Shown piece by piece: positions 1 through 64,000 of a stretch of 64,000 nt of DNA. Within the stretch, counting starts at the first letter, position 1, and the number at the start of each line of letters is the position of its first letter. Below the pieces are notes generated by a model. That model did not search any database. It was not told the origin of the DNA and worked only from the letters and a program-made list of their open reading frames with translations. Made by a program: the position numbers and the translations under genes. The stretch spans positions 186,001 through 250,000 of the forward strand of contig NZ_JALLGW010000001.1 in the NCBI RefSeq assembly GCF_023074835.1, read 5' to 3'. The DNA is from Halomarina salina. Lineage in GTDB: Archaea; Halobacteriota; Halobacteria; Halobacteriales; Haloarculaceae.

Positions 1-432
1 GCGGACGCGAGGCCGACGTCGGTCAGCGCCGAGATGGTGTTCGACGACGCCGAGCAGCGCGTGGACGTCCAGGCGCTCCTCAGTATCCGGTTCGACTCCG
101 GCGCGGTCGCGAACGTCACCGTCTCGGGCGACTCGGCCACCGTCCGCGAGCACGTCCACGTCTGGACCGAGGAGGGCGCGACCTACGTCGACGGCCGCGG
201 CTGGACCGAGCGCTCGCTGCGCGTGGTCGACCCCGAGAACACGACCAGCCAGCCGCTCGTCACGGAGGCCGAGACGCGCGGGAAGATGGAGGCGTTCGTC
301 GACGCCATCGTCGGCGGCGAGTCGCCGCCGGTCACCGTCCGGCACGGCTTCTACGTCACCGCGGTCCTCGAAGCCGCCTACGAGTCGGCCCGCGACGAGG
401 GCCGACGGGTCGCCATCGACCTCGACGCGTGA
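1..432 (+). CDS. Gfo/Idh/MocA family oxidoreductase, C-terminal part (partial)
   Basis: The reading frame is open from the first base and ends at 432, so only the last 143 residues are present; the N-terminal NAD(P)-binding Rossmann domain lies before the window. What remains looks like the C-terminal beta-sheet domain of the Gfo/Idh/MocA dehydrogenases: a strand with 'SIRFDSGAVANVTVSG', then a closing helix region in which a substrate-range 'EAFVDAIVGGESPPVTVRHG' element is followed by 'VLEAAYESARDEGRRV', a typical family ending. Such enzymes oxidise or reduce sugars and related polyols with NAD(P). The substrate cannot be deduced. An internal ATG at 34 is probably not the start, since family homology seems to continue before it. 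Confidence 0.75.
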   Translation, partial: ADARPTSVSAEMVFDDAEQRVDVQALLSIRFDSGAVANVTVSGDSATVREHVHVWTEEGATYVDGRGWTERSLRVVDPENTTSQPLVTEAETRGKMEAFVDAIVGGESPPVTVRHGFYVTAVLEAAYESARDEGRRVAIDLDA

Positions 433-518
433 CCGGGCGCCCGCCGACGGGTCGGTGACGAACCGGCCCGCCGGGGCGAGTCGATGGATTGATTCGGTCG
501 GCACGGGCTATCTCGTGC

Positions 519-1535
519 GTGAATAGAGAGGGCTTCGTGGCGACCGCTGCCGGGTTCCTCCTCGCGGGGGCCGTGTTCGCGGTCATGTTCTGGCTGGTCG
601 ACGCTGAGGCCGTCGTCCGGGCGCTGAGTCGCGCGGACGCCGGACTGCTCGCCGTCGTCGCCCTGACCATCGTCTGCTGGAACGCCTCGTGGGGCGTCGC
701 GCTCTGGAACGTCCTGCAGGCACAGGGCGTCACCGTGCAGTGGTACCAGGCACTGCTGGTCAACGCGGCTGGCGCGTTCGCCAACCACGTCACGCCGTTC
801 GGACAGGCGGGCGGCGAACCCGTCACGGCGTGGCTGCTCTCCCGGACGGCGGACACGGACTACGAGGTGGGTCTCGCCTCGGTCGCCAGCCTCGACGCTA
901 TCAACGTCGTCCCGTCGCTGTCGTTCGCCGCCCTCGGTGCGACCTACTACGTCGGGGTCGTCGCCGTCGGCGACCGGCTCGGCTATCTGCCGGTCGCCGT
1001 CGTGGCACTGGCCCTCGTCGTCCCCGTCGTCGCCGTCCTCGTCTGGCGGCAGCGGCGAACGGTCGAGCGGTACGTCGGGGCGGCGCTCGCCCGCCTGTGG
1101 CGTGGCGTCGCCACCCTGGTGCCGCGACTCTCGCCGCCCCGTCCGGGGGCGCTCAGAGAACGGGTCGAGGCGTTCGTCGAGGCGGTCGAGCGCGTCGCCA
1201 GCGACCGACCGCGGCTGGCGGCCGCGCTGGCGTTCTCGGCGCTCGGCTGGCTGCTCCAGTCCGTCGGCCTCTGGGTGACGTTCGTCGCGCTCGACGCACC
1301 GATACCGGCGTACGTCGCCTTCTTCGTCGTCCCGATGGGAACGTTGGGGAGCGTCTTCCCCACGCCGGGCGGTCTCGGCGGCATCGAGGCCATCAACGTC
1401 ACGCTCATCACCATCGTGACGGACGTCGCCCCGGCGACCGTGGCGGCCGCCGTCACCATCCACAGCGTCGGCGGCTACCTGCTGACGAACGGTATCGGTG
1501 CCCTCGCGACCGGCGCGCTCGGCGTCCGGCCGTGA
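519..1535 (+). CDS. Flippase-like membrane protein (lysylphosphatidylglycerol synthase TM region/UPF0104 family)
   Basis: A roughly 338-residue protein made almost entirely of hydrophobic helices (about eight). Family hallmarks are the 'NHVTPFGQAGGEP' loop in the first third and 'VFPTPGGLGGIEAINV' near the C terminus, which match the conserved small-residue motifs of the LPG synthase transmembrane region (UPF0104/flippase-like) family. Members are thought to move lipids or lipid-linked sugars across the membrane; in archaea the cargo is unknown. I use GTG 519 as the start because hydrophobic family sequence begins just after it; the same frame also opens at TTG 489, which would add ten residues. 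The next genes are convergent phosphohydrolases, so a shared role in envelope lipid or glycan work is only an inference. Confidence 0.8.
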   Translation: MNREGFVATAAGFLLAGAVFAVMFWLVDAEAVVRALSRADAGLLAVVALTIVCWNASWGVALWNVLQAQGVTVQWYQALLVNAAGAFANHVTPFGQAGGEPVTAWLLSRTADTDYEVGLASVASLDAINVVPSLSFAALGATYYVGVVAVGDRLGYLPVAVVALALVVPVVAVLVWRQRRTVERYVGAALARLWRGVATLVPRLSPPRPGALRERVEAFVEAVERVASDRPRLAAALAFSALGWLLQSVGLWVTFVALDAPIPAYVAFFVVPMGTLGSVFPTPGGLGGIEAINVTLITIVTDVAPATVAAAVTIHSVGGYLLTNGIGALATGALGVRP

Positions 1536-1584
1536 GCGTCCGCGTGAACGTGGAACGAGCAGCCGAGAGCGTCCAGAGTCGACA

Positions 1585-2853
1585 CTACAGGTAGCCGAGG
1601 TCCCGCAGTCGGTCGTCGACGTCGAGGCGTTCGGCCTCGTCGAGCGCCCCGTCGGTGGTCGGGAGGAGTCGCCGGAGTCGCGCGGCGCGGTCCGGGTCCG
1701 CCACGGGCGCGAGTTGCCGGGGGTCGGCCGCCAGGTCGTACAGTTCGGGCGACCAGTCGCGGTCCGGGTACTCGACGTAGCACAGCCCCTCCGCCCGAAT
1801 CGCCCGTGCGTGGTTCTTCTGCCGGTGTAACGAGGTGCCGCAGGCGCGCATGTACGCCGGGCGGTCGTCGACGCCCGCTTCCGGCCTGATGGCGTCGCCG
1901 TCGACTTCGACGTCCGCCTCGACACCCAGCGCGTCCAGCAGCGTCGGGAAGACGTCGACTTGACGAACCTGTGCGTCGACCGTGGCTGGGCTGATTCCGG
2001 GGCCAGCGAGCACGAACGGGACGTTCGTCGTGAAGTCGTAGACGTTCTCGCCGTGGCCGTTCTCGATGAAGTGGTCCGCGATATCCGGTCCGCGGTCGTC
2101 GAGCGCCCTGTTGAGTCGGCCGACGACGTCCCGGGTGTCGACGCCGCCGTAGTAGCGCACCGCGTCGCGGACCGACTTCGCGAGCAGGCGGAGCGGGTTG
2201 TGGCGGTGGGTGACGCTCTCGCCGTGGTCGCCGACGACGGCGACGACGGTGTCCTCCGGGACGGCGTCGACCAGTCGGCGCAGGTGTCCGTCGAGCGCCG
2301 AGAGCGCCCGCCCGTACGGCGTCTCGCCGTACCGCGGCTCGTCGAACGCGGGCGGGACGTGGACGTCCTCGTGGAGTTCCCAGAGGTGAACGAACGCGAA
2401 GAAGGGGTCGGGGAGCGTGCGGAGGCGGCCGAGTGCTCGCTCGCGCCAGTCACCGAACAGCGACGCCGAGCGCTCACGGCAGTCGTACTCGTCGAACCCG
2501 CGGTCGAGACCGGTCTCCGGGAGGAGCGGCCCCGTGACGAGCGCCTCGGTGTGGTAGCCCCGGTCGCCGAGCACCTCGGCGAGCGAGCGGACGTCGGGCG
2601 ACAGCGACCCGCGCTGGAGCGACTGGACGCCGTTGCGCTCGCCGTACGTGCCCGTCAGCAGGCTGGCGATGCAGGGCGTCGTCGTCGTCGCCGTGGCGTA
2701 GAGGTTCGGACACGACCGCCCGCGGGCCCGCAGGTCGTCCAGGAAGGGGGTCTCGGTACGGTCCGTCCGGAGGAAGTCCTCGCGGAGGCAGTCGACGCAG
2801 ACGAGAAGCAGGTTCGGCCCACCGTCCGCGGGTGGGTCCGCTTCCCCAGTCAC
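1585..2853 (-). CDS. Sulfatase-like hydrolase of the alkaline phosphatase superfamily
   Basis: A 422-residue protein starting with GTG at 2853, whose start overlaps the stop of the upstream gene (GTGA), so the two are translationally coupled. The first metal-site strand is 'LLLVCVDCLRED' (Asp21), the nucleophile segment is 'TTTTPCIASLLTG' (about 56-68), and later metal ligands are in 'VVGDHGES' and 'NGHGEN'. In true sulfatases the nucleophile segment begins with the Cys or Ser converted to formylglycine, followed by x-Pro-x-Arg. Here Thr58 occupies that position and the Arg is Ile, which fits Thr-dependent phosphodiesterase or phosphoglycerol-transferase-like members better. No signal peptide is visible. 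Substrate unknown; a role in glycan or lipid modification is inferred. It ends in 'DRLRDLGYL', nearly the same tail as its neighbour. Confidence 0.85.
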   Translation of the reverse strand: MTGEADPPADGGPNLLLVCVDCLREDFLRTDRTETPFLDDLRARGRSCPNLYATATTTTPCIASLLTGTYGERNGVQSLQRGSLSPDVRSLAEVLGDRGYHTEALVTGPLLPETGLDRGFDEYDCRERSASLFGDWRERALGRLRTLPDPFFAFVHLWELHEDVHVPPAFDEPRYGETPYGRALSALDGHLRRLVDAVPEDTVVAVVGDHGESVTHRHNPLRLLAKSVRDAVRYYGGVDTRDVVGRLNRALDDRGPDIADHFIENGHGENVYDFTTNVPFVLAGPGISPATVDAQVRQVDVFPTLLDALGVEADVEVDGDAIRPEAGVDDRPAYMRACGTSLHRQKNHARAIRAEGLCYVEYPDRDWSPELYDLAADPRQLAPVADPDRAARLRRLLPTTDGALDEAERLDVDDRLRDLGYL

Positions 2854-3866
2854 GGCCGGTAGCCGAGACTCCGCAGTCGGTCGTTGACCAGTTCCTCCTC
2901 GCTGGCCGTCGGTCCCTCCGACTCCTCTGGACCGCCGTCGGTTATCGCAGACTCCGCTCTCGTCGCCGTCGCGGACGCCGCGCCCGCCTCGGCGTCCATC
3001 AGGCGCGTCCCGCGGTCCGTCGCCGTCGTCTCGCACCACGGCACCTCCCGGAGACACGGGAGGTCGACGCCTGCGGGGTGGCCGTACAGGTACCGCTCGC
3101 CGAACGCGTTGCCGTGGTCGGCGGTGATGACCGCCCGGTCGGCGTCGACGTTCGAGCGCAGCGCCTGCACCTCCTCGAGGACGAGTTCGAGGTTCGTCCG
3201 GTAGCTCTCGCGGACCGACCCGACGTCGCGTCGGCCGATTCGGATGTCGTTCCAGATGGACATCGGCCGGTCGCCGAACTCCGCTAGCGTCACGCCCTCG
3301 TCGTCGGGGACGGTGAGCGAGGGGAAGTGCGGTTGCATGTAGTGGACGATCATTCGCTCGGGCGACCGGCGTCGCCCGACGCGAATCGCCCGGTCGGTGA
3401 CGGCGCGGGGTGGGACCGTCCCGAGGTCGTCGTCCCAGCCGTCGTACCAGACCTCCTCCAGGTGACCGAAGCGGCTCTCGTCGAGCAGGTCGGCGGTGTA
3501 GGGGTTCCCGGTCACGTACGCGAGGGAGTCGAGCGCCTCGTCGTCGGCCTCGCCGAACACCGACGCGAGCCACTCATCGGAGGAACTACCCGGCGACCGC
3601 CGGACCTCGCCGACGTCGAGTCCCTCGTAGTCGCCCTCGCCGACGACCGTCTCGAACAGGTCCGCACGGCAGGCGTCGAGTACGATCAGGAGGTCCCAGT
3701 CGGCATCGAGCACGGGGTCGCCGTCGTCCGACGGGCGCATGGAGAGACACGTTCGCGACGCAACCTCTCGAACTGCGTCGAGGCCGGAGTGACGGAGAAT
3801 CCGGCCAGCACTCAACAGGGGAGGCGTCATCTGATTGGCCAGTTCGTATCGAAGGTGGTAATGCAT
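2850..3866 (-). CDS. AlkP superfamily hydrolase (sulfatase/phosphoesterase-like)
   Basis: A 338-residue protein with a first metal-binding strand 'DWDLLIVLDACRAD', and later 'AVITADHGNAFGE' and 'YGHPAG', the order expected for alkaline-phosphatase-fold hydrolases. The segment between the first strand and the catalytic region ('RRSPGSSSDEWLASVFG') carries a Ser-rich nucleophile loop. The C-terminal 60 residues are low complexity (Ala/Thr/Glu), ending in 'NDRLRSLGYRP', which resembles the end of the downstream hydrolase. It is first in a two-gene unit and overlaps the next gene by 4 nt. Haloarchaeal proteins of this kind are often found near surface-glycan genes. Exact reaction unknown. The start at 3866 is the first of two ATG codons; Met13 is an alternative. 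Confidence 0.75.
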   Translation of the reverse strand: MHYHLRYELANQMTPPLLSAGRILRHSGLDAVREVASRTCLSMRPSDDGDPVLDADWDLLIVLDACRADLFETVVGEGDYEGLDVGEVRRSPGSSSDEWLASVFGEADDEALDSLAYVTGNPYTADLLDESRFGHLEEVWYDGWDDDLGTVPPRAVTDRAIRVGRRRSPERMIVHYMQPHFPSLTVPDDEGVTLAEFGDRPMSIWNDIRIGRRDVGSVRESYRTNLELVLEEVQALRSNVDADRAVITADHGNAFGERYLYGHPAGVDLPCLREVPWCETTATDRGTRLMDAEAGAASATATRAESAITDGGPEESEGPTASEEELVNDRLRSLGYRP

Positions 3867-4141
3867 TCCTATCTACGATACGGTCCGGCTCGCCGGTGTT
3901 ATCGGGGTCGGCACCAGTCAGCCACGCGTCAGACGACCCCGCCCAGTCGGCGATTTTTCCGTACCGGGAGAGCCGGGTCGGCGAGGCGATTCGGTCACCA
4001 CGATCGTTCGTGACGCCTCGCGGGCGACTGTACGTTCCGAGGAGCGAGGCGGGGTTCGAACCTCGCTCGCACGGTCCCTCGCTTCGCTCGGGCTGCGTGC
4101 TCGCTGGTTCGGATTCCTTCGTCGCCGCACACTGATTTCCG

Positions 4142-4177
4142 TCCAATCGCGCAGAGGCTCGTCTCTGCGCGATTGGA
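4142..4177. repeat. Perfect inverted repeat, 15-bp stem, 6-nt loop
   Basis: The arms at 4142-4156 (tccaatcgcgcagag) and 4163-4177 are exact reverse complements with the loop gctcgt. It lies between two tRNA-derived fragments. It has no T-run after it on either strand, so a simple terminator is not obvious. Confidence 0.85.
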
Positions 4178-4185
4178 GATCGAAG

Positions 4186-4209
4186 AAGCGCCCGAGGCGG
4201 GATTTGAAC
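4186..4209 (-). repeat. Duplicate of the tRNA-Asp 3' end (attachment-site-like)
   Basis: These 24 bases are identical to 4322-4345, which hold the last 21 nt of tRNA-Asp (T-loop side and acceptor strand) plus 3 nt of 3' flank. The copies lie 136 bp apart in the same orientation. A partial copy of a tRNA 3' end is the usual footprint of integrase-mediated insertion; here no element lies between, so it may be a scar. Confidence 0.7.
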
Positions 4210-4324
4210 TCCAGTCGCTCGTTTCACTCGCTCCCCAGTTCGAATCCCTTCTGTGGTCGTTTCGTTGCTCACGAGAGCCGAGCACACGCTACGCGGTGTT
4301 CGGCGAGTAGTTCGCAACAGAAAG

Positions 4325-4397
4325 CGCCCGAGGCGGGATTTGAACCCGCGTCACGACCGTGACAGGGTCGTATGATGGGCCACTACACCACCCGGGC
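4325..4397 (-). tRNA. tRNA-Asp (GTC)
   Basis: Read on the minus strand, the 73-nt sequence folds as a complete cloverleaf: acceptor GCCCGGG pairs with CTCGGGC (one G-U), discriminator G, anticodon stem CGACC/GGTCG with loop CTGTCAC giving anticodon GTC, and T-arm GCGGG-TTCAAAT-CCCGC. No intron is present and CCA is not encoded. The 3' end is duplicated at 4186-4209. Confidence 0.95.
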
Positions 4398-4427
4398 TCC
4401 CTGCACTCATCCGTACCCCGGAGATAC

Positions 4428-4437
4428 ATTTAAGCCT
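4428..4437 (-). promoter_or_regulatory. TATA-like element for tRNA-Asp
   Basis: On the minus strand GGCTTAAATG lies about 35 nt before the tRNA 5' end, in an otherwise GC-rich stretch. Position and base content fit a haloarchaeal TATA box. No transcript start is known. Confidence 0.5.
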
Positions 4438-4632
4438 TTTCAAACGTTCGCTCCACCACCCGTGGTATCGTCCGACAGAGGGACAGATTGACGGTCCCCT
4501 ACGGCGTAGGGAGAGTCGACCCCCTGACGGGGCGGGAGTAGCGCCGCTGCCCGCCGATAGTAAGCGTTTTGTCCTCCCAGTGAATAACCCGCTGTAGTAT
4601 CTCGTGATAGCTTTCTCCACCGTCAGGAACAC

Positions 4633-4863
4633 ATGGTAGACGCAAGCCAACACAATCTCGTCCCAGAGCACTCCATCGTCGACGAGGAGGAACTCGAAGG
4701 GGTCCTGGACGAGTACAACATCGACCGTACAGACCTGCCGAAGATCAAGCGACGCGACCCGCCGCTCCGCGAGCTGGACGTGGAGGTCGGGGACGTCGTC
4801 CGCATCGACCGAGAGTCACGAACAGCAGACCGAGCAGTCATCTACCGACTGGTTATAGAATGA
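4633..4863 (+). CDS. rpoH: DNA-directed RNA polymerase subunit H (Rpo5)
   Basis: A 76-residue protein equal to the C-terminal domain of eukaryotic RPB5, the usual archaeal size. It carries '[12 protein letters not shown]' at the N-terminal side and '[24 protein letters not shown]...YRLV', the typical family signature. The subunit sits in the lower jaw of RNA polymerase, contacting downstream DNA. It heads the polymerase operon; its stop overlaps the ATG of the next gene (ATGA at 4860), so subunits are made in a coupled way. The upstream 235 bp to the tRNA gene contain AT-richer stretches (for example 'gtgaataaccc' near 4580) but no unambiguous TATA box. Confidence 0.97.
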
Positions 4864-6425
4864 ACAGGTCAGACCGACGCACGATCTCGCGAGAGTACTT
4901 CTCGCGCGACCGCCTCGCAGAACACCACTTCCGGTCGTTCAACGCGTTCCTCGAACGCGGCATGCAGGAGGTCGTCGACGAGAAGGAGACCATCGACACC
5001 GACATCGGCGACAAGGAGGGCCAGGAGCCCGTCTACGTCGAACTCGGTGACGTTCGAATCACCACCCCGCGCGTCCGCGAGGCCGACGGGAGCGAGGAAC
5101 TGCTCTACCCACAGGAGGCACGCCTCCGGAACATCACGTACGCCGCGCCGGTGTTCATGGAGATGACCATCATCCGCGGTGGGAAGGAGGAGGAGGAGCA
5201 CGTCGTCGACACGGCCGAGACGAAGGTCGGCCGGATGCCCATCATGGTCGGGTCGTCGAAGTGCAACATCCACGGCTTCTCCGACGAGGAACTCGTCGAG
5301 ATCGGCGAGGACCCCGCCGACCCCGGCGGGTACTTCATCGTCAACGGCTCCGAGCGCGTGCTGATGACCTCGGAGGACCTGGCACCGAACAAGATCCTGG
5401 CCGAACACGACACGAAGTACGGCGACGACATCCAGGTCGCCAAGACGTTCAGCCAGCGCCGCGGCTACCGCGCGCTCGTGCTCTGTGAGCGCAACCGCGA
5501 GGGCCTGCTCGAAGTGTCGTTCCCCTCCGTCTCGGGGAGCATCAACTTCGTCACGCTCGTCCGGGCGCTCGGCGTCGAGTCCGACGAGGAGATCGTCCAC
5601 CGCGTCAGCGACGACCCGGAGATTGTCAAGTTCATGCTGGAGAACCTCGAAGCGGCCGAGGTCCAGTCGACCCCGGAGGCCATCGAGACGCTCGGGAAAC
5701 GCGTCGCCTCGGGTCAGGGGAAGAACTACCAGCTGAAACGCGCGAACTACGTCATCGACCGCTACCTCCTGCCTCACCTGCACGAGGACGGCATCGACGA
5801 GGAGGAGGTCCGACTCAACAAGGCGTTCTACCTCTGCCGGATGGCCGAGGCGTGTTTCGAACTCGCGCTCGGTCGACGCGACGCCGACGACAAGGACCAC
5901 TACGCCAACAAGCGCCTGAAGGTCAGCGGCGACCTGATGCGCGACCTGTTCCGCACGGCACTGAACAAGCTGGCACGCGACGTGAAGTACCAGCTCGAAC
6001 GCGCGAACATGCGCAACCGGAACCTCTCCGTCTCGACGGTGGTCCGTTCGGACGTGCTCACCGAGCGCCTCGAACACCCCATCGCGACGGGCAACTGGGT
6101 CGGCGGGCGCTCGGGCGTGAGTCAGCTCGTCGACCGGACGGACTTCATGGGGGTCCTCTCCCACCTGCGGCGGCTTCGCTCGCCGCTCTCGCGGTCGCAG
6201 CCACACTTCGAGGCGCGCGACCTGCACGCGACCCAGTGGGGTCGCATCTGTCCCTCCGAGACCCCCGAGGGACCGAACTGCGGTCTGGTGAAGAACTTCG
6301 CGCAGGCGATGGAGCTGAGCCAGGACGTGGCGGACGAGCGCGGTCTGAAACGGGAGCTGTCGGCGATGGGCGTCGAGGGCATCCCGGGTATCGAGACGTT
6401 CGACCAGCAGCCAGCGGACGACTAA
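4860..6425 (+). CDS. rpoB2: DNA-directed RNA polymerase subunit B'' (Rpo2N)
   Basis: A 521-residue protein corresponding to the N-terminal half of bacterial beta/eukaryotic RPB2, which is split into two genes in this lineage. Recognisable segments include '[21 protein letters not shown]' near residue 155, the lobe and protrusion domains, and '[23 protein letters not shown]' in the fork region near residue 460, just before the split. With B' it forms the catalytic wall and the RNA/DNA-binding surface of the polymerase. It overlaps rpoH by 4 nt and is followed one base later by the B' gene. Codon use and acidity are like the neighbouring genes. The start is fixed by the overlap and by family length. 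Confidence 0.97.
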
Positions 6426-6426
6426 C

Positions 6427-8253
6427 ATGAGTCAGGGACGAGAAGCCAAAGTCTACGTCAACGGAAGCCTGGTCGGGACGCACCCCGACCCGAACAAACT
6501 CGCGGGAGACATCCGACAGGCGCGCCGCCGCGGCGACGTCAGTCAGATGGTGAACGTCTCGGTGCGCGAACGCACCGGCGAGGTCATCGTCAACGCCGAC
6601 GCGGGGCGCGCCCGACGGCCGCTCATCGTCGTCGAGGACGGCGAACCGCGTGTCGACGAGGAGGACATCGAAGCGCTCGAAGCCGGACAGCTCGACTTCG
6701 AGGACTTCGTCGACACCGGTGCCATCGAGTTCATCGACGCCGAGGAGGAGGAGGACATCTACGTCGCGGTCGACGAGGAGGAGGTCAGCGAGGACCACAC
6801 CCACCTCGAGATCGACCCGCAGCTCATCTTCGGCATCGGTGCCGGGATGATTCCCTACCCCGAACACAACGCGTCGCCGCGTATCACGATGGGGTCGGGG
6901 ATGGTCAAGCAGTCGCTCGGCCTGCCGAGCGCGAACTACCGCATCCGGCCGGACACGCGCCAGCACCTGCTGCACTACCCGCAGCTCTCGATGGTCAAGA
7001 CCCAGACCACCGAGCAGATCGGGTACGACGACCGGCCCGCCGCACAGAACTTCACCGTCGCGGTGATGAGCTACGAGGGGTTCAACATCGAGGACGCGCT
7101 CGTCATGAACAAGGCGTCCGTCGAGCGCGCGCTCGCCCGGTCGCACTTCTTCCGCACCTACGAGGGCGAGGAGCGACGCTACCCCGGCGGTCAGGAGGAC
7201 CGCTTCGAGATGCCCTCGGACGAGGTCCGCGGCGCTCGCGGCGAGGAGGCGTACACCCACCTCGACGACGACGGCCTCGTCAACCCCGAGACGACCGTCG
7301 ACGAGAACGACGTGCTGCTCGGGAAGACCTCTCCCCCGAGATTCCTCGAAGAGCCGGACGACATGGGCGGACTGTCGCCCCAGAAACGCCGCGAGACGAG
7401 CGTCACGATGCGCTCGGGCGAGGACGGCGTCGTCGACACCGTGACGCTGATGGAGGGCGAGGACGGCTCGAAGCTCTCGAAGGTCTCGGTGCGCGACCAG
7501 CGCATCCCCGAACTCGGGGACAAGTTCGCGTCGCGCCACGGCCAGAAGGGGGTCGTGGGCCACCTCGCACCGCAGGAGGACATGCCGTTCACGCAGGAGG
7601 GCATGGTCCCGGACCTCATCCTCAACCCGCACGCGCTGCCGTCGCGGATGACGGTGGGGCACGTCCTGGAGATGCTCGGCGGGAAGGTCGGCGCGCTCGA
7701 AGGCCGACGCGTCGACGGCACCGCGTTCCAGGGCGAGGACGAGGAGGAACTCCGCGAGGCGCTGGAGGAGAAGGGCTTCGACTCGGCCGGCAAGGAGGTC
7801 ATGTACTCCGGCATCACCGGCGAGCGAATCGAGGCCGAGATCTTCATCGGCGTCATCTTCTACCAGAAGCTGTACCACATGGTCTCGAACAAGATTCACG
7901 CGCGGTCGCGCGGGCCGGTTCAGGTGCTGACCCGCCAGCCCACCGAGGGGCGTGCGCGTGAAGGTGGCCTGCGCGTCGGGGAGATGGAACGCGACGTGCT
8001 CATCGGCCACGGGGCCGCGATGGCGCTCAAGGAACGACTGCTCGACGAGTCCGACCGCGAGTACATCGACATCTGTGGCAACTGCGGGATGACGGCCGTC
8101 GAGAACGTCGAGCAACGGCGCATCTACTGTCCGAACTGCGAGGAGGAGACGGACATCCACCGCGTCGAGATGAGCTACGCGTTCAAACTGCTGCTGGACG
8201 AGATGAAGGCGCTGGGTATCGCCCCGCGCATCGAACTGGAGGACGCAGTATGA
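6427..8253 (+). CDS. rpoB: DNA-directed RNA polymerase subunit B' (Rpo2C)
   Basis: A 608-residue protein matching the C-terminal half of RPB2. It contains '[18 protein letters not shown]' (conserved active-centre region), '[18 protein letters not shown]' (catalytic-loop region with the Lys and Arg contacts), and a C-terminal zinc ribbon '[12 protein letters not shown]...YCPNCEEET' with four cysteines, followed by the anchor '[17 protein letters not shown]'. An acidic run of Glu/Asp around residues 100-125 is a haloarchaeal feature. It starts one base after the B'' stop and its stop overlaps the A' start (ATGA at 8250), supporting coupled translation of the polymerase subunits. Confidence 0.97.
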
Positions 8254-11171
8254 GTGTCAACGCTTCACCCAAGGAGATCGGGTCTCTCAGCTTCGGGCTG
8301 ATGAACCCCGAGGAGTACCGCGAGATGTCGGCGACGAAGGTCATCACGGCCGACACCTACGACGACGACGGGTTCCCCATCGACATGGGGCTGATGGACC
8401 CGCGACTGGGCGTCATCGACCCCGGACTGGAGTGCAAGACCTGCGGGAAGCACAGCGGGTCGTGTAACGGCCACTTCGGCCACATCGAACTGGCCGCACC
8501 GGTCATCCACGTCGGGTTCTCGAAGCTCATCCGCCGGCTGCTCCGGGGGACGTGTCGCGAGTGCTCGCGGCTCTGTCTCACCGAGGACGAACGCGACGAG
8601 TTCCGCGACAACCTCGAACGCACCCGGCAGCTGGGCGACGACCCCAACGACGTGACGAAGGCCGCCATCCGGCAGGCCAGGAAGAAGAACCGCTGTCCGT
8701 TCTGCGGCGAGAAGCAGTACGACATCAACCACGAGAAGCCCACCACGTACTACGAGGTGCAGGACGTGCTGGCGGCGGACTACACCGAGCGCATCGCCGC
8801 CGCGATGGAGGGCCGACCGGTGGGCGACGAGGAGGAGGGCGACGTCGACCGAGAGCCGCAGTCACCGGCCGACGTGGCCGACCAGACGGGCATCGACTCC
8901 TCGCGTATCGGCGAGATACTCTCCGGGGAGTTCCGGCCGCGACCGGACGACCGCAAGGCGCTCGAGAAGGCGCTGGACGTCGACCTCACCGAGGAGGACA
9001 TGAACAAGCTGATGCCCTCGGACATCCGCGACTGGTTCGAGAACATCCCGGACGAGGACATCGGCGTGCTCGGCATCAGCGCCGAGAAGTCCCGCCCCGA
9101 GTGGATGATCCTGACCGTCCTGCCGGTGCCGCCGGTGACGGCCCGACCGTCCATCACGCTGGACAACGGCCAGCGCTCCGAGGACGACCTCACGCACAAG
9201 CTGGTCGACATCATCCGCATCAACCAGCGGTTCATGGAGAACCGCGAGGCGGGTGCTCCCCAGTTGATTATCGAGGACCTGTGGGAGCTGCTCCAGTACC
9301 ACGTGACGACGTTCATGGACAACGAAATCTCGGGTACGCCGCCCGCCCGGCACCGCTCCGGCCGACCCCTCAAGACGCTCAGTCAGCGTCTGAAGGGGAA
9401 GGAGGGCCGGTTCCGTGGCTCGCTGTCCGGGAAGCGCGTCAACTTCTCGGCCCGGACCGTCATCTCGCCGGACCCGACGCTGTCGCTCAACGAGGTCGGC
9501 GTCCCCGACCGCGTGGCGAGCGAGATGACCCAGACGATGAACGTCACCGACCGCAACGTCCCCGAGGCACGGCGGTACGTCCAGAACGGACCGGACGCCC
9601 ACCCCGGCGCGAACTACGTCAAGCGCCCGGACGGTCGCCGCCTGAAGGTGACCGAGAAGAACTGCGAGGAGCTGGCCGAGAAGGTCGAAGCCGGCTGGGA
9701 GGTCAACCGCCACCTCGTCGACGGCGACATCGTCATCTTCAATCGACAGCCGTCGCTCCACCGGATGTCCATCATGGCCCACGAGGTCGTGGTGATGCCG
9801 TACAAGACGTTCCGACTCAACACCGTCGTCTGTCCGCCGTACAACGCCGACTTCGACGGCGACGAGATGAACATGCACGCCCTCCAGAACGAGGAGGCCC
9901 GCGCCGAGGCGCGCGTCCTGATGCGCGTCCAAGAGCAGATCCTCTCGCCGAAGATGGGCGAGAACATCATCGGTGCCATCCAGGACCACATCAGCGGGAC
10001 GTACCTGCTGAGCCACGAGAACCCGCAGTTCAACGAGACGCAGGCGCTCGACCTGCTCCGTGCGACGCGGGTCGACGAACTGCCCGACCCCGACGGGGAA
10101 GACGACGACGACCTGCCGTACTGGACGGGTCGGACCATCTTCTCCGAACTGCTCCCGCCGGGACTGGAACTGGAGTTCACCTCGTCGACCGGCGACACCG
10201 TCCTCGTCGAGGACGGCGTGCTGGTCGAGGGGACCATCGACGAGGACGCGGTCGGTGCGTTCGGCGGCGAGGTCGTCGACACCATCTGCAAGCAGTACTC
10301 GACGACGCGCGCCCGGATGTTCATCAACGAGGTGGCGACGCTCGCGATGCGCGCCATCATGCACTTCGGGTTCTCGGTCGGTATCGACGACGAGTCCGTC
10401 CCGCCGGAGGCCGAAGAGCAGATCGGCGAGGCCATCGACAACGCGTACGAACGCGTCGCCGAACTCATCGAGACCTACGAGAACGGCGACCTGGAGTCGC
10501 TGCCGGGCCGGACCGTCGACGAGACGCTGGAGATGAAGATCATGCAGACGCTCGGCAAGGCGCGTGACTCGGCCGGTGACATCGCCGACGAGTTCCTCGA
10601 GAGCGACAACCCGGCGGTCATCATGGCCCGGTCGGGGGCGCGTGGCTCGATGCTCAACCTCACGCAGATGGCTGGCTGTGTCGGCCAGCAGGCGGTGCGT
10701 GGCGAGCGCATCAACCGCGGCTACGAGGACCGCACGCTGAGCCACTACCCGCGCGACGACCTGTCGGCCGACGCCCACGGGTTCGTCGAGTCGTCGTACC
10801 GCTCGGGACTCAGCCCGCGGGAGTTCTTCTTCCACGCGATGGGTGGCCGCGAGGGCCTGGTCGACACGGCGGTCCGGACCTCGAAGTCCGGCTACCTGCA
10901 GCGTCGGCTCATCAACGCGCTCTCCGAACTGGAGACGCAGTACGACGGCACGGTGCGCGACACCAGCGACACCATCGTACAGTTCGAGTTCGGCGAAGAC
11001 GGCACCTCCCCGGTGAAGGTGTCGTCGGACACCGAGAACGAGATCGACGTGGAGGGCATCGCCGACGCGGTCCTCGAATCCGAGTTCGGGGACGACGGCG
11101 AGGAGTTCCTCCGCGACACGCAGACCAACCTCTCCGAACAGATGGACAACTTCGTCACGGGTGACGACTGA
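8250..11171 (+). CDS. rpoA1: DNA-directed RNA polymerase subunit A' (Rpo1N)
   Basis: A 973-residue protein, the N-terminal two thirds of the largest subunit. The clamp zinc site is '[17 protein letters not shown]' (from Cys62), and the catalytic magnesium loop is N532-A-D-F-D-G-D538. '[15 protein letters not shown]' precedes it and the bridge-helix region '[14 protein letters not shown]' lies near the C terminus. Compared with the usual archaeal size near 880-900 residues it is longer, mainly through an acidic insertion at about 185-260 whose middle reads like a helix-turn-helix ('[20 protein letters not shown]'). It overlaps the next gene by one base (TGATG at 11171). Function as core polymerase is not in doubt. 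Confidence 0.97.
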
Positions 11172-12421
11172 TGGCGGTGAGCAACGACGTCGAGACGGTC
11201 GTGGAGGGCTCCGACCTCCCGCGACGACTGAAAGACGAGGTGTACGAGGTCATCGAGGCCAAGGGCATCTCGGACACCGAGACCGCCGTCGAGGTCGCCG
11301 AGGCCGTCGAGGAGCGCTACCTCGACACGCGGGTCGACCCGCTCGACCCCGTCGGCACCGTCTCCGCGCAGTCCATCGGGGAGCCGGGGACGCAGATGAC
11401 GATGAACACGTTCCACTACGCGGGCGTCGCCGAGATCGACGTGACGCAGGGGCTGCCGCGCCTCATCGAACTGGTGGACGCGCGGAAGACGCCGGACACC
11501 CCGACGATGAAGGTCCACGTCGACCCCGAGTTCGTCGCCGAGCGGATGGCCGAGGAGGGCGAGGAGTACACCGAACGTGACGCCGCCCACGAGGTCGTCT
11601 GGCAGATCGAGGCGACGCGCATCCTCGCGCTGGGCGACGTCTCGACGAACGTCGCGGACATGCTCGTCCGCATCGACCTCAACGAGGAGACGCTCCACGA
11701 GCGCTGGCCGACCGCGGAGTCGACGAGCGAGATCACCGCGGAGATAGCCGAGACCATCGAGTCGAAACTCGGCGTCGACACGGTCGACCCCGACGACGCG
11801 ACCATCGAGTTCGGGCCCGACGAGCCGTCGTACCGCGGGCTGCTCCAGCTGGTCGAGGAGCTCCGCGAGATCGTGTTCAAGGGACTCGGCGACGTCACAC
11901 GTGTCGTCATCCGCAAGGAGGAGACCGAGGCCGAGGACACCGACGACGAGGAGTTCGTCCTCTACACCGAGGGGTCGGCCTTCGGGAAGGTGCTCGACAT
12001 CGAGGGCGTCGACGCCTCGCGGACGACGTGCAACAACATCCACGAGATCTACCGGCAACTCGGCGTCGAGGCCGCCCGCGAGACCATCATCAACGAGACG
12101 ATGAACACGCTCGAAGAGCAGGGGCTTGGCAACGTCAACATCCGCCACCTGATGCTGGTCGCGGACATCATGACCAACCCCGGCACCATCGAGTCCATCG
12201 GTCGCCACGGCATCTCCGGCAACAAGGACTCGGTGCTCGCGCGGGCCGCGTTCGAGGTGACGGTCAACCACCTGCTGGACGCCGCCATCCACGGCGAGGT
12301 CGACGACCTCGACGGCGTCACGGAGAACGTCATCGTCGGCAAGCCCATCAAACTGGGAACCGGCGACGTGACGCTCCGGATGGGGTCGCGGACGGAGTCG
12401 GACCGCGAGAGCGCCGACTGA
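11171..12421 (+). CDS. rpoA2: DNA-directed RNA polymerase subunit A'' (Rpo1C)
   Basis: A 416-residue protein completing the largest RNA polymerase subunit. The trigger-loop region is visible as '[25 protein letters not shown]' (split here: '[16 protein letters not shown]' at about 65-80). '[15 protein letters not shown]' and '[21 protein letters not shown]' near the C terminus are the conserved jaw and cleft elements. A disordered acidic stretch ('[13 protein letters not shown]') interrupts the jaw, a common haloarchaeal adaptation. Its start overlaps the A' stop by one base, and the nusA-like gene begins immediately after its stop, so all belong to one operon. Confidence 0.97.
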
Positions 12422-12422
12422 G

Positions 12423-12842
12423 ATGCGGGTCACGCTGTCGGACGACGCGCTGCGCTACATCACGCTGTTCGAGGACGAGACCGAGGTGTCCGCCCGCGAC
12501 TGCGTCGTCGAGGACGACCGCCTCGTGTTCGTCGTCCCGCCGGGCGAGATGGGGAAGGCCATCGGCCCGGACGGTCGCCACGTCAAGCGGGTCGAACGGC
12601 AGGTCGGTCGTCGCGTCGAACTCGTCGAGGACGCGGACACCCCCGAGGCGTTCGTCGCCAACGCGTTCGCACCGGCAGCGGTGTACCACGTGACCATCAG
12701 CGAGAACGACGACCGCGTGGCGTACGTCGAGGTCGCAGACGAGGACCGCGGCGTCGCCATCGGGAAGGAGGGCCGGACCATCGACCGCGCCCGGACGCTC
12801 GCCGAACGGCACTACGACGTCGACGACGTCGAACTGACCTGA
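12423..12842 (+). CDS. nusA: NusA-like transcription elongation/termination factor
   Basis: A 139-residue protein with two KH RNA-binding domains and no N-terminal polymerase-binding or S1 domain, as usual for archaeal NusA. The two GxxG loops are in 'GKAIGPDGRHVKRVERQVG' (about 40-58) and 'GVAIGKEGRTIDRARTLAE' (about 110-128). It probably binds nascent RNA and acts with the polymerase encoded upstream. The start lies one base after the A'' stop. A short T-run at 12884-12888 downstream could help end this operon's transcript. Confidence in the family is high; its exact role in archaea is less settled. Confidence 0.93.
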   Translation: MRVTLSDDALRYITLFEDETEVSARDCVVEDDRLVFVVPPGEMGKAIGPDGRHVKRVERQVGRRVELVEDADTPEAFVANAFAPAAVYHVTISENDDRVAYVEVADEDRGVAIGKEGRTIDRARTLAERHYDVDDVELT

Positions 12843-12883
12843 CGGGGGACTGCGAGACCGTTCGGTCGAGCGGGACGCGACGA

Positions 12884-12888
12884 TTTTT
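12884..12888 (+). terminator. T-run, candidate terminator of the rpo operon
   Basis: Five T residues occur 42 nt after the nusA stop in a GC-rich context, between convergent genes. Archaeal termination often uses short U-tracts. Evidence is position and composition only. Confidence 0.35.
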
Positions 12889-12923
12889 CCGAGAAGCAGT
12901 GTGGCGAGCGACCGCGCCGTGAC

Positions 12924-13208
12924 TCAGCGGCGGATACGGCGCACGAGGGCGGCCACCCCGACGACCACGCTCAGGAGGATGCCGATGAGGCCGAGGCTCA
13001 GGAAGATGGCGATGATGACGTTCATCATCTCGCTGTCGTCGACGACGCCGTTCGACGCGAGCCAGTCGATGAAGAACCCGATGACGAACATCAGGACGAT
13101 GAAGCCGGCGGCGCGGAGGGCCAGCGACGACCCGAGCGACGACGAACTGTCCTCCTGTGCCAGTCGCTCGCGGTCGGAGGACCGCCGCTTGGACGTTGTG
13201 TCTGCCAT
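12924..13208 (-). CDS. Small two-helix membrane protein, function unknown
   Basis: A 94-residue protein starting at ATG 13208. The first 30 residues are charged and Ser-rich ('TSKRRSSDRERLAQEDSSSS') and should face the cytoplasm. Two hydrophobic helices follow ('AAGFIVLMFVIGFFIDWLAS' and 'MMNVIIAIFLSLGLIGILL', continuing to 'VVVGVAALV'), and the protein ends in a positively charged 'RRIRR'. It is convergent with the RNA polymerase operon and divergent from rps12. I do not recognise a named family, and nothing in the context points to a function. Confidence 0.7.
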   Translation of the reverse strand: MADTTSKRRSSDRERLAQEDSSSSLGSSLALRAAGFIVLMFVIGFFIDWLASNGVVDDSEMMNVIIAIFLSLGLIGILLSVVVGVAALVRRIRR

Positions 13209-13390
13209 GTTCCGTCGGTACTGTGTGGAGATACATGAGCGTTCGGAGACGACTCGGTCGTCGAACGCCCTGTCGGTTCGCTCACGCGGCGGACGACCGA
13301 CCTCGACGAACCGACCCCGGCGGCCGGCGACGACGACGAGAACCGCCGTACGGGGGGCGTGACCGAGTCGCACGCGGTGTCGAAAAGGGA

Positions 13391-13400
13391 GCCTTAAGTA
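13391..13400 (+). promoter_or_regulatory. TATA-like element for rps12-rps7
   Basis: 'gccttaagta' is centred about 30 nt before the rps12 ATG at 13426, fitting a haloarchaeal promoter with a very short or absent leader. It is inferred from position and AT content. Confidence 0.55.
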
Positions 13401-13425
13401 GCTCGGGTAGGTAGTTCGCTCCACT

Positions 13426-13854
13426 ATGGCGAACGGCAAGTACGCCGCGCGGAAGCTTCAGAAGGACCGCCAGAACCGACGGTGGTCCGACTCGAAGTAC
13501 GCGCGTCGCGCTCGCGGGCTGGGCAAGAAGTCCGACCCGCTCGAAGGGGCCCCACAGGGCCGCGGTATCGTACTGGAGAAGGTGGGCATCGAGGCGAAAC
13601 AGCCCAACTCGGCCATCCGGAAGTGCGTCCGAGTGCAGCTCATCAAGAACGGGAAGCAGGTCACCGCGTTCTGTCCCGGCGACGGTGCCATCTCGTTCAT
13701 CGACGAGCACGACGAGGTCACCATCGCCGGTATCGGCGGTGCGAAGGGTCGTGCGATGGGCGACCTCTCCGGTGTCAACTACAAGGTCGAGAAGGTCAAC
13801 GGCGTCTCGATGATCGAACTCGTCCGCGGGAACGCGGAGAAGCCGGTGCGATAA
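13426..13854 (+). CDS. rps12: 30S ribosomal protein S12 (uS12)
   Basis: A 142-residue protein of the normal archaeal length. The decoding-centre loops are clear: '[23 protein letters not shown]' region (residue about 55-75; shown in part) and '[14 protein letters not shown]' near the C terminus. It forms part of the decoding site in the small ribosomal subunit. It is the first gene of a two-gene unit with rps7, whose ATG overlaps its stop by one base (TAATG at 13852-13856). The neighbouring RNA polymerase and EF-2 genes repeat the classic rpo-str order of archaea. Confidence 0.98.
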
Positions 13855-14474
13855 TGAGCGAGCAGGACGCCCCGGAACCCGACGCACCCGCAGGCACCGA
13901 CGACGAGGAGTCCTCGGTCGACGCGCTGCTGTTCACGAAGTGGGAGGTCTCCGATATCGTCTACTCGGACCCCTCGACGGAGCGGTACATCACCGTCACC
14001 CCCATCGCGCACACGATGGGCCGTCACGCGAACAAGCAGTTCAAGAAGAGCGAGATCAGCGTCGTCGAGCGGCTCATCAACCGCCTGATGCAGACCGACG
14101 AGAACACCGGGAGCAAGCAGAAGACGACCCAGATCGTCCGCGACGCGCTCGAGATCGTCCACGAGCGCACGGACGAGAACCCGGTGCAGGTGCTCGTCGA
14201 GGCCGTCGAGAACTCCGGGCCGCGCGAGGAGACCGTCCGCCTCAAGTACGGCGGTATCTCGGTCCCGAAGGCCGTCGACGTCGCCCCGCAGCGTCGCGTC
14301 GACCAGGCCCTGAAGTTCATCGCACAGGGGACCCAGAGCGGGTCGTACAAGACGAAGACGTCGGCCGCCGAGGCGCTCGCCCGCACGCTCATCGGTGCCG
14401 CCGACTACGACGTGCAGGCGTACCCCATCAACCAGAAAGAGGAGAAAGAGCGCGTCGCCGCCGCCGCCCGATAA
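13854..14474 (+). CDS. rps7: 30S ribosomal protein S7 (uS7)
   Basis: A 206-residue protein; ATG 13854 is chosen because it overlaps the rps12 stop and gives the expected length. It has an acidic extension of about 25 residues at the N terminus, typical for halophiles, then the uS7 core with 'IAHTMGRHANKQFKKSEISVV' (shown in part: 'GRHANKQFKKSEI'), 'ENPVQVLVEAVENSGPREE' and 'DVAPQRRVDQALKFIAQG'. uS7 nucleates the head of the small subunit and contacts E-site tRNA. A pyrimidine-rich tract after the stop (14490-14516) may end the transcript. Confidence 0.98.
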   Translation: MSEQDAPEPDAPAGTDDEESSVDALLFTKWEVSDIVYSDPSTERYITVTPIAHTMGRHANKQFKKSEISVVERLINRLMQTDENTGSKQKTTQIVRDALEIVHERTDENPVQVLVEAVENSGPREETVRLKYGGISVPKAVDVAPQRRVDQALKFIAQGTQSGSYKTKTSAAEALARTLIGAADYDVQAYPINQKEEKERVAAAAR

Positions 14475-14489
14475 CACGCGGACTCCGTT

Positions 14490-14516
14490 CTCTCCGTCTC
14501 TCTTTCGTTCTTCACC
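14490..14516 (+). terminator. Pyrimidine-rich tract after rps7
   Basis: After the rps7 stop the plus strand is almost all C and T ('ttctctccgtctctctttcg'), an archaeal terminator-like composition. No stem-loop is evident; support is compositional only. Confidence 0.3.
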
Positions 14517-14622
14517 CCGCCAGCGGCTGCACCGGGGGGACCCTCACCGAATCCACCCGGAGGCGGCTGCGTAACTGGCCGCCTGCCGTACGTCTTTCAG
14601 TCGCGAACCCCTACCGTGCGGT

Positions 14623-15180
14623 ATGGCCGACCTACGCCGCGAGGTCGTCGACGAGGCGGGAAGCCGGAGCAAGTACCTCACCGCGACGGAGTTCCTCACG
14701 CTCGTCGAGCGCGGTCATCCGACCGACGGACCCGGCGTCGAACGCGAGACGTTCGACGCCTACACCGAACGGCTGGGCGAGGAGTCGCCCGCCGTCGACG
14801 GCGAGTCCTTCCAGACGAGTCTCGACGACCGGGTGAGCGACAGCGAGGAGTGGGTCGACGACGAGACGGTGTACCGACTCGGCGACGGTCGCGTCAGCCT
14901 CTACCCGGCCTCGTGGCACGAGCAGCTGGGAGGCGTGTCCGACCCCAAAGCGTACCTCGAGACGTTCTCCGAGACGGGGGCGTTCGAGCGCGGCGTGCCC
15001 GAGTCGACGCTCCTGGAAGCGATGGCCGCCGTCGGCGGTGTCGACCGCGAGACGGCGAAGGGGAACCTGGAGGCGTTGCGTGAACGGGACGAGATAGTGG
15101 AGGACGCCGACCAGCACCCCGAGGCGAACGTCTACCTCGCCGAGGAGCGCCCTGACATCGACGAGGCGAAGGACGTGTAG
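14623..15180 (+). CDS. Haloarchaeal conserved protein of unknown function
   Basis: A 185-residue acidic soluble protein with no membrane segment. The C-terminal half ('VPESTLLEAMAAVGGVDRETAKGNLEALRERDEI') has the look of a winged-helix or helical domain in which a helix pair is followed by a short wing. The N-terminal half has 'SKYLTATEFLTLVERGHP'. I do not recognise a characterised family. It lies alone between rps7 and an MFS gene, with a 148-bp gap before it, so it may have its own promoter. Its place within the conserved translation block suggests a widely kept haloarchaeal gene, but that is inference. Confidence 0.7.
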   Translation: MADLRREVVDEAGSRSKYLTATEFLTLVERGHPTDGPGVERETFDAYTERLGEESPAVDGESFQTSLDDRVSDSEEWVDDETVYRLGDGRVSLYPASWHEQLGGVSDPKAYLETFSETGAFERGVPESTLLEAMAAVGGVDRETAKGNLEALRERDEIVEDADQHPEANVYLAEERPDIDEAKDV

Positions 15181-15210
15181 GGGTCGGGAACGTAGACGCG
15201 CCGACAACCG

Positions 15211-15220
15211 ACATATAAGT
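15211..15220 (+). promoter_or_regulatory. TATA-like element for the MFS gene
   Basis: 'acatataagt' followed by 'tacataaacc' is the only AT-rich patch between the two genes and lies about 58 nt before ATG 15275, implying a leader of about 30 nt. Confidence 0.5.
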
Positions 15221-15274
15221 TACATAAACCACCTTCAGCCAGCGCTTTTCTCGGACGCCTCCGACGAGTAGACG

Positions 15275-16567
15275 ATGGCCGACCGCCTCGTCGCCAACTA
15301 CTACGTCTACCGGGCGACGCTGTCTGTCGGGTTCGTCACCCCGATATTCACGCTGTTCCTGCTGCGGACACTCTCGTTCACCGAGGTCGGTGCCCTCTCG
15401 GCGCTCTACTCCGTCGTCGCCGTCCTCGGCGAAGTGCCGACGGGGTACGTCGGCGACCGACTCGGTCGGCGAGCGAGTCTCCTGCTGTCGGTGGTGTTCT
15501 CGGTGGCCTCGCTCGCGGGGTTCGTCTTCGCCCAGGCGTTCGCGTGGTACGTCGTCCTCTACGTGCTGTGGGCGCTGGCGCTGACGTTCCGCTCGGGGAG
15601 CCTCGACGCGTGGCTCTACGACCTGCTCGACGAACGCCTCGACAGCGACGACTTCACGCGCGTCCGGGGCCGCGGCGACGCCGTCCAGCAGTGGACCAGC
15701 GCGGCGACGATGGTCGGCGGTGGACTGCTGTACGGCCTCGACCCGACGTATCCGTTCGTCGCCGCAGTCGCGTTCAACAGTTTCGGGATACTCGCACTCC
15801 TCCGCCTCCCGAAGAACGCCCGGTACGCCGCGGAGACGACGGAGCGACCGCCCATGCGCGAGACGCTCGGCGTCGTCCGCGAGCAGTTGACCCGACCGCC
15901 GCTCCGCTCGCTCGTCCTCTACGTCGGCCTGCTGTTCGCCGCCATCGGCGTCGCGCGGGGGTACGTCCAGCCGATGGCCGTCGAGACGCTCGGCCCGACC
16001 GCGGCCGGACTCGGCGTGGACCTGCCGGAGGGCGGTGCGGTCGCGGCCGCCCGGTCCGGCGAGGCTGGCGCGACGCTCGCGCTGGGGCTGGGCGTGCTCT
16101 ACGCCGCGTTGTCGGTCGTCTCGTCGGTCGGCGGCTACTACGCCGGACCGCTCGCCGACCGTCTCGGCGTCCGGGGGACGCTGCTCGTCGTCCCGATGGT
16201 CGTCGGCGTCGCCGTCCTCGTCCCGGCGTGGCTCTCCCTCCTGGCGCTCCCCGCGTTCGTCGTGATGGGCGTCGGCGTCCCGCTGGTCCGGCCGGTGGCG
16301 AACGGCTACCTCAACGACCGCGTCGCGGGCGTCGGACGAGCGACGACGCTGTCCGCCGCGTCGATGTGCTACATGACGCTTCGGACGCCGCTGGCGCTCG
16401 GGGCGGGCGCACTCGCCGACGGGACGACGGCGACGACGGCCGTCGCCGCGATGGGCGGGGTCGTGCTGGTCGGTGGCGGAGCGGTGTGGCTGGTCGGACG
16501 CGTCGCCCCCGACGCGCGACTGGAACCCACGGGTGGAGGTGGGGAGGACGCCTCCGTCGACGGCTGA
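15275..16567 (+). CDS. MFS transporter
   Basis: A 430-residue protein with about 12 hydrophobic helices. The MFS motif between helices 2 and 3 is 'GYVGDRLGRRASLL' (about 55-68), and a related loop 'GPLADRLGVRGTLL' lies between helices 8 and 9. The loop after helix 6 is long and acidic/glycine-rich ('GVDLPEGGAVAAARSGEAG'). Major facilitator carriers couple solute movement to an ion gradient; an efflux role is plausible but the substrate is not readable. It is a single gene, convergent with the metalloprotease-like gene downstream, and has its own TATA-like element. Confidence 0.88.
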   Translation: MADRLVANYYVYRATLSVGFVTPIFTLFLLRTLSFTEVGALSALYSVVAVLGEVPTGYVGDRLGRRASLLLSVVFSVASLAGFVFAQAFAWYVVLYVLWALALTFRSGSLDAWLYDLLDERLDSDDFTRVRGRGDAVQQWTSAATMVGGGLLYGLDPTYPFVAAVAFNSFGILALLRLPKNARYAAETTERPPMRETLGVVREQLTRPPLRSLVLYVGLLFAAIGVARGYVQPMAVETLGPTAAGLGVDLPEGGAVAAARSGEAGATLALGLGVLYAALSVVSSVGGYYAGPLADRLGVRGTLLVVPMVVGVAVLVPAWLSLLALPAFVVMGVGVPLVRPVANGYLNDRVAGVGRATTLSAASMCYMTLRTPLALGAGALADGTTATTAVAAMGGVVLVGGGAVWLVGRVAPDARLEPTGGGGEDASVDG

Positions 16568-16587
16568 GAACTGTCGGGGGCGCTCCG

Positions 16588-17358
16588 TCAGTCGGCCGCC
16601 GTCCCCGACCCGGCACCCTGGCCCGCGTCGATGGCGTACGCGCGAGTCACGTCGACCAGCGCCTTCCGGTACTCGCTCTCGCCGGGGTCGGCGGTGAGCG
16701 ACTGGAACCGGCGCTTGAACTGCTCGACGCTCACGCCGGGGGCGTCGCTGCCGGCGGCGGCCGCGAGGTCGTAGAGGCGGTGGTCGTCGTCGACGAGGTC
16801 GTGGCGCTCGACCAGCGCGAGGGCGAACGCGGCGTTGACCGCCGTGATGTCCGGGTCGGACGCGGGCGTGAGCCGTTGCCAGGCCTGCGGGGCCTGTGCG
16901 GGACGCTCCGCGAGCGCCGTGGCGAGGCTGGATTCGAGGAAGTCGACCAGTTTGTCCGCCGGGCCGACGTCGAGCGTGATGTCGTCGGCGTAGATGTCCT
17001 TCATGTGGTTCGCGATCTGATAGCAGTGGGTCAGCTTGCGCTGCTCGACGCTCCGGCCCGTCAGCGCGAGGAACAGCGCCTCCTCCGTCGACTGCACGTG
17101 TGAGGGGTGAGAGTGCTCGTAGCGGTGCATGTGGGCGTACTCGTGGAGTGCGAGTTCGCGGGCCATCGCGCTGGAGGCGGCCGACGCCGAGATGTTCAGC
17201 ACGTGGTGGTCAGGGTAGTGACCGGTGTAGGTGCGTTCGTCGGGGTCGGTTCGAACGCGCACCTCGACCGGCAACGAGAGGTCGTACTCGGTCTCGAAGA
17301 GGTCGCGGGCGGAGAGAAACGGGTCGGGAGAGCAGCGGCCCAGCACTCGAACATCCAT
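16588..17358 (-). CDS. HExxH metalloprotease-like haloarchaeal protein (DUF5781-type, tentative)
   Basis: A 256-residue soluble protein starting at ATG 17358. Residues 72-76 are H-E-Y-A-H within 'ELALHEYAHMHRYEHSHPSH', the zinc-protease HExxH motif placed in a helix as in gluzincin-type enzymes; a downstream 'STEEALFLAL' could supply a third ligand. The rest is helical and acidic, with no signal peptide or membrane helix, so it acts in the cytoplasm if at all. I associate it tentatively with the haloarchaeal DUF5781 family; no activity is known to me. It is divergent from the J-domain gene, with 132 bp between the two starts, and convergent with the MFS gene. Confidence 0.7.
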   Translation of the reverse strand: MDVRVLGRCSPDPFLSARDLFETEYDLSLPVEVRVRTDPDERTYTGHYPDHHVLNISASAASSAMARELALHEYAHMHRYEHSHPSHVQSTEEALFLALTGRSVEQRKLTHCYQIANHMKDIYADDITLDVGPADKLVDFLESSLATALAERPAQAPQAWQRLTPASDPDITAVNAAFALALVERHDLVDDDHRLYDLAAAAGSDAPGVSVEQFKRRFQSLTADPGESEYRKALVDVTRAYAIDAGQGAGSGTAAD

Positions 17359-17490
17359 GCTTATTGGTATCACGGTCCGCTGGCGTATCACTCTTGTGCG
17401 CTCCTGCAGTGACGGCGGCCGGAAAGTCCGAGAACTGACAGGATGTGGGACGGACGGGACACTTACGTCCTCTGAGCGACGATATCGACC

Positions 17491-18381
17491 GTGAACAGGT
17501 CGTCGGTCGCAATCGCGCTGGCGGGATTCCTCGCGGCGTGTGCCCTGCTCTGTGCGCTCGCGGGGTTCTTCCAGCCCCTGTTCTGGCCCGCCGCCGCGGC
17601 CAGCGGTGCGACGAGCTACCTCCTCTGGAGCTACGGGCGTCGCCGCATCCTCGTCGCGGGCTACGGTGGGGCAGGCGTCCACGAGCGAGAGCACACCCGC
17701 GACGAGCGCCGACGCGTCACGGCCGAGGACTGGCACCGCGGCGGGTTCGAGTACCGGCCTGGAGACCCGTCACCGAGCGACGACGACTGGGACGACTGGC
17801 AGTGGCCCGGCGCGTTCTGGAACGACGAACCGAACGGGGCCAGAAGGGACCGAACTGCGACGGACCGTGCCGGAACCGACCGTACCGCGACCGACGGCGA
17901 CGGCAGCGGCCGGAGCGCGACCGACGAGGCCACGACCACCGGAGGAGCGACGACCACCGATGGGACCACGGCCGACGACGGCGAACGCGTCGGCCGGGGT
18001 GACCGGTGGCGGGACGACGAGGCGTACAACTGGTGGGGCGGGTGGGACGACGAGACGGCGAGCGACCAGGGCCACGGCGGAGCGAACGGCGAACGAGGGC
18101 GACCGGGCGAGTCGGGTCGACGGAGCGACCGACGCTCGACTGGCGGAACGACCACTGGAGGCGCACAGGGTGACGAGGGCCGTTCCTCGGGCACTCGACA
18201 GCGTCACCTGACCCGGAGTCGGGAGGAGGCCGCCGCGGTTCTCGGCGTCGAACCCGACGCACCGCCGGAGGACATCCGGGCGGCGTACCGGGAGCGGGTC
18301 ATGGAGACGCACCCCGACCACGGCGGCGACGAGGCGGCGTTCCGCCGGGTCTGTTGGGCGTACGACCGGTTGCGCGAGTGA
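17491..18381 (+). CDS. Membrane-anchored J-domain protein
   Basis: A 296-residue protein starting at GTG 17491. Residues 5-48 form two hydrophobic helices, followed by about 170 residues rich in Asp, Gly, Arg and Thr that are likely disordered. The last 55 residues are a J domain: 'AAVLGVEPDAPPEDIRAAYRE', then the essential His-Pro-Asp in 'METHPDHGGDEAAFRRV' and 'AWAYDRL'-like helix IV. J domains stimulate Hsp70 (DnaK) ATPase, so this protein may recruit DnaK to the membrane. It lacks the zinc-finger and C-terminal domains of DnaJ. EF-2 follows after 120 bp in the same direction; a link to nascent-chain handling is only an inference. Confidence 0.85.
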   Translation: MNRSSVAIALAGFLAACALLCALAGFFQPLFWPAAAASGATSYLLWSYGRRRILVAGYGGAGVHEREHTRDERRRVTAEDWHRGGFEYRPGDPSPSDDDWDDWQWPGAFWNDEPNGARRDRTATDRAGTDRTATDGDGSGRSATDEATTTGGATTTDGTTADDGERVGRGDRWRDDEAYNWWGGWDDETASDQGHGGANGERGRPGESGRRSDRRSTGGTTTGGAQGDEGRSSGTRQRHLTRSREEAAAVLGVEPDAPPEDIRAAYRERVMETHPDHGGDEAAFRRVCWAYDRLRE

Positions 18382-18470
18382 CGATCGGGGCACTCGTCGA
18401 GAACGACCGTCCCCACCGTATGCGGTGGATTCGCACGCTGTTCGAGTGCTGCGCCGGAGTTGGAAACACT

Positions 18471-18482
18471 ACCCTTTTCACT
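18471..18482 (+). promoter_or_regulatory. TATA-like element for fusA
   Basis: 'acccttttcact' is centred about 28 nt before the EF-2 ATG at 18505. The spacing suggests a leaderless or nearly leaderless transcript. Confidence 0.45.
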
Positions 18483-18504
18483 ACGCTATCGGTAGGACAC
18501 GCTA

Positions 18505-20691
18505 ATGGGCCGACGTAAGAAAATCGTACAGGAATGTGAGAAGCTGATGGGCAAACCGGACCAGATCCGGAACATCGCCATCGCTGCTCACGTCGACCAC
18601 GGGAAAACGACGCTTTCGGACAACCTCCTCGCGGGGGCCGGGATGATCTCGGACGAGACCGCTGGCCAGCAGCTCGCGATGGACACCGAAGAGGACGAAC
18701 AGGAACGCGGTATCACCATCGACGCGGCGAACGTCTCGATGACCCACGAGTACGAGGGGAAGAACCACCTCATCAACCTCATCGACACGCCGGGCCACGT
18801 CGACTTCGGTGGCGACGTGACGCGAGCGATGCGTGCCGTCGACGGTGCGCTCGTCGTCGTCGACGCCGTCGAGGGCGCGATGCCCCAGACCGAGACGGTG
18901 CTGCGCCAGGCGCTCCGCGAGGGCGTCAAGCCCGCGCTGTTCATCAACAAGGTCGACCGCCTCATCTCCGAACTCCAGGAGGGGCCCCAGGAGATGCAGG
19001 AGCGCCTCCTGAAGGTCATCCGCGACGTCAACGACCTCATCCGCGGCATGACCGACGACATGGACGACGTCGGCGACTGGACCGTCAGCGTCGAAGACGG
19101 CACCGTCGGCTTCGGCTCCGCGCTGTACAAGTGGGGCGTCTCCATGCCCTCGATGCAGCGCACCGGGCTGGACTTCGGCGACATCATCGACCTGGAGCAG
19201 GCCGACAAGCGTCAGGAGCTCCACGACCAGACGCCGCTGTCGAACGTCGTGCTCGACATGGTCTGTGAGCACTTCCCGGACCCGCTCGACGCGCAGCCCC
19301 GTCGTATCCCGCGCATCTGGCGCGGTGACGACGAGTCCGACGTCGCCGAGCAGATGCGTCTGGTCGACGACGAGGGCGAGGTCGTCCTGATGGTCACCGA
19401 CATCGGCATCGACCCGCACGCTGGCGAGATCGCCGCCGGTCGTGTCTTCTCGGGCACCATCGAGAAGGGACAGGAGCTGTACGTCTCCGGGACCGCGGGC
19501 AAGAACCGCGTCCAGTCCGTCGGCATCTACATGGGCGGCGAGCGCGAGGAGGTCGAGCACGTCCCCGCCGGGAACATCGCGGCCGTCACCGGCCTGCGCG
19601 ACGCCATCGCCGGCTCCACGGTCTCCTCTATCGAGATGACGCCGTTCGAGTCCATCGAGCACATCTCGGAGCCGGTCATCACGAAGAGCGTGGAGGCGAA
19701 GAACATGGACGACCTCCCGAAGCTCATCGAGACGCTCCGCCAGGTGTCGAAGGAGGACCCGACCATCCAGATCACCATCAACGAGGACACCGGCGAGCAC
19801 CTCATCTCCGGGCAGGGTGAACTCCACCTGGAGGTCATCACCCAGCGCATCGAGCGCAACCAGGGCATCCCGGTCATCACCGGCGAACCCATCGTCGTCT
19901 TCCGCGAGCAGCCGACCGGTGCCTGCGAGACCGTCGAGGGTATCTCGCCGAACCGCCACAACCGGTTCTACATCACCATCGAGCCGCTCAGCGAGGACCT
20001 CGTCGAGACCATCCAGCTCGGCGAAGCGTCGATGGACATGCCCGAACTGGAGCGCCGCGAGGCGCTGCAGGAAGCGGGCATGGACAAGGACACGTCCCAG
20101 AACGTCGAGCACATCTACGGGACGAACATCCTCATCGACGACACGAAGGGGATTCAGCACCTCAACGAGACGATGGAGCTCGTCATCGAGGGCCTCGAGG
20201 AGGCCCTCGACGACGGCCCGCTCGCCGCCGAACCCGTTCAGGGCTGTCTCATTCGACTCCACGACGCTCGACTCCACGAGGACGCCATCCACCGCGGTCC
20301 GGCCCAGGTCATCCCTGCGGTCCGCAACGCGGTCCACCGCGGCCTCGTCGCCGCCCACGTGAAGCTCCTCGAACCCATCCAGAACGTCCGCATCGACGTG
20401 CCCAACGAGCACATGGGTGCGGCCTCGGGCGAGATCCAGGGTCGACGTGGCCGCGTCGACGACATGTACCAGGAAGGCGACCTGATGATCGTCGAGGGCA
20501 TCGCGCCCGTCGACGAGATGATCGGGTTCTCCTCGGACATCCGCTCCGCGACCGAGGGTCGCGCCCAGTGGAACACCGAGAACGCTGGCTTCCAGGTCAT
20601 GTCCGACAGCCTCCAGGGCGAGACCATCATGGAGATTCGCGAGCGCAAGGGTATGAAGACGGAACTGCCCGAAGGCATCGACTACTTCTAA
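18505..20691 (+). CDS. fusA: Elongation factor 2 (aEF-2)
   Basis: A 728-residue translocation GTPase of the usual archaeal length. The G domain has 'AHVDHGKTT' (28-36), '[12 protein letters not shown]', and 'NKVD'. Domain IV carries '[14 protein letters not shown]', with His596 the expected diphthamide site, which shows that this is archaeal EF-2 rather than bacterial EF-G. It moves tRNA and mRNA through the ribosome after peptide-bond formation. A hairpin begins one base after its stop codon and further perfect hairpins follow. In many archaea tuf and rps10 follow; here the next genes are unrelated and on the other strand. Confidence 0.98.
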
Positions 20692-20715
20692 ACCCGACCT
20701 TCTTCTTCGTCGGGT
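20692..20715 (+). terminator. Stem-loop directly after the fusA stop
   Basis: 'acccgac' (20692-20698) pairs with 'gtcgggt' (20709-20715) around a 10-nt pyrimidine loop, beginning one base after the TAA. This could be a terminator or an mRNA 3'-end stabiliser. No long T-run follows. Confidence 0.4.
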
Positions 20716-20755
20716 GCGCTCACTCCGTTCGCGCACCACTCCTCGAAAAACGTCC

Positions 20756-20776
20756 CCGGAAATCGAAGATTTCCGG
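20756..20776. repeat. Perfect hairpin, 9-bp stem, GAA loop
   Basis: 'ccggaaatc' and 'gatttccgg' are exact reverse complements around 'gaa'. It is the first of three such 21-nt hairpins in 126 bp. Confidence 0.85.
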
Positions 20777-20782
20777 TGTGCG

Positions 20783-20803
20783 CGTCAGAGCGAAGCTCTG
20801 ACG
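20783..20803. repeat. Perfect hairpin, 9-bp stem, GAA loop
   Basis: 'cgtcagagc' and 'gctctgacg' pair around 'gaa'. Its central 15 nt (cagagcgaagctctg) occur again inside the duplicated unit at 52701-52715. Confidence 0.85.
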
Positions 20804-20860
20804 AACGTCGATGAATAATTCGTCTACTCGCTCGCCTTCGCCTCGCTCGTAGCCGGTGAA

Positions 20861-20881
20861 TCGCGCCGCGGAGCGGCGCGA
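20861..20881. repeat. Perfect hairpin, 9-bp stem, GGA loop
   Basis: 'tcgcgccgc' and 'gcggcgcga' pair around 'gga'. It has the same geometry as the two upstream hairpins but an unrelated stem sequence. Confidence 0.85.
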
Positions 20882-21035
20882 ACGCTCACCTCTGCAGACT
20901 CTAGAATCCTCTCTGGTCCGCGAGTTCAAGTACGAGACCACGACCACCCCTCTCCATGCGCTGAGCAGTGCCACGGGACGTAGCGCGGGAGAGCGAAACC
21001 GCGTCTCGTGGTCGGGAATCGGTGACGCCTGTTCG

Positions 21036-21464
21036 CTATCGCATCGGCGAGCGCAGCGTCGAGATGCGGGCGTTCTCCTTCAGCGAGACGCCGGCGGCCG
21101 GCACGGTGAGCGGTATCTTCGGCACCTTGCTGACGAACAACGTCGGGTGGGTGACGCCGCGTTCGACCAGTTCGTCGCGTGGCTGGAGGACGAACAGCGA
21201 CTGCGCCGCGTCCACCGACTCGTTGTACTCGACGAGATACGTCCCGGCGTCGAGGTCCCACCAGCCGTATTCGTCGCCCTCGTCGCGATGCTCCGGTTCG
21301 ACGGTGGTCGTCTCGGCGTCGGCGAGTTCGTCGCCACCGAAGTCGACCGCGCCGGATTCGTCGACGCGCTCGACCGACGCGAGCGTCAGGTCCACGCTCC
21401 CGTCGCCGACCTGCGTCTCCTCGTGAACGAACCCGTCGACGAACGACGTCACGTCATCAGCCAT
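21036..21464 (-). CDS. dUTPase/dCTP-deaminase-like fold protein
   Basis: A 142-residue acidic protein. The middle and end ('GTYLVEYNESVDAAQSLFVLQP', shown in part; then 'GVTHPTLFVSKVPKIPLT' and 'GVSLKENARISTL') resemble the trimeric dUTPase/dCTP-deaminase beta fold, in which a conserved gatekeeping 'LQPRDEL' strand is followed by the beta-barrel core and a hydrophobic closing strand. I do not see the full set of catalytic motifs of either enzyme, so it may be a divergent nucleotide hydrolase or a non-catalytic relative. It stands alone on the minus strand, 221 bp from the aminopeptidase gene. The fold assignment is moderately sure; function is uncertain. Confidence 0.6.
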   Translation of the reverse strand: MADDVTSFVDGFVHEETQVGDGSVDLTLASVERVDESGAVDFGGDELADAETTTVEPEHRDEGDEYGWWDLDAGTYLVEYNESVDAAQSLFVLQPRDELVERGVTHPTLFVSKVPKIPLTVPAAGVSLKENARISTLRSPMR

Positions 21465-21685
21465 GGACGAACTGTCGCGTGGGACCCCGAAAAGGGTAGG
21501 GCAGGCACCGTCAGAGCTTCGGCGGCGGTGTACCGCTGAACGAAGGTTACGGCAACCCGAACCACATCACCGCTCGCTAGCGTTCGCCGTTCGGAAGCAC
21601 GAGATTCTCGCTACTCCTCGAACGCGTCTTCGCGGGTCGCTGACGCTCCCCGCTCCGATTCGAGGCCTCGTTTCACTGGGCCTCC

Positions 21686-22774
21686 CTACTCCTCGAACCA
21701 GAACGCTCCGTCCCGCTGGACGACCTCGCCGTCGACCTCGATGCGGGAGTCCTCGCTCACGTCGGTGAGCATGTCGACGTGGACGGCCGACTCGTTCGCC
21801 TCGTCCTCCCGTCCCTCGGGGAAGTTCGAGTCGTACGAGCGACCCAGCGCGAGGTGGACGGTGTCGCCCATCTTCTCGTCGAAGAGGATGTTATCGGTGA
21901 ACCGGTCGATACCCCGGTTCATACCGATGCCGAGTTCTCCGAGGCGACGAGCACCGTCGTCGGTCTCCAGAATCTCGGTGAGGACCGACTCGTTCTGGGC
22001 GGCGCTGTAGTCGACGACCTCGCCGTCCTCGAACGTGAGGCGCACGTCGCGGACGGGCTTGCCCTGGAGCGTCATCGGTACGTCGAACAGCACCTCGCCC
22101 TCGGTCGCTTCCGGCGCGGTGAACACCTCGCCGGAGGGGAGGTTGTGCGAGTCGTAGGCGACGCTCGCCGCGGAGTTGACCGCCGTTCGGCCCTCGATGG
22201 ACATCGTGAGGTCGGTGTCGCGTGTCACGAGACGGACCTCGCTCCCCTCGTCGAGGACCTCCTTCACCTTCGCCATCCGTCCGGCGAGGTCCTCCCAGTC
22301 GCGCAGGATGGCGTCGTAGGCGAACTCCTGGTACTCCTCCAGGGACATCCCGGCCTGCTGGGCGAGCGAGCGGTTCGGGTGAATCGTCGCCACCCAGTCG
22401 GTCGCCAGACGGGCGTCGCGGACAGCCTGGTCGGCGCGAGCGGCCCGCTGGCGGGTCTCGCTCGGCACGTCCGCGGTCGCGCTGGTGTTGCGTCCGCCGC
22501 GAAGCGAGAGCACGGCGTCGGCGTTCTCGTACAGTGCGCGTTCGTGCCCGGACTCCTCGAACTCGCCGTCGTGGTTCGTGAGGTACGCTCGTGTCAGCTC
22601 TCCAGACTGGTACGTGAACGTCGGGTTCGCACCTCTCTCGCCGAGTTGCTCGGCGACGGCCACCGCGAGGTCGTGGGCGTCCATGCCGACGACGACCACG
22701 ACGTCGTCGCCCGCCTCGATGCGGGCGCTCCACTCGACGAGGACCCGTGCGTGTTCCCTGATGCGCTCGTCCAT
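21686..22774 (-). CDS. Aminopeptidase, M29 family (thermophilic metalloprotease)
   Basis: A 362-residue cytoplasmic enzyme. The metal-ligand motifs of the M29 family occur in order: 'NLPSGEVFTAPE' (Glu ligand), 'LGELGIGMNRGI' (Glu), 'DEKMGDTVHLALGRSY' (His and the catalytic Tyr) and 'ESAVHVDML' (His and Asp). These enzymes remove N-terminal residues from peptides using a two-metal centre, and are usually dimers. Length is close to the usual 370-410. The family assignment is firm; residue preference cannot be read. The gene is followed in its own direction by the dUTPase-like gene, and preceded by the CBS gene, all minus strand but with gaps, so a shared operon is uncertain. Confidence 0.92.
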   Translation of the reverse strand: MDERIREHARVLVEWSARIEAGDDVVVVVGMDAHDLAVAVAEQLGERGANPTFTYQSGELTRAYLTNHDGEFEESGHERALYENADAVLSLRGGRNTSATADVPSETRQRAARADQAVRDARLATDWVATIHPNRSLAQQAGMSLEEYQEFAYDAILRDWEDLAGRMAKVKEVLDEGSEVRLVTRDTDLTMSIEGRTAVNSAASVAYDSHNLPSGEVFTAPEATEGEVLFDVPMTLQGKPVRDVRLTFEDGEVVDYSAAQNESVLTEILETDDGARRLGELGIGMNRGIDRFTDNILFDEKMGDTVHLALGRSYDSNFPEGREDEANESAVHVDMLTDVSEDSRIEVDGEVVQRDGAFWFEE

Positions 22775-22818
22775 GACGACACCACGGGAGAACTAGGGTA
22801 AACTCCGGCGATTCCGAG

Positions 22819-23232
22819 TCACTGCGGGGCCGTCCCGACGGCCCGAACCGTCTCCAGCAGTTCCCGTGACACCGTGCTGACGACCCGGTCCAGGGTGACG
22901 ACGCCGACGAGTCGGTGCGTGTCGTCGACCACGGTCGCCTGGCGGGACGTGGTCCGGTGCATCGCCCGGAGCGCGTCGACGATACCGTCGTCGGCGTGGA
23001 CGGCCGCGACGTCCTCGTCCATCAGGTCGCCGGCGTCGAGTGCCGTGGCGTCGAACGCGTCGGTGAGCGACAGCGCCAGTTCGCGGTCGGTGACGACGCC
23101 GACCGGTCGCGACTGCTCGGTGACGACGACGCACCCGACGTTCTCCTCGAGCATTCGCTCGGCGATGGTCGGAACGGGCGTCGAGGGGTCGACGGAGACG
23201 ACAGCGTCGCTCGTCAGTTCGCGAACCGGCAT
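22819..23232 (-). CDS. CBS domain-containing protein
   Basis: A 137-residue protein that consists only of a CBS pair (Bateman module). The first repeat runs from 'VREL..DAVVSVDPSTPVPTIAERMLEENVGCVVV' (shown in part) to 'PVGVVTDRELAL', the second from 'LMDEDVAAVHADDGIVDALRAM' (in part) to 'LVGVVTLDRVV'. CBS pairs bind adenosine nucleotides or similar ligands and regulate partner proteins; with no fused domain, the partner is unknown. It sits between valS and the aminopeptidase on the same strand, 77 bp after the valS stop. A sensor of cellular energy state is a common guess for such proteins but not shown here. Confidence 0.88.
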   Translation of the reverse strand: MPVRELTSDAVVSVDPSTPVPTIAERMLEENVGCVVVTEQSRPVGVVTDRELALSLTDAFDATALDAGDLMDEDVAAVHADDGIVDALRAMHRTTSRQATVVDDTHRLVGVVTLDRVVSTVSRELLETVRAVGTAPQ

Positions 23233-23309
23233 CGGTGTCCTCGACCTTGGCAGCCAGCCTTGTGAATGGCGGGGGCCGGTCGGTCCCCGAGTGCTGGCCG
23301 GCGAGGGGC

Positions 23310-25946
23310 TCAGCCCTGGTAGATGAGGACCGTCGTGCCGTCGAGTTCGAGCACGTCCACTTCCTCGCCGCTGGCGGCCTGCTGCTCTTCGAGAATCTCG
23401 AACGCGTCGGCGTCGAGGACGACGACCTCACCGCCGACGTCGAGTTCGACCTCGCCGCTCGTCTCCTGCTGGGCCTTCAGCGTGGCCGGGTCGGCCGATT
23501 CGAGCGCGCCGATGACCGCGCCCGCCTCGTCGCGGAACTCCGGCCCGATGCTGGCGTGGTCCGGGTCGACGCCGACCGGGACGAGTTCCACGTTCGGTCG
23601 CCCGGATTCGAGGTAGACCGGCGCGTTGACCGCACTGGAGAGGTCGTACGTGTCGAGTGCGGACTCGTCGCCGAGGTCCGAAAACACCTCGATGCGGTCG
23701 AGCTCCGCGTTGAGCGCCATCCCCTGGTCGGACTTCCACGAGCGGATCTCACCGGCGACGTCGGCGACGATGCTGCCGCGCTCGATGGCGTCCTCGTCGG
23801 GAGCCGGGAGGTCCGGCCAGTCGGCGGTGTGGACGCTCCCCTCGATGCCGGGGAGGGCGTCGTACGCCTCCTCTGCGAGGAACGGTGCGAACGGTGCGAG
23901 CATCCGGAGCGAGGCGGAGAGCGCGGTCAGCAGCGCGTGCCGTGCGGCGTTGCGCTCGCCGGGACGCCCCTCGTAGAGCCGGCCCTTGACCAGTTCGAGG
24001 TAGTCGTCGGCCAGGTCGTGCCAGACGAACTCCCGAATCTCGCGGAGCGCGGTGTCGTAGCGGTACTCCTGCATCGCCTCGTCGATACGGTCGGCGACCT
24101 GCGCCGCCCGACCGAGTATCCAGCGGTCGGCGTCTCGATACGCCGGGTCCTGGATGTCGACGGTGCGCTCGTCGAGGTGGCCCGCCGCGAACTTGGTGAT
24201 GTTCCACACCTTCGTGTTGAACCGCGACGCGGAGGTGGCCTCCTTGGGCTGGAACTGCACGTCGGCACCGGGCTGTCCCCCGAGGGCGAGCGCCTGCCGG
24301 ACGGCGTCAGCGCCGTACTCGTCGATGGCCTCTGTTGGCGTGACGACGTTGCCCCGCGACTTGGACATCTTGTTGCCGTCGGGACCGAACACCATCCCGT
24401 TGATGAGGACGGTGTCCCACGGTCGCTCGCCGGTGAGGTTGCCGGTCCGGAGCAGCGTGTAGAACGCCCACGTCCGGATGATGTCGTGGCCCTGTGGCCG
24501 GAGCGCGACCGGTTCGAACTCGTCGACGTCGAGGTCGTCGGGCCACCCCGAGATGTGCAGCGGCGTGATAGAGGAGTCCATCCACGTGTCCATGACGTCC
24601 GTCTCCCCCTGCCAGTGCTCGGCGTCGCACTCGGGACACGCACCGACGGCCGGGTCGGACTCGGTCGGGTCGACCGGCACCTCGTCGACGCTGGCGACGT
24701 GCCAGTGACCGCAGTCGAGACACTCCCACGCCGGGATGGGCGTGGCGAAGACGCGCTGTCGGGAGATGACCCAGTCCCAGCTCATCCCCTCGGCCCACTC
24801 TTCGAGGCGGGCGTACATGTGGTCGGGAATCCAGTCGACCTCTTTGGCCTTCTCGACGATGGCCTCCTGGTCGACGCGGACGAACCACTGCTCGGTCGAG
24901 AGGATCTCGATAGGCGTGTCACAGCGCCAGCAGACGCCGACGGCCTGCTCGGTGTGGTGGTGGTCGACGAGGTGGCCCGCGTCGTCCAGCGCCTCGGCGA
25001 CGTTCTCCTTCGCCTCGTCGATGGTCTGGCCCTCGAACTCCCCGGCGAGGTCGTTGAGGCGGCCGTCCTCGGTGAGGACGGGCCGCAGGTCGAGGTCGTG
25101 GCGCGCCCACCAGTCGACGTCCTGCTTGTCCCCGAACGTACAGATCATCACCGCGCCGGTCCCGAACTCGCCGTCGACGTCCTCGTCGGCGATGAGTTCG
25201 ACCTCCTGCCCGAACAGCGGAACCTCGAACGTGTCGCCCACGCGGTCCTCGTAGCGCTCGTCGTCCGGGTCGACCGCGATGGCGACGCAGGCCGGGAGCA
25301 GTTCGGGGCGGGTGGTCGCAATCTCGACGTCGTCGTTCCCGACGCCGTCGAACTGGACCTCGTAGAGCGTCCCGGTCCGGTCTTCCTTCTCGACCTCGGC
25401 GTCGGCGATGGCGGTCTCACAGCGCGGACACCAGTTGACCGGGTGTTCGTCGCGGTAGACGTCCTCCTCCATCTCGACGAACGAGCGCTGGGTCTTCGCC
25501 CAGTACGACTCGTCCATCGTGCGGAACTCCGCCGACCAGTCGATGGAGAAGCCGAGTTCGTCCATCGTCTCCTTCATCGAGTCGATCTGCTCCTCGGTGT
25601 GCTCGATGCACATCTCGCGGAACTCCTCGCGGGGGACGTCGGTCCGGTGGATGCCCTGGTTCTCCTCGACCTTCACCTCGGTCGGCAGGCCGTGGCAGTC
25701 CCAGCCCTGGGGGAACAGCACGTCGTCGCCCTTCAGTCGGTGGTAGCGGGCGGCGAAGTCGATGTACGACCACTGGAGACCGTGGCCGATGTGGAGGTTC
25801 CCCGTCGGGTACGGGGGCGGCGTGTCGATGATGTAGTCCGGGCGCTCCTCGTGGTCGGTGTACTCGTAGAGGTCGGAGTCGCGCCACTCGTCACGCCACT
25901 GCTGTTCGATACGGTCCGGGTCGTAATCGTCCGGTAGGTCTGTCAT
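23310..25946 (-). CDS. valS: Valyl-tRNA synthetase
   Basis: An 878-residue class Ia synthetase that charges tRNA-Val. The HIGH motif is at 52-55 in '[14 protein letters not shown]' and KMSKS lies near residue 525 in '[10 protein letters not shown]'. The editing domain (CP1) includes '[21 protein letters not shown]' (shown in part), and an anticodon-binding domain and short C-terminal arm follow. Zinc-type Cys pairs occur in '[10 protein letters not shown]', '[10 protein letters not shown]' and '[10 protein letters not shown]...CPECDAEH'. Length matches archaeal ValRS. The first nearby TATA-like element is about 47 bp upstream of the ATG. The gene is unlinked to other translation genes except by proximity to fusA. 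Confidence 0.97.
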
Positions 25947-26270
25947 GGTTCGTCGGGGTCGGTCGCCGGGCTGTGCGTCGTGAGAAGAGGCTTACACACG
26001 TACTACGGACGACCGATACATACCAGTGAGAAGCGGAGTGAACGGGATAAATCTTCCCGTGTTGGGGGCGGGGAGGCAGTTCGAGGAGGGCCGACGAGGG
26101 GACCGGAGAGGACAGACGCGGTGAACGGCGGGAGCGAGACACGGGCCGCGCCAGCCGTCGGGACCGACCGGAAACGTGTCACCGTTCGTACCGAAAGAGA
26201 CTCCAGTCGAAACGATTACAGAAATTTCGTCCAGATTACACTTATCGCGTGGGGCGCGTTCGGTCCACCT
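25947..26270. other. Intergenic stretch between divergent valS and a small membrane gene
   Basis: A 324-bp divergent promoter region. On the minus strand a TATA-like CGTGTGTAAG (25991-26000) could serve valS with a leader of about 20 nt. On the plus strand 'cttatcgc' (26241-26248) lies 27 nt before GTG 26271. No credible ORF lies between, though one frame stays open across it. Confidence 0.5.
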
Positions 26271-26540
26271 GTGAGACACCTGAGCCACACCGACCGGCCC
26301 GCTGCTCCCGCCGGGAGTCGGTTCGAATCGACCCCCGCCACCGACTGCTCGCTCGTCGTCACCGCGCTGTTCGCGCTGGCCGCACCGCTGGCCATCTGGG
26401 CGGTGAGTCACCCGGTGCTGGTCGTACTGCTCGTGACGAGTTTCGTCGGCGGAGTGCTCGCCGTCCGGGGTCACGGACGACTCGTCGAGGGTGGCGTTCG
26501 ACCACTCGGGGTCACCGTGCGTCGCCCACACCGACGCTGA
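26271..26540 (+). CDS. Small membrane protein, function unknown
   Basis: An 89-residue protein from GTG 26271. The first 35 residues are polar ('SHTDRPAAPAGSRFESTPAT'), then two adjoining hydrophobic helices ('SLVVTALFALAAPLAIWAV' and 'LVVLLVTSFVGGVLAV') end in a basic tail ('GVTVRRPHRR'). The GTG is preferred because a TATA-like element lies 27 nt upstream, as for leaderless haloarchaeal mRNAs; the same frame is open further upstream but that part is Arg-rich and does not look coding. No family recognised. It is followed by another small membrane protein gene at 26676. Confidence 0.55.
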   Translation: MRHLSHTDRPAAPAGSRFESTPATDCSLVVTALFALAAPLAIWAVSHPVLVVLLVTSFVGGVLAVRGHGRLVEGGVRPLGVTVRRPHRR

Positions 26541-26675
26541 TTGCTCTCCGACACTCCCGTCAGGTCTCTGCGACGCGTCGGCGAGTGCGAGGCGACTTCG
26601 ACGGCGACCCGTAAGCGCACTGAACTTTCCCCTGCAACCCCCAGGCGTATCGGCGTTCCCGCGGGACTGTCCTCC

Positions 26676-26882
26676 ATGCCCGACATCGGTAATCCCGCGG
26701 GGTTCGACATCGCGACTGTGTTGACCGGGTCCGGACTCACGCTGCTCCTCTCGGCCGCTATCATGCTGTACGGCGACCAGTTCCAGTTCTCCTCAGGGGA
26801 GCTGTACGCCATCAGCGGCGGCGTCCTCGTCGTGGTGGGCTTCCTCTTCGGTCTCTTCCTCGTCACGACGGGGAATCGGTAG
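26676..26882 (+). CDS. Small two-helix membrane protein, function unknown
   Basis: A 68-residue protein from ATG 26676. Two hydrophobic helices ('GSGLTLLLSAAIMLYG' and 'AISGGVLVVVGFLFGLFLV') are separated by a short polar loop ('DQFQFSSGELY'). The frame is open upstream, but the extra residues are Arg/Thr-rich and lack any start context, so the short form is preferred. No family recognised. The preceding gene is also a small membrane protein, and the M32 carboxypeptidase follows 109 bp later on the same strand; nothing indicates a shared function. Confidence 0.55.
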   Translation: MPDIGNPAGFDIATVLTGSGLTLLLSAAIMLYGDQFQFSSGELYAISGGVLVVVGFLFGLFLVTTGNR

Positions 26883-26991
26883 CGGGCAGCCCTGGCACCC
26901 GTCGCGGCAGCGACGGGTCGAACCTCCCTCGTGCCGACCGCCTCGCGGAGACCCACTTCATTGAAGCCCTCCCGCCGTGTCCGTGCGAGCC

Positions 26992-28488
26992 ATGGCAACG
27001 GAACAGACGCGCTACGACGAGTTCGTCGAGCGGGTCCAACGACTCAGCTACCTGCAGGGAGCCAGCGGTATCCTCTCGTGGGATCAGCAGGTGATGATGC
27101 CGGGCGGTGGCACGCCCGCCCGCTCGCGCCAGCTGTCGACGCTCTCGACGATGGGGCACGAACTGCTGACGAGCGACGAGATGGCCGACGACCTCGACGC
27201 GCTGGAGGCCGACGACGGCCTCGTCGCCCCGCAGGAGGCCGTCGTCCGTGAGGTTCGCCGAAAACACGACCGGGCGGCCCGCGTCCCCGGCGACCTCGTC
27301 GAGCGCACGTCGCGCGCGACGAGCGAGGCGCTGAACGTCTGGGAACAGGCCAAGGCCGAGGACGACTTCGACACGTTCGCACCGAAACTGGAGGAGCTCG
27401 TCCAGTTGAAGCGCGACTACGCCGAGTACATCGACCCCGACGCGGACCCGTACGCGGTGCTGTTCGCCGACTACGAACCGTACCTCGACCTCGAGACGGC
27501 CGAACGCGTGCTGACGCGACTCCGCGAGGAACTCGTCCCGCTCATCGACCGCATCCGCGAGAGCGACGTGGAACTCGCAGTGGACGCCTTCTCGGGCCAG
27601 TTCGACGCCGAGAAGCAGGAGGCGGCCTCCCGCGACGCACTCGACATCCTCGGCTACGACTGGGACCGCGGTCGCCTCGACACCTCCTCCCACCCGTTCA
27701 CGTCGGGGAACCAGTTCGACGCCCGCGTGACGACCCGGTTCGACGAGTCCGACCCGCTCGGTGCGCTCACCGCCACCATCCACGAGTTCGGCCACGCCCA
27801 GTACATGCTCGGCCTCCCCGACGAACACTACGGGACGCCGCTGGGCGACGACCGCGACCTGACCGTCCACGAGTCCCAGTCCCGCCTCTGGGAGAACCAC
27901 GTCGGTCGGACCGAGGCGTGGTGGGAGCTGTTCCTCCCGACGTTCAAGGACCACTTCCCGGCCGTCGAGGCGTCGCCGCGCGACGCCTACGAGGCCGCCA
28001 ATCAGGTGTACGAGGACAACCTGATTCGCGTCGAGGCGGACGAACTCACCTACCACATGCACATCGTGCTCCGCTTCGAGATAGAGCGCGACCTCATCGC
28101 GGGCGACCTCGACGTGACCGAGGTGCCCCAGGTGTGGAACGACAGGATGGAGGAGTACCTCGGCGTCCGCCCCGAGACGGACGCGGAGGGCTGTCTGCAG
28201 GACATCCACTGGAGCCACGCCAACTTCGGCTACTTCCCGACGTACTCGCTGGGGAGCGTGCTCGCCGCGCAACTCGACCACGCCGTCCGGCAGGACCTCG
28301 ACCTCGACACGCAGGTCCGTGCGGGCCAGTTCGACCCGCTCCGCGAGTGGCTCTACGAGAACGTCCACCAGCACGGCGCGCGCTACACGACGCCCGACCT
28401 GGTCCGGGAGGCCACCGGCGAGGACTACACCGCCGACTACTTCCTCGACTACGTCACCGAGAAGTACGAGCGTCTGTACGACTGCTGA
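26992..28488 (+). CDS. Carboxypeptidase M32 (thermostable carboxypeptidase-type), copy 1
   Basis: A 498-residue zinc metallocarboxypeptidase. The zinc motif is H-E-F-G-H at 264-268 within 'ATIHEFGHAQYMLGL', and the third ligand is in 'VHESQSRLWENHVGR'. Other family landmarks are 'LSWDQQVMMPGGG' at the N terminus, 'ENLIRVEADELTYHMHI' (as DNLIRVEADELTYHMHI here) and 'GCLQDIHWS'. M32 enzymes remove C-terminal residues from peptides in the cytoplasm. Start ATG 26992 gives the family N terminus; upstream in-frame codons do not. A second M32 gene lies 1.3 kb downstream with very similar motifs, so these are tandem paralogues separated by one unrelated gene. Confidence 0.94.
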   Translation: MATEQTRYDEFVERVQRLSYLQGASGILSWDQQVMMPGGGTPARSRQLSTLSTMGHELLTSDEMADDLDALEADDGLVAPQEAVVREVRRKHDRAARVPGDLVERTSRATSEALNVWEQAKAEDDFDTFAPKLEELVQLKRDYAEYIDPDADPYAVLFADYEPYLDLETAERVLTRLREELVPLIDRIRESDVELAVDAFSGQFDAEKQEAASRDALDILGYDWDRGRLDTSSHPFTSGNQFDARVTTRFDESDPLGALTATIHEFGHAQYMLGLPDEHYGTPLGDDRDLTVHESQSRLWENHVGRTEAWWELFLPTFKDHFPAVEASPRDAYEAANQVYEDNLIRVEADELTYHMHIVLRFEIERDLIAGDLDVTEVPQVWNDRMEEYLGVRPETDAEGCLQDIHWSHANFGYFPTYSLGSVLAAQLDHAVRQDLDLDTQVRAGQFDPLREWLYENVHQHGARYTTPDLVREATGEDYTADYFLDYVTEKYERLYDC

Positions 28489-28738
28489 AGCGGTCACCCG
28501 TCCCGACCCCTCGCACCGGCCGAATAGTTCCCCTCTTATGGACAGTTTCGACGACAAACCGGTCGGTAACGCGGACGGTCGCCGTTCGAGTGGTCGGGGG
28601 TGACAGGACTGCTATCGTCGCCAGACGACGGTACGAACAGTTTACTGAGCCAGGCACCGTCGAAACACGACGACGGAGCCGGGATACGGACCCCTATAGA
28701 GCCTAACGGATTCATAACAATCCGACCGGGGAGACACT

Positions 28739-29704
28739 GTGTCGACGATGGTAGTCGACCGCGCCCTCCGTCACCTTCGTCAGGGAGGAGTCGAGCAGCT
28801 CCTCTCGAAGACGCGCGACCAGTTACGGTTCACCGGCGAGTACGCGCTGTTCGGTCTCGAACGCGCCCTCCTGACCGACCGCCAGTGGTACGAGTACACC
28901 GTCTGGCGGAACCGACGCGGCGTGGACGCCGCCGCCGACCCGCGACAGCTCCGGTCCGTCGACCCCGCGCGCATCCAGCGGACGAGCCCGTTCGAGACGC
29001 TGTTCTGCTTCCGGAAGCTCGGGGCCGTCCGCGACGGGGACTGGGACCAGGACTGCGAGCGCCTGGACGACCGCTTCGACTACATCTGGGAGGCGCTGGC
29101 GACCCGGTACGAGGAGGGCCGGGCGTGGGAGGACGTCGAACTCGTTCAGGAGGTGCTCGCGGGCGAGCAGCGCTGGCGGTTCGCCACCGGCGAGGAGGTG
29201 TGGGACTGGGTCGAGCGCCTCGACGACGTGTACGAGAGCATCCGGTCCGAGGGGTACTACCCGGCCCGAACACTGCTCGACGCGACGTTCGAGGAGGCGA
29301 GCGAGCCGACGCACGACTCGCTCGCCGAGCGCTTCACGCCCGTCGCGAACGAGTCGATGCTGTTCGAGGAGTGCGACGACGTGGCGATATTCGACTGGCT
29401 CGCCGACATCCAGGTCGACATCGGCCGCGACGGCGAGGTGCTCCAGCACAACGGTCGTCACCGCCTCTGGATCGCCCAGCACCTCGGTCTCGACGAGATA
29501 CCCGTCTGCGTCTTCGTCCGCCACGAGCAGTGGCAGGACCTGCGCGACGAGGTCGCCGCGGCGACCTCGGTCGACGAGCTGAGTGACCGCGCGCGTCGCC
29601 ACCTCGACCACCCGGACATGGTCGACGTCCGCGGGTCGCTGGACCCGGCGCCGGACGCTCGCCCGACCGTCCAGCAGGCCCCGATGGCTCACGCGGACGA
29701 CTGA
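28739..29704 (+). CDS. ParB-like domain protein, haloarchaeal, function unknown
   Basis: A 321-residue soluble, acidic protein starting at GTG 28739 (ATG 28748 is an alternative). 'ADIQVDIGRDGEVLQHNGRHRL' (part shown; about residues 220-240) followed by 'AQHLGLDEIPVCVFVRHEQW' matches the ParB/sulfiredoxin-type N-terminal fold in which a polar 'G-x-HR' loop binds nucleotide. The first 200 residues are Trp- and Arg-rich and not recognised. AT-rich 'attcataacaat' about 27 nt upstream fits a leaderless start. It lies between the two M32 carboxypeptidase genes in the same direction. Plasmid partition is unlikely given the lack of a DNA-binding HTH; proteins of this kind also occur near surface-glycan genes. 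Function is open. Confidence 0.65.
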   Translation: MSTMVVDRALRHLRQGGVEQLLSKTRDQLRFTGEYALFGLERALLTDRQWYEYTVWRNRRGVDAAADPRQLRSVDPARIQRTSPFETLFCFRKLGAVRDGDWDQDCERLDDRFDYIWEALATRYEEGRAWEDVELVQEVLAGEQRWRFATGEEVWDWVERLDDVYESIRSEGYYPARTLLDATFEEASEPTHDSLAERFTPVANESMLFEECDDVAIFDWLADIQVDIGRDGEVLQHNGRHRLWIAQHLGLDEIPVCVFVRHEQWQDLRDEVAAATSVDELSDRARRHLDHPDMVDVRGSLDPAPDARPTVQQAPMAHADD

Positions 29705-29795
29705 CCACCGAGGGCGGACCGCTCCCAGGGACGGACGCCGCAGGTCCGAATCGCCGGTCCCGCAGAGTTAACACACACCGCGACGCGTCTCGGCT

Positions 29796-31301
29796 ATGGC
29801 CTCGCCAGAAGCGGACGTCGCGGACGACGCCCCGGACGCCTACGTCGACCTCCTCGACCACACGACGACGCTCACCTACCTGAACGACGGTGCCGGCATC
29901 GTCTACTGGGACCTGCAGGTGATGATGCCAGACGGCGGGATGCCCGCCCGCTCGAAACAGCTCTCGGCGCTCTCGTCGGTCGCCCACGACCTCCAGACCG
30001 ACGCCGCCGTCGGCGAGGACCTCGACGAACTGACCGACGCCGACCTGACGGACGAACAGGCGGCCGTCGTCCGCGAGATCCGCCGGGGCTACGAACGCGC
30101 CGTCGACGTCCCCGGCGACCTCGTCGAGGAACTGTCGGAGACGCAGGCGAACGCCCAGCAGACCTGGCAGCGCGCGAAGGCCGACAGCGACTTCGACGCG
30201 TTCGCCCCGACGCTCGAACGACTGCGCGACCTCCACCGCGAGCGTGGCGAGCACGTCGACGGCGACCAGTCGCCGTACGTCACGATGTACGAGGACGGTG
30301 CGCCGTACCTCCCCCTCGACACCGTGGAGGACATCTTCGACACCCTGCGCGAGGAGCTCGTCCCCCTCATCGCGGAGATTCGCGAGCAGGGCGACGACCT
30401 GCCCGCCCCGTTCGACGGCGAGTACCCCGACGAGGACCAGATGGCACTGTGTCAGGCCGCGCTCGACTTCCTCGGGTACGACCGCTCGCGCGGGCGACTC
30501 GACACCGCACCCCACCCGTTCATGTCCGGGACGCAGTTCGACGCCCGCGTGACCACCCGGTTCGAGAACGACCCCATCGACGCGCTGATGTCGACGACCC
30601 ACGAGTACGGCCACGCCTCCTACCAGCTCGGCCTGCGGCAGGACGAGTACGGCACGCCGCTCGGTCAGTCCCGCTCTTCGGGCGTCCACGAGTCACAGAG
30701 TCGCTTTTGGGAGAACCACGTCGGCCGTACGAAGCCGTTCTGGGAGGCGTTCGCGCCGACCGTCAACGAGCACCTCGGGACGGACGTCGACGCGGAGACG
30801 ATGTACCAGGCGGCCAACCGCATCTACCCCGAGAACCTGATTCGGGTGGAGGCCGACGAACTCACCTACCACTTCCACATCATCCTCCGGTCGGAGATCG
30901 ACCGCGCGTTCGTCGAGGGCGACGTCGGCGTCGAGGAGATTCCCGGTCTCTGGAACGAGAAGATGGACGAGTACCTCGGCGTCACGCCGCCCGACGACGC
31001 CCGTGGCTGTCTGCAGGATATCCACTGGTCCTCCGGGTTCGCGTCGTTCCAGAACTACACCGTCGGGTCGGTGCTGGCCGCACAGCTGAACGCCGCCATC
31101 CGCGAGGACCTCGACGTGGACGCGCTCGTGCGCGAGGGCGAGTTCGACCCCATCCGGGAGTGGATGGGCGAGCGGGTCCACGACCCCGGCTGTCGCTACG
31201 AGACGCCCGAGTTAATCGAACGCGCGACGGGCGAACCGCTGACGGCCGACTACTTCGTGGAGTACGCGAGGGAGAAGTTCGGGGAGCTGTACGGACTGTA
31301 G
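29796..31301 (+). CDS. Carboxypeptidase M32, copy 2
   Basis: A 501-residue paralogue of the gene at 26992. The zinc motif is H-E-Y-G-H at 269-273 ('STTHEYGHASYQLGL'), with 'VHESQSRFWENHVGR' and 'ENLIRVEADELTYHFHI' conserved. The N-terminal 'IVYWDLQVMMPDGGMPARS' matches copy 1 closely. By eye the two proteins share over half of their residues across the core. A TATA-like 'agttaacac' is centred 27 nt before the ATG, so it likely has its own leaderless promoter. Both copies keep all zinc ligands and look active. The paired genes may differ in substrate size or salt-dependent expression; nothing in the sequence decides this. Confidence 0.94.
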   Translation: MASPEADVADDAPDAYVDLLDHTTTLTYLNDGAGIVYWDLQVMMPDGGMPARSKQLSALSSVAHDLQTDAAVGEDLDELTDADLTDEQAAVVREIRRGYERAVDVPGDLVEELSETQANAQQTWQRAKADSDFDAFAPTLERLRDLHRERGEHVDGDQSPYVTMYEDGAPYLPLDTVEDIFDTLREELVPLIAEIREQGDDLPAPFDGEYPDEDQMALCQAALDFLGYDRSRGRLDTAPHPFMSGTQFDARVTTRFENDPIDALMSTTHEYGHASYQLGLRQDEYGTPLGQSRSSGVHESQSRFWENHVGRTKPFWEAFAPTVNEHLGTDVDAETMYQAANRIYPENLIRVEADELTYHFHIILRSEIDRAFVEGDVGVEEIPGLWNEKMDEYLGVTPPDDARGCLQDIHWSSGFASFQNYTVGSVLAAQLNAAIREDLDVDALVREGEFDPIREWMGERVHDPGCRYETPELIERATGEPLTADYFVEYAREKFGELYGL

Positions 31302-31709
31302 AGGTCCCCGTCTCTCGTCGTCGGTCGCGCTTCGCGTGGCGGTTCCGTCGTGAGCCCACCGCGAGTCGGCCGTCCGGGCACGGTCGGTGAACCGTGCCCA
31401 CGGTGTTCGTTCGGGTAGCTAATGGGGCGCTCCCCTCGGCGGTCGGTCCCGAGTCCACGTGGAGACCGGGAGCGTGCGTCTCCTACCGCACCCACCCTTA
31501 TTTAAAGACCATCGACCACAAAGGGTATCCTCGTTGCCAGTCAACACAGAGGCAACGGGACCACGAACTCGTACTGTGTGTCGTGTCCCTCCGAGAGGGG
31601 CAGATGGATGCCGGTCGTCGTGTCACCGTGACATGGTTCATTCGCGTGGCCGCCACGCGGGATGCAACACGGCGTTTCACGCGTCCCACGAGCGGCACCC
31701 ACGAGACCC
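31302..31709. other. Intergenic stretch with a strong TATA-like element and a long leader
   Basis: In this 408-bp gap 'ttatttaaa' (31498-31506) is a strong TATA-like element, predicting a start near 31530 and thus a leader of about 180 nt before ATG 31710. One frame within the leader is open from TTG 31534 and ends at TGA 31711-31713, overlapping the ATG (ATGA); it would encode a Cys/His-rich peptide of 59 residues but I do not trust it. The first 190 bp contain no gene. Confidence 0.45.
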
Positions 31710-32498
31710 ATGACCTTCGACAACCTCGTCGCACCCACAGGCGACCCGACCGGTTCGACCGACTCGACCGCCCCGACCGACCCGACCGACGCGGACGACG
31801 CCCCCGACGTCGAGGAGGAGGAGACGAGCCTCGTCATCGAGTTCACCGTCGCCGCCGAGGATTTCGTCCTCGCCGAGACGCTCGACGCCGTCCCGGAGAA
31901 GACGCTGGAGTTCGAGCAGTTCGTTCCGACCAGCGAGGAACTGCTCCCGTACCTCTGGGCGACCGACAGCGGTATGCGCGAGTTCGAGGTGGCGGCGACG
32001 AACGACCCGACCGTCGAGTCGCTTCGTCGCGTCGGGCACTTCGGCGACGGCGCGCTCTACCACGTCACGTGGAGCGACAGTGCCGACCACCTCCTCACGT
32101 GGTTGCGGGGCAACGACGCGGTGGTGCTCCAGACGGAGACCACGAACGACGGCTGGCTGGTCAAACTCCGCGTCGGTTCGCGGACGGCACTCGGCGACCT
32201 CCAGTCGTTCTGCCGGGACCGCGACATCTCGTTCGAGGTGATTCGGCTCTACGAGTTGACCCAGCCGAAGATGGGTCAGTTCAACGTCTCGGAGAAACAG
32301 CGCGACTGTCTGCTCGTCGCGCTGGAGATGGGGTTCTTCGACATCCCTCGCGGAGCGACGCTCGGAGACGTCGCCGACCGCCTCGACATCTCCACGCGGT
32401 CGGCGTCCGAACGACTGCGCCGGGGGCAGACGAACCTCCTCAACAACACCCTCACCATCGGCGAGCCGACGGGGGTCGGCGTCGGCGAAGATATATGA
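31710..32498 (+). CDS. Bacterio-opsin-activator type HTH-10 regulator, copy 1
   Basis: A 262-residue transcription regulator starting at ATG 31710. Residues 1-35 are a Thr/Asp/Pro low-complexity segment. The middle is the sensor-like domain common to this family ('AAEDFVLAETLDAVPE', 'LYHVTWSDSADHL'). The C terminus is the HTH-10 domain: 'EKQRDCLLVALEMGFFDIPRG', then 'TLGDVADRLDISTRSASERLRRG' (each shown in part), where helix 3 binds DNA. Such proteins respond to light, oxygen or redox state in haloarchaea, often as multi-copy paralogues. No PAS or GAF domain is present here. A paralogue follows 89 bp later. A 180-nt leader with a strong TATA element precedes it. Confidence 0.88.
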   Translation: MTFDNLVAPTGDPTGSTDSTAPTDPTDADDAPDVEEEETSLVIEFTVAAEDFVLAETLDAVPEKTLEFEQFVPTSEELLPYLWATDSGMREFEVAATNDPTVESLRRVGHFGDGALYHVTWSDSADHLLTWLRGNDAVVLQTETTNDGWLVKLRVGSRTALGDLQSFCRDRDISFEVIRLYELTQPKMGQFNVSEKQRDCLLVALEMGFFDIPRGATLGDVADRLDISTRSASERLRRGQTNLLNNTLTIGEPTGVGVGEDI

Positions 32499-32524
32499 AG
32501 TAACGAGCTCACCGACCAGAATAT

Positions 32525-32536
32525 TGATATAAAAGG
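32525..32536 (+). promoter_or_regulatory. TATA-like element for the second HTH-10 gene
   Basis: 'tgatataaaagg' lies about 57 nt before ATG 32588, predicting a leader near 30 nt. It shows that the second regulator can be transcribed on its own. Confidence 0.55.
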
Positions 32537-32587
32537 TTCCGCTCACGAGGCCAGAGAGGTATCACCCGCACTCTCCCAGTCCCTGCT

Positions 32588-33307
32588 ATGGCACTTGGTG
32601 AGACGATGCAACGCGGGAAGTCGGAGGAGGCCAACCGGAGCGAGGACGTCCTCGTACAGGCACGAGTCACGTGCGAGGACTTCGCCCTGTCGGAGGCGCT
32701 CTCACAGCTGCCCGAAGCGGTAGTCAGTAGTGGGGCCATCGCCGGGGCGGGAGCCGGGGTGCTGCCGCTGCTGTGGATACACGCCCCGGACCACGACCGG
32801 GTCGAGCGGACACTCCGCGACGACCCGACGACGACGGACGTGACTCGACTCACGGCCCACGGCGAGGAGTGCCTGTATCGTCTCTCGTGGGGGCCGACCG
32901 TCGGCTTCGTCGTCAAGCTGCTCACGTCGAGGCAGGCGACGATACTCGACGTCTCGGCGAACCACGACGGCTGGCGACTGCGGACGTTGTACTCGTCCCA
33001 CCGTGTCCTCAGCGACGCGGTAGAGTGCTGTACGCGCCACGACATCGACGTCGATGTCCTGTCCATTCAGCCGATGACCGGCGATTCGTCCGGACAGTAC
33101 GGCCTCACGGAACCCCAGTACCAGTCGCTGAAGCTGGCTCACGAACGGGGGTACTTCGAGATTCCCCGTGATACGGACCTCGGGGAGCTCGCGGAGCTAC
33201 AGGGAATCTCGCATCAGGCGCTCTCCGAGCGCCTGCGACGTGGGACGGAGAAGCTCATGTCACAGGCGCTGTTCTGTAGCAACAAGGGGGCACAGAACCG
33301 TCTCTGA
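32588..33307 (+). CDS. Bacterio-opsin-activator type HTH-10 regulator, copy 2
   Basis: A 239-residue paralogue of the gene at 31710. It shares the order of sensor-like domain ('CEDFALSEALSQLPE', 'CLYRLSWGPTVGFVV') and C-terminal HTH-10 ('EPQYQSLKLAHERGYFEIPR', 'LAELQGISHQALSERLRRG'). The low-complexity N terminus of copy 1 is missing. The sensor part has several extra cysteines ('CCTRHDID', 'CED', 'CLY'), which could suit redox sensing, but this is speculation. It has its own TATA-like element and is followed 15 bp later by a tiny zinc-ribbon protein that is probably co-transcribed. KatG lies close by on the other strand, so an oxidative-stress role could be tested. Confidence 0.88.
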   Translation: MALGETMQRGKSEEANRSEDVLVQARVTCEDFALSEALSQLPEAVVSSGAIAGAGAGVLPLLWIHAPDHDRVERTLRDDPTTTDVTRLTAHGEECLYRLSWGPTVGFVVKLLTSRQATILDVSANHDGWRLRTLYSSHRVLSDAVECCTRHDIDVDVLSIQPMTGDSSGQYGLTEPQYQSLKLAHERGYFEIPRDTDLGELAELQGISHQALSERLRRGTEKLMSQALFCSNKGAQNRL

Positions 33308-33322
33308 CCAGCAACGACCACC

Positions 33323-33484
33323 ATGCCCGAACAACTCACCGTCAAATGCGCGCAGTGTGGCACCGTCTACAGCGCTCGAAAGGAGAACGGTCAGTTCGTC
33401 CTCACGACAGGAGCCACCAGCTGCTCCTGTGGCAGTCGGTCGTTCGTCGAGTATCCGCGCGGGAAGCGGACGGTCGTCCCGTAA
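33323..33484 (+). CDS. Zinc-ribbon mini-protein
   Basis: A 53-residue ORF from ATG 33323 to TAA 33484. It has a C-x2-C pair ('VKCAQCGTVYSA') and, 22 residues on, a C-x-C pair ('SCSCGSRSFVEYPRG'), together the pattern of a small zinc ribbon. Basic residues close the C terminus ('GKRTVV'). It lies 15 bp behind the second HTH-10 gene on the same strand and so is likely in its transcript. Haloarchaea have many such mini-proteins, some of which affect stress or metabolism, but I cannot assign this one. Codon use is G/C-rich at third positions, supporting real coding. Confidence 0.6.
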   Translation: MPEQLTVKCAQCGTVYSARKENGQFVLTTGATSCSCGSRSFVEYPRGKRTVVP

Positions 33485-33673
33485 CGCCGGTCCCCCGACA
33501 CTCGTTCCCCGACCGAGAGGTCGCAGGGAGGCTCGTGACGGAGAGACGACGAGAGAGCGCCACAGTGCAACCGGAACGACGATACGTCACGGCGGCAGCA
33601 ACCGGACCGGAGTTCGTGACGACGCCGACTCGAAGCGCCGTCGCGCAACTCGGCCGGAAGCGCGTGACTCAGT

Positions 33674-35857
<2,184 letters not shown>

Positions 35858-35998
35858 CTACTTCACGAACGAACCTTCGCTACCAGCCAACTAATTTACC
35901 GAGTGCGAAAACAATTCTCAGCGATGCACGCGCGTCGGCTCCGGCGGGTGGTTTCCCGGAGTCGGGCGAGCAGCGCCGAGCAGTCGAGGACCGTGACG

Positions 35999-36394
35999 TC
36001 ACGAACCCTCCCCGCCGACCACCGCCTCGACCTCTATCTCGACGCGCATCGCGGGGTCGACGAGCCGCGACACCTCCACCATCGTCGCCGCCGGTCGGAC
36101 CTCGCCGAAGGCCTCCGCATGGGCCTGTCCGACGGCCTCCCAATCACCCTCGAAGTCCGTGACGAACAGGCGCGTGCGGACGACGTCGTCGAGACCCGCA
36201 CCCGCCTCGGTCAGCGCGCGGTCGACGTTCCGAATCGCCCGCGTGGTCTGGGCGGCGGCGTCGCCGTCGATCACCCCCGCCTCGTCCGTCGCGGTCGTCC
36301 CGGAGACGAGAACCCGGTCACCGACCCGGACCGCCCGCGAGTAGCCGACGCGCTCCTCCCACTCGGTGCCGCTCTGGACTCGCTGTCGTCGCAT
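35999..36394 (-). CDS. RidA family protein (YjgF/YER057c/UK114)
   Basis: A 131-residue protein of typical size. Family landmarks are 'YSRAVRVGDRVLVSGTTATDE', 'QTTRAIRNVDRALTEAGAGLDDVVRTRLFVTD' (shown in part: 'ALTEAGAGLDDVVRTRLFV') and the C-terminal 'RPAATMVEVSRLVDPAMRVEIEVEA' (part: 'VSRLVDPAMRVEIEVEA'), in which Arg and Glu of the RidA active site are kept at 'MRVEIE'. RidA proteins form trimers that hydrolyse reactive enamine/imine intermediates from pyridoxal-phosphate enzymes. Some paralogues have other ligands. It is a single gene divergent from a small membrane ORF and 174 bp from katG. Confidence 0.92.
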   Translation of the reverse strand: MRRQRVQSGTEWEERVGYSRAVRVGDRVLVSGTTATDEAGVIDGDAAAQTTRAIRNVDRALTEAGAGLDDVVRTRLFVTDFEGDWEAVGQAHAEAFGEVRPAATMVEVSRLVDPAMRVEIEVEAVVGGEGS

Positions 36395-36550
36395 ACGAGG
36401 TATTCGACGGTAGCGGACAAGAACGCGCGTACCGGCGGTGGTACCGTGGCGCTCGAACCCGTTCGCACGACCGTTCGTTCGTCCCGAGCGACAGTAATCG
36501 TTCCGGATAGCAAGCCCAAGAAACTAGGCCGCCCTCCCCTGATTTCGACC

Positions 36551-36739
36551 ATGGCGTTTCCCACCTCGTGGACCGACCCGCGCTACCTCGTCGCGGTGAG
36601 CGGCGTCCTCGCGGTCGGTGCCCTCGCGGTCGTCCTCCGTTCGTCCGGGGAGTTCACGCCGCTCCTGTTCGGTGCGGGTGTCCTCGGCGTGACGGTCATC
36701 GCGGCCGCCGCGATGGTCCTCTGGCCACGAATCGACTGA
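36551..36739 (+). CDS. Small two-helix membrane protein, function unknown
   Basis: A 62-residue ORF from ATG 36551. Two hydrophobic segments ('VAVSGVLAVGALAVVL' and 'LLFGAGVLGVTVIAAAAMVLW') are joined by a short polar turn ('RSSGEFT'); it ends in 'PRID'. The frame is open far upstream, overlapping the RidA gene on the other strand, but the short form alone looks like a protein. No family recognised. It is convergent with the hydroxyacid dehydrogenase gene 32 bp away. Confidence rests on the clear hydrophobic pattern and coding-like third positions only. Confidence 0.5.
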   Translation: MAFPTSWTDPRYLVAVSGVLAVGALAVVLRSSGEFTPLLFGAGVLGVTVIAAAAMVLWPRID

Positions 36740-36771
36740 CTCGGTTCGGGGGTCGCGGTCGACGACGCGGT

Positions 36772-37680
36772 TCAGACGACGCGGTTGACCGGCGACTCCT
36801 CCCGGTCGAGTCGCCGCGCGTTCGCGACGACCAGGTCGCCGACCGCCTCGTGGTAGTCGTTCGTCATCGCCGCGCAGTGCGGCGTGACGAGCACCTCCGG
36901 GAACCCCCACAGCGGCGAGTCTTCCGGCAACGGTTCGGGGTCGAGCGCGTCGAGCGCCGCGCCAGCGACGGTCCCTTCTTCCAGCGCCGCCACGAGCGCG
37001 TCCTGGTCGACCACCTCGCCGCGGGCGACGTTGACGAGGTAGGCGTCCTCGCGCATCGCGGCGAGCACCTCGGCGTCGACCAGGCCGGTCGTCGCCTCGG
37101 TCAGCGGGACGGTGAGGACGACGAACCGGGCGTCGGTGACGGCCTCGTGGAGCGCGTCCGGAGTGAACACCTCCTCGACGCCGACGACCCCGGCGGGCGT
37201 CTGCCGAACGCCGACGATGGTCATCCCGAGGGCGTCGAGTCGGGCGGCGACGCCCCGCCCGAGCGTCCCGAGGCCGACGACGCAGGCGCGCTCGCCGTCG
37301 AGCGTGAACGCGGCGTCGTACGGGTCGCGCTCCCACCGGCGGTCGTGCTGGCGGTCCCGGTAGCGGTGGAGTCGCCGCGCGAAGGTGAGGCAGTGCCCCG
37401 CGACGCTCTCGCCGACGCTCGTCCCGTGGATGCCCGTCGAGTTCGTGAACGCGACGCCCGCCTCGCGGTAGCGCTCGGCCGGGTAATTGTCGTAGCCCGC
37501 GGTGATGGCGTGGACCCACGGCGCGTCGAGCAGTGCGTCGTCGTGGTCGAACGCGACGCACCCGTCACAGGCAGCGGGCGGCCGGTCGGTCGTCGCGTCG
37601 AGGCCCTCGCTCCGCAGGTAGTCGACGAGCAGGTCCGGGTCGAACACCGGAGTGACCGAGTCGTGGACGAGGATGCGCAT
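36772..37680 (-). CDS. D-isomer-specific 2-hydroxyacid dehydrogenase family protein
   Basis: A 302-residue NAD(P)-dependent enzyme that interconverts 2-oxo acids and D-2-hydroxy acids. The Rossmann motif is 'VVGLGTLGRGVAARLDALG'; catalytic residues are the Arg in 'VNVARGEVVD', the Glu in 'LDALDPEPLPEDSPLW' and the His in 'VLVTPHCAAMT'. The cofactor-specificity residue after the Rossmann turn is not a clear Asp ('MTIVGVRQTPAG' has Arg), which favours NADP. ATG 37680 gives a natural N terminus ('MRILVHDSV'). Haloarchaea carry several such paralogues; the substrate cannot be named. Its neighbours offer no clue. Confidence 0.9.
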   Translation of the reverse strand: MRILVHDSVTPVFDPDLLVDYLRSEGLDATTDRPPAACDGCVAFDHDDALLDAPWVHAITAGYDNYPAERYREAGVAFTNSTGIHGTSVGESVAGHCLTFARRLHRYRDRQHDRRWERDPYDAAFTLDGERACVVGLGTLGRGVAARLDALGMTIVGVRQTPAGVVGVEEVFTPDALHEAVTDARFVVLTVPLTEATTGLVDAEVLAAMREDAYLVNVARGEVVDQDALVAALEEGTVAGAALDALDPEPLPEDSPLWGFPEVLVTPHCAAMTNDYHEAVGDLVVANARRLDREESPVNRVV

Positions 37681-38021
37681 ACGCCACGCTCGCGGTGCGA
37701 GCACTAAAGCGCGTAGTTCGGTGCGGTCCGGTGAGCGAGAGGTGGCTCAGGTGTATGCCGTCGTCACAAGGGGCTCGGAGGGGGTAACCGTCATCATCGC
37801 CACCTGCGAGCGCTTCGTCGCTGTCGCCCAAGAACCCCGCGTTTCCGACCGCAGGTGGTGGCAGGAGTCGACTACCACCCCACGACCCGCCGAGACGGTG
37901 ACTCGGTCGTCAGCAGCGAACTGTAGATAGCCAACTTTCCGACCGGCAAAACCGACTGTCTGTTCGACTAACCCTCAGCCGAATTAGGTGTATAATGTCT
38001 TAACGCATCCCCAGAAGATGC

Positions 38022-38040
38022 CATACGTCGGTACCAGTCC
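38022..38040 (-). promoter_or_regulatory. Candidate nitrogen-control site upstream of nirA
   Basis: On the minus strand this site reads ACTGGTACCGACGTATGGC-like sequence, matching 16 of 19 positions of a plus-strand site before narK (42249-42267). It lies about 45 nt upstream of the TATA-like element. The core GGTACC is a palindrome. A regulator-binding role is inferred from the shared sequence only. Confidence 0.4.
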
Positions 38041-38070
38041 ACGTATAATTTGAACGTGTATATGGAGTAG

Positions 38071-38080
38071 CCTTATCTAC
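38071..38080 (+). promoter_or_regulatory. TATA-like element of the nirA operon
   Basis: 'ccttatctac' is centred 27 nt before ATG 38102, which opens a 18-residue leader ORF; a transcript starting there would begin exactly at that ATG. Confidence 0.5.
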
Positions 38081-38101
38081 TGATGTCCGGGACGCGCTCG
38101 C

Positions 38102-38158
38102 ATGGAACAGAGACACACGGGAACCGACACCGCCAGCGACTGGACGGTCGGTGACTGA
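38102..38158 (+). CDS. Putative leader ORF of nirA (18 residues)
   Basis: ATG 38102 opens an 18-codon frame ('MEQRHTGTDTASDWTVGD') whose TGA ends two bases before the nirA ATG at 38161. A TATA-like element 27 nt upstream would put the transcript start at this ATG, so ribosomes may translate it first and then reach nirA by coupling. The alternative is that it is a chance ORF in a short leader. An overlapping ATG at 38083 also opens a 23-codon frame. Similar short ORFs precede nasA, narK and gdhB. No protein function is claimed. Confidence 0.35.
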   Translation: MEQRHTGTDTASDWTVGD

Positions 38159-38160
38159 CG

Positions 38161-39924
38161 ATGCCCCACAAGAAAGAGGCGTGGAAGACGGAGGCGTACG
38201 GCGACGAGGTCCGCGAGAAACTGCTGGAGTTCGCCGAGCGCGGCTGGCACTCCATCCCCGAGGACGAGCGAGACGAGTGGTTCTCGCGGTTCAAGTTCTG
38301 GGGCGTGTTCCACCAGCGGTCGGGCCAGGAGAGCTACTTCATGCTCCGCCTGACGAACTGCGGCGGCGTGCTGGAGCCGGGGCAACTGCGCGCCATCGGC
38401 GAGGTGGCGCGCGAGTACGCGAGCGGTCCCATCGAGAACCCGGAGTTCGGCGACGCCTGGGTCGACTTCACCACCCGGCAGTCGATTCAGCTCCACTGGT
38501 TGAAACTGGAGGATATCCCGGAGGTGTGGGAGAAACTCGAGGCGGTCGGCGTCTCCTCGCGGTCGGCGGGCGGGGACACCATGCGCAACATCTCGGGCTG
38601 TCCGGTCGCCGGGAAGGACGCCGAGGAGTACGTCGAGACGCGGCCGCTGCTCGACGAACTCCAGGCGGACCTGCGCGGTGACGACGCGCTGGCGAACATG
38701 CCCCGGAAGTTCAACATCTCCGTCACGGGCTGTCGGCAGGGCTGTGCGCAGGACTCCATCAACGACGTGGCGCTGGAACCGGCTCGCAAGCTCGTCGCGG
38801 GTGAGCGCGTCCGGGGGTTCAACCTCCGGGCCGGCGGGGGACTCGGCGGCCGCGAGCCGCGTCGCGCCCGCTCGCTCGACGTGTTCGTGACGCCCGAGAA
38901 CGCCTACGAAGTGGTCCGGGCGTTCGTCGAACTGTACCACGAGACCGGCGACCGCGAGAACCGCAACAAGAACCGCGGCCGGTTCTTCGTCGACGAACAC
39001 GGGACAGAGACCATCCGCGAAGAGCTCGCCGAGCGCGTCGACTTCACGCTCCGTCACTCGGGGACCGACCTCCGCGGCGAGTACACGTACAACGCGGGCC
39101 GACCGAGCGAGGACGGCCGCCACGACCACGTCGGCGTCCACGAGCAGGGCGGTGGCCTGCACTACGTCGGGCTGAGCGTCCCCGTGGGGCGCATGGGCGC
39201 GGAGGAGACCGTCGAACTGGCGGCCCTGGCCGACGAGTACGGCAGCGGCGAGGTGCGCCTGACCCGGCGACAGAACCCGCTGATAATGGACGTCCCGGAG
39301 GACGCCCTCGACGCGCTGCTCGCCGAACCGTTGCTGGAGACGCACTCGCCGGAGCCGTCGACGTTCACCCGCGGCACGATGGCGTGTACCGGCACCGAGT
39401 TCTGCTCGCTGGCGCTGACGGAGACGAAGGCGCGGACCGCCGTGATGCTGCGCTGGCTCCGGGCGAACGTCGACCTGCCGGACGACGTGGACCAGTTGAA
39501 GATACACTTCTCGGGCTGCACCGCCGACTGCGGGCAGGCGCTGACCGCCGACATCGGCCTGCAGGGGATGCGCGCCCGGAAGGACGGCGAGATGGTCGAG
39601 GCGATGGACGTCGGCGTCGGCGGCGGCATCGGCGCGGAGCCGTCGTTCATCGAGTGGGTCCACCAGCGCGTCCCAGCCGACGAGGTGCCGGGGATGCTGC
39701 GCAACCTCCTCCACGCGTTCGCCGCGTTGCGCGACGAGGGCCAGACGTTCCGGGAGTGGGTCGACGCCACTGGTCACGAGACCATCGTCGAACTGGCCGA
39801 CCCGGAGGAGACCGACTACGAGGACCCGTGTCTGTACGACGCCAAACAGTCGTGGTACCCGTTCGCCGACGGGGAGAGCCCCGCGCCGACCGCACCCGAC
39901 GGTACTCCGCTCGCCAATGACTGA
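38161..39924 (+). CDS. nirA: Assimilatory nitrite reductase, ferredoxin-dependent (nitrite/sulfite reductase family)
   Basis: A 587-residue sirohaem/[4Fe-4S] enzyme that reduces nitrite to ammonium with six electrons from ferredoxin. The cluster-sirohaem cysteines are the C-x5-C of 'ACTGTEFCSLAL' and the C-x3-C of 'SGCTADCGQAL', both in the second half; the first half has the paired 'ISGCPVAGKD' and 'VTGCRQGCAQ' segments of the duplicated fold. Nitrite rather than sulfite specificity is inferred from the adjoining nitrate reductase and nitrate carrier. It is the first full gene of the cluster. A 16-residue ORF begins inside its last codons and leads to nasA. Confidence 0.93.
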   Translation: MPHKKEAWKTEAYGDEVREKLLEFAERGWHSIPEDERDEWFSRFKFWGVFHQRSGQESYFMLRLTNCGGVLEPGQLRAIGEVAREYASGPIENPEFGDAWVDFTTRQSIQLHWLKLEDIPEVWEKLEAVGVSSRSAGGDTMRNISGCPVAGKDAEEYVETRPLLDELQADLRGDDALANMPRKFNISVTGCRQGCAQDSINDVALEPARKLVAGERVRGFNLRAGGGLGGREPRRARSLDVFVTPENAYEVVRAFVELYHETGDRENRNKNRGRFFVDEHGTETIREELAERVDFTLRHSGTDLRGEYTYNAGRPSEDGRHDHVGVHEQGGGLHYVGLSVPVGRMGAEETVELAALADEYGSGEVRLTRRQNPLIMDVPEDALDALLAEPLLETHSPEPSTFTRGTMACTGTEFCSLALTETKARTAVMLRWLRANVDLPDDVDQLKIHFSGCTADCGQALTADIGLQGMRARKDGEMVEAMDVGVGGGIGAEPSFIEWVHQRVPADEVPGMLRNLLHAFAALRDEGQTFREWVDATGHETIVELADPEETDYEDPCLYDAKQSWYPFADGESPAPTAPDGTPLAND

Positions 39925-39967
39925 GGGCGTCACCGTCGCGGCCACGGCCGTGGAGGACTGCCCGTGA
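39917..39967 (+). CDS. Putative bridging ORF between nirA and nasA (16 residues)
   Basis: ATG 39917 lies inside the final codons of nirA and opens 'MTEGVTVAATAVEDCP', whose TGA (39965-39967) overlaps the GTG start of nasA (GTGA). The frame contains GGAGG (39952-39956), a ribosome-binding site 7 nt before the nasA GTG. It could pass ribosomes from nirA to nasA by two successive overlaps. It may equally be chance; I claim no protein function. Confidence 0.3.
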   Translation: MTEGVTVAATAVEDCP

Positions 39968-42108
39968 CCGACCCCGTCCCGACGACCTGCATGCGCTGTG
40001 CGGTCGGCTGCGGGCACCTCCAGCACACGGCCGACGTCGGGCAGGCCATCGACGTCGTGAGCGGCGACGTGAGCCACCCGGTGAGCCGAGGGCTGGCCTG
40101 CCAGCGCGGTATCGACGAGAGCGCCAACCCGAAGGGCGAGTGGCTGTCGCGCCCGCTCGTGCGCGAGGACGGCGAACTCCTCCCGACGACCTGGGATCTG
40201 GCGATGAGCCGCGTCGTCGAGCGGTTCTCGGAGGCGCTCGCACGCGACCACGACGCCGTCGCCGTCCTCGGCAGCGGCCAGCAGACCAACGAGGCGGCGT
40301 ACGCGCTCGGCAAACTCGCCCGCGGCGGCTTCGGCACGCGGTTCTACGACGCCAACACGACGCTCTGCATGGCCAGCGCGGTGACGGCCTACTACGACGC
40401 GTTCGGCAGCGACGCGCCGCCGCCGACGTACGACGACATCCCCGACGCGGAGACGCACCTCGTCTGGGGAGCCAACCCCGCGGTCGCCCACCCGGTCATG
40501 TTCCGCTGGATCACGGAGAGCGCGGAGGACGGTGCCCTCGTCGTCGTCGACCCGGTCGAGACGCGGACCGCCGAGGTGGCGGACCGCCACGTCGCGCTCG
40601 AACCGGGGACGGACCTCGCGCTCGCACGGGCAATCCTCGCCCGCATCGTCGAACGCGACGAGGTCGACGAGGCGTTCGTCGAGCGAGCGACGGTCGGCTT
40701 CGACGACCTCCGGGCGACGCTACCCGACGCCGCGAGCGCCGCCGCCACCGCGGGCGTCGACGAGGAGACGCTGGACGCGCTGGCGACCGCGTTCACCCGG
40801 AAGACGCTCTGCTACTGGGGAATGGGCGTCAACCAGAGTACGCAGGGGACGGCGACGGCGGGTGCGCTGGTCGACCTGTGTCTCGCCACGGGGAACCTCC
40901 GGCCGGGGAGCGGCCCGTTCTCGCTCACCGGCCAGGCGAACTCGATGGGCACCCGCGTCTGCTCCTCGAAGGGCTCCTGGCCCGGCCAGCGTTCGTTCAC
41001 GGACCCGGACGAGCGCCGGACCGTTGCCGAGGCGTGGGGCGTCCCGGTCGACCGACTCCCGGACGACCCCGGTCCGGGGCCAGTAGAACTCGTCGAGGCC
41101 GTCGACGACGGGCCGGTCGAAGCCGTCTGGACCGTGGCGACGAACCCCGTCGCGGGGCTGCCGGACGCGAGCCGCGCCCGCGAGCGACTCGACGACGCGT
41201 TCCTCGTCGTGCAGGACGCCTTCCGGACGGAGACGGTCGAACTCGCCGACGTGGTCCTCCCGGCCGCGACGTGGGGCGAGTCCGAGGGGACGACGACGAA
41301 CATGGAACGTCGCGTCTCGCGCGTGCGGGCCGCCATCGACCCGCCCTCTGGCGTCCGAACCGACCTCGACATCGTCCAGCGCATCGGCGACGCGCTGGTT
41401 CCGGGCCTGTTCGGCGACCACGACCCGGAGGCCGTCTTCGAGGAACTGGCGGCGCTCACCGCGGGCACGCCCGCAGACCTCTCGGGGATGAGCTACCCCC
41501 GCCTCGACGCGGAGGGCGCGGTCCGGTGGCCGGCACCGGACGCCCGGTCGGCGGGCGGCTACCGGTACTACGAGGGTGAAGCGAGCAGCGAGGACGCAGC
41601 GGACGACGCACAGGGTGGCACGGAGCGCTGGTCGTTCGCCACTCCGTCCGGTCGAGCGCGCTTCTCGACCGGCGGTCACGGCGGCCTCGCGGAACCGACC
41701 GACGAGTCGTACCCGCTGACGCTGACGACGGGCCGCGAACCGGACGGCTACAACACGGGGGTCCGCTCGCGCGGAGCCGACGCGCCGGAGCGACCGACCG
41801 CGCGCGTCCACCCGGCGACGCTGGCGTCGGTCGGTGGCGGCAGTGGTGACGGCGGTGACGCTGGCGACGACGGACTCGCCGTCGAGTCGCGGCGCGCGAG
41901 CATCACCGTCGACGTGGACGCCGACGAGGCCGTCCCGGAGGGCCTCGTCTGGCTCCCCATCCACCACCCGAGGACGAACGAACTGACCCTCCCGGCGACC
42001 GACCCGCGCTCCGACGAACCGAACTACAAGCAGTGTGCGGTCAGGCTGGTACCGGTCGACGACCCGGTCGCCGCGACCCACCCACAGCGAGCGAGCGGCG
42101 ACGACTGA
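39964..42108 (+). CDS. nasA: Assimilatory nitrate reductase (molybdopterin oxidoreductase)
   Basis: A 714-residue enzyme that reduces nitrate to nitrite at a molybdenum bis-MGD centre, in the cytoplasm. The N-terminal [4Fe-4S] site is Cys9, Cys12, Cys16 and Cys46 ('TCMRCAVGCGH' and 'RGLACQRG'). Further MoCo-family landmarks are 'VLGSGQQTNEAAYALGKLAR' (in part), 'GMGVNQSTQGT', 'TGQANSMGTRV' and 'PAATWGESEGTTTNMERRV' (part). No twin-arginine signal is present, which fits an assimilatory enzyme. Acidic linkers near residues 540 and 635 are halophilic insertions. GTG 39964 has GGAGG 7 nt upstream and follows nirA closely, so the two are co-transcribed. Family length near 700-750 supports completeness. 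Confidence 0.92.
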   Translation: MTDPVPTTCMRCAVGCGHLQHTADVGQAIDVVSGDVSHPVSRGLACQRGIDESANPKGEWLSRPLVREDGELLPTTWDLAMSRVVERFSEALARDHDAVAVLGSGQQTNEAAYALGKLARGGFGTRFYDANTTLCMASAVTAYYDAFGSDAPPPTYDDIPDAETHLVWGANPAVAHPVMFRWITESAEDGALVVVDPVETRTAEVADRHVALEPGTDLALARAILARIVERDEVDEAFVERATVGFDDLRATLPDAASAAATAGVDEETLDALATAFTRKTLCYWGMGVNQSTQGTATAGALVDLCLATGNLRPGSGPFSLTGQANSMGTRVCSSKGSWPGQRSFTDPDERRTVAEAWGVPVDRLPDDPGPGPVELVEAVDDGPVEAVWTVATNPVAGLPDASRARERLDDAFLVVQDAFRTETVELADVVLPAATWGESEGTTTNMERRVSRVRAAIDPPSGVRTDLDIVQRIGDALVPGLFGDHDPEAVFEELAALTAGTPADLSGMSYPRLDAEGAVRWPAPDARSAGGYRYYEGEASSEDAADDAQGGTERWSFATPSGRARFSTGGHGGLAEPTDESYPLTLTTGREPDGYNTGVRSRGADAPERPTARVHPATLASVGGGSGDGGDAGDDGLAVESRRASITVDVDADEAVPEGLVWLPIHHPRTNELTLPATDPRSDEPNYKQCAVRLVPVDDPVAATHPQRASGDD

Positions 42109-42248
42109 CGACGAGGGCGGCACGGCCAGCGCACCGACCGACCTGGTCGGCGACGGAGGACGCTCGCGGGGCGAGCGGTGGCCCGAGGAGCGACCGCTAA
42201 ACACTCGCTAGAGGGCCTGAAATCGCAGATATCCCTAGAATACCTTCA

Positions 42249-42267
42249 ACCGGTACCGACGCATGAC
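42249..42267 (+). promoter_or_regulatory. Candidate nitrogen-control site upstream of narK
   Basis: The sequence acCGGTACCGACGcATGac (19 nt, core palindrome CGGTACCG) matches 16 of 19 bases of the inverted site before nirA (38022-38040). It lies about 50-65 nt upstream of the narK TATA-like element, a position used by activators. Function inferred. Confidence 0.4.
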
Positions 42268-42315
42268 CCAGTCTCCGAGGGCCACCCAAGAGTGAATGTT
42301 CGCTTCAGGGGAGCG

Positions 42316-42323
42316 CTTATTAC
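42316..42323 (+). promoter_or_regulatory. TATA-like element for narK
   Basis: 'cttattac' would start transcription near 42347, giving a leader of about 70 nt that includes the 19-residue ORF. Confidence 0.45.
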
Positions 42324-42357
42324 GGAAATACCGCACGGAACCATCGAGGAACGACAC

Positions 42358-42417
42358 ATGAGACAGAGCAATCTGACGATACAGGTGACGAAACGTACAC
42401 TACCGGAGGGTCGGTGA
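42358..42417 (+). CDS. Putative leader ORF of narK (19 residues)
   Basis: ATG 42358 opens '[19 protein letters not shown]', ending at TGA 42415-42417, one base before the narK ATG at 42419. The last codons contain GGAGGG (42405-42410), the ribosome-binding site of narK at 8-nt spacing. Translation of this ORF would therefore run through that site and deliver ribosomes to narK. It may be a chance ORF; see the same layout before nirA, nasA and gdhB. Confidence 0.35.
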
Positions 42418-42418
42418 G

Positions 42419-43711
42419 ATGGGACTCGTTCGGATGACCAAGTGGCGGACGCTCGTGCTGGCGACCGTCGGGTTCAACTTCTCCTTCCTCATCTGGTTCT
42501 CGTTCGCACCGTTCACGGGGCCGATGGCCGAGGAGTTCGGCCTCTCGCTGGCCGAGATCGGTATCCTGGCGAGCGCGGCCATCTGGCTCGCGCCGTTCGG
42601 GCGCATCCTGACGGGGTGGCTCTCCGACAAGTACGGCGCGCCGACGGTGTTCGCCATCGTGCTGGGCTACGTCGGCGTGTTCTCCATCGCGTCGGCGTTC
42701 GCACAGTCCTACACCGTGTTCTTCGTCGAGCGGCTCATCGTGGCGACGGCGGGCATCACGTTCGTCATCGGCATCCAGCACGTCTCGGAGTGGTTCGAGG
42801 AGGAGGAACTCGGGACCGCGGAGGGCATCTACGCGGGCATCGGGAACGCCGGGGCAGCGGGTGGGGCGCTCATCCTGCCGCGGGTGTTCCCGAGCGACTG
42901 GAGCGGACCGCTGTTCTCGACGAACTGGCGGGCCGCGTTCTTCTACACCGGTATCGTCTCCATCCTGCTGGGGGTCGCCTACCTGCTGCTCGGCGAGGCG
43001 GCCAAGAGCGAGACGAAGCGCCAGGCGACGAAGGAGAAGGCGAGTTTCGACGAGTGGTTCTACACCGCGACCCGGTACGGGACCGTCGTCCTCGCGCTGG
43101 CGTACGTGATGACGTTCGGCCTCGAACTGTCGATGAACGGCTGGCTCGCGACGTACTACCGCGAGGGGTTCGACACGAACGACCTCGTGCTGGCGAGCAC
43201 GTTCGCCGCGACGTTCTCCGTCGCCGCCGGACTGCTCCGGCCCGTCGGCGGCTACGTCAGCGACCGCCTCGCCCGCGCCGAACGCGACATCCTGCCGGTG
43301 TTCCACGGTCGCTACCGCGAGCAGTGGACGTTCGTCTCGCTGTGTTTCGTCGTCCTGACGATGTTCGTCATGACGCTCGCGGGACTCAGCGGGCAGGTGC
43401 TGCTGGCCGTCGCCGCGGGCTTCCTCGTCGGGATGGGCTGTGCGTTCGCCGAGGGGGCCATCTTCGCACAGGTGCCCGCGATGTTCCCGGACAGTTCGGG
43501 GGCCGTTGCGGGCGTCGTCGGCGGTATCGGCACCGTCGGCGGCATCGTCTACCCGCTGGTGTACGCCGCGCCGATGCTGCCGAACCTCCACACCGGCTAC
43601 GCCGTCGTCGGGGTGTCGATGGTGCCCATCCTGCTCCTCGCGGCGTGGGTGTTCCGGCCCACGGTCGCCGAGCAGGCCACCACCGCCGGATTCGTCGGGA
43701 GCGACGACTGA
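42419..43711 (+). CDS. narK: Nitrate/nitrite transporter, MFS (NarK/NasA type)
   Basis: A 430-residue 12-helix carrier of the nitrate/nitrite porter group. The MFS motif is '[12 protein letters not shown]' between helices 2 and 3. The group signature, a Gly-rich helix, appears as '[15 protein letters not shown]' in the first half and '[14 protein letters not shown]' in the second; conserved Arg residues that bind nitrate are expected in helices 2 and 8. '[15 protein letters not shown]' follows helix 1. It imports nitrate for the reductases encoded just upstream. A strong ribosome-binding site GGAGGG precedes the ATG by 8 nt. Own promoter elements suggest regulation by nitrogen source. Confidence 0.92.
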
Positions 43712-43742
43712 AGCGGCGCAGCTCCCGCTCACTCCAACGGAC

Positions 43743-45068
43743 TCACTCGTCTGCGTCGATTCGTTCGTCCCATCGTCCCCGTTCTCGCGCTTCCCGAGCG
43801 ACCGCTCTCACCTCGTCGGGAGCGAGGACGCCGTCCTCCGTCACGAGCGTCGCCACCCCCGCGGGCGTCACGTCGAACGTCGGCGCGAGCACGTCCAGCG
43901 AGGCGTCGCCCCCGTACACGTCTTCCGGGTCCTGCGGTTCGAGGTCGGTCTCGTCGTGCGGACTCACCTTGTCTCGGGCGGCGACGACCACCGCAGGAAC
44001 GCTCTCGCGGTCGGCCAGCAGGAGTGCGGCCCGCGTACCGACCTTGTTGACGACGCGCCCGCCGGGGAGGACCGTGTCCGCGCCGACGAGGACGGCGTCG
44101 ACGCTCTCGTCGTCTTCGACGTGGTCACCCGACAGCGCGTGAGCGACCGCGCTGTCGGGCAGGAGCGTCACGTCGCACTCCTCGGCCAGCGTCTCCGCGA
44201 CGCCGACGCCCTCGCCGCCGGGTCGGGACTCGGCGACGGAGACGCGCTCGGGGTCGAGTTCGGCCAGCGTCTCGCGGACGGTCCCCGACCGCGAGAGCGT
44301 CAGGACGTGGCTCGCGCCGTCGAGTGCCGCGGCGGCGTGTTCGGCGGCCGCCGAGTCGGCACGCAGCGCGTCGGCGAGGACGGCGCTCGCGCTGTCGGCG
44401 ACGGTCGCCGGGACTGCAGCGTCGCTCGCGCCGGCCAGCACCCGGTTCACGCGGTTCTCGACGACGACCATGCTCGGTCGGGCGTCGCGCAGGTCGCGGG
44501 CGAGTGCGGTCAGTTCGTCCCGGTCGTCGGGCGGTTCGCGGTCGTCACGGTCGTCGCGGTCGACGCCGTGGGCGAGTTCCGCCGCCCGGTCGCGCAGTAC
44601 CTCGCAGGCACGCACCGAGAGTGACGCCGACCCGTGCTCGCGGTCTTCGCTGATCGACTCGACGCTCGGCGCGACCCGTCGGTAGGAGGTCCAGAGGTCG
44701 GGCACCGTCTCGCGGTCGAGGACGGCCGTCGGCGGTACCCACTCGTACTCGGCCGTCTCCTCGTTCGTGATCGCGTCCCGCGAGTCGCAGTCGAACAGGT
44801 ACGGGTGGACGACCCACTCGCCGTGGTCCGGGTCGTGGACCGAGAACGGGTCGCTCGCCCGGACGAGCGTGCAGGCGTCGAGCAGGCCCGTCTCCTCCCG
44901 TATCTCCTCGCGGGCGAGCGCGTCGGGGTCGCCCTCGGCGTGGCCCGCGACGCCGCCCCACCGACCCGCGTACGACCCGACCGCATCGCTCCGGCGGCAC
45001 AGCAGGACGTCGGTCCCGTTCCGGAGGAAGCAGGTGACGACGTGGGTCGCGTCGTCGTCCCCGTCCAT
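43743..45068 (-). CDS. Nudix hydrolase fused to an eIF2B-like domain
   Basis: A 441-residue two-domain protein. Residues 1-150 are a Nudix domain: 'RRSDAVGSYAGRWGGVAGHAE' (part) and a Nudix box ending 'EEIREETGLLD'. From about 170 an eIF2B alpha/beta/delta-type domain follows, with 'VVENRVNRVL', 'LVGADTVLPGGRVVNKVGT' and 'VVAARDKVSP', the ligand-binding loops that in archaea also occur in ribose-1,5-bisphosphate isomerase. A short charged linker (Asp/Arg repeats, 'RDDRDDREPPDDRDE') joins the parts. The fusion suggests that a nucleotide product of the Nudix part is linked to sugar-phosphate isomerisation or sensing. It is convergent with narK and divergent from the AI-2E family gene. An in-frame GTG 6 codons upstream is an alternative start. 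Confidence 0.85.
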   Translation of the reverse strand: MDGDDDATHVVTCFLRNGTDVLLCRRSDAVGSYAGRWGGVAGHAEGDPDALAREEIREETGLLDACTLVRASDPFSVHDPDHGEWVVHPYLFDCDSRDAITNEETAEYEWVPPTAVLDRETVPDLWTSYRRVAPSVESISEDREHGSASLSVRACEVLRDRAAELAHGVDRDDRDDREPPDDRDELTALARDLRDARPSMVVVENRVNRVLAGASDAAVPATVADSASAVLADALRADSAAAEHAAAALDGASHVLTLSRSGTVRETLAELDPERVSVAESRPGGEGVGVAETLAEECDVTLLPDSAVAHALSGDHVEDDESVDAVLVGADTVLPGGRVVNKVGTRAALLLADRESVPAVVVAARDKVSPHDETDLEPQDPEDVYGGDASLDVLAPTFDVTPAGVATLVTEDGVLAPDEVRAVAREARERGRWDERIDADE

Positions 45069-45227
45069 CGATTCGTCGTCGGACACGACCGGTTTCAGGG
45101 GGGCCCGACGCAAGAGTCCGTCCCCGACGCTCGCGACCTGTCGAGACGCGTGGGTACACCGGATGCCGACAGGTCGGGACGGGGAGGGCTGTAGCGATTT
45201 ATGTTCCCTCGTAAACAACAGTTCGGT

Positions 45228-46412
45228 ATGAGCACGCAGTCGCACTCGGGTCCGGACTGGCTTCCGCAGTCTCCACGGCGGGCGTTCTGGTGGGCGGTCG
45301 CCGCCCTCGTCGGCCTGCTGTTGCTGTGGGTCGGCTACCGCTACGTCGGGACGTTCGCGCTGGGGCTGTTCGTCTACTACGCGACCCGACCGGTCAACAA
45401 GCGCATCGAAGAGCGACTCGGCGGGGCCGGACGGTCGGCGATGGTCTCGCTGTTCGCGGTCGTCCTCCCGTTCATCGTCATCCTGGGACTCGTCCTCGCC
45501 ACGGTCGTCAGCGCCGTCGTCGGACTCCGCAGCACCATCACCGGACAGTTCGGTGCCTTCGTCGACCCGTACCTGGACAGTCTGGCCGGGATTCAGACGC
45601 CCCAGCAGGCCGTCGACTACGTCCAGACGCTGCTGGCTGACGCGACGGTCCAGAGCGGGCTCGACGCGATACTGGGGACCGTCGGGGCACTCGGCGGCGT
45701 CGTCTACCAGACGTTCCTCATCGCCGCGTTCGTCTACTTCCTGCTCCGGGACGACAGCCGACTGGTGGCGTGGTTCGAACGCGAGGTGGCCGAGGCGGAC
45801 AGCCCCGCCAACCGGTACCTCCGCGCGGTCGACCTCGACCTGGGGAGCGTCTACTACGGGCAACTGCTCACCATCTTCGCCGTCATCGTCATCTCCATCG
45901 TGCTCTACGTCGGGTTGAACCTCGTCGCCCCGCCCGGCATGGACATCCCCCAGCCGGTGCTGTTCGCCGCGCTGACCGGCGTCGCCACGTTCATCCCGCT
46001 CATCGGGCGCGGAATCGTCTACTCCATCATCGCCGCGTACCTCTCGTTCGTCGCGGTCACGACCGACCCGGTGTTGCTGTGGTACCCGCTGGTGTTCCTC
46101 TTCCTGACGTTCTGGGGCCTCGACAACGTCGTCCGCTACGTCGTCCGGCCGCGACTCGCCGGCCGGGACGTGCCCGCGTCGCTCCTCCTGTTCACGTACC
46201 TGCTCGGCGGCGGCCTGTGGGGCTGGTACGGCATCTTCCTCGCGCCGCTGCTGTTCGTCCTCACGTGGGAGTTCCTCCGGGTCGTCTTCCCGCGACTGGT
46301 CCGCGGGGAACCGCTCGACGCCGGGACGCCGCCGACGGCCATGCCGTCGACGCAGGCGACGCTCGACGACGCCGACACCGACGACGTCGGCCCGTCGCCG
46401 AAGGGCACCTGA
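45228..46412 (+). CDS. AI-2E family transporter (UPF0118/PerM)
   Basis: A 394-residue membrane protein. The start at ATG 45228 lies about 28 nt after a TATA-like 'gatttatg' and gives a leaderless mRNA; ATG 45201 overlaps that element and is unlikely. After two N-terminal helices ('AVAALVGLLLLWVGYRYVG' region) comes a soluble helical segment ('PQQAVDYVQTLLADATVQSG', in part), then about five helices with 'RYLRAVDLDLGSVYYGQLL', 'TGVATFIPLIGRGIVY' and 'GLWGWYGIFLAPLL', all family landmarks. Members export small solutes or signals, or act as Na+/H+ carriers; function in haloarchaea is unknown. The C-terminal tail is acidic and disordered. Confidence 0.88.
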   Translation: MSTQSHSGPDWLPQSPRRAFWWAVAALVGLLLLWVGYRYVGTFALGLFVYYATRPVNKRIEERLGGAGRSAMVSLFAVVLPFIVILGLVLATVVSAVVGLRSTITGQFGAFVDPYLDSLAGIQTPQQAVDYVQTLLADATVQSGLDAILGTVGALGGVVYQTFLIAAFVYFLLRDDSRLVAWFEREVAEADSPANRYLRAVDLDLGSVYYGQLLTIFAVIVISIVLYVGLNLVAPPGMDIPQPVLFAALTGVATFIPLIGRGIVYSIIAAYLSFVAVTTDPVLLWYPLVFLFLTFWGLDNVVRYVVRPRLAGRDVPASLLLFTYLLGGGLWGWYGIFLAPLLFVLTWEFLRVVFPRLVRGEPLDAGTPPTAMPSTQATLDDADTDDVGPSPKGT

Positions 46413-46517
46413 GCGAGCCGGGGCGAACCGGAGCGAGCAGACCAGAGCGAGCGAATCGGCCGAATTCGCCGCGAATCGGGGTCTGGACTTATACGGCCGC
46501 CCGACGACCCACCCGCC

Positions 46518-47066
46518 ATGCGCATCGCCGTCTGTTCCGACACGCACGTCCCGTCTCGCGCCGACGCCATCCCGGACTGGGTCCGGGAGGAACTCACCGA
46601 GGCGGACCACGTCATCCACGCCGGCGACTTCGACTCGCCGGCGGCGTACGACGACGTCGCCGACCTCGCGGCGGAACTCACCGCCGTCCGGGGGAACATG
46701 GACCGCGACGTCACCGACGACGACCTGCCCGAGACGGCCACCGTCGAACTCGACGGCGTACTGTTCGTCGTCACCCACGGGACGGGGAGCGTCGAGGACT
46801 ACGACGAACGCGTCGCCGCCACCGTCGAGGAGGCGGCCGGCGAGACCGAACTCCCCGTCGTCGGCGTCTCCGGGCACACCCACCAGGTGCGCGACGAGAC
46901 GGTGCCCGCGACCGGCCCCGACACCGACCGGCAGACGCCGTTCGCCGACGGCATCCGGATGCTCAACCCCGGCAGCGCGACGGGCGCGGACCCGGCGACG
47001 CGGACGACGATGATGGTCCTCCACGTCGACGACGGCGAGGTGGAGGTCCACCTCGCGGAACACTGA
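46518..47066 (+). CDS. Metallophosphoesterase (MJ0936/YfcE-type phosphodiesterase)
   Basis: A 182-residue two-metal phosphodiesterase. All calcineurin-type motifs are present in order: 'VCSDTHVP' (D-x-H), 'HVIHAGDFDS' (GD), 'AVRGNMDRD' (GNxD), 'VVTHGTGS' (H), 'GVSGHTHQV' (GHxH) and 'NPGSATG'. Archaeal MJ0936 relatives hydrolyse model phosphodiesters; the natural substrate is unknown. A TATA-like 'acttatacgg' is centred 27 nt before the ATG, so the mRNA is probably leaderless. It is a single gene, convergent with the rhomboid gene. Confidence 0.92.
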   Translation: MRIAVCSDTHVPSRADAIPDWVREELTEADHVIHAGDFDSPAAYDDVADLAAELTAVRGNMDRDVTDDDLPETATVELDGVLFVVTHGTGSVEDYDERVAATVEEAAGETELPVVGVSGHTHQVRDETVPATGPDTDRQTPFADGIRMLNPGSATGADPATRTTMMVLHVDDGEVEVHLAEH

Positions 47067-47128
47067 CCTGCCGAGAAGAACCTGCTCACTGCCGTAGACT
47101 CCGCGACTCTGCGTCCCGACCTCGCTCC

Positions 47129-47755
47129 TCAGACCCGGTACTGGCTCGTCGCCGAGCGCTCGCTGGCGGGCGTCGACGGTTCGAGGACGTGGAGTCGCCC
47201 GGCCACCAGGCCCACCAGGAGCCCCGCGAAGTGCGCGTAGAGCGCGACGCCCGGCCCACCGGTCAGTACCGTGACGACGACGGCGAGGACGGCGAAGACG
47301 ACGACCTGCACGCCCCGAGTCAGGCGGAGGCGGGAGAGCGCCACCTCCGAGATGGGGTTGGCGGTGACGATGTACCCGATGAGCGCGAAGATGGCTCCGC
47401 TCGCGCCGAGGACGCCGCCACCGCCGTTGAGGACCACCTGCGAGAGACCGGCGAGTATCCCAGTCGCGAGAAAGAACGTGTGGTAGCGGACCGTCGTCGT
47501 CGAGCGTTCGAGCAGGAGCCCGGCGAACGCGAGCGTGATGGCGTTCGCGACGAGGTGTCCGACACCGGCGTGCGCGTAGACGCTCGTCACGAGCGTCCAC
47601 GGCGCCGAGGGGAACCACGGCCCGAGGACGAACAGCGACGCCCCGGTGACGACGGGGAGGAATCCGGCGAGCGTCCGCACGCCCCAGTAGAGGAGACTCA
47701 CGACGAGCATGAGGGCGAGCGTCTGCACCGTCGGACTACCGGAGAGCCGACCCAT
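47129..47755 (-). CDS. Rhomboid family intramembrane serine protease
   Basis: A 208-residue protein with six hydrophobic helices. The catalytic dyad is Ser119 in 'GGGGVLGASGAIFALIG' and His175 in 'ALYAHFAGLLVGLVAG'; the L1-loop and helix-2 'HAGVGHLVANAITL' supplies the accessory His-x-Asn pattern. It should cleave membrane proteins inside the bilayer. No extra cytosolic domain. On the minus strand a TATA-like CTTTTGTAATAG lies about 27 nt before the ATG, suggesting a leaderless transcript. Substrates are unknown. Confidence 0.92.
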   Translation of the reverse strand: MGRLSGSPTVQTLALMLVVSLLYWGVRTLAGFLPVVTGASLFVLGPWFPSAPWTLVTSVYAHAGVGHLVANAITLAFAGLLLERSTTTVRYHTFFLATGILAGLSQVVLNGGGGVLGASGAIFALIGYIVTANPISEVALSRLRLTRGVQVVVFAVLAVVVTVLTGGPGVALYAHFAGLLVGLVAGRLHVLEPSTPASERSATSQYRV

Positions 47756-47913
47756 ACCGTAATTGGTCGCTCCTATTACAAAAGTCCACGCACGCTACCG
47801 ACGGTACGGTCGGACCGTGTTCGGCCCACGAGACGTTCGCGTTCGACGGAGAGCGCGATTCTGTACGCCGTTCGTACTGTCTAACTATAGGTGCAGTCAC
47901 CGAGCGTGCCGCT

Positions 47914-48129
47914 ATGGACCCCAACAGCCGCCTCGCGGTCCTCGGCATGGGTGCCGGCATCGTCGCGTTCGGCCTCGTCGTGCTCGTGGGCTACGCCCTC
48001 GACAGCAGCGGGACGCTCTCGCTGTCCATCGGGACCCTCGTCCAGGCGGGTGCCATCGCCGACGGTCTCGTGTTCGTTGCCGTCTTCTTCGGCGGACGCG
48101 CACGCCTCGACCTCGACGCGGCACAGTGA
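47914..48129 (+). CDS. Small two-helix membrane protein, function unknown
   Basis: A 71-residue protein from ATG 47914. Two hydrophobic helices ('LAVLGMGAGIVAFGLVVLVG' and 'IADGLVFVAVFFGG') flank a polar 'YALDSSGTLSLSIGTLVQ' segment; the tail is charged ('RARLDLDAAQ'). A TATA-like 'ctaactatag' is centred 28 nt before the ATG, which supports the call. No family recognised. It precedes cofE by 56 bp in the same direction, but cofE has its own TATA-like element at 48148, so co-transcription is not needed. Confidence 0.6.
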   Translation: MDPNSRLAVLGMGAGIVAFGLVVLVGYALDSSGTLSLSIGTLVQAGAIADGLVFVAVFFGGRARLDLDAAQ

Positions 48130-48185
48130 CGCGAAGCCTCTCCGGTACCGCGCCCGTTTAAGCCGCGCGCTCCCGACGCACGGCC

Positions 48186-48938
48186 ATGGAACTGTTCGCG
48201 CTCGCCGACGTGCCGGAGATACGCGAGGGCGGCGACCTCGCGGCCGTCGTCGAGGAACGCGTCGACCTGCGGGCCGACGACGTACTCTGCGTGGCGAGCA
48301 CCGTCGTCTCGAAGGCCGAGGGACGCACCGTCGACCTCGACGACGTGACGGCGAGCGACCGCGCCCGCGCCATCGCCCAGCGACTCGAAGACGTCACGGG
48401 CGAGGCGAAGGACCCCCGGTTCGCGCAGGTCGTCCTCGACGAATCGACCGACCTCGTGACGGAGGCACCCTTCCTGCTGACCGAGACGCACTTCGGGCAC
48501 GTCACGGTCAACGCGGGCATCGACCGCTCGAACGTCCCCGAGGCCGACCTGCTCCTCCTCCCGGAAGACCCGTCGGGGAGCGCCGCGCGACTCCACGAGG
48601 AACTGGGCGTCCCCGTCGTCGTCACCGACACCTGCGGGCGGCCGTTCCGCCACGGCCAGCGTGGCGTCACCATCGGGTGGGCCGGGATGTCCGCCTCGCG
48701 TGACTGGCGCGGCGAGACCGACCGCGACGGCCGGGAACTCGGCGTCACCGTCGAGTCCGTCGTCGACGAACTCGCCGCAGCGTCGAACCTCCTCACCGGC
48801 GAGGGCGACGGCGGGACACCGCTGGTCGTCGTCCGGGGGTTCGAGTTCGGCGACCACGACGGCTCGGACAACCTGTTCCGGGAGTACGACGACGACCTGA
48901 TTCGACAGGCCCTGCAGGCCTGGGAGTTCCCCGGATGA
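48186..48938 (+). CDS. cofE: Coenzyme F420-0:L-glutamate ligase
   Basis: A 250-residue enzyme that adds glutamates to F420-0, the last step of F420 synthesis, using GTP and divalent metal. The N terminus 'LRADDVLCVASTVVSKAEGR' and 'ARAIAQRLEDVTGEAKDPRF' (part), 'VVVTDTCGRPFRHGQ' and 'GVTIGWAGM' are family motifs. Length equals that of characterised archaeal CofE. A TATA-like 'gtttaagcc' about 33 nt upstream suggests a nearly leaderless message. Its stop overlaps the start of mer (ATGA at 48935), so the cofactor-making and a cofactor-using enzyme are translated together. Confidence 0.93.
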   Translation: MELFALADVPEIREGGDLAAVVEERVDLRADDVLCVASTVVSKAEGRTVDLDDVTASDRARAIAQRLEDVTGEAKDPRFAQVVLDESTDLVTEAPFLLTETHFGHVTVNAGIDRSNVPEADLLLLPEDPSGSAARLHEELGVPVVVTDTCGRPFRHGQRGVTIGWAGMSASRDWRGETDRDGRELGVTVESVVDELAAASNLLTGEGDGGTPLVVVRGFEFGDHDGSDNLFREYDDDLIRQALQAWEFPG

Positions 48939-49951
48939 ACGGTATCGAACTCACGCCCGAACACGACGTCGACCGGGTGGCGGGCCTCGCCGCGAGCGCG
49001 GAGGACGCGGGCTTCGACACGGTGTTCGCGACGTGCCACTACAACAACCGGGACCCGTTCGCCGCGCTGACGCGAATCGCCGACGCGACGGCGTCGGTCC
49101 GTCTGGGACCGGGCGTCGCCAACCCGTTCGAGACCCACCCCGTCCGCCTCGCCGGGCAGGTGGCGACCCTCGACGAGCTGTCGGGCGGGCGCGCCGTGTT
49201 CGGCGTCGGGCCGGGCGACCCCTCGACGCTCCGCAACCTCGGCGTCGGCGACGAGCGAGGACTGCGACCGGTGCTGGAGGCGTTCGAGGCCGCCCGCGAC
49301 CTGTGGGCGGGCGAGCGAATCGACCACGAGGGGAGCTTCGAGGCGTCGTCCGCGGGACTGAACTTCGAACCGCCACAGGGCGCGTCGATACCGGTCTACG
49401 TCGGTGGCGAGGGGCCGCAGATGTGCCGGATGGCGGGCAAGTGCGCCGACGGCCTGCTGTTCAACGGCTCGCACCCCGACGACCTCGCGTGGGCACGAGA
49501 GCGCGTGGACGAAGGCCTCGACCAGCGCGACGAAGCGCCGAGCGACGGCGACGACGGAGCCGACCGGTTCGACCTCGCCGCGTTCGCCAGCGTCTCGGTG
49601 GGCGAGGACGCGGAGGCGGCCCGCGAGGCGGCGCGGCCCCCCGTCGCGTTCATCACGGCGGGCGCGGCACCGCCGGTGCTCGACCGCCACGGTATCGACG
49701 CCGACGCCGCAGAGCGCATCGGCGAGCACATCTCGTCGGGCGAGTTCGGCGAGGCGTTCGAGCGGGTGACGCCGGCGATGCTGGACGCGTTCGCGGTCGC
49801 TGGCGACCCCGAGACCGTGACCGAGCGCTTCGCCGCCATCCTCGACCACGCCGACAGCGTCGTCGTCGGGTCGCCGCTGGGACCGGACCTCGACCGCGCT
49901 ATCGAACTGGCCGGGCAGGCGCTGGTCGACGCATCGGGTCGAGACGACTGA
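48935..49951 (+). CDS. mer: 5,10-methylenetetrahydromethanopterin reductase-like, F420-dependent (LLM class)
   Basis: A 338-residue member of the bacterial-luciferase-like (LLM) F420-dependent oxidoreductases. 'LGPGVANPFETHPVRLAGQ', 'LDELSGGRAVFGVGPGD' and 'PVYVGGEGPQM' are characteristic of Mer. In methanogens Mer reduces methylene-tetrahydromethanopterin with F420H2. Haloarchaea do not make methane, so here it may act on a folate-type C1 carrier or another substrate; that is inference. It overlaps cofE by 4 nt, a strong sign that its activity depends on F420. Acidic insertion near residue 200 ('SDGDDGADRFD') is a halophilic trait. Confidence 0.88.
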   Translation: MNGIELTPEHDVDRVAGLAASAEDAGFDTVFATCHYNNRDPFAALTRIADATASVRLGPGVANPFETHPVRLAGQVATLDELSGGRAVFGVGPGDPSTLRNLGVGDERGLRPVLEAFEAARDLWAGERIDHEGSFEASSAGLNFEPPQGASIPVYVGGEGPQMCRMAGKCADGLLFNGSHPDDLAWARERVDEGLDQRDEAPSDGDDGADRFDLAAFASVSVGEDAEAAREAARPPVAFITAGAAPPVLDRHGIDADAAERIGEHISSGEFGEAFERVTPAMLDAFAVAGDPETVTERFAAILDHADSVVVGSPLGPDLDRAIELAGQALVDASGRDD

Positions 49952-49970
49952 GAGGAGAGACCGCGACGGT

Positions 49971-50243
49971 TCAGTTCCGGTGGCGGTGGACCTGCTCGCG
50001 GTACTCCTGGTCGCGCCGGTCGCGGTGGCCGCGGTTCGGCGTCGGGAGGTTACCGAGCGGTCGGACGAGCGCCCCGAACGCGAGGTAGCCGAAGAAGACG
50101 ACGGCGATGCCGACGAACAGCGCCCCGGACAGCAACAGGGCGAACTGGAACGGGTCGAACCCGCCCGCGCCGAAGGCAACCTCTCCGAACTGTCGGATCA
50201 TCTCGGGGATGCTCTCGAGCAGTTTGACGACTGCGTTCTGCAT
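49971..50243 (-). CDS. Small single- or two-helix membrane protein, function unknown
   Basis: A 90-residue protein from ATG 50243. Residues 1-25 look amphipathic ('MQNAVVKLLESIPEMIRQFGE'-type, in part), followed by a hydrophobic segment ('ALLLSGALFVGIAVVFFGYLAFGALV', about 34-60) and a highly basic C-terminal tail ('RGHRDRRDQEYREQVHRHRN'). The tail's mix of Arg, His and Glu may bind nucleic acid or acidic lipids, but no family is recognised. It is convergent with mer and divergent from the small zinc-finger gene at 50319. Confidence 0.6.
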   Translation of the reverse strand: MQNAVVKLLESIPEMIRQFGEVAFGAGGFDPFQFALLLSGALFVGIAVVFFGYLAFGALVRPLGNLPTPNRGHRDRRDQEYREQVHRHRN

Positions 50244-50318
50244 ACCCCGCGTTCGGAGCGTTACTACTTGGGTGTGTCCGTCCACCACGGCTATCACGCT
50301 GGGGGAGCGACTCCCGGT

Positions 50319-50588
50319 ATGGACCGGTCGCTGGACGAGTTCGTCGGTGGGAGCGCCGAATCGGCCGAGAGTGGGGGCGAGACGGACGACGTGGACGACA
50401 CCCCCGAGCACGCCACGGAGACCGGCGAGAACGGCACCGACTCGAAGCCGTCGCTCACCGTCAACCCCGCCGAGTCGACGATGGACTGGACGCCCGGCGG
50501 AGCCGCCTGCGGCGCGTGCGAGTCGACCGTCGAGCGCCGCTGGCGGGACGACGGCCGCCTCGTCTGCATCGACTGTAAGAACTGGTGA
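50319..50588 (+). CDS. Small haloarchaeal zinc-finger protein (DUF7573-like, tentative)
   Basis: An 89-residue protein from ATG 50319. It opens with 'MDRSLDEFVGG', then an acidic, Thr/Glu-rich disordered stretch of about 45 residues, and ends with two C-x2-C pairs ('GACESTVERRW' preceded by Cys, and 'LVCIDCKNW') that form a small zinc ribbon. 'MDWTPGGAACGACE' starts the ribbon. I recall similar haloarchaeal proteins under a DUF name; function unknown. Upstream lies the divergent small membrane gene. The start is supported by the family-like N terminus; the longer open frame upstream overlaps the opposite gene. Confidence 0.65.
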   Translation: MDRSLDEFVGGSAESAESGGETDDVDDTPEHATETGENGTDSKPSLTVNPAESTMDWTPGGAACGACESTVERRWRDDGRLVCIDCKNW

Positions 50589-50710
50589 CCACGGCGACAA
50601 CGATTGATGAGTATGATTATCACATAGCTCACGAATCCAGCAGAGTTACGGTACTTCGGCACGTTCCAGGCGTGTAAGACATCCTCCCCCACGCTATGAG
50701 CCACACAAGA

Positions 50711-50720
50711 GCTTTACTCC
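50711..50720 (+). promoter_or_regulatory. TATA-like element for the MoxR operon
   Basis: 'gctttactcc' is centred about 28 nt before ATG 50743, suggesting a leaderless operon mRNA. Confidence 0.5.
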
Positions 50721-50742
50721 CGTTGCGAACACGTCACACACA

Positions 50743-51699
50743 ATGAGTGATAACCTCGCTGCCGATTCCGGCGGCGCGACGGACGTGGAGACGGCCGGAG
50801 CCCTCGCCCGGCGCGTCACGGCGAACGTCGAGGAGGTCATCGTCGGCCACCACGACGTCGTCGAACACCTCGTCACGACGCTGCTGGCCCGTGGACACGT
50901 CCTCCTCGAAGACGTCCCCGGCGTCGGGAAGACGATGCTCGCGCGAGCGGTCGCCCGCTCGGTCGACTGCTCGTTCAAGCGCGTCCAGTTCACGCCCGAC
51001 CTCCTCCCGACGGACGTGACCGGCGTGAACGTGTTCAACGAGAAGGACCGCGAGTTCGAGTTCCACCCCGGCCCCGTGTTCGGCAACGTCGTCCTCGGCG
51101 ACGAGATAAACCGCGCGCCGCCGAAGACGCAGTCGGCCCTCCTCGAAGCGATGGAGGAGAACCAGGTCACCGTCGACGGGACCACGCGGAGCGTCCCGGA
51201 CCCCTTCATCGTCATCGCGACGCAGAACTCCGTCGAACGCGACCGGACCTACGAACTCCCCGCCGCCGAACTCGACCGCTTCATGAAGAAACTGCAGATG
51301 GGGTACCCCGATAAGAGCGACGAGTCCGAGGTGCTCGCGCGCGTCGTCGGCGAGCACCCCATCGAGACGCTCGGCCCGGTCGCGACCGTCGACGAGGTCG
51401 TCGCGGCCCGTCGAACGGTGGCGAACGTCACCGTCGAGGACGCCATCCGGGAGTACGTCACCGGACTCGCCCGGTTCACCCGCGAGCACGCGACGCTCGG
51501 CGTCAGTCCCCGCGGTTCCATCGCGCTCCTCCGCGCCGCACAGGCCCGCGCGGTCCTCAACGACCGCGACTACGTCATCCCCGACGACGTCCAGCGGGAG
51601 GCGGTCGTCACGTTCGGCCACCGGATTCGACCGGCACCGGACGGCGACCACACGGGTCGAGAGCTCGTCCAGGAGGCCCTGGAGCGCGTCGACGTATGA
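50743..51699 (+). CDS. MoxR family AAA+ ATPase
   Basis: A 318-residue ATPase. Walker A is G60-V-G-K-T64 within 'LLEDVPGVGKTMLARA'; Walker B is 'VVLGDEINRAPPKTQ'; the sensor and arginine-finger region includes 'TQNSVERDRTYELPAAELDRF' (part). MoxR proteins act as chaperones that assemble or activate partner proteins, usually those encoded next to them. It is first in a three-gene unit with the DUF58 and transglutaminase-like proteins, overlapping the next start (ATGA at 51696). The combination is widespread in bacteria and archaea; its substrate here is unknown. Confidence 0.95.
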   Translation: MSDNLAADSGGATDVETAGALARRVTANVEEVIVGHHDVVEHLVTTLLARGHVLLEDVPGVGKTMLARAVARSVDCSFKRVQFTPDLLPTDVTGVNVFNEKDREFEFHPGPVFGNVVLGDEINRAPPKTQSALLEAMEENQVTVDGTTRSVPDPFIVIATQNSVERDRTYELPAAELDRFMKKLQMGYPDKSDESEVLARVVGEHPIETLGPVATVDEVVAARRTVANVTVEDAIREYVTGLARFTREHATLGVSPRGSIALLRAAQARAVLNDRDYVIPDDVQREAVVTFGHRIRPAPDGDHTGRELVQEALERVDV

Positions 51700-52670
51700 G
51701 ACCGACGCGGCGAGGTGTCGTCGTCGGCCTGGCGACCGTCGGCGCGTTCGTCGTCGGCGCGATGTTCGGTGCCCGTGCGCTCAACGCAGTCGCCGCGCCG
51801 TCCCTGATAGCCGTCGGCTACGCCCTCGTCGTCGTCTGGCGGGCCGACCGACCGACGGTCGAGCGACTCGTCCCGCCGCCCGGCACCCCCGGCGAGACCC
51901 GGTCGATGCGGTTCAACGTCGACGCCAGCGGGACCGTCGACCTCGAAGACCGACTCTCGAACGGACTGCGACCCGACCGGTACACGACCGCGCTGACCGG
52001 CGACGGCCACGTCGAGTACGAGGTCGAGTACGCCAGTCGCGGCGCCCACGGCGTCGGGCCGCTCACGATGCGGGTGATGGACCCGCTCGGCCTCGTCGTC
52101 CGGACGTTCCGCTACGAGAGCGACAAGGAGGTGCTCGTCTACCCGACGGTCCGGCCCATCACGGACGGGGCACCGCTCGCGGGCCTCCTCGACCGGGCCG
52201 GGATGCCCGACCGACAGGCGTTCGACCGCCTGCGCGAGTACGCGCCGGGCGACTCCCTGCGCGACGTGAACTGGAAGACGACCGCGAAGTACGGCGACAT
52301 CGTCGTCACCGAGTTCGCCGCCGAGGACCAGGGCGCGGTCAGCGTCGTCGGCGAAGCGACCGCCGACGGGTCGGGCAGGAACGCCGACGAGATGGCGAGC
52401 GCCGTCGCCAGCATCGTCTCGTTCCTGCTCGACATGGGCATCGAGGTGGAACTGGTCGTCCCGCGCGGCGAACTGGAGGCGGGAATCGGCGACCACCACC
52501 GACAGACCGCCCTCGACCTGCTGGCGCGGACGCCGCCGGGTCGGGTCGGTGGTGACGCCGTCGCCGACGCCGACGTCCACGTGTTCGCCGACGGCGAGAC
52601 GACCGTCGAGGTCCGCGGTGCCGACGTCAGCTACTCCGACCTCGTCGGGAGTGGGGAGGTGGTCGCGTGA
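51696..52670 (+). CDS. DUF58 domain-containing membrane protein
   Basis: A 324-residue protein. Two N-terminal helices ('GVVVGLATVGAFVVGAMFG' and 'VAAPSLIAVGYALVVVW') anchor it; the rest is soluble and carries the DUF58 core 'FDRLREYAPGDSLRDVNWKT' (about 175-194) followed by 'VVTEFAAEDQGAV'. This region is related to the von Willebrand A fold and usually partners with MoxR. Start and stop overlap the neighbours (ATGA; GTGA at 52667), so the three proteins are likely made in a fixed ratio. The C-terminal 'LVGSGEVVA' codons are part of a 15-bp repeat seen again 60 bp later in the next gene. Confidence 0.9.
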   Translation: MRPTRRGVVVGLATVGAFVVGAMFGARALNAVAAPSLIAVGYALVVVWRADRPTVERLVPPPGTPGETRSMRFNVDASGTVDLEDRLSNGLRPDRYTTALTGDGHVEYEVEYASRGAHGVGPLTMRVMDPLGLVVRTFRYESDKEVLVYPTVRPITDGAPLAGLLDRAGMPDRQAFDRLREYAPGDSLRDVNWKTTAKYGDIVVTEFAAEDQGAVSVVGEATADGSGRNADEMASAVASIVSFLLDMGIEVELVVPRGELEAGIGDHHRQTALDLLARTPPGRVGGDAVADADVHVFADGETTVEVRGADVSYSDLVGSGEVVA

Positions 52671-52732
52671 GTGAGCGTCAGCGAGCGAGCGCAAGTACAC
52701 CAGAGCGAAGCTCTGGGGGTGGTCGCGTGAGT
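52658..52732. repeat. 60-bp duplication boundary with flanking 15-bp direct repeats
   Basis: 'ggtggtcgcgtgagt' occurs at 52658-52672 and 52718-52732, exactly 60 bp (20 codons) apart. The interval adds 20 residues to the start of the transglutaminase-like gene and contains the palindrome 'ccagagc-gaa-gctctgg' (52700-52716). Both copies contain a stop-overlapping GTGA start. Confidence 0.85.
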
Positions 52733-54907
52733 CGTATCCTCGACCGGTTCGGTCCGCGCGCCGTCGCGATGGGCGCGATGGTGGTCCTCACGGCGACGTA
52801 CCTGTCCGTCCTCTACGAGGCGGTGAACGTCGCGGGCGACGTCGAGTTGTTCGCGCTCGTCGTCGCGGGCGCGTTCGCCAGCGGTCTCGTCCTCGGGCGG
52901 TTCCTCCCGGACGCGCTCGCCGTCCCGCTGGGCATCGCCATCGCCCTCGGCGGCGCGTTGCTCTACGTCCCGACGATCCCGAACGGCGGGATGCTCCTGT
53001 CGCGTATCGACCTCGTGTTCGACGACATCGTGGCGCTCCTGACGGGGCTGAGCATCCTGAAGATCATCAACGCCGGGGTGTGGGCGACCGCGTTCGCCCC
53101 GGTCCCGGTGTTCCTCTCGTGGTTCTTCGTCGGCCGTCGCCGGTACTCACTGGCCGCGTTCGTCGGCCTCAGCGCGCTCGTCTTCTTCATCCTGACGACC
53201 AACGCGGGCGTGATTCTCGCGCTGTTCGGCGTGCTCGCGGCCGCCACCGCGGTCGGCGTCGGCGACGTCGACCTGCGCGGCGGCCACCTCGCGGACGCCG
53301 ACGGGGTGGCGATGGTCGTCGCCGCGATGGTGGTGCTGACCGTCTCCGTCTCGCTCGTCCCCGGCGGTGCGAGCCAGCCGCTGCTACGGAGCGGCGTGGG
53401 CGGCGCGGACACCATCGAGTCGAGCCTGACGCAGACCAACGGCGAGGTGACCATCCAGGGCTCCATCAGTCTCAGCCCCGAGGTCAGGTTCCGCGTCGAC
53501 GCCGACGAGAGCCGCTACTGGAAGGTCGCCTCCTACGACCGGTACACGGGCGACGGCTGGGTCCGGACCGCCGCCGTCGGCGAGTTCGACGGCTCCCAGT
53601 CGTGGCCACCGGGGCCGACGAACCGACTGGTCCAGACGGTGACCGCCGAGACGGAGCTGTCCGTGCTCCCGGCGGCGTGGAAGCCGGCCACCCTGAACGG
53701 CGAGGAGTCGCAGGTGACGGCGTTCGGCGGGTTGCAGACGAACGACCCGCTCGCCAGCGGCGACCGCTACGAGGTCGTCAGTCGCGTCTCGACGGCCACG
53801 CCCGACCAGTTGCGCGAGGCGGACACCGACTACGAGGACGTCGACGTCGAGCAGTACACGCGACTGCCGGAGAGCACGCCGCAGGCGCTGACCGAGTACA
53901 CCACGACCCTCACCTCGAACGCGAACAACAGCTACGACACGGCCCGCGTCGTCGAGAATCACCTCGAAGAGAAGTCCTACTCGCTGGACGTGGAGCGACC
54001 GAACGGCGACGTCGCGAGTTCGTTCCTCTTCGACATGGAGTCGGGGTACTGTACGTACTACGCGACGACGATGGTCGCCATGCTGCGCTCACAGGGTATC
54101 CCCGCCAGATTCGTCACGGGCTACACGCCGGGGCAGGACGTCGACGGCGAGTACGTCGTCCGGGGACTGAACGCCCACGCGTGGGTCGAGGTGTACTTCC
54201 CCGGCTACGGCTGGCAACAGTTCGACCCGACACCGTCCGGCCCGCGCACGGCCGTCGAACGCGACAGCCTGGACCAGGCGCGCTCCAACGGCACCGGTGG
54301 GGTCGACGTGCCGGGGTCGACGCCAACACCGACGCCCACGGCGACGCCCACACCCGACACGACGGCGGCCCCCTCGGGCAACGACACCAACGACTCGCAG
54401 GGCGGAGTCCCGGACGGCGTGGCCCGGACGGAGACGCCACCCGGCGGGCTCGGGGGTATCGACGGGAGCTTCGGCGGCGGCGGTGCCGTCACGACCAACA
54501 ACAGTTCGACCGGGGACGGCGGCTTCTCGCTGCCGTCGCCGACCCGCGAGGAGACGGCGCTCGGCGCGGTCGTCCTCCTCGGCGTCGCGGCCGCCGTCCG
54601 CCGGAGCGGGGCCGCCGACCGCGCCTACCGCGTCGTCTGGCTCCGTCACCAGCCACGGACGGACGACCCGGTCCACGACATCGAACGCGCCCACGAGCGG
54701 ATGGAGTACCTCCTGTCCAGGGAGCGTCGACCGCGACACACCGGCGAGACGTCGCGGCGGTACCTCCGGTCGCTCGGCGACCGCGACGCGATGCGCGTCG
54801 GTGAGATATACGAACGGGCCGTCTACGCCGGGCAGGCCGACGAGGCGGCCGCAGACGAGGCGGTCGAACGCGTCGACGACCTCGTCGGCAAGTACCGGCG
54901 GTTCTGA
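52667..54907 (+). CDS. Transglutaminase-like membrane protein (TgpA-type, DUF3488/DUF4129)
   Basis: A 746-residue protein. About six helices in the first 220 residues are followed by a large soluble part with a transglutaminase-like core: Cys462 in 'MESGYCTYYATTMVAMLRS', His504 in 'GLNAHAWVEVYF' and Asp520 in 'WQQFDPTP', the full catalytic triad. A Thr/Pro-rich linker (about 550-575), a further helix near 630-645 and a C-terminal DUF4129-like region ('ETSRRYLRSLGDRDA') complete it. The core likely faces outside. With MoxR and DUF58 it may process or crosslink surface proteins; inference only. GTG 52667 overlaps the upstream stop, but an equally good GTG at 52727 lies after a 60-bp duplication and may be the ancestral start. 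Confidence 0.9.
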   Translation: MSERQRASASTPERSSGGGRVSRILDRFGPRAVAMGAMVVLTATYLSVLYEAVNVAGDVELFALVVAGAFASGLVLGRFLPDALAVPLGIAIALGGALLYVPTIPNGGMLLSRIDLVFDDIVALLTGLSILKIINAGVWATAFAPVPVFLSWFFVGRRRYSLAAFVGLSALVFFILTTNAGVILALFGVLAAATAVGVGDVDLRGGHLADADGVAMVVAAMVVLTVSVSLVPGGASQPLLRSGVGGADTIESSLTQTNGEVTIQGSISLSPEVRFRVDADESRYWKVASYDRYTGDGWVRTAAVGEFDGSQSWPPGPTNRLVQTVTAETELSVLPAAWKPATLNGEESQVTAFGGLQTNDPLASGDRYEVVSRVSTATPDQLREADTDYEDVDVEQYTRLPESTPQALTEYTTTLTSNANNSYDTARVVENHLEEKSYSLDVERPNGDVASSFLFDMESGYCTYYATTMVAMLRSQGIPARFVTGYTPGQDVDGEYVVRGLNAHAWVEVYFPGYGWQQFDPTPSGPRTAVERDSLDQARSNGTGGVDVPGSTPTPTPTATPTPDTTAAPSGNDTNDSQGGVPDGVARTETPPGGLGGIDGSFGGGGAVTTNNSSTGDGGFSLPSPTREETALGAVVLLGVAAAVRRSGAADRAYRVVWLRHQPRTDDPVHDIERAHERMEYLLSRERRPRHTGETSRRYLRSLGDRDAMRVGEIYERAVYAGQADEAAADEAVERVDDLVGKYRRF

Positions 54908-55021
54908 CCGCCGTCCGCCCGGCGGCAGACCTGTCTCCACGTCGTCAGTTTCGGCGTGCCGTCACCTGAGAAGGGTCTCGCCGCCGGTCTCTCCGGTTCG
55001 TTTCGTCACGCCTCCCGACAG

Positions 55022-55031
55022 TCTTTAATAG
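55022..55031 (+). promoter_or_regulatory. TATA-like element for aIF1
   Basis: 'tctttaatag' is centred about 30 nt before ATG 55057, fitting a short or absent leader. Confidence 0.55.
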
Positions 55032-55056
55032 AGCCATCGAGTACCCCCAACTCGTA

Positions 55057-55350
55057 ATGTCGGAAGTCTGCTCGACGTGTGGATTGCCCCAGGAACTCTG
55101 CGTCTGCGAGGACGTCGCCAAGGAGTCCCAGGAGATCAACATCCACATCGACGAGCGCCGATACGGAAAGGAGGTAACGGTCATCACGGGGTTCGACCCG
55201 CGTGACGTGGACATGGACAGCCTGTCCTCCGACCTGAAGTCGAAGTTCGCCTGCGGTGGAACCGTCGAGGACGATTCCATCGAACTGCAGGGGAACCACA
55301 CCGGCCGGGTCGAGGACTTCCTGCGCGAGAAGGGCTTCAACGTGGCCTGA
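55057..55350 (+). CDS. Translation initiation factor aIF1 (SUI1)
   Basis: A 97-residue SUI1-domain protein, the archaeal equivalent of eIF1, which checks start-codon selection on the small ribosomal subunit. It carries an N-terminal zinc-like '[15 protein letters not shown]', then the SUI1 core '[14 protein letters not shown]' and '[20 protein letters not shown]' (shown in two parts), and ends in 'FLREKGF'. Length and motifs match archaeal aIF1 exactly. It has its own TATA-like element and is convergent with the rhodanese gene. Confidence 0.97.
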
Positions 55351-55410
55351 CCGACCGTCCGACCTCCACGTTCTCGTCGTCACTCAGAACGCCACCAGCG
55401 ACGCCACTGC

Positions 55411-55824
55411 TCAGAACGGTGCGTCCGGCCCCTCGTCCGTCGTGTCTCCAGTCGCTGGGTCACCGGCCGTCGCGCTGGCCCCGTCGTCTCCTTCGCCGCG
55501 TCCGTCGCTCCCCGCTTCGAATCCGAACTCCCAGCCGTCGATACCCCCCGCGAGGCTCTCGACGGTGGCTCCGTTCGCCCCCTCGTAGGAACCGACGAGC
55601 CTGGCGGCCTGTATCGAGGACTTGCCGACCGGACAGACCGTCACGACACGGTTCGCTCCGTCGAGCGACTCGACGCGCTGCGGGAGTTCTGCGAAGGGGA
55701 TGTTCTCGCTGCCGGGGATGTGACCCTGTGCGAACGCGCCCGGTGCGCGGATGTCGACGATGCGGACGTCGGCGTCCGACTCGATGAGGTCACGGAGCTC
55801 CTCGGCGCGAATCTCGCCGTCCAT
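55411..55824 (-). CDS. Rhodanese-like domain protein
   Basis: A 137-residue single rhodanese domain. Active-site Cys64 lies in 'VVTVCPVGKSS' (60-70), and 'VRIVDIRAPGAFAQGHIPGS' (in part) is the classic first strand-helix. The active loop CPVGKSS differs from the usual CxxGxR, so sulfur donor specificity may be altered. A Gly/Asp/Ala-rich acidic tail of about 40 residues follows the domain. Such proteins pass sulfane sulfur or act as phosphatase-like relatives. It is the last gene of the minus-strand set, 29 bp behind a Nudix gene. Confidence 0.9.
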   Translation of the reverse strand: MDGEIRAEELRDLIESDADVRIVDIRAPGAFAQGHIPGSENIPFAELPQRVESLDGANRVVTVCPVGKSSIQAARLVGSYEGANGATVESLAGGIDGWEFGFEAGSDGRGEGDDGASATAGDPATGDTTDEGPDAPF

Positions 55825-55853
55825 ACCGAGACACGGGACGCCGGCGGCTTAAG

Positions 55854-56381
55854 CTACAGGAGACCGGCCTCGCGAGCGAGGAACAGCGGCATCGCCAGCC
55901 AGGCGACGGCCGACGTCGAGCGGACGTACTCGAACGCCTCCGTCACCGACCGATGGTGGACCTCGATGTCGGACTCGCCGGAGTGGAGTTCCGGGTCGCC
56001 CGCTTCGAGGTCGGTGGCGACGACGACGTGCTGACGACTCCGCTCCCAGCCCGAGGGGTAGTACGAGCCGACGTGTTCGAGGGCTCCCGCCCGATAGCCG
56101 GTCTCCTCGCGGAGTTCTCGCGCCGCGGCGTCCAGTGGGTCGTCGCCCTCGGTGCTTCCGGCGGGACACTCAAGGAACGTCCCGCGGAGTCGCGGTCGGT
56201 ACTGCTCGACGAGGACCAGTTCGCCCTCCTCCGTGACCGCCACGACCGTCACGTCGTCGGGTTTGTCGAGGTAGTAGTAGTCGCCGGGCGTCCCGTCGGC
56301 CTGCTCGACGCTGTCCCGGCGGACCGCGAAGAACGGGTTCTCGTACTCGACGCTCGTGTCGGTGACGGGCCAGTCGTCCAT
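55854..56381 (-). CDS. Nudix hydrolase (ADP-ribose pyrophosphatase-like)
   Basis: A 175-residue Nudix enzyme with the ADP-ribose-pyrophosphatase-like pattern 'LVEQYRPRLRGTFLECPAGST' (part) followed by the Nudix box ending 'RELREETGYRAG'; the first conserved Glu of the box is an Asp here. 'GSYYPSGWERSRQHVVVATDL' suits a substrate loop. It cleaves a nucleoside diphosphate linked to another group; ADP-sugar is the best guess from the EQYR motif. ATG 56381 is preferred over the upstream in-frame ATG 56426 because the extra residues are Arg-rich. A second Nudix gene lies two genes away. Confidence 0.88.
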   Translation of the reverse strand: MDDWPVTDTSVEYENPFFAVRRDSVEQADGTPGDYYYLDKPDDVTVVAVTEEGELVLVEQYRPRLRGTFLECPAGSTEGDDPLDAAARELREETGYRAGALEHVGSYYPSGWERSRQHVVVATDLEAGDPELHSGESDIEVHHRSVTEAFEYVRSTSAVAWLAMPLFLAREAGLL

Positions 56382-56442
56382 ACGGCGCGTCCGACGACGA
56401 CCTCGGAGTAGGTTCCGCTTCGCCACGGTCGACCGTCCGGCC

Positions 56443-57618
56443 CTACACTCGGGCCGCCGTCCCTCGGTCCGGGAGGAAGACGTAGACGACCGTCGCGACC
56501 GCCGTGAGGAGGGCCAGCAGGAGGAACGCGACGTCGAACAGCCCCTGGTCGGCCATCGCGCCGACGGCGACGGAGCCGAACGAGCCGACGACGAAGAACG
56601 CGGTTCGGAGCAGGCCCCACGCCGTCCCCTGCACCTCCTCGGCCAGCAGGCGGACGATGTAGCCGTTCGAGAGCGGCCCGACGGCGAGGCGGACGCCCAG
56701 CGTGATGGCGACGGCCGAGAGCGCGAGGACGCCGTCGACGAACGGGAGCGCGACCAGCGGCAGGACGGAGAACGCCGAGACGGCGAGCATCACGCGGTGG
56801 TGACCGAACCGGTCGGCCGCGCTCCCCGCCAGCCACTGCGAGACGCCGCCGCCGAGGAACAACAGCGCGTAGACGCTCGCCGCCGTCGTCTCGGTGAGTC
56901 CCTTCTGCTCGTGGAGGTACGTCGGGAAGAACGCGGTCAGCCCCTGCATCGCGAACAGCATCACCGTCATGGCGAGGACGGCGAGCACGACCCCCCGGTT
57001 GGCGATGGCCGAGCGGACGGCCCCGACCGAGAACTCGACGGCCGACCCGCCGCCGTCGTCGGGGAGGACGAGCCACGACACGACCCCCAGTGCGAGGAAG
57101 ACGGGCGCGATGCCGCCGAGCGCCGTCCGCCAGCCGTACTGCTCGGTGAGCCACGTCGTCGCGATGGGGAGCCCCGCCGCGCCGACGGAGCCAGCGGCGA
57201 GGACGATACCGAACGCGACGCCGTCGTTCTCGCGGAACGTCCGGGTGAGGATGGTTGCGCGCGGCGGGCCGAACAGCCCCGTCGCGAAGCCGAACAGCGC
57301 ACACGCGAGCAGGAAGACGCCGACGCCGGGGGCGACGTAGAACACGAGCAGGCTCGCGCCGCCCGTCAGGAGGCTGACGGCGAGCAGCGGGCGTTCGCCG
57401 ACCCGGTCGGCCATCGTCCCCGCCGGGAACTGCATCAGCGCGTAGGTGACCCAGATGACGGTGACGACGACGCCCGCGAGCGTGCTGGAGAACGCGAACT
57501 CCTCGCGGACGTACGGCAGGAGCGCGGGCACGACGTAGCGCGCCCCGAGGACGACGAACCAGCCGGCGGCGACGGTGCCGAGGACGCTCCCCTTGCCGTC
57601 GCCGGTCAGGCCAGACAC
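56443..57618 (-). CDS. MFS transporter
   Basis: A 391-residue 12-helix protein starting at GTG 57618, one base after the upstream Nudix stop. The loop 2-3 motif is 'GTMADRVGERPLLAV', the half-way repeat 'GSAADRFGHHRVML'. Helix 1 is 'TVAAGWFVVLGARYVVPALL' and helix 5 contains 'FGFATGLFGPPRATIL', an MFS motif C-like sequence that often marks antiporters. The substrate is unknown. Its place inside a Nudix-containing set could mean export of a nucleotide-derived or toxic compound, but nothing directly shows this. Confidence 0.88.
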   Translation of the reverse strand: MSGLTGDGKGSVLGTVAAGWFVVLGARYVVPALLPYVREEFAFSSTLAGVVVTVIWVTYALMQFPAGTMADRVGERPLLAVSLLTGGASLLVFYVAPGVGVFLLACALFGFATGLFGPPRATILTRTFRENDGVAFGIVLAAGSVGAAGLPIATTWLTEQYGWRTALGGIAPVFLALGVVSWLVLPDDGGGSAVEFSVGAVRSAIANRGVVLAVLAMTVMLFAMQGLTAFFPTYLHEQKGLTETTAASVYALLFLGGGVSQWLAGSAADRFGHHRVMLAVSAFSVLPLVALPFVDGVLALSAVAITLGVRLAVGPLSNGYIVRLLAEEVQGTAWGLLRTAFFVVGSFGSVAVGAMADQGLFDVAFLLLALLTAVATVVYVFLPDRGTAARV

Positions 57619-57619
57619 G

Positions 57620-58198
57620 TCAGAGCAGCCCCTCCGCGCGAGCGAGCAACACGCCTTCGAGGGTCGCGTCGTTCGCCGGCTCCTCGCGGATGCGGTCGAG
57701 GACGCCGTCGACGGGCACCCGGCGGACCTCGATGAACTCGTTGGAGTCGAGCGTGCGGTCGGTCTCGGTCAGGTCCGTCGCGAACACGAGCCCCCGGCGA
57801 TGTCGGAGGACGCCCGTCGAGACCCAGAAGTCCTCCAGTGACACCGTCGTCTCGGGGTGCCAGCCGGTCTCCTCGGCGAGTTCGCGGGCGGCGGCCGACT
57901 CGTACGCCGCGGGCGCGATGGTCTCGTCGCCCGCCAGGTCGCCGTCGGGCGAGTCCTCGTCCTCGACGATGCCCGCCGGGAGCTCCAGACAGTGGCGCTC
58001 GATGGCCGGGCGGAACTGCTCGACCATCACCAGTTCGTCCCCGTCGCGCGCGACCACGACGACGGCGGGCGGCAGTGCCGCCCAGTAGTAGTTCTTCTCG
58101 GTGCCGTCCGGCTGGCGGTAGCGGTCGTAGCCGCCGGTGTACCAGCCGGTCTCGTACTCCGTCACGGACTCGACGAACGTCCAGTCGTCGGGGATCAT
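57620..58198 (-). CDS. Nudix hydrolase
   Basis: A 192-residue Nudix enzyme. 'LVMVEQFRPAIERHCLELPAGI' (part) is followed by a Nudix box in which a 20-residue acidic insertion ('EDEDSPDGDLAGDETIAPA') separates the first Gly from 'ARELAEETGWHPE'. The Glu pair of the box and the Q-F-R strand are intact, so metal binding should work. ADP-ribose-type substrates are likely. ATG 58198 overlaps the stop of the upstream gene (ATGA). The gene is tightly packed with its neighbours and followed one base later by the MFS start. Confidence 0.88.
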   Translation of the reverse strand: MIPDDWTFVESVTEYETGWYTGGYDRYRQPDGTEKNYYWAALPPAVVVVARDGDELVMVEQFRPAIERHCLELPAGIVEDEDSPDGDLAGDETIAPAAYESAAARELAEETGWHPETTVSLEDFWVSTGVLRHRRGLVFATDLTETDRTLDSNEFIEVRRVPVDGVLDRIREEPANDATLEGVLLARAEGLL

Positions 58199-58695
58199 CG
58201 CCCGACCCCGGCGAGTCGGTCGGTCGGGGACCCTCCGGTCGTCCTGCTCGCCATGCTCGTCGCGTTCGTCGCGTTCGCCCGGGGCACCGAACCCGTCGCG
58301 TTCGCCGCCTCTTCCCCGCGGACGAGTTCGAGTCGGTAGGTCGCGTTGCCCCGCGTGACGAACCCCGTCCGGTTCTCGACGGCGCTCGCGTTGCGCGCCG
58401 CCAGTTCGCTCAACTCGTCGAACGGCGAGTGCGTGAACGCCTCCTTGAGGCCCAGCGGGCCGTCGTAGTACGCGTCGCTCCGCCCCGAGTCGAGTGCGGC
58501 CGTCGTGTACGGGAACCGTCGCTCGGAGAGGGCCGTCGCGTTCACCGTCGCGGGCGCGCTCCCGTTCTCGACCGTCTGTGCGGTGAGGTAGTACGGGTCG
58601 CCAGACCGGAGGAGGCTCGGGAGCGCCCCGAGCGCCAGCAGGAGGACGAGGACGGCGAGGACGACGAGGACGACGTTGCGGGTGATTCGCCTCAT
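58195..58695 (-). CDS. Membrane-anchored extracellular protein, function unknown
   Basis: A 166-residue protein from ATG 58695. It begins with a strong hydrophobic segment after a basic start ('MRRITRNVVLVVLAVLVLLL', 1-20) that can be a signal anchor, and the rest is soluble, presumably outside. It contains several N-x-S/T sites ('NGSAP', 'NATAL', 'NASAV', 'NATYR', 'NATGS', 'NATNAT'), more than expected by chance and compatible with N-glycosylation in archaea. No family recognised. Its start overlaps the upstream stop by 4 nt and its stop overlaps the downstream Nudix start, so it is part of the operon. Confidence 0.7.
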   Translation of the reverse strand: MRRITRNVVLVVLAVLVLLLALGALPSLLRSGDPYYLTAQTVENGSAPATVNATALSERRFPYTTAALDSGRSDAYYDGPLGLKEAFTHSPFDELSELAARNASAVENRTGFVTRGNATYRLELVRGEEAANATGSVPRANATNATSMASRTTGGSPTDRLAGVGR

Positions 58696-59132
58696 TCGCC
58701 GGTCGCCCCGGCACGTTCCAGTTCCGACCGGTACAGTCGCCCGAACGCGATACGCCGGAGCGTCCCGACGGCGGCCTCGCGTTCGTTCTGGTAGGTCGCC
58801 GCCACGACGGTCTCCGCGAACGGGACGGCGTGCCAGACGACGTTCTCCACCGTGTCGCTCCCCTCGACGTGGCGGTCGTAGTCGGGGTGGTCGTCGCACC
58901 ACGTCTCGAACTCCTCGCGCGTGCCGACCTGGACGGTCAGCAGCGACGCGAACAGCGCGTCGTGGGCCGTCGCGTACACGTCGTTCGTCAGGCGCTCGTC
59001 TCGTTCGACGCGGTCGAACTCCATCCGCCGGACGGACTCCTTCACGACCGTCGCCGCCGCCGTCGCGAGGTCGGCGTACTGCTCACGTGCGTCGGCGGGA
59101 CTCTCGGGAGCCAACAACCCCTCCGTTTCCAT
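58692..59132 (-). CDS. Haloarchaeal conserved protein (DUF5809-like, tentative)
   Basis: A 146-residue soluble protein, mostly helical. 'ARGEQYADLATAAATVVKE'-type N terminus (as AREQYADLATAAATVV) is followed by 'FDRVERDERLTNDVYATAHD' and a conserved-looking 'WCDDHPDYDRHVEGSDTVEN' segment. I associate it tentatively with DUF5809, which is often next to a DUF5810 gene as here. No catalytic motif is clear, though the Asp/His-rich 'DDHPDYDRH' might bind metal. It lies 58 bp behind the DUF5810-like gene on the same strand and overlaps the next start by 4 nt. Confidence 0.65.
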   Translation of the reverse strand: METEGLLAPESPADAREQYADLATAAATVVKESVRRMEFDRVERDERLTNDVYATAHDALFASLLTVQVGTREEFETWCDDHPDYDRHVEGSDTVENVVWHAVPFAETVVAATYQNEREAAVGTLRRIAFGRLYRSELERAGATGE

Positions 59133-59190
59133 GCTGCGGGCTACGAGAGCGCGATAGTTAGGTGTCCTGAAAGCGGGACCGACCGCACGG

Positions 59191-59715
59191 TCACTCGTCG
59201 GTCGCGGCGTCGCCTGCCGCGTCCGACTCGTCGCTCGCCTCGGTCTCGTCGGTCTCGTCGGTCTCGTCGGTGCGGTCGCGGTCTCCTGGGTCTTCGTCGT
59301 CGGCGGCGTCGTCGCCCAGCATCTCCTCGGTCATCTCGCGGGCCTCCTCGTAGATGGCCTTCGTCTCCTCGTCCAGCTCGGGAGACTCCTGCGAGCGGAC
59401 CTCGTGGGGGACGCCGTCCCGACCGGGCGTTCGCACCTCGTCCTCGAACAGGCGCCCGGACCGCTCGTGGTCGTGCTGGTGTTCGCCGTCGACGTTGACG
59501 GTGTCCTCGAACACCTCCTGGTACTCCGCCTCCTCCGCGTGGTCGGTGACGCGGTCGGCGAGTTCGGCTTCACCCACCTCGTTCCAGTCGGGCAGGTTCT
59601 CGTCCAGCCACGCCTCGTGCTCGCCGCCGTGGAGCATCGCGGTGAACGCGAGGTGGTTGGCGAGGTGGCGCGCGTCGGCCTGTGGCGTCTCGCAGACCGG
59701 ACAGGCGTATCCCAT
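59191..59715 (-). CDS. Haloarchaeal zinc-finger protein (DUF5810-like, tentative)
   Basis: A 174-residue protein. The N terminus 'MGYACPVCETPQADARHLANH' (C-x2-C ... H-x3-H) is a C2H2-type zinc finger, followed by a helical 'LAFTAMLHGGEHEAWLDENL' (part). The last 45 residues are a repetitive Asp/Glu/Thr tail ('DETDETDETEASDESD'), a trait of unstructured halophilic tails. I associate it tentatively with DUF5810. The protein is first in the minus-strand set that runs to the rhodanese gene. Function unknown; a nucleic-acid or protein-binding adaptor is possible. Confidence 0.7.
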   Translation of the reverse strand: MGYACPVCETPQADARHLANHLAFTAMLHGGEHEAWLDENLPDWNEVGEAELADRVTDHAEEAEYQEVFEDTVNVDGEHQHDHERSGRLFEDEVRTPGRDGVPHEVRSQESPELDEETKAIYEEAREMTEEMLGDDAADDEDPGDRDRTDETDETDETEASDESDAAGDAATDE

Positions 59716-59808
59716 ACCTGCGGTTGCGGCCGCGACGGGAAAGCCGTGGCGTCCGCCGAATCCATCGTGGTCGTGCGTGACACGCCACCACGATTCGCGG
59801 GACTGTGT

Positions 59809-59836
59809 TAATATAGCATATATGGATTAATATTAT
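59809..59836. promoter_or_regulatory. AT-rich divergent promoter region before gdhB
   Basis: A 28-bp run of nearly pure A/T ('ttaatatagcatatatggat', then 'taatattatatg') is the most AT-rich spot in the region. The part 'taatattata' lies about 30 nt before ATG 59862, so it can serve as the TATA box of the gdhB leader. Confidence 0.5.
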
Positions 59837-59861
59837 ATGTACGTACGGGATAGCGACAGTC

Positions 59862-59972
59862 ATGTACGATGGAAGAACCGCCACCGCGGCGGTTGCCATC
59901 CGGACGTCCGTGGACAGCCCTCCGCTCGTGACAGCAGCACTCGCCACCGCACCGTCGGGGGAGGGTCGCTGA
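59862..59972 (+). CDS. Putative leader ORF of gdhB (36 residues)
   Basis: ATG 59862 opens a 36-codon frame (starts '[17 protein letters not shown]', ends 'APSGEGR') whose TGA overlaps the gdhB ATG by one base (TGATG at 59970-59974). GGAGG (59960-59964) near its end is the likely gdhB ribosome-binding site, 7 nt before the ATG. A TATA-like element sits about 30 nt upstream, so this ORF could be the first thing translated from a leaderless message. It may be chance; the same layout precedes nirA, nasA and narK. Confidence 0.35.
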
Positions 59973-61258
59973 TGGCGACGACGGAGGACGCTCCGGAGGA
60001 GGTCGACCCCGAGTCGGAGTCACCGCTGACGACCGCCCGCCGCCAACTGGAGGCGGCCGCGGCCCACCTCGACATCGACGCGAACGTCGTCGAGCGACTG
60101 AAACACCCCCGGAAGGTCGAGCGCGTCGCCGTCCCCGTCGAACGCGACGACGGGAACATCGAGGTGTTCACCGGCTACCGGGCCCAGCACGACTGCGTCC
60201 GCGGGCCGTACAAGGGCGGTCTCCGCTACAACCCGCACGTCACCGAGGACGAGTGCATCGGCCTCGCGATGTGGATGACCTGGAAGTGCGCCGTGATGGA
60301 CATCCCCTTCGGCGGCGCGAAGGGGGGCGTCGTCGTGGACGAGCGCACCCTCTCGAAGGGCGAGAAGGAGCGCCTGACGCGCCGGTTCGCACAGGAACTG
60401 CGCGACGCCGTCGGCCCGAAGAAGGACATCCCGGCACCCGACATGGGCACCGACCCCGAGACGATGGGCTGGTTCATGGACGCCTACTCGATGCAGGAGG
60501 GGGAGACGACGCCCGGCGTCGTGACCGGGAAACCGCCCGTCATCGGCGGGAGCTACGGCCGCGAGGAGTCGCCCGGCCGCTCGGTGGCCATCGTCACCCG
60601 CGAGGCGTGCGACTACTACGACATGGACCTCGACGACACCACCGTCGCAGTGCAGGGCTTCGGCAGCGTCGGCGCGAACGCCGCCCGCCTGCTCGACGAC
60701 TGGGGCGCGTCGGTCGTCGCCGTCAGCGACGTCGACGGAGCCGTCTACGACCCCGACGGCCTCGACACGCGCGACGTGATGGGCCACGACGAGCGCCCCG
60801 GCATGGTGTCGGGCTACGACGCGCCCGAGACGCGCACCAACGAGGAACTGCTCGAACTCGACGTGGACGTACTGATCCCCGCGGCCGTCGGGAACGTCCT
60901 CACGGCGAGCAACGCCAACGACGTGCAGGCCGACCTCGTCGTCGAGGGGGCGAACGGCCCGACGACCACCGGTGCGGACGCCATCTTCGAGCGCCGCGGC
61001 GTGCAGGTCGTCCCGGACATCCTCGCCAACGCGGGCGGCGTCACCGTCTCGTACTTCGAGTGGCTCCAGGACATCAACCGCCGGTCGTGGACGCTCGAAC
61101 GGGTCCACGAGGAACTCGAATCCGAGATGCTCGACGCCTGGGAGGACGTGCGGTCGACGTTCGACACGAGCGACGACCTGTCGTGGCGCGACGCCGCCTA
61201 CGTCGTCGGCCTCCAGCGTGTCGTCGACGCGCACAACGCCCGCGGTCTCTGGCCGTAA
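59972..61258 (+). CDS. gdhB: Glutamate dehydrogenase
   Basis: A 428-residue enzyme that makes glutamate from 2-oxoglutarate and ammonium, or the reverse, with NAD(P). The substrate site is '[18 protein letters not shown]', the catalytic Lys lies in '[15 protein letters not shown]' and the Rossmann motif is '[17 protein letters not shown]'. '[12 protein letters not shown]' and '[18 protein letters not shown]' are conserved near the C terminus. Length is the archaeal norm. It could take up ammonium made by nirA. ATG 59972 is chosen over an in-frame GTG-less extension because GGAGG precedes it and the upstream frame is Arg/His-rich. The leader is long (about 110 nt) for a haloarchaeon. Confidence 0.97.
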
Positions 61259-61861
61259 CGCGCCCGGACGACTCCAGACTGCGGTCCGTGGAGACGACGT
61301 GAGTACGAAGAGAAACGTGAACCGACACACGTGCCGTGTCGGCCCACGCGACGGTTGTCAGAGGCTGTCAGAGGCACCGGCGACGCCGTGTTTCGGCGCC
61401 GCCTAGCGCGGACCGTTCGTCACGGGGCGTGCCGGAACTCTTCCACCGTTTCCCACGTGCCAGCCGTGACGAACGCGTCCACTACCCACGTTCGCTGGCA
61501 TTCTAATAAAATTGTGTGTATGTCTAGTATTCAGAGACGTTCTTGGAGATTGTTGATACTCGGGCCGGATAACTATCAAGCAATGAAAAGTGAAAAAATA
61601 AACTTGGGACAGTTGTTGAATATCTCGAACTCGGAGGCGAGTTCCAACGCGACGCGTCGAAACGTCCCGGCGCCTCTCGGCCGACGCGCAGACGGACGAC
61701 GCGAATCGACTGGTCGGTACTCCGAGAGACGGGCGGCGACGGCGTCCGTCGTCCGTCGCACTCCCTTCTCCCGACCGGGGGCCTCCCACGTAGCACAGGG
61801 TTCGTGAGTCGGTACCACCGTTCATTACATAGTTATTACAAGTGCCACACTCTGCCACGGT
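61259..61861. other. Gene-free stretch with an AT-rich island
   Basis: This 603-bp gap has no credible ORF. 61500-61630 is far more AT-rich than anything around it and includes 'gtgaaaaaataaac'; on the minus strand this is a T-rich tract that may end transcription. An imperfect repeat links 'ttgttgatactcgg' (61551-61564) and 'ttgttgaatatctcgaactcgg' (61614-61635). A TATA-like 'agttattacaag' (61828-61839) near the end serves the next gene. Confidence 0.5.
61828..61839 (+). promoter_or_regulatory. TATA-like element for the methyltransferase gene
   Basis: 'agttattacaag' is centred about 28 nt before ATG 61862, fitting a leaderless transcript. Confidence 0.5.
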
Positions 61862-62623
61862 ATGCAGTCCGACGAGGACGCACTCGGGACGGCGATGCTC
61901 GACTTCCAGCGCGGCGGCCTGCGTGGCGACGCCATCCACCGCGACGGTGGCGAGACGTGGCCCGCGTTCGTCGAGGAGAACTACTTCGGCGACCACGGTA
62001 GCTGGCTGGCCGCCCACGACGAGGAGCGTGCCCTGCACGAGTCGCTCTCCGGGCCGCTCCTCGACGTGGGCTGTGGGGCGGGCGGACACAGCGCCTACTA
62101 CCAGGAGCGCTTCGAGACGGTGGCGTTCGACGTCTCGCCGAACGCGGTCCGGGCGGCCCGCGAACGCGGCGTCGAGGACGTCCGCGTCCTCGACATGTTC
62201 GAGGTGGGTGACGCGTTCCCGCGCGGCCGGTTCTCGTCCGCGCTCGTCAACGGGACGCAACTCGGCCTCGCCGGGTCGTTGCCCGGTGTCTCGGCGTTCC
62301 TCGCAGACCTCGCGCGGGTCACCACCGACGACGCGGTGGCGCTCGTCGACAGCTACGACCCCACGCACATCGACGGCGAGACGGCCGCCGAGTTCGGCGG
62401 CTACCGACCCGACCCCCGCGAGGGCGTCTGCCGACGCACGTTCCACGTCGAGTACCACCGCGAGACGGAGTCAGCGAGTCGAGAACGACTGGTCGGGCCG
62501 ACGCTCTCGTTCGTGCTGTTCTCACCGGCGCGGCTCCGGGACGCCTGCGTCGGCACGCCGTGGCGAGTCGCCGACGTCGTTCGGCGCGAGGTGTACTACA
62601 CGGCGAAACTCGTCAGAGAGTGA
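61862..62623 (+). CDS. SAM-dependent class I methyltransferase
   Basis: A 253-residue soluble enzyme. Motif I is 'LLDVGCGAGGHSAYYQERF', motif II-like 'TVAFDVSPNAVRAARERG', and a later 'DVRVLDMFEVGDAFPRGRF' (part) and 'FSSALVNGTQLGLAG' form the remaining SAM pocket. The substrate-binding end ('YTAKLVRE') has no distinguishing features, so the target (small molecule, lipid or protein) is unknown. TATA-like element 28 nt upstream supports the start. It is convergent with the rimI-like gene. Confidence 0.88.
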   Translation: MQSDEDALGTAMLDFQRGGLRGDAIHRDGGETWPAFVEENYFGDHGSWLAAHDEERALHESLSGPLLDVGCGAGGHSAYYQERFETVAFDVSPNAVRAARERGVEDVRVLDMFEVGDAFPRGRFSSALVNGTQLGLAGSLPGVSAFLADLARVTTDDAVALVDSYDPTHIDGETAAEFGGYRPDPREGVCRRTFHVEYHRETESASRERLVGPTLSFVLFSPARLRDACVGTPWRVADVVRREVYYTAKLVRE

Positions 62624-62650
62624 GGAGTCACGTCGAGGCGCTCGAAGCGC

Positions 62651-63175
62651 TCACTGCCGTTCGCGGACCATCACGAGCGCGTTCTCGCCGTCGGCGTAGT
62701 AGCCGGGGACCGTCCGGCGGTGGACGAACCCGTGGTCGCGGTAGAGTGTCATGGCGGCGTCGTTGCTCGCCCGTACTTCGAGGCGTGTCGCGGTCGCGCC
62801 GCGCGCCTCCAGCGACGCCAGGGCGTGTCTGAGCAGGAGTCGGCCGAGCCCCTGGCCCCGGAACGACTCGCGGACGGCGAGGTCCTTCACGTGGCCGATG
62901 TCCCGCCCGAAGTTCGGCGTCAGGTCCGCGACGACGTAACCCGCGATGGTGGTGTCCCCGGCGTCGCTCACCGACTCCACGACCATGAACCCTGGTTCGT
63001 CGAGGAACCGCTCGAACGCTTCGAACGGCCAGGGCTGGGGAAACACCGACTGCTCGATGCGGTAGACGTCGAGCAGGTCCGCTCGCTCGACCGGTCGGAC
63101 CGTCGGCCCCGCGTCCGCTGCCTCGGGCGGCGTCGTGGTCACAGGGTGGTTTCGAGCCGAACGGGCATGAGTCAT
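62651..63175 (-). CDS. rimI: GNAT N-acetyltransferase, RimI-like
   Basis: A 174-residue acetyltransferase. The acetyl-CoA pyrophosphate loop is 'VRESFRGQGLGRLLLRHAL' (RGxGLG/A type), 'VRPVERADLLDVYRIEQSVFP' begins the fold, and 'LEVRASNDAAMTLYRDHGF' followed by 'VPGYYADGENALVM' are RimI/Ard1 hallmarks. In archaea such enzymes acetylate protein N termini, often after the initiator Met is removed. ATG 63175 gives 11 extra polar residues; GTG 63142 is a good alternative. Confidence in the family is high, in the exact start moderate. Confidence 0.92.
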   Translation of the reverse strand: MTHARSARNHPVTTTPPEAADAGPTVRPVERADLLDVYRIEQSVFPQPWPFEAFERFLDEPGFMVVESVSDAGDTTIAGYVVADLTPNFGRDIGHVKDLAVRESFRGQGLGRLLLRHALASLEARGATATRLEVRASNDAAMTLYRDHGFVHRRTVPGYYADGENALVMVRERQ

Positions 63176-63266
63176 CGGGGTCGGGTGCAGCCGGTGCGCC
63201 GCGGTAGTCCACGAACTCCGAGCGTCTCGCTCGGCGAGGCGAAAGAGAGAGAACGTCCGGGTCGCG

Positions 63267-63291
63267 GGTTGCGGGCAAGTGGCCCGCAACC
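63267..63291. repeat. Perfect hairpin, 10-bp stem, 5-nt loop
   Basis: 'ggttgcgggc' and 'gcccgcaacc' are exact complements around 'aagtg'. It is part of the hairpin cluster before aconitase's 3' end. Confidence 0.85.
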
Positions 63292-63332
63292 GCATGCCGT
63301 GGCGTTCACGAGACGCGGAGCGACCCGGTTCA

Positions 63333-63363
63333 CCGTGTTCGAGCGCGACGCGCTCGAACACGG
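63333..63363. repeat. Perfect hairpin, 14-bp stem, GAC loop
   Basis: 'ccgtgttcgagcgc' and 'gcgctcgaacacgg' pair without mismatch around 'gac'. This is the longest GC-rich palindrome with a triloop in the window. Confidence 0.9.
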
Positions 63364-63450
63364 CAGTTTTTAGTCCACCGCTGAACTCGCGATGCTCGTT
63401 CAGCGAGTTCCCGTTCACTGCGTTCGCGGGAACAGGGTTTTGCGCCGAGG

Positions 63451-63471
63451 GGTGGCGGCGCAGCCGCCACC
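63451..63471. repeat. Perfect hairpin, 9-bp stem, GCA loop
   Basis: 'ggtggcggc' and 'gccgccacc' pair around 'gca'. It has exactly the 9+3+9 geometry of the three hairpins after fusA, and is 19 bp from the aconitase stop. Confidence 0.85.
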
Positions 63472-63489
63472 TGAGGCGTAAAAACGTGG

Positions 63490-63999
63490 TTAGTCGTCGG
63501 CGGGCGTCGCGCCGGAGCCGCTGTCCTCGTACTGCTGGCGGGTCAGCGACAGCTTGCCGCCGGCCGAGAGGATGCGCCGTTCGCGCTCGGAGGCGTCGAG
63601 GTGGCCCGTCGCCTCCCAGTCGTCGTTGACGCGGATGGTGAACTCCTCCTGCCCGGAGTCGACGGCCTCGCTCACGTCGTCGACGATCTCGATGTCGTCA
63701 CCCTGCTCGATCTTCGAGTAGGTGTCCTCGTCGATGGTGAGCGGGAGCAGGCCGAAGTTGAACAGGTTCGCCTTGTGGATGCGGGCGAAGCTCTGTGCGA
63801 GGACGCCCTCGATACCGAGGTACATCGGGCACAGTGCGGCGTGCTCGCGCGAGGAGCCCTGGCCGTAGTTCTCGCCGGCGACGAGGAAGCCGCCGTCGCC
63901 CTCCAGTGCGCGCTCGGCGAACGTGTCGTCGACGCGCGAGAGCGTGAACTCCGAGAGCTTCGGGATGTTCGACCGGTACATCAGGATGTCCTGCGTCGC
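63490..63999 (-). CDS. Aconitate hydratase, C-terminal part (partial)
   Basis: The minus-strand frame is open to the window edge; only the last 169 residues are visible. 'GENYGQGSSREHAAL' is the aconitase domain-4 active-site signature containing the catalytic Ser and Arg, and 'NLFNFGLLPLTIDEDTY' follows, as in aconitase and LeuD swivel domains. The visible portion continues upstream of Met at 63981 ('ATQDILMYRSNIPK'), so that Met is not the true start. In a full-length aconitase this part binds citrate/isocitrate in the TCA cycle; a small LeuD subunit cannot be fully excluded, but the long context favours aconitase. Confidence 0.85.
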   Translation of the reverse strand, partial: ATQDILMYRSNIPKLSEFTLSRVDDTFAERALEGDGGFLVAGENYGQGSSREHAALCPMYLGIEGVLAQSFARIHKANLFNFGLLPLTIDEDTYSKIEQGDDIEIVDDVSEAVDSGQEEFTIRVNDDWEATGHLDASERERRILSAGGKLSLTRQQYEDSGSGATPADD

Positions 64000-64000
64000 A

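Follow-up and report, generated by a model that had tools for sequence, protein, structure and literature searches.

Short reading frames before nitrogen-assimilation genes of Halomarina salina: probable ribosome delivery to nasA and gdhB

Within the stretch of Halomarina salina DNA analyzed here (the window, 64,000 nt in full), nirA, nasA, narK, and gdhB are each preceded by a short ORF that ends at or very near the start of the gene. The question is whether such ORFs do something for the gene that follows and, if so, whether it is the peptide or the position of the frame that matters. An initial annotation had given coordinates for the four ORFs and names for the flanking genes, all of which were confirmed by direct reading and domain matches:

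38102-38158, + strand: nirA upstream ORF, 18 codons, predicted leaderless, stop 2 nt 5' of the nirA ATG at 38161, without a Shine-Dalgarno (SD) sequence
38161-39924, + strand: nirA, assimilatory nitrite reductase-type protein (NIR_SIR domains PF01077 and PF03460)
39917-39967, + strand: nirA-nasA relay mini-ORF, 16 codons, MTEGVTVAATAVEDCP
39952-39956, + strand: GGAGG within the relay mini-ORF, 7 nt before nasA
39964-42108, + strand: nasA, assimilatory nitrate reductase (NF041323 NasA_Halo), GTG start at 39964
42358-42417, + strand: narK upstream ORF, 19 codons, stop 1 nt before the narK ATG at 42419
42419-43711, + strand: narK, MFS transporter of NarK type (best NCBIfam match TIGR00886 NarK, below cut-off)
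59808-59838, + strand: gdhB promoter block TTAATATAGCATATATGGATTAATATTATAT, its terminal TTATAT at -29 to -24 from the mini-ORF ATG
59862-59972, + strand: putative coupling mini-ORF of gdhB; 36 codons, predicted to be leaderless, overlapping the gdhB ATG (59972) in TGATG
59960-59964, + strand: GGAGG Shine-Dalgarno-like motif within the gdhB mini-ORF, 7 nt before gdhB
59972-61258, + strand: gdhB, glutamate dehydrogenase (NF041398 GdhB_Halo)

Relative to the gene start, the ORFs end at -3 (nirA), +3 (nasA), -2 (narK), and 0 (gdhB), each an overlap or a gap within the roughly 10 nt taken as the limit for coupling. The relay mini-ORF has two such junctions in the window, an 8-nt overlap with the nirA stop (ATGACTGA) and a 4-nt GTGA overlap with nasA. 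A GGAGG had been placed 7-8 nt before three of the genes; it is present in the nasA, narK, and gdhB ORFs, but with 7, 9, and 7 intervening nt, and direct reading of the window finds none before nirA. The TATA-like element noticed before the nirA and gdhB ORFs holds up against the peak in AT content found at -30 to -24 before gene starts in an 864-kb sample of the genome. Both ORFs have TATA at this calibrated spacing, which would suit leaderless transcripts with a start 0-5 nt ahead of the AUG, and the scores are 4.62 for nirA, where the box is well placed, and 6.57 for gdhB, the highest among coupled ORFs of the sample. By eye, the TATA of the narK ORF lies about 11 nt too far away for a leaderless start.

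It could be argued that all of this is chance, since in GC-rich DNA short ORFs often reach start codons, especially those of the form NTGA, and the four similar genes were picked post hoc. In the 864-kb sample, whose genes were called by a simple codon-usage script with imperfect starts (those of nasA and narK were missed), an ATG ORF of 10-60 codons ending between -3 and +3 precedes 24 of the 265 genes whose upstream gap is 60 nt or more. When the wider criterion of an end within -8 to +3 is used, coupled ORFs are only mildly above dinucleotide shuffles, both at NTGA starts (49/184 observed, 33.9 expected) and at other starts (13/315 observed, 11.1 expected). Counting such ORFs before other genes, a check that the initial annotation had proposed, shows that they are not rare elsewhere, but a coupled ORF combined with a strong TATA at leaderless spacing is unusual, being found at only 4 of 499 genes with a gap of at least 60 nt, and two of these four are gdhB and nirA. 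Furthermore, coupled ORFs are found before 17 of 31 leadered genes that bear an SD and 45 of 468 that do not (Fisher 3.4e-9). Because the chance per gene is not negligible and the counts lie near shuffle levels, the pattern within one genome is only suggestive, and relatives must decide which ORFs are real. For a control gene (50743), the ORF was kept in its original reading frame in only two of seven congeners.

For gdhB, relatives give a consistent picture. In a sample of the family, an ORF stops between -3 and 0 in 27 of 30 orthologs (2.3 expected), and these upstream ORFs fall into two classes, either a conserved 47-aa zinc-ribbon gene (DUF7129/NF033497) or a mini-ORF. The mini-ORF class, of 22-36 codons, is found in 13/13 distinct loci of the window's genus and genus g4. 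In both genera the promoter block TGTGTTAATATAGCATATATGGATTAATATTATAT is nearly invariant and the distance from TATA to the mini-ORF ATG is constant in all 13, whereas gdhB follows that ATG at anything from 71 to 110 nt; even so, every stop is at -3, -2, or 0. When only the interior is shuffled and the ATG and length are kept constant, the chance of an end within -8 to +3 is 0.016-0.165 per locus, and the product over six sequence clusters is 1.7e-8. The peptides, on the other hand, have no sequence in common between clusters, most codon changes among related mini-ORFs alter the amino acid, and purifying selection on the peptide was not found. The same design recurs in independent genera, with 21 codons and an end at -2 in g26, and with 38 and 46 codons and an end at -6 in g27; it is also seen, with an end at +3, in Halobium salinum (the named outgroups being only those taken from a scan of genome contigs with few haloarchaea). 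These results, above all the 13/13 distinct loci in two genera, strongly support a coupling of gdhB to its mini-ORF in which position rather than product would matter. A fourth gdh copy in the genome (G000:C2:333494-334711) contains one in-frame TGA and is probably a pseudogene.

An alternative for gdhB is that the conserved ATG found where transcription is predicted to begin is itself a promoter (initiator) feature and that the ORF after it is a by-product. Across the order, an ATG is present at this position in 45 of 70 stand-alone gdhB loci. Among these 45, the ORF ends within -8 to +3 in 20, within 13 nt in 10 more, and is fused in frame to gdhB in two. In genus g38 the ATG is kept and the ORF often ends far from gdhB, while in genus g40 the ORF consists of ATG, GTG, and a stop. 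Since g38 and g40 keep the ATG mostly without coupling, gdhB is evidently translatable without it, and coupling is not universal. However, an initiator would leave unexplained why the frames in g1, g4, g26, and g27 stay open and, at many lengths, stop 0-5 nt from gdhB; as an account of the mini-ORF it therefore seems rather improbable. Among g38 loci with nearly the same promoter, the start-site ATG is fused in frame to gdhB in two (L239 and L250), and in another (L249) gdhB itself lies at leaderless distance.

The nasA ORF was compared across Halobacteriales in the 51 orthologs whose upstream DNA could be read: an ATG ORF stops between -8 and +3 in 48 of them, compared with 12.6 ± 3.0 expected from shuffles that preserve start codon context, although in such ortholog counts related sequences are not independent. 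The junction is almost always a 4-nt NTGA overlap, and the genome-wide figure for NTGA starts with which 48/51 is to be compared is the 49/184 given above. Where nirA lies directly upstream, 13 loci including the window combine an 8-nt overlap on the way in with a 4-nt NTGA overlap on the way out; these double-junction relays belong to families f1, f4, f5, f12, and f17, are 16-61 codons long, and vary in peptide. The 8-nt overlap is ATGACTGA, and once ATGATTGA; it should be noted that ATGACTGA readily arises from the common acidic C-terminus. At locus L379 the frame differs, yet the ORF ends with an 8-nt overlap. Shuffling of the relay interior is uninformative, as a frame of fixed start and length stays open anyway; since an open frame is easily had in GC-rich DNA, the weight for the relay rests on the frame and its junctions. 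Where nasA lies behind its own promoter, the ORF in many loci appears, by eye, to start a few nt past the predicted transcript start. Eight nasA leader ORFs of family f7 (L371, L374, L376, L380, L382, L384, L386, and L387) contain a palindrome-like sequence, GTGTGATTGTAAATCACAC, which is possibly an operator downstream of the predicted transcript start. Overall, the position kept in 48/51 orthologs strongly supports coupling for nasA as well, again with position rather than product as the feature likely to matter.

The remaining two ORFs fare less well. The nirA start is kept among relatives, but the ORF before it is absent in the four congeners that have nirA; coupled ORFs occur in 13 of 45 nirA orthologs, where 4.25 would be expected, and their form is specific to the lineage. 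Coupling at nirA is thus weakly supported, lineage-specific, and absent in its own genus, and the same delivery of ribosomes as proposed below may operate there in the window's lineage only. The nirA promoters (L011-L034 and L281-L298) have in common a block, TTNAACGANTAGnnTTAT, that takes in the TATA box and the bases immediately before it. The narK ORF is not conserved among relatives, and many narK orthologs have an SD with no upstream ORF ending nearby; it is probably incidental, by chance or as a lineage-specific feature. In four congeners the nasA frame ends, by eye, at or next to the narK start, whereas in the window narK lies 310 nt after nasA. The gene order is nirA-relay-nasA-narK in the window (38161-43711) and nasA-narK-nirA in congeners (L281-L288 and L337-L341), so the cluster has been rearranged. 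The fates of the narK and nirA ORFs speak for chance, but against it stand the 48/51 nasA orthologs, the 13/13 gdhB loci of changing length, and the presence of gdhB and nirA among only four leaderless-plus-coupled cases, and as an explanation of the whole we regard it as unlikely.

The comparison with relatives thus strongly supports the earlier proposal of coupling, with position over product, for nasA and gdhB, supports it weakly for nirA, and does not support it for narK. The further proposal of one device for ammonium-producing and ammonium-using genes was not borne out: the junctions differ from gene to gene, similar junctions occur at other genes, and a nitrogen-regulon device shared by all four was rejected, given that the narK and nirA ORFs are not conserved.

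Two explanations that give the ORF sequence itself a role have also been considered. In the first, the ORFs encode functional small proteins that by happenstance share an operon with these genes. The zinc-ribbon gene at the equivalent place before other gdhB copies would be in keeping with this, as would the relay peptides of several other families, which share APMDVAPELFP and whose product may matter there. However, the window's relay peptide is without this motif, Pfam gives no match for its gdhB peptide, and the 22-36-codon gdhB mini-ORFs are unlike one another between clusters and differ mostly at non-synonymous positions. A peptide family was rejected: the nirA ORF peptide likewise has no Pfam match, and the relays of other families have no Pfam or NCBIfam match. 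Small proteins are thus a very unlikely answer. Least probable of all is leader-peptide attenuation, which had been suggested, or nitrogen sensing, in which stalling on the ORF would set expression by ammonium or amino-acid supply: nasABC and nasD of Hfx. mediterranei are ammonium-repressed (PMC8143581, PMC2483277) and folding of the nirA leader is somewhat stronger than that of its shuffles (z -2.6), but there are no runs of Glu/Gln codons, the peptide sequence is not conserved, in six species the gdhB leader shows no folding beyond that of shuffled sequence (z -1.3 to +0.7), and Rfam gives no match, so that both amino-acid attenuation, lacking a codon signature, and a structured leader or riboswitch were rejected.

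Taken together, these results have led to a model in which the mini-ORFs before nasA and gdhB are, quite probably, translated carriers that deliver ribosomes by termination-reinitiation. From the conserved frame and junctions we infer that the mini-ORFs are translated; the transcript starts are predicted from TATA spacing, and reinitiation and a need for the ORF would complete the scheme. In Hfx. volcanii, an SD does not initiate translation de novo and premature upstream stops abolish translation of the downstream gene (PMC6728339), coupling is lost at a spacing of 22 nt (PMC10666635), and 72% of transcripts are leaderless (PMC4983044). If an SD cannot start translation de novo, then both gdhB, with its predicted leader, and the distal nasA, each of which has an SD, would need a ribosome terminating nearby. 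In this model, the gdhB mRNA would begin at the mini-ORF AUG, where ribosomes would load in the manner of leaderless translation; after 36 codons they would terminate at UGA and begin anew at the gdhB AUG that overlaps it. For nasA, ribosomes leaving nirA would enter the 16-codon relay through the 8-nt overlap and then nasA through the 4-nt GUGA; the relay would thus bridge the 39-nt nirA-nasA gap, which by itself would be too long for coupling, to judge from the H. volcanii experiments (PMC10666635). In the mini-ORF forms, the start, the reading frame, and the position of the stop would matter, and the peptide would not. In the searched text of the published H. volcanii ribosome profiling there is no mention of uORFs or glutamate dehydrogenase.

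Termination-reinitiation and short ORFs that deliver ribosomes are known ideas (PMC6728339, PMC12548453, PMC13255528). Neither a conserved leaderless delivery ORF before gdhB nor a nirA-nasA relay ORF turned up in a search of the open-access literature, which does not prove absence. More broadly, and tentatively, haloarchaea may use ribosome-delivery mini-ORFs as a recurrent, evolutionarily replaceable part, which may take the form of a true gene, of a nonsense ORF read as a leaderless message, or of a relay, with turnover among them. If so, genes unable to start on their own leader would keep a coupled frame in front, be it the zinc-ribbon gene, the end of nasA, or a mini-ORF. This bears on how leadered or distal SD-bearing genes of haloarchaea get ribosomes when most mRNAs are leaderless, and a conserved mini-ORF of changing sequence and fixed junctions would be a concrete, testable answer. 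Annotations probably overlook such mini-ORFs, since these are too short and vary too much.

Several known systems invite comparison. The overlapping gene pairs of Hfx. volcanii (Huber 2019, PMC6728339; Huber 2023, PMC10666635) are alike in their -4, -1, and -8 overlaps or 1-2-nt gaps, in the SD within the upstream frame, and in the haloarchaeal host. However, those are pairs of protein genes, whereas here the upstream member is an ORF of 16-36 codons without a conserved product, either placed at the predicted mRNA start, as for gdhB, or linking two genes as a relay, as for nirA-nasA. The uORFs found by dRNA-Seq in 5' UTRs of Hfx. volcanii (PMC4983044) are likewise short (15-31 aa) and lie in haloarchaeal leaders, but those leaders are 150-250 nt long and the ORFs were read as possible small proteins; here, leader length is about 60-110 nt and different species keep the stop at the start of the gene. 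The zinc-ribbon gene of other haloarchaeal gdhB loci, which is rubrerythrin-like, sits in the same position, with its end about 3 nt ahead of gdhB, but it encodes a conserved protein, has another promoter, and is without GGAGG, and no sequence relation to the mini-ORFs was found. Alike in proposed role, that of delivering ribosomes rather than making a peptide, are the delivery ORFs (reviewed in PMC12548453), such as mycobacterial MIRU and a synthetic nonsense-peptide ORF (PMC13255528). Those examples are bacterial or synthetic, whereas the mini-ORFs described here are archaeal, predicted to be leaderless, conserved across species, and, between nirA and nasA, built as a double-junction relay.
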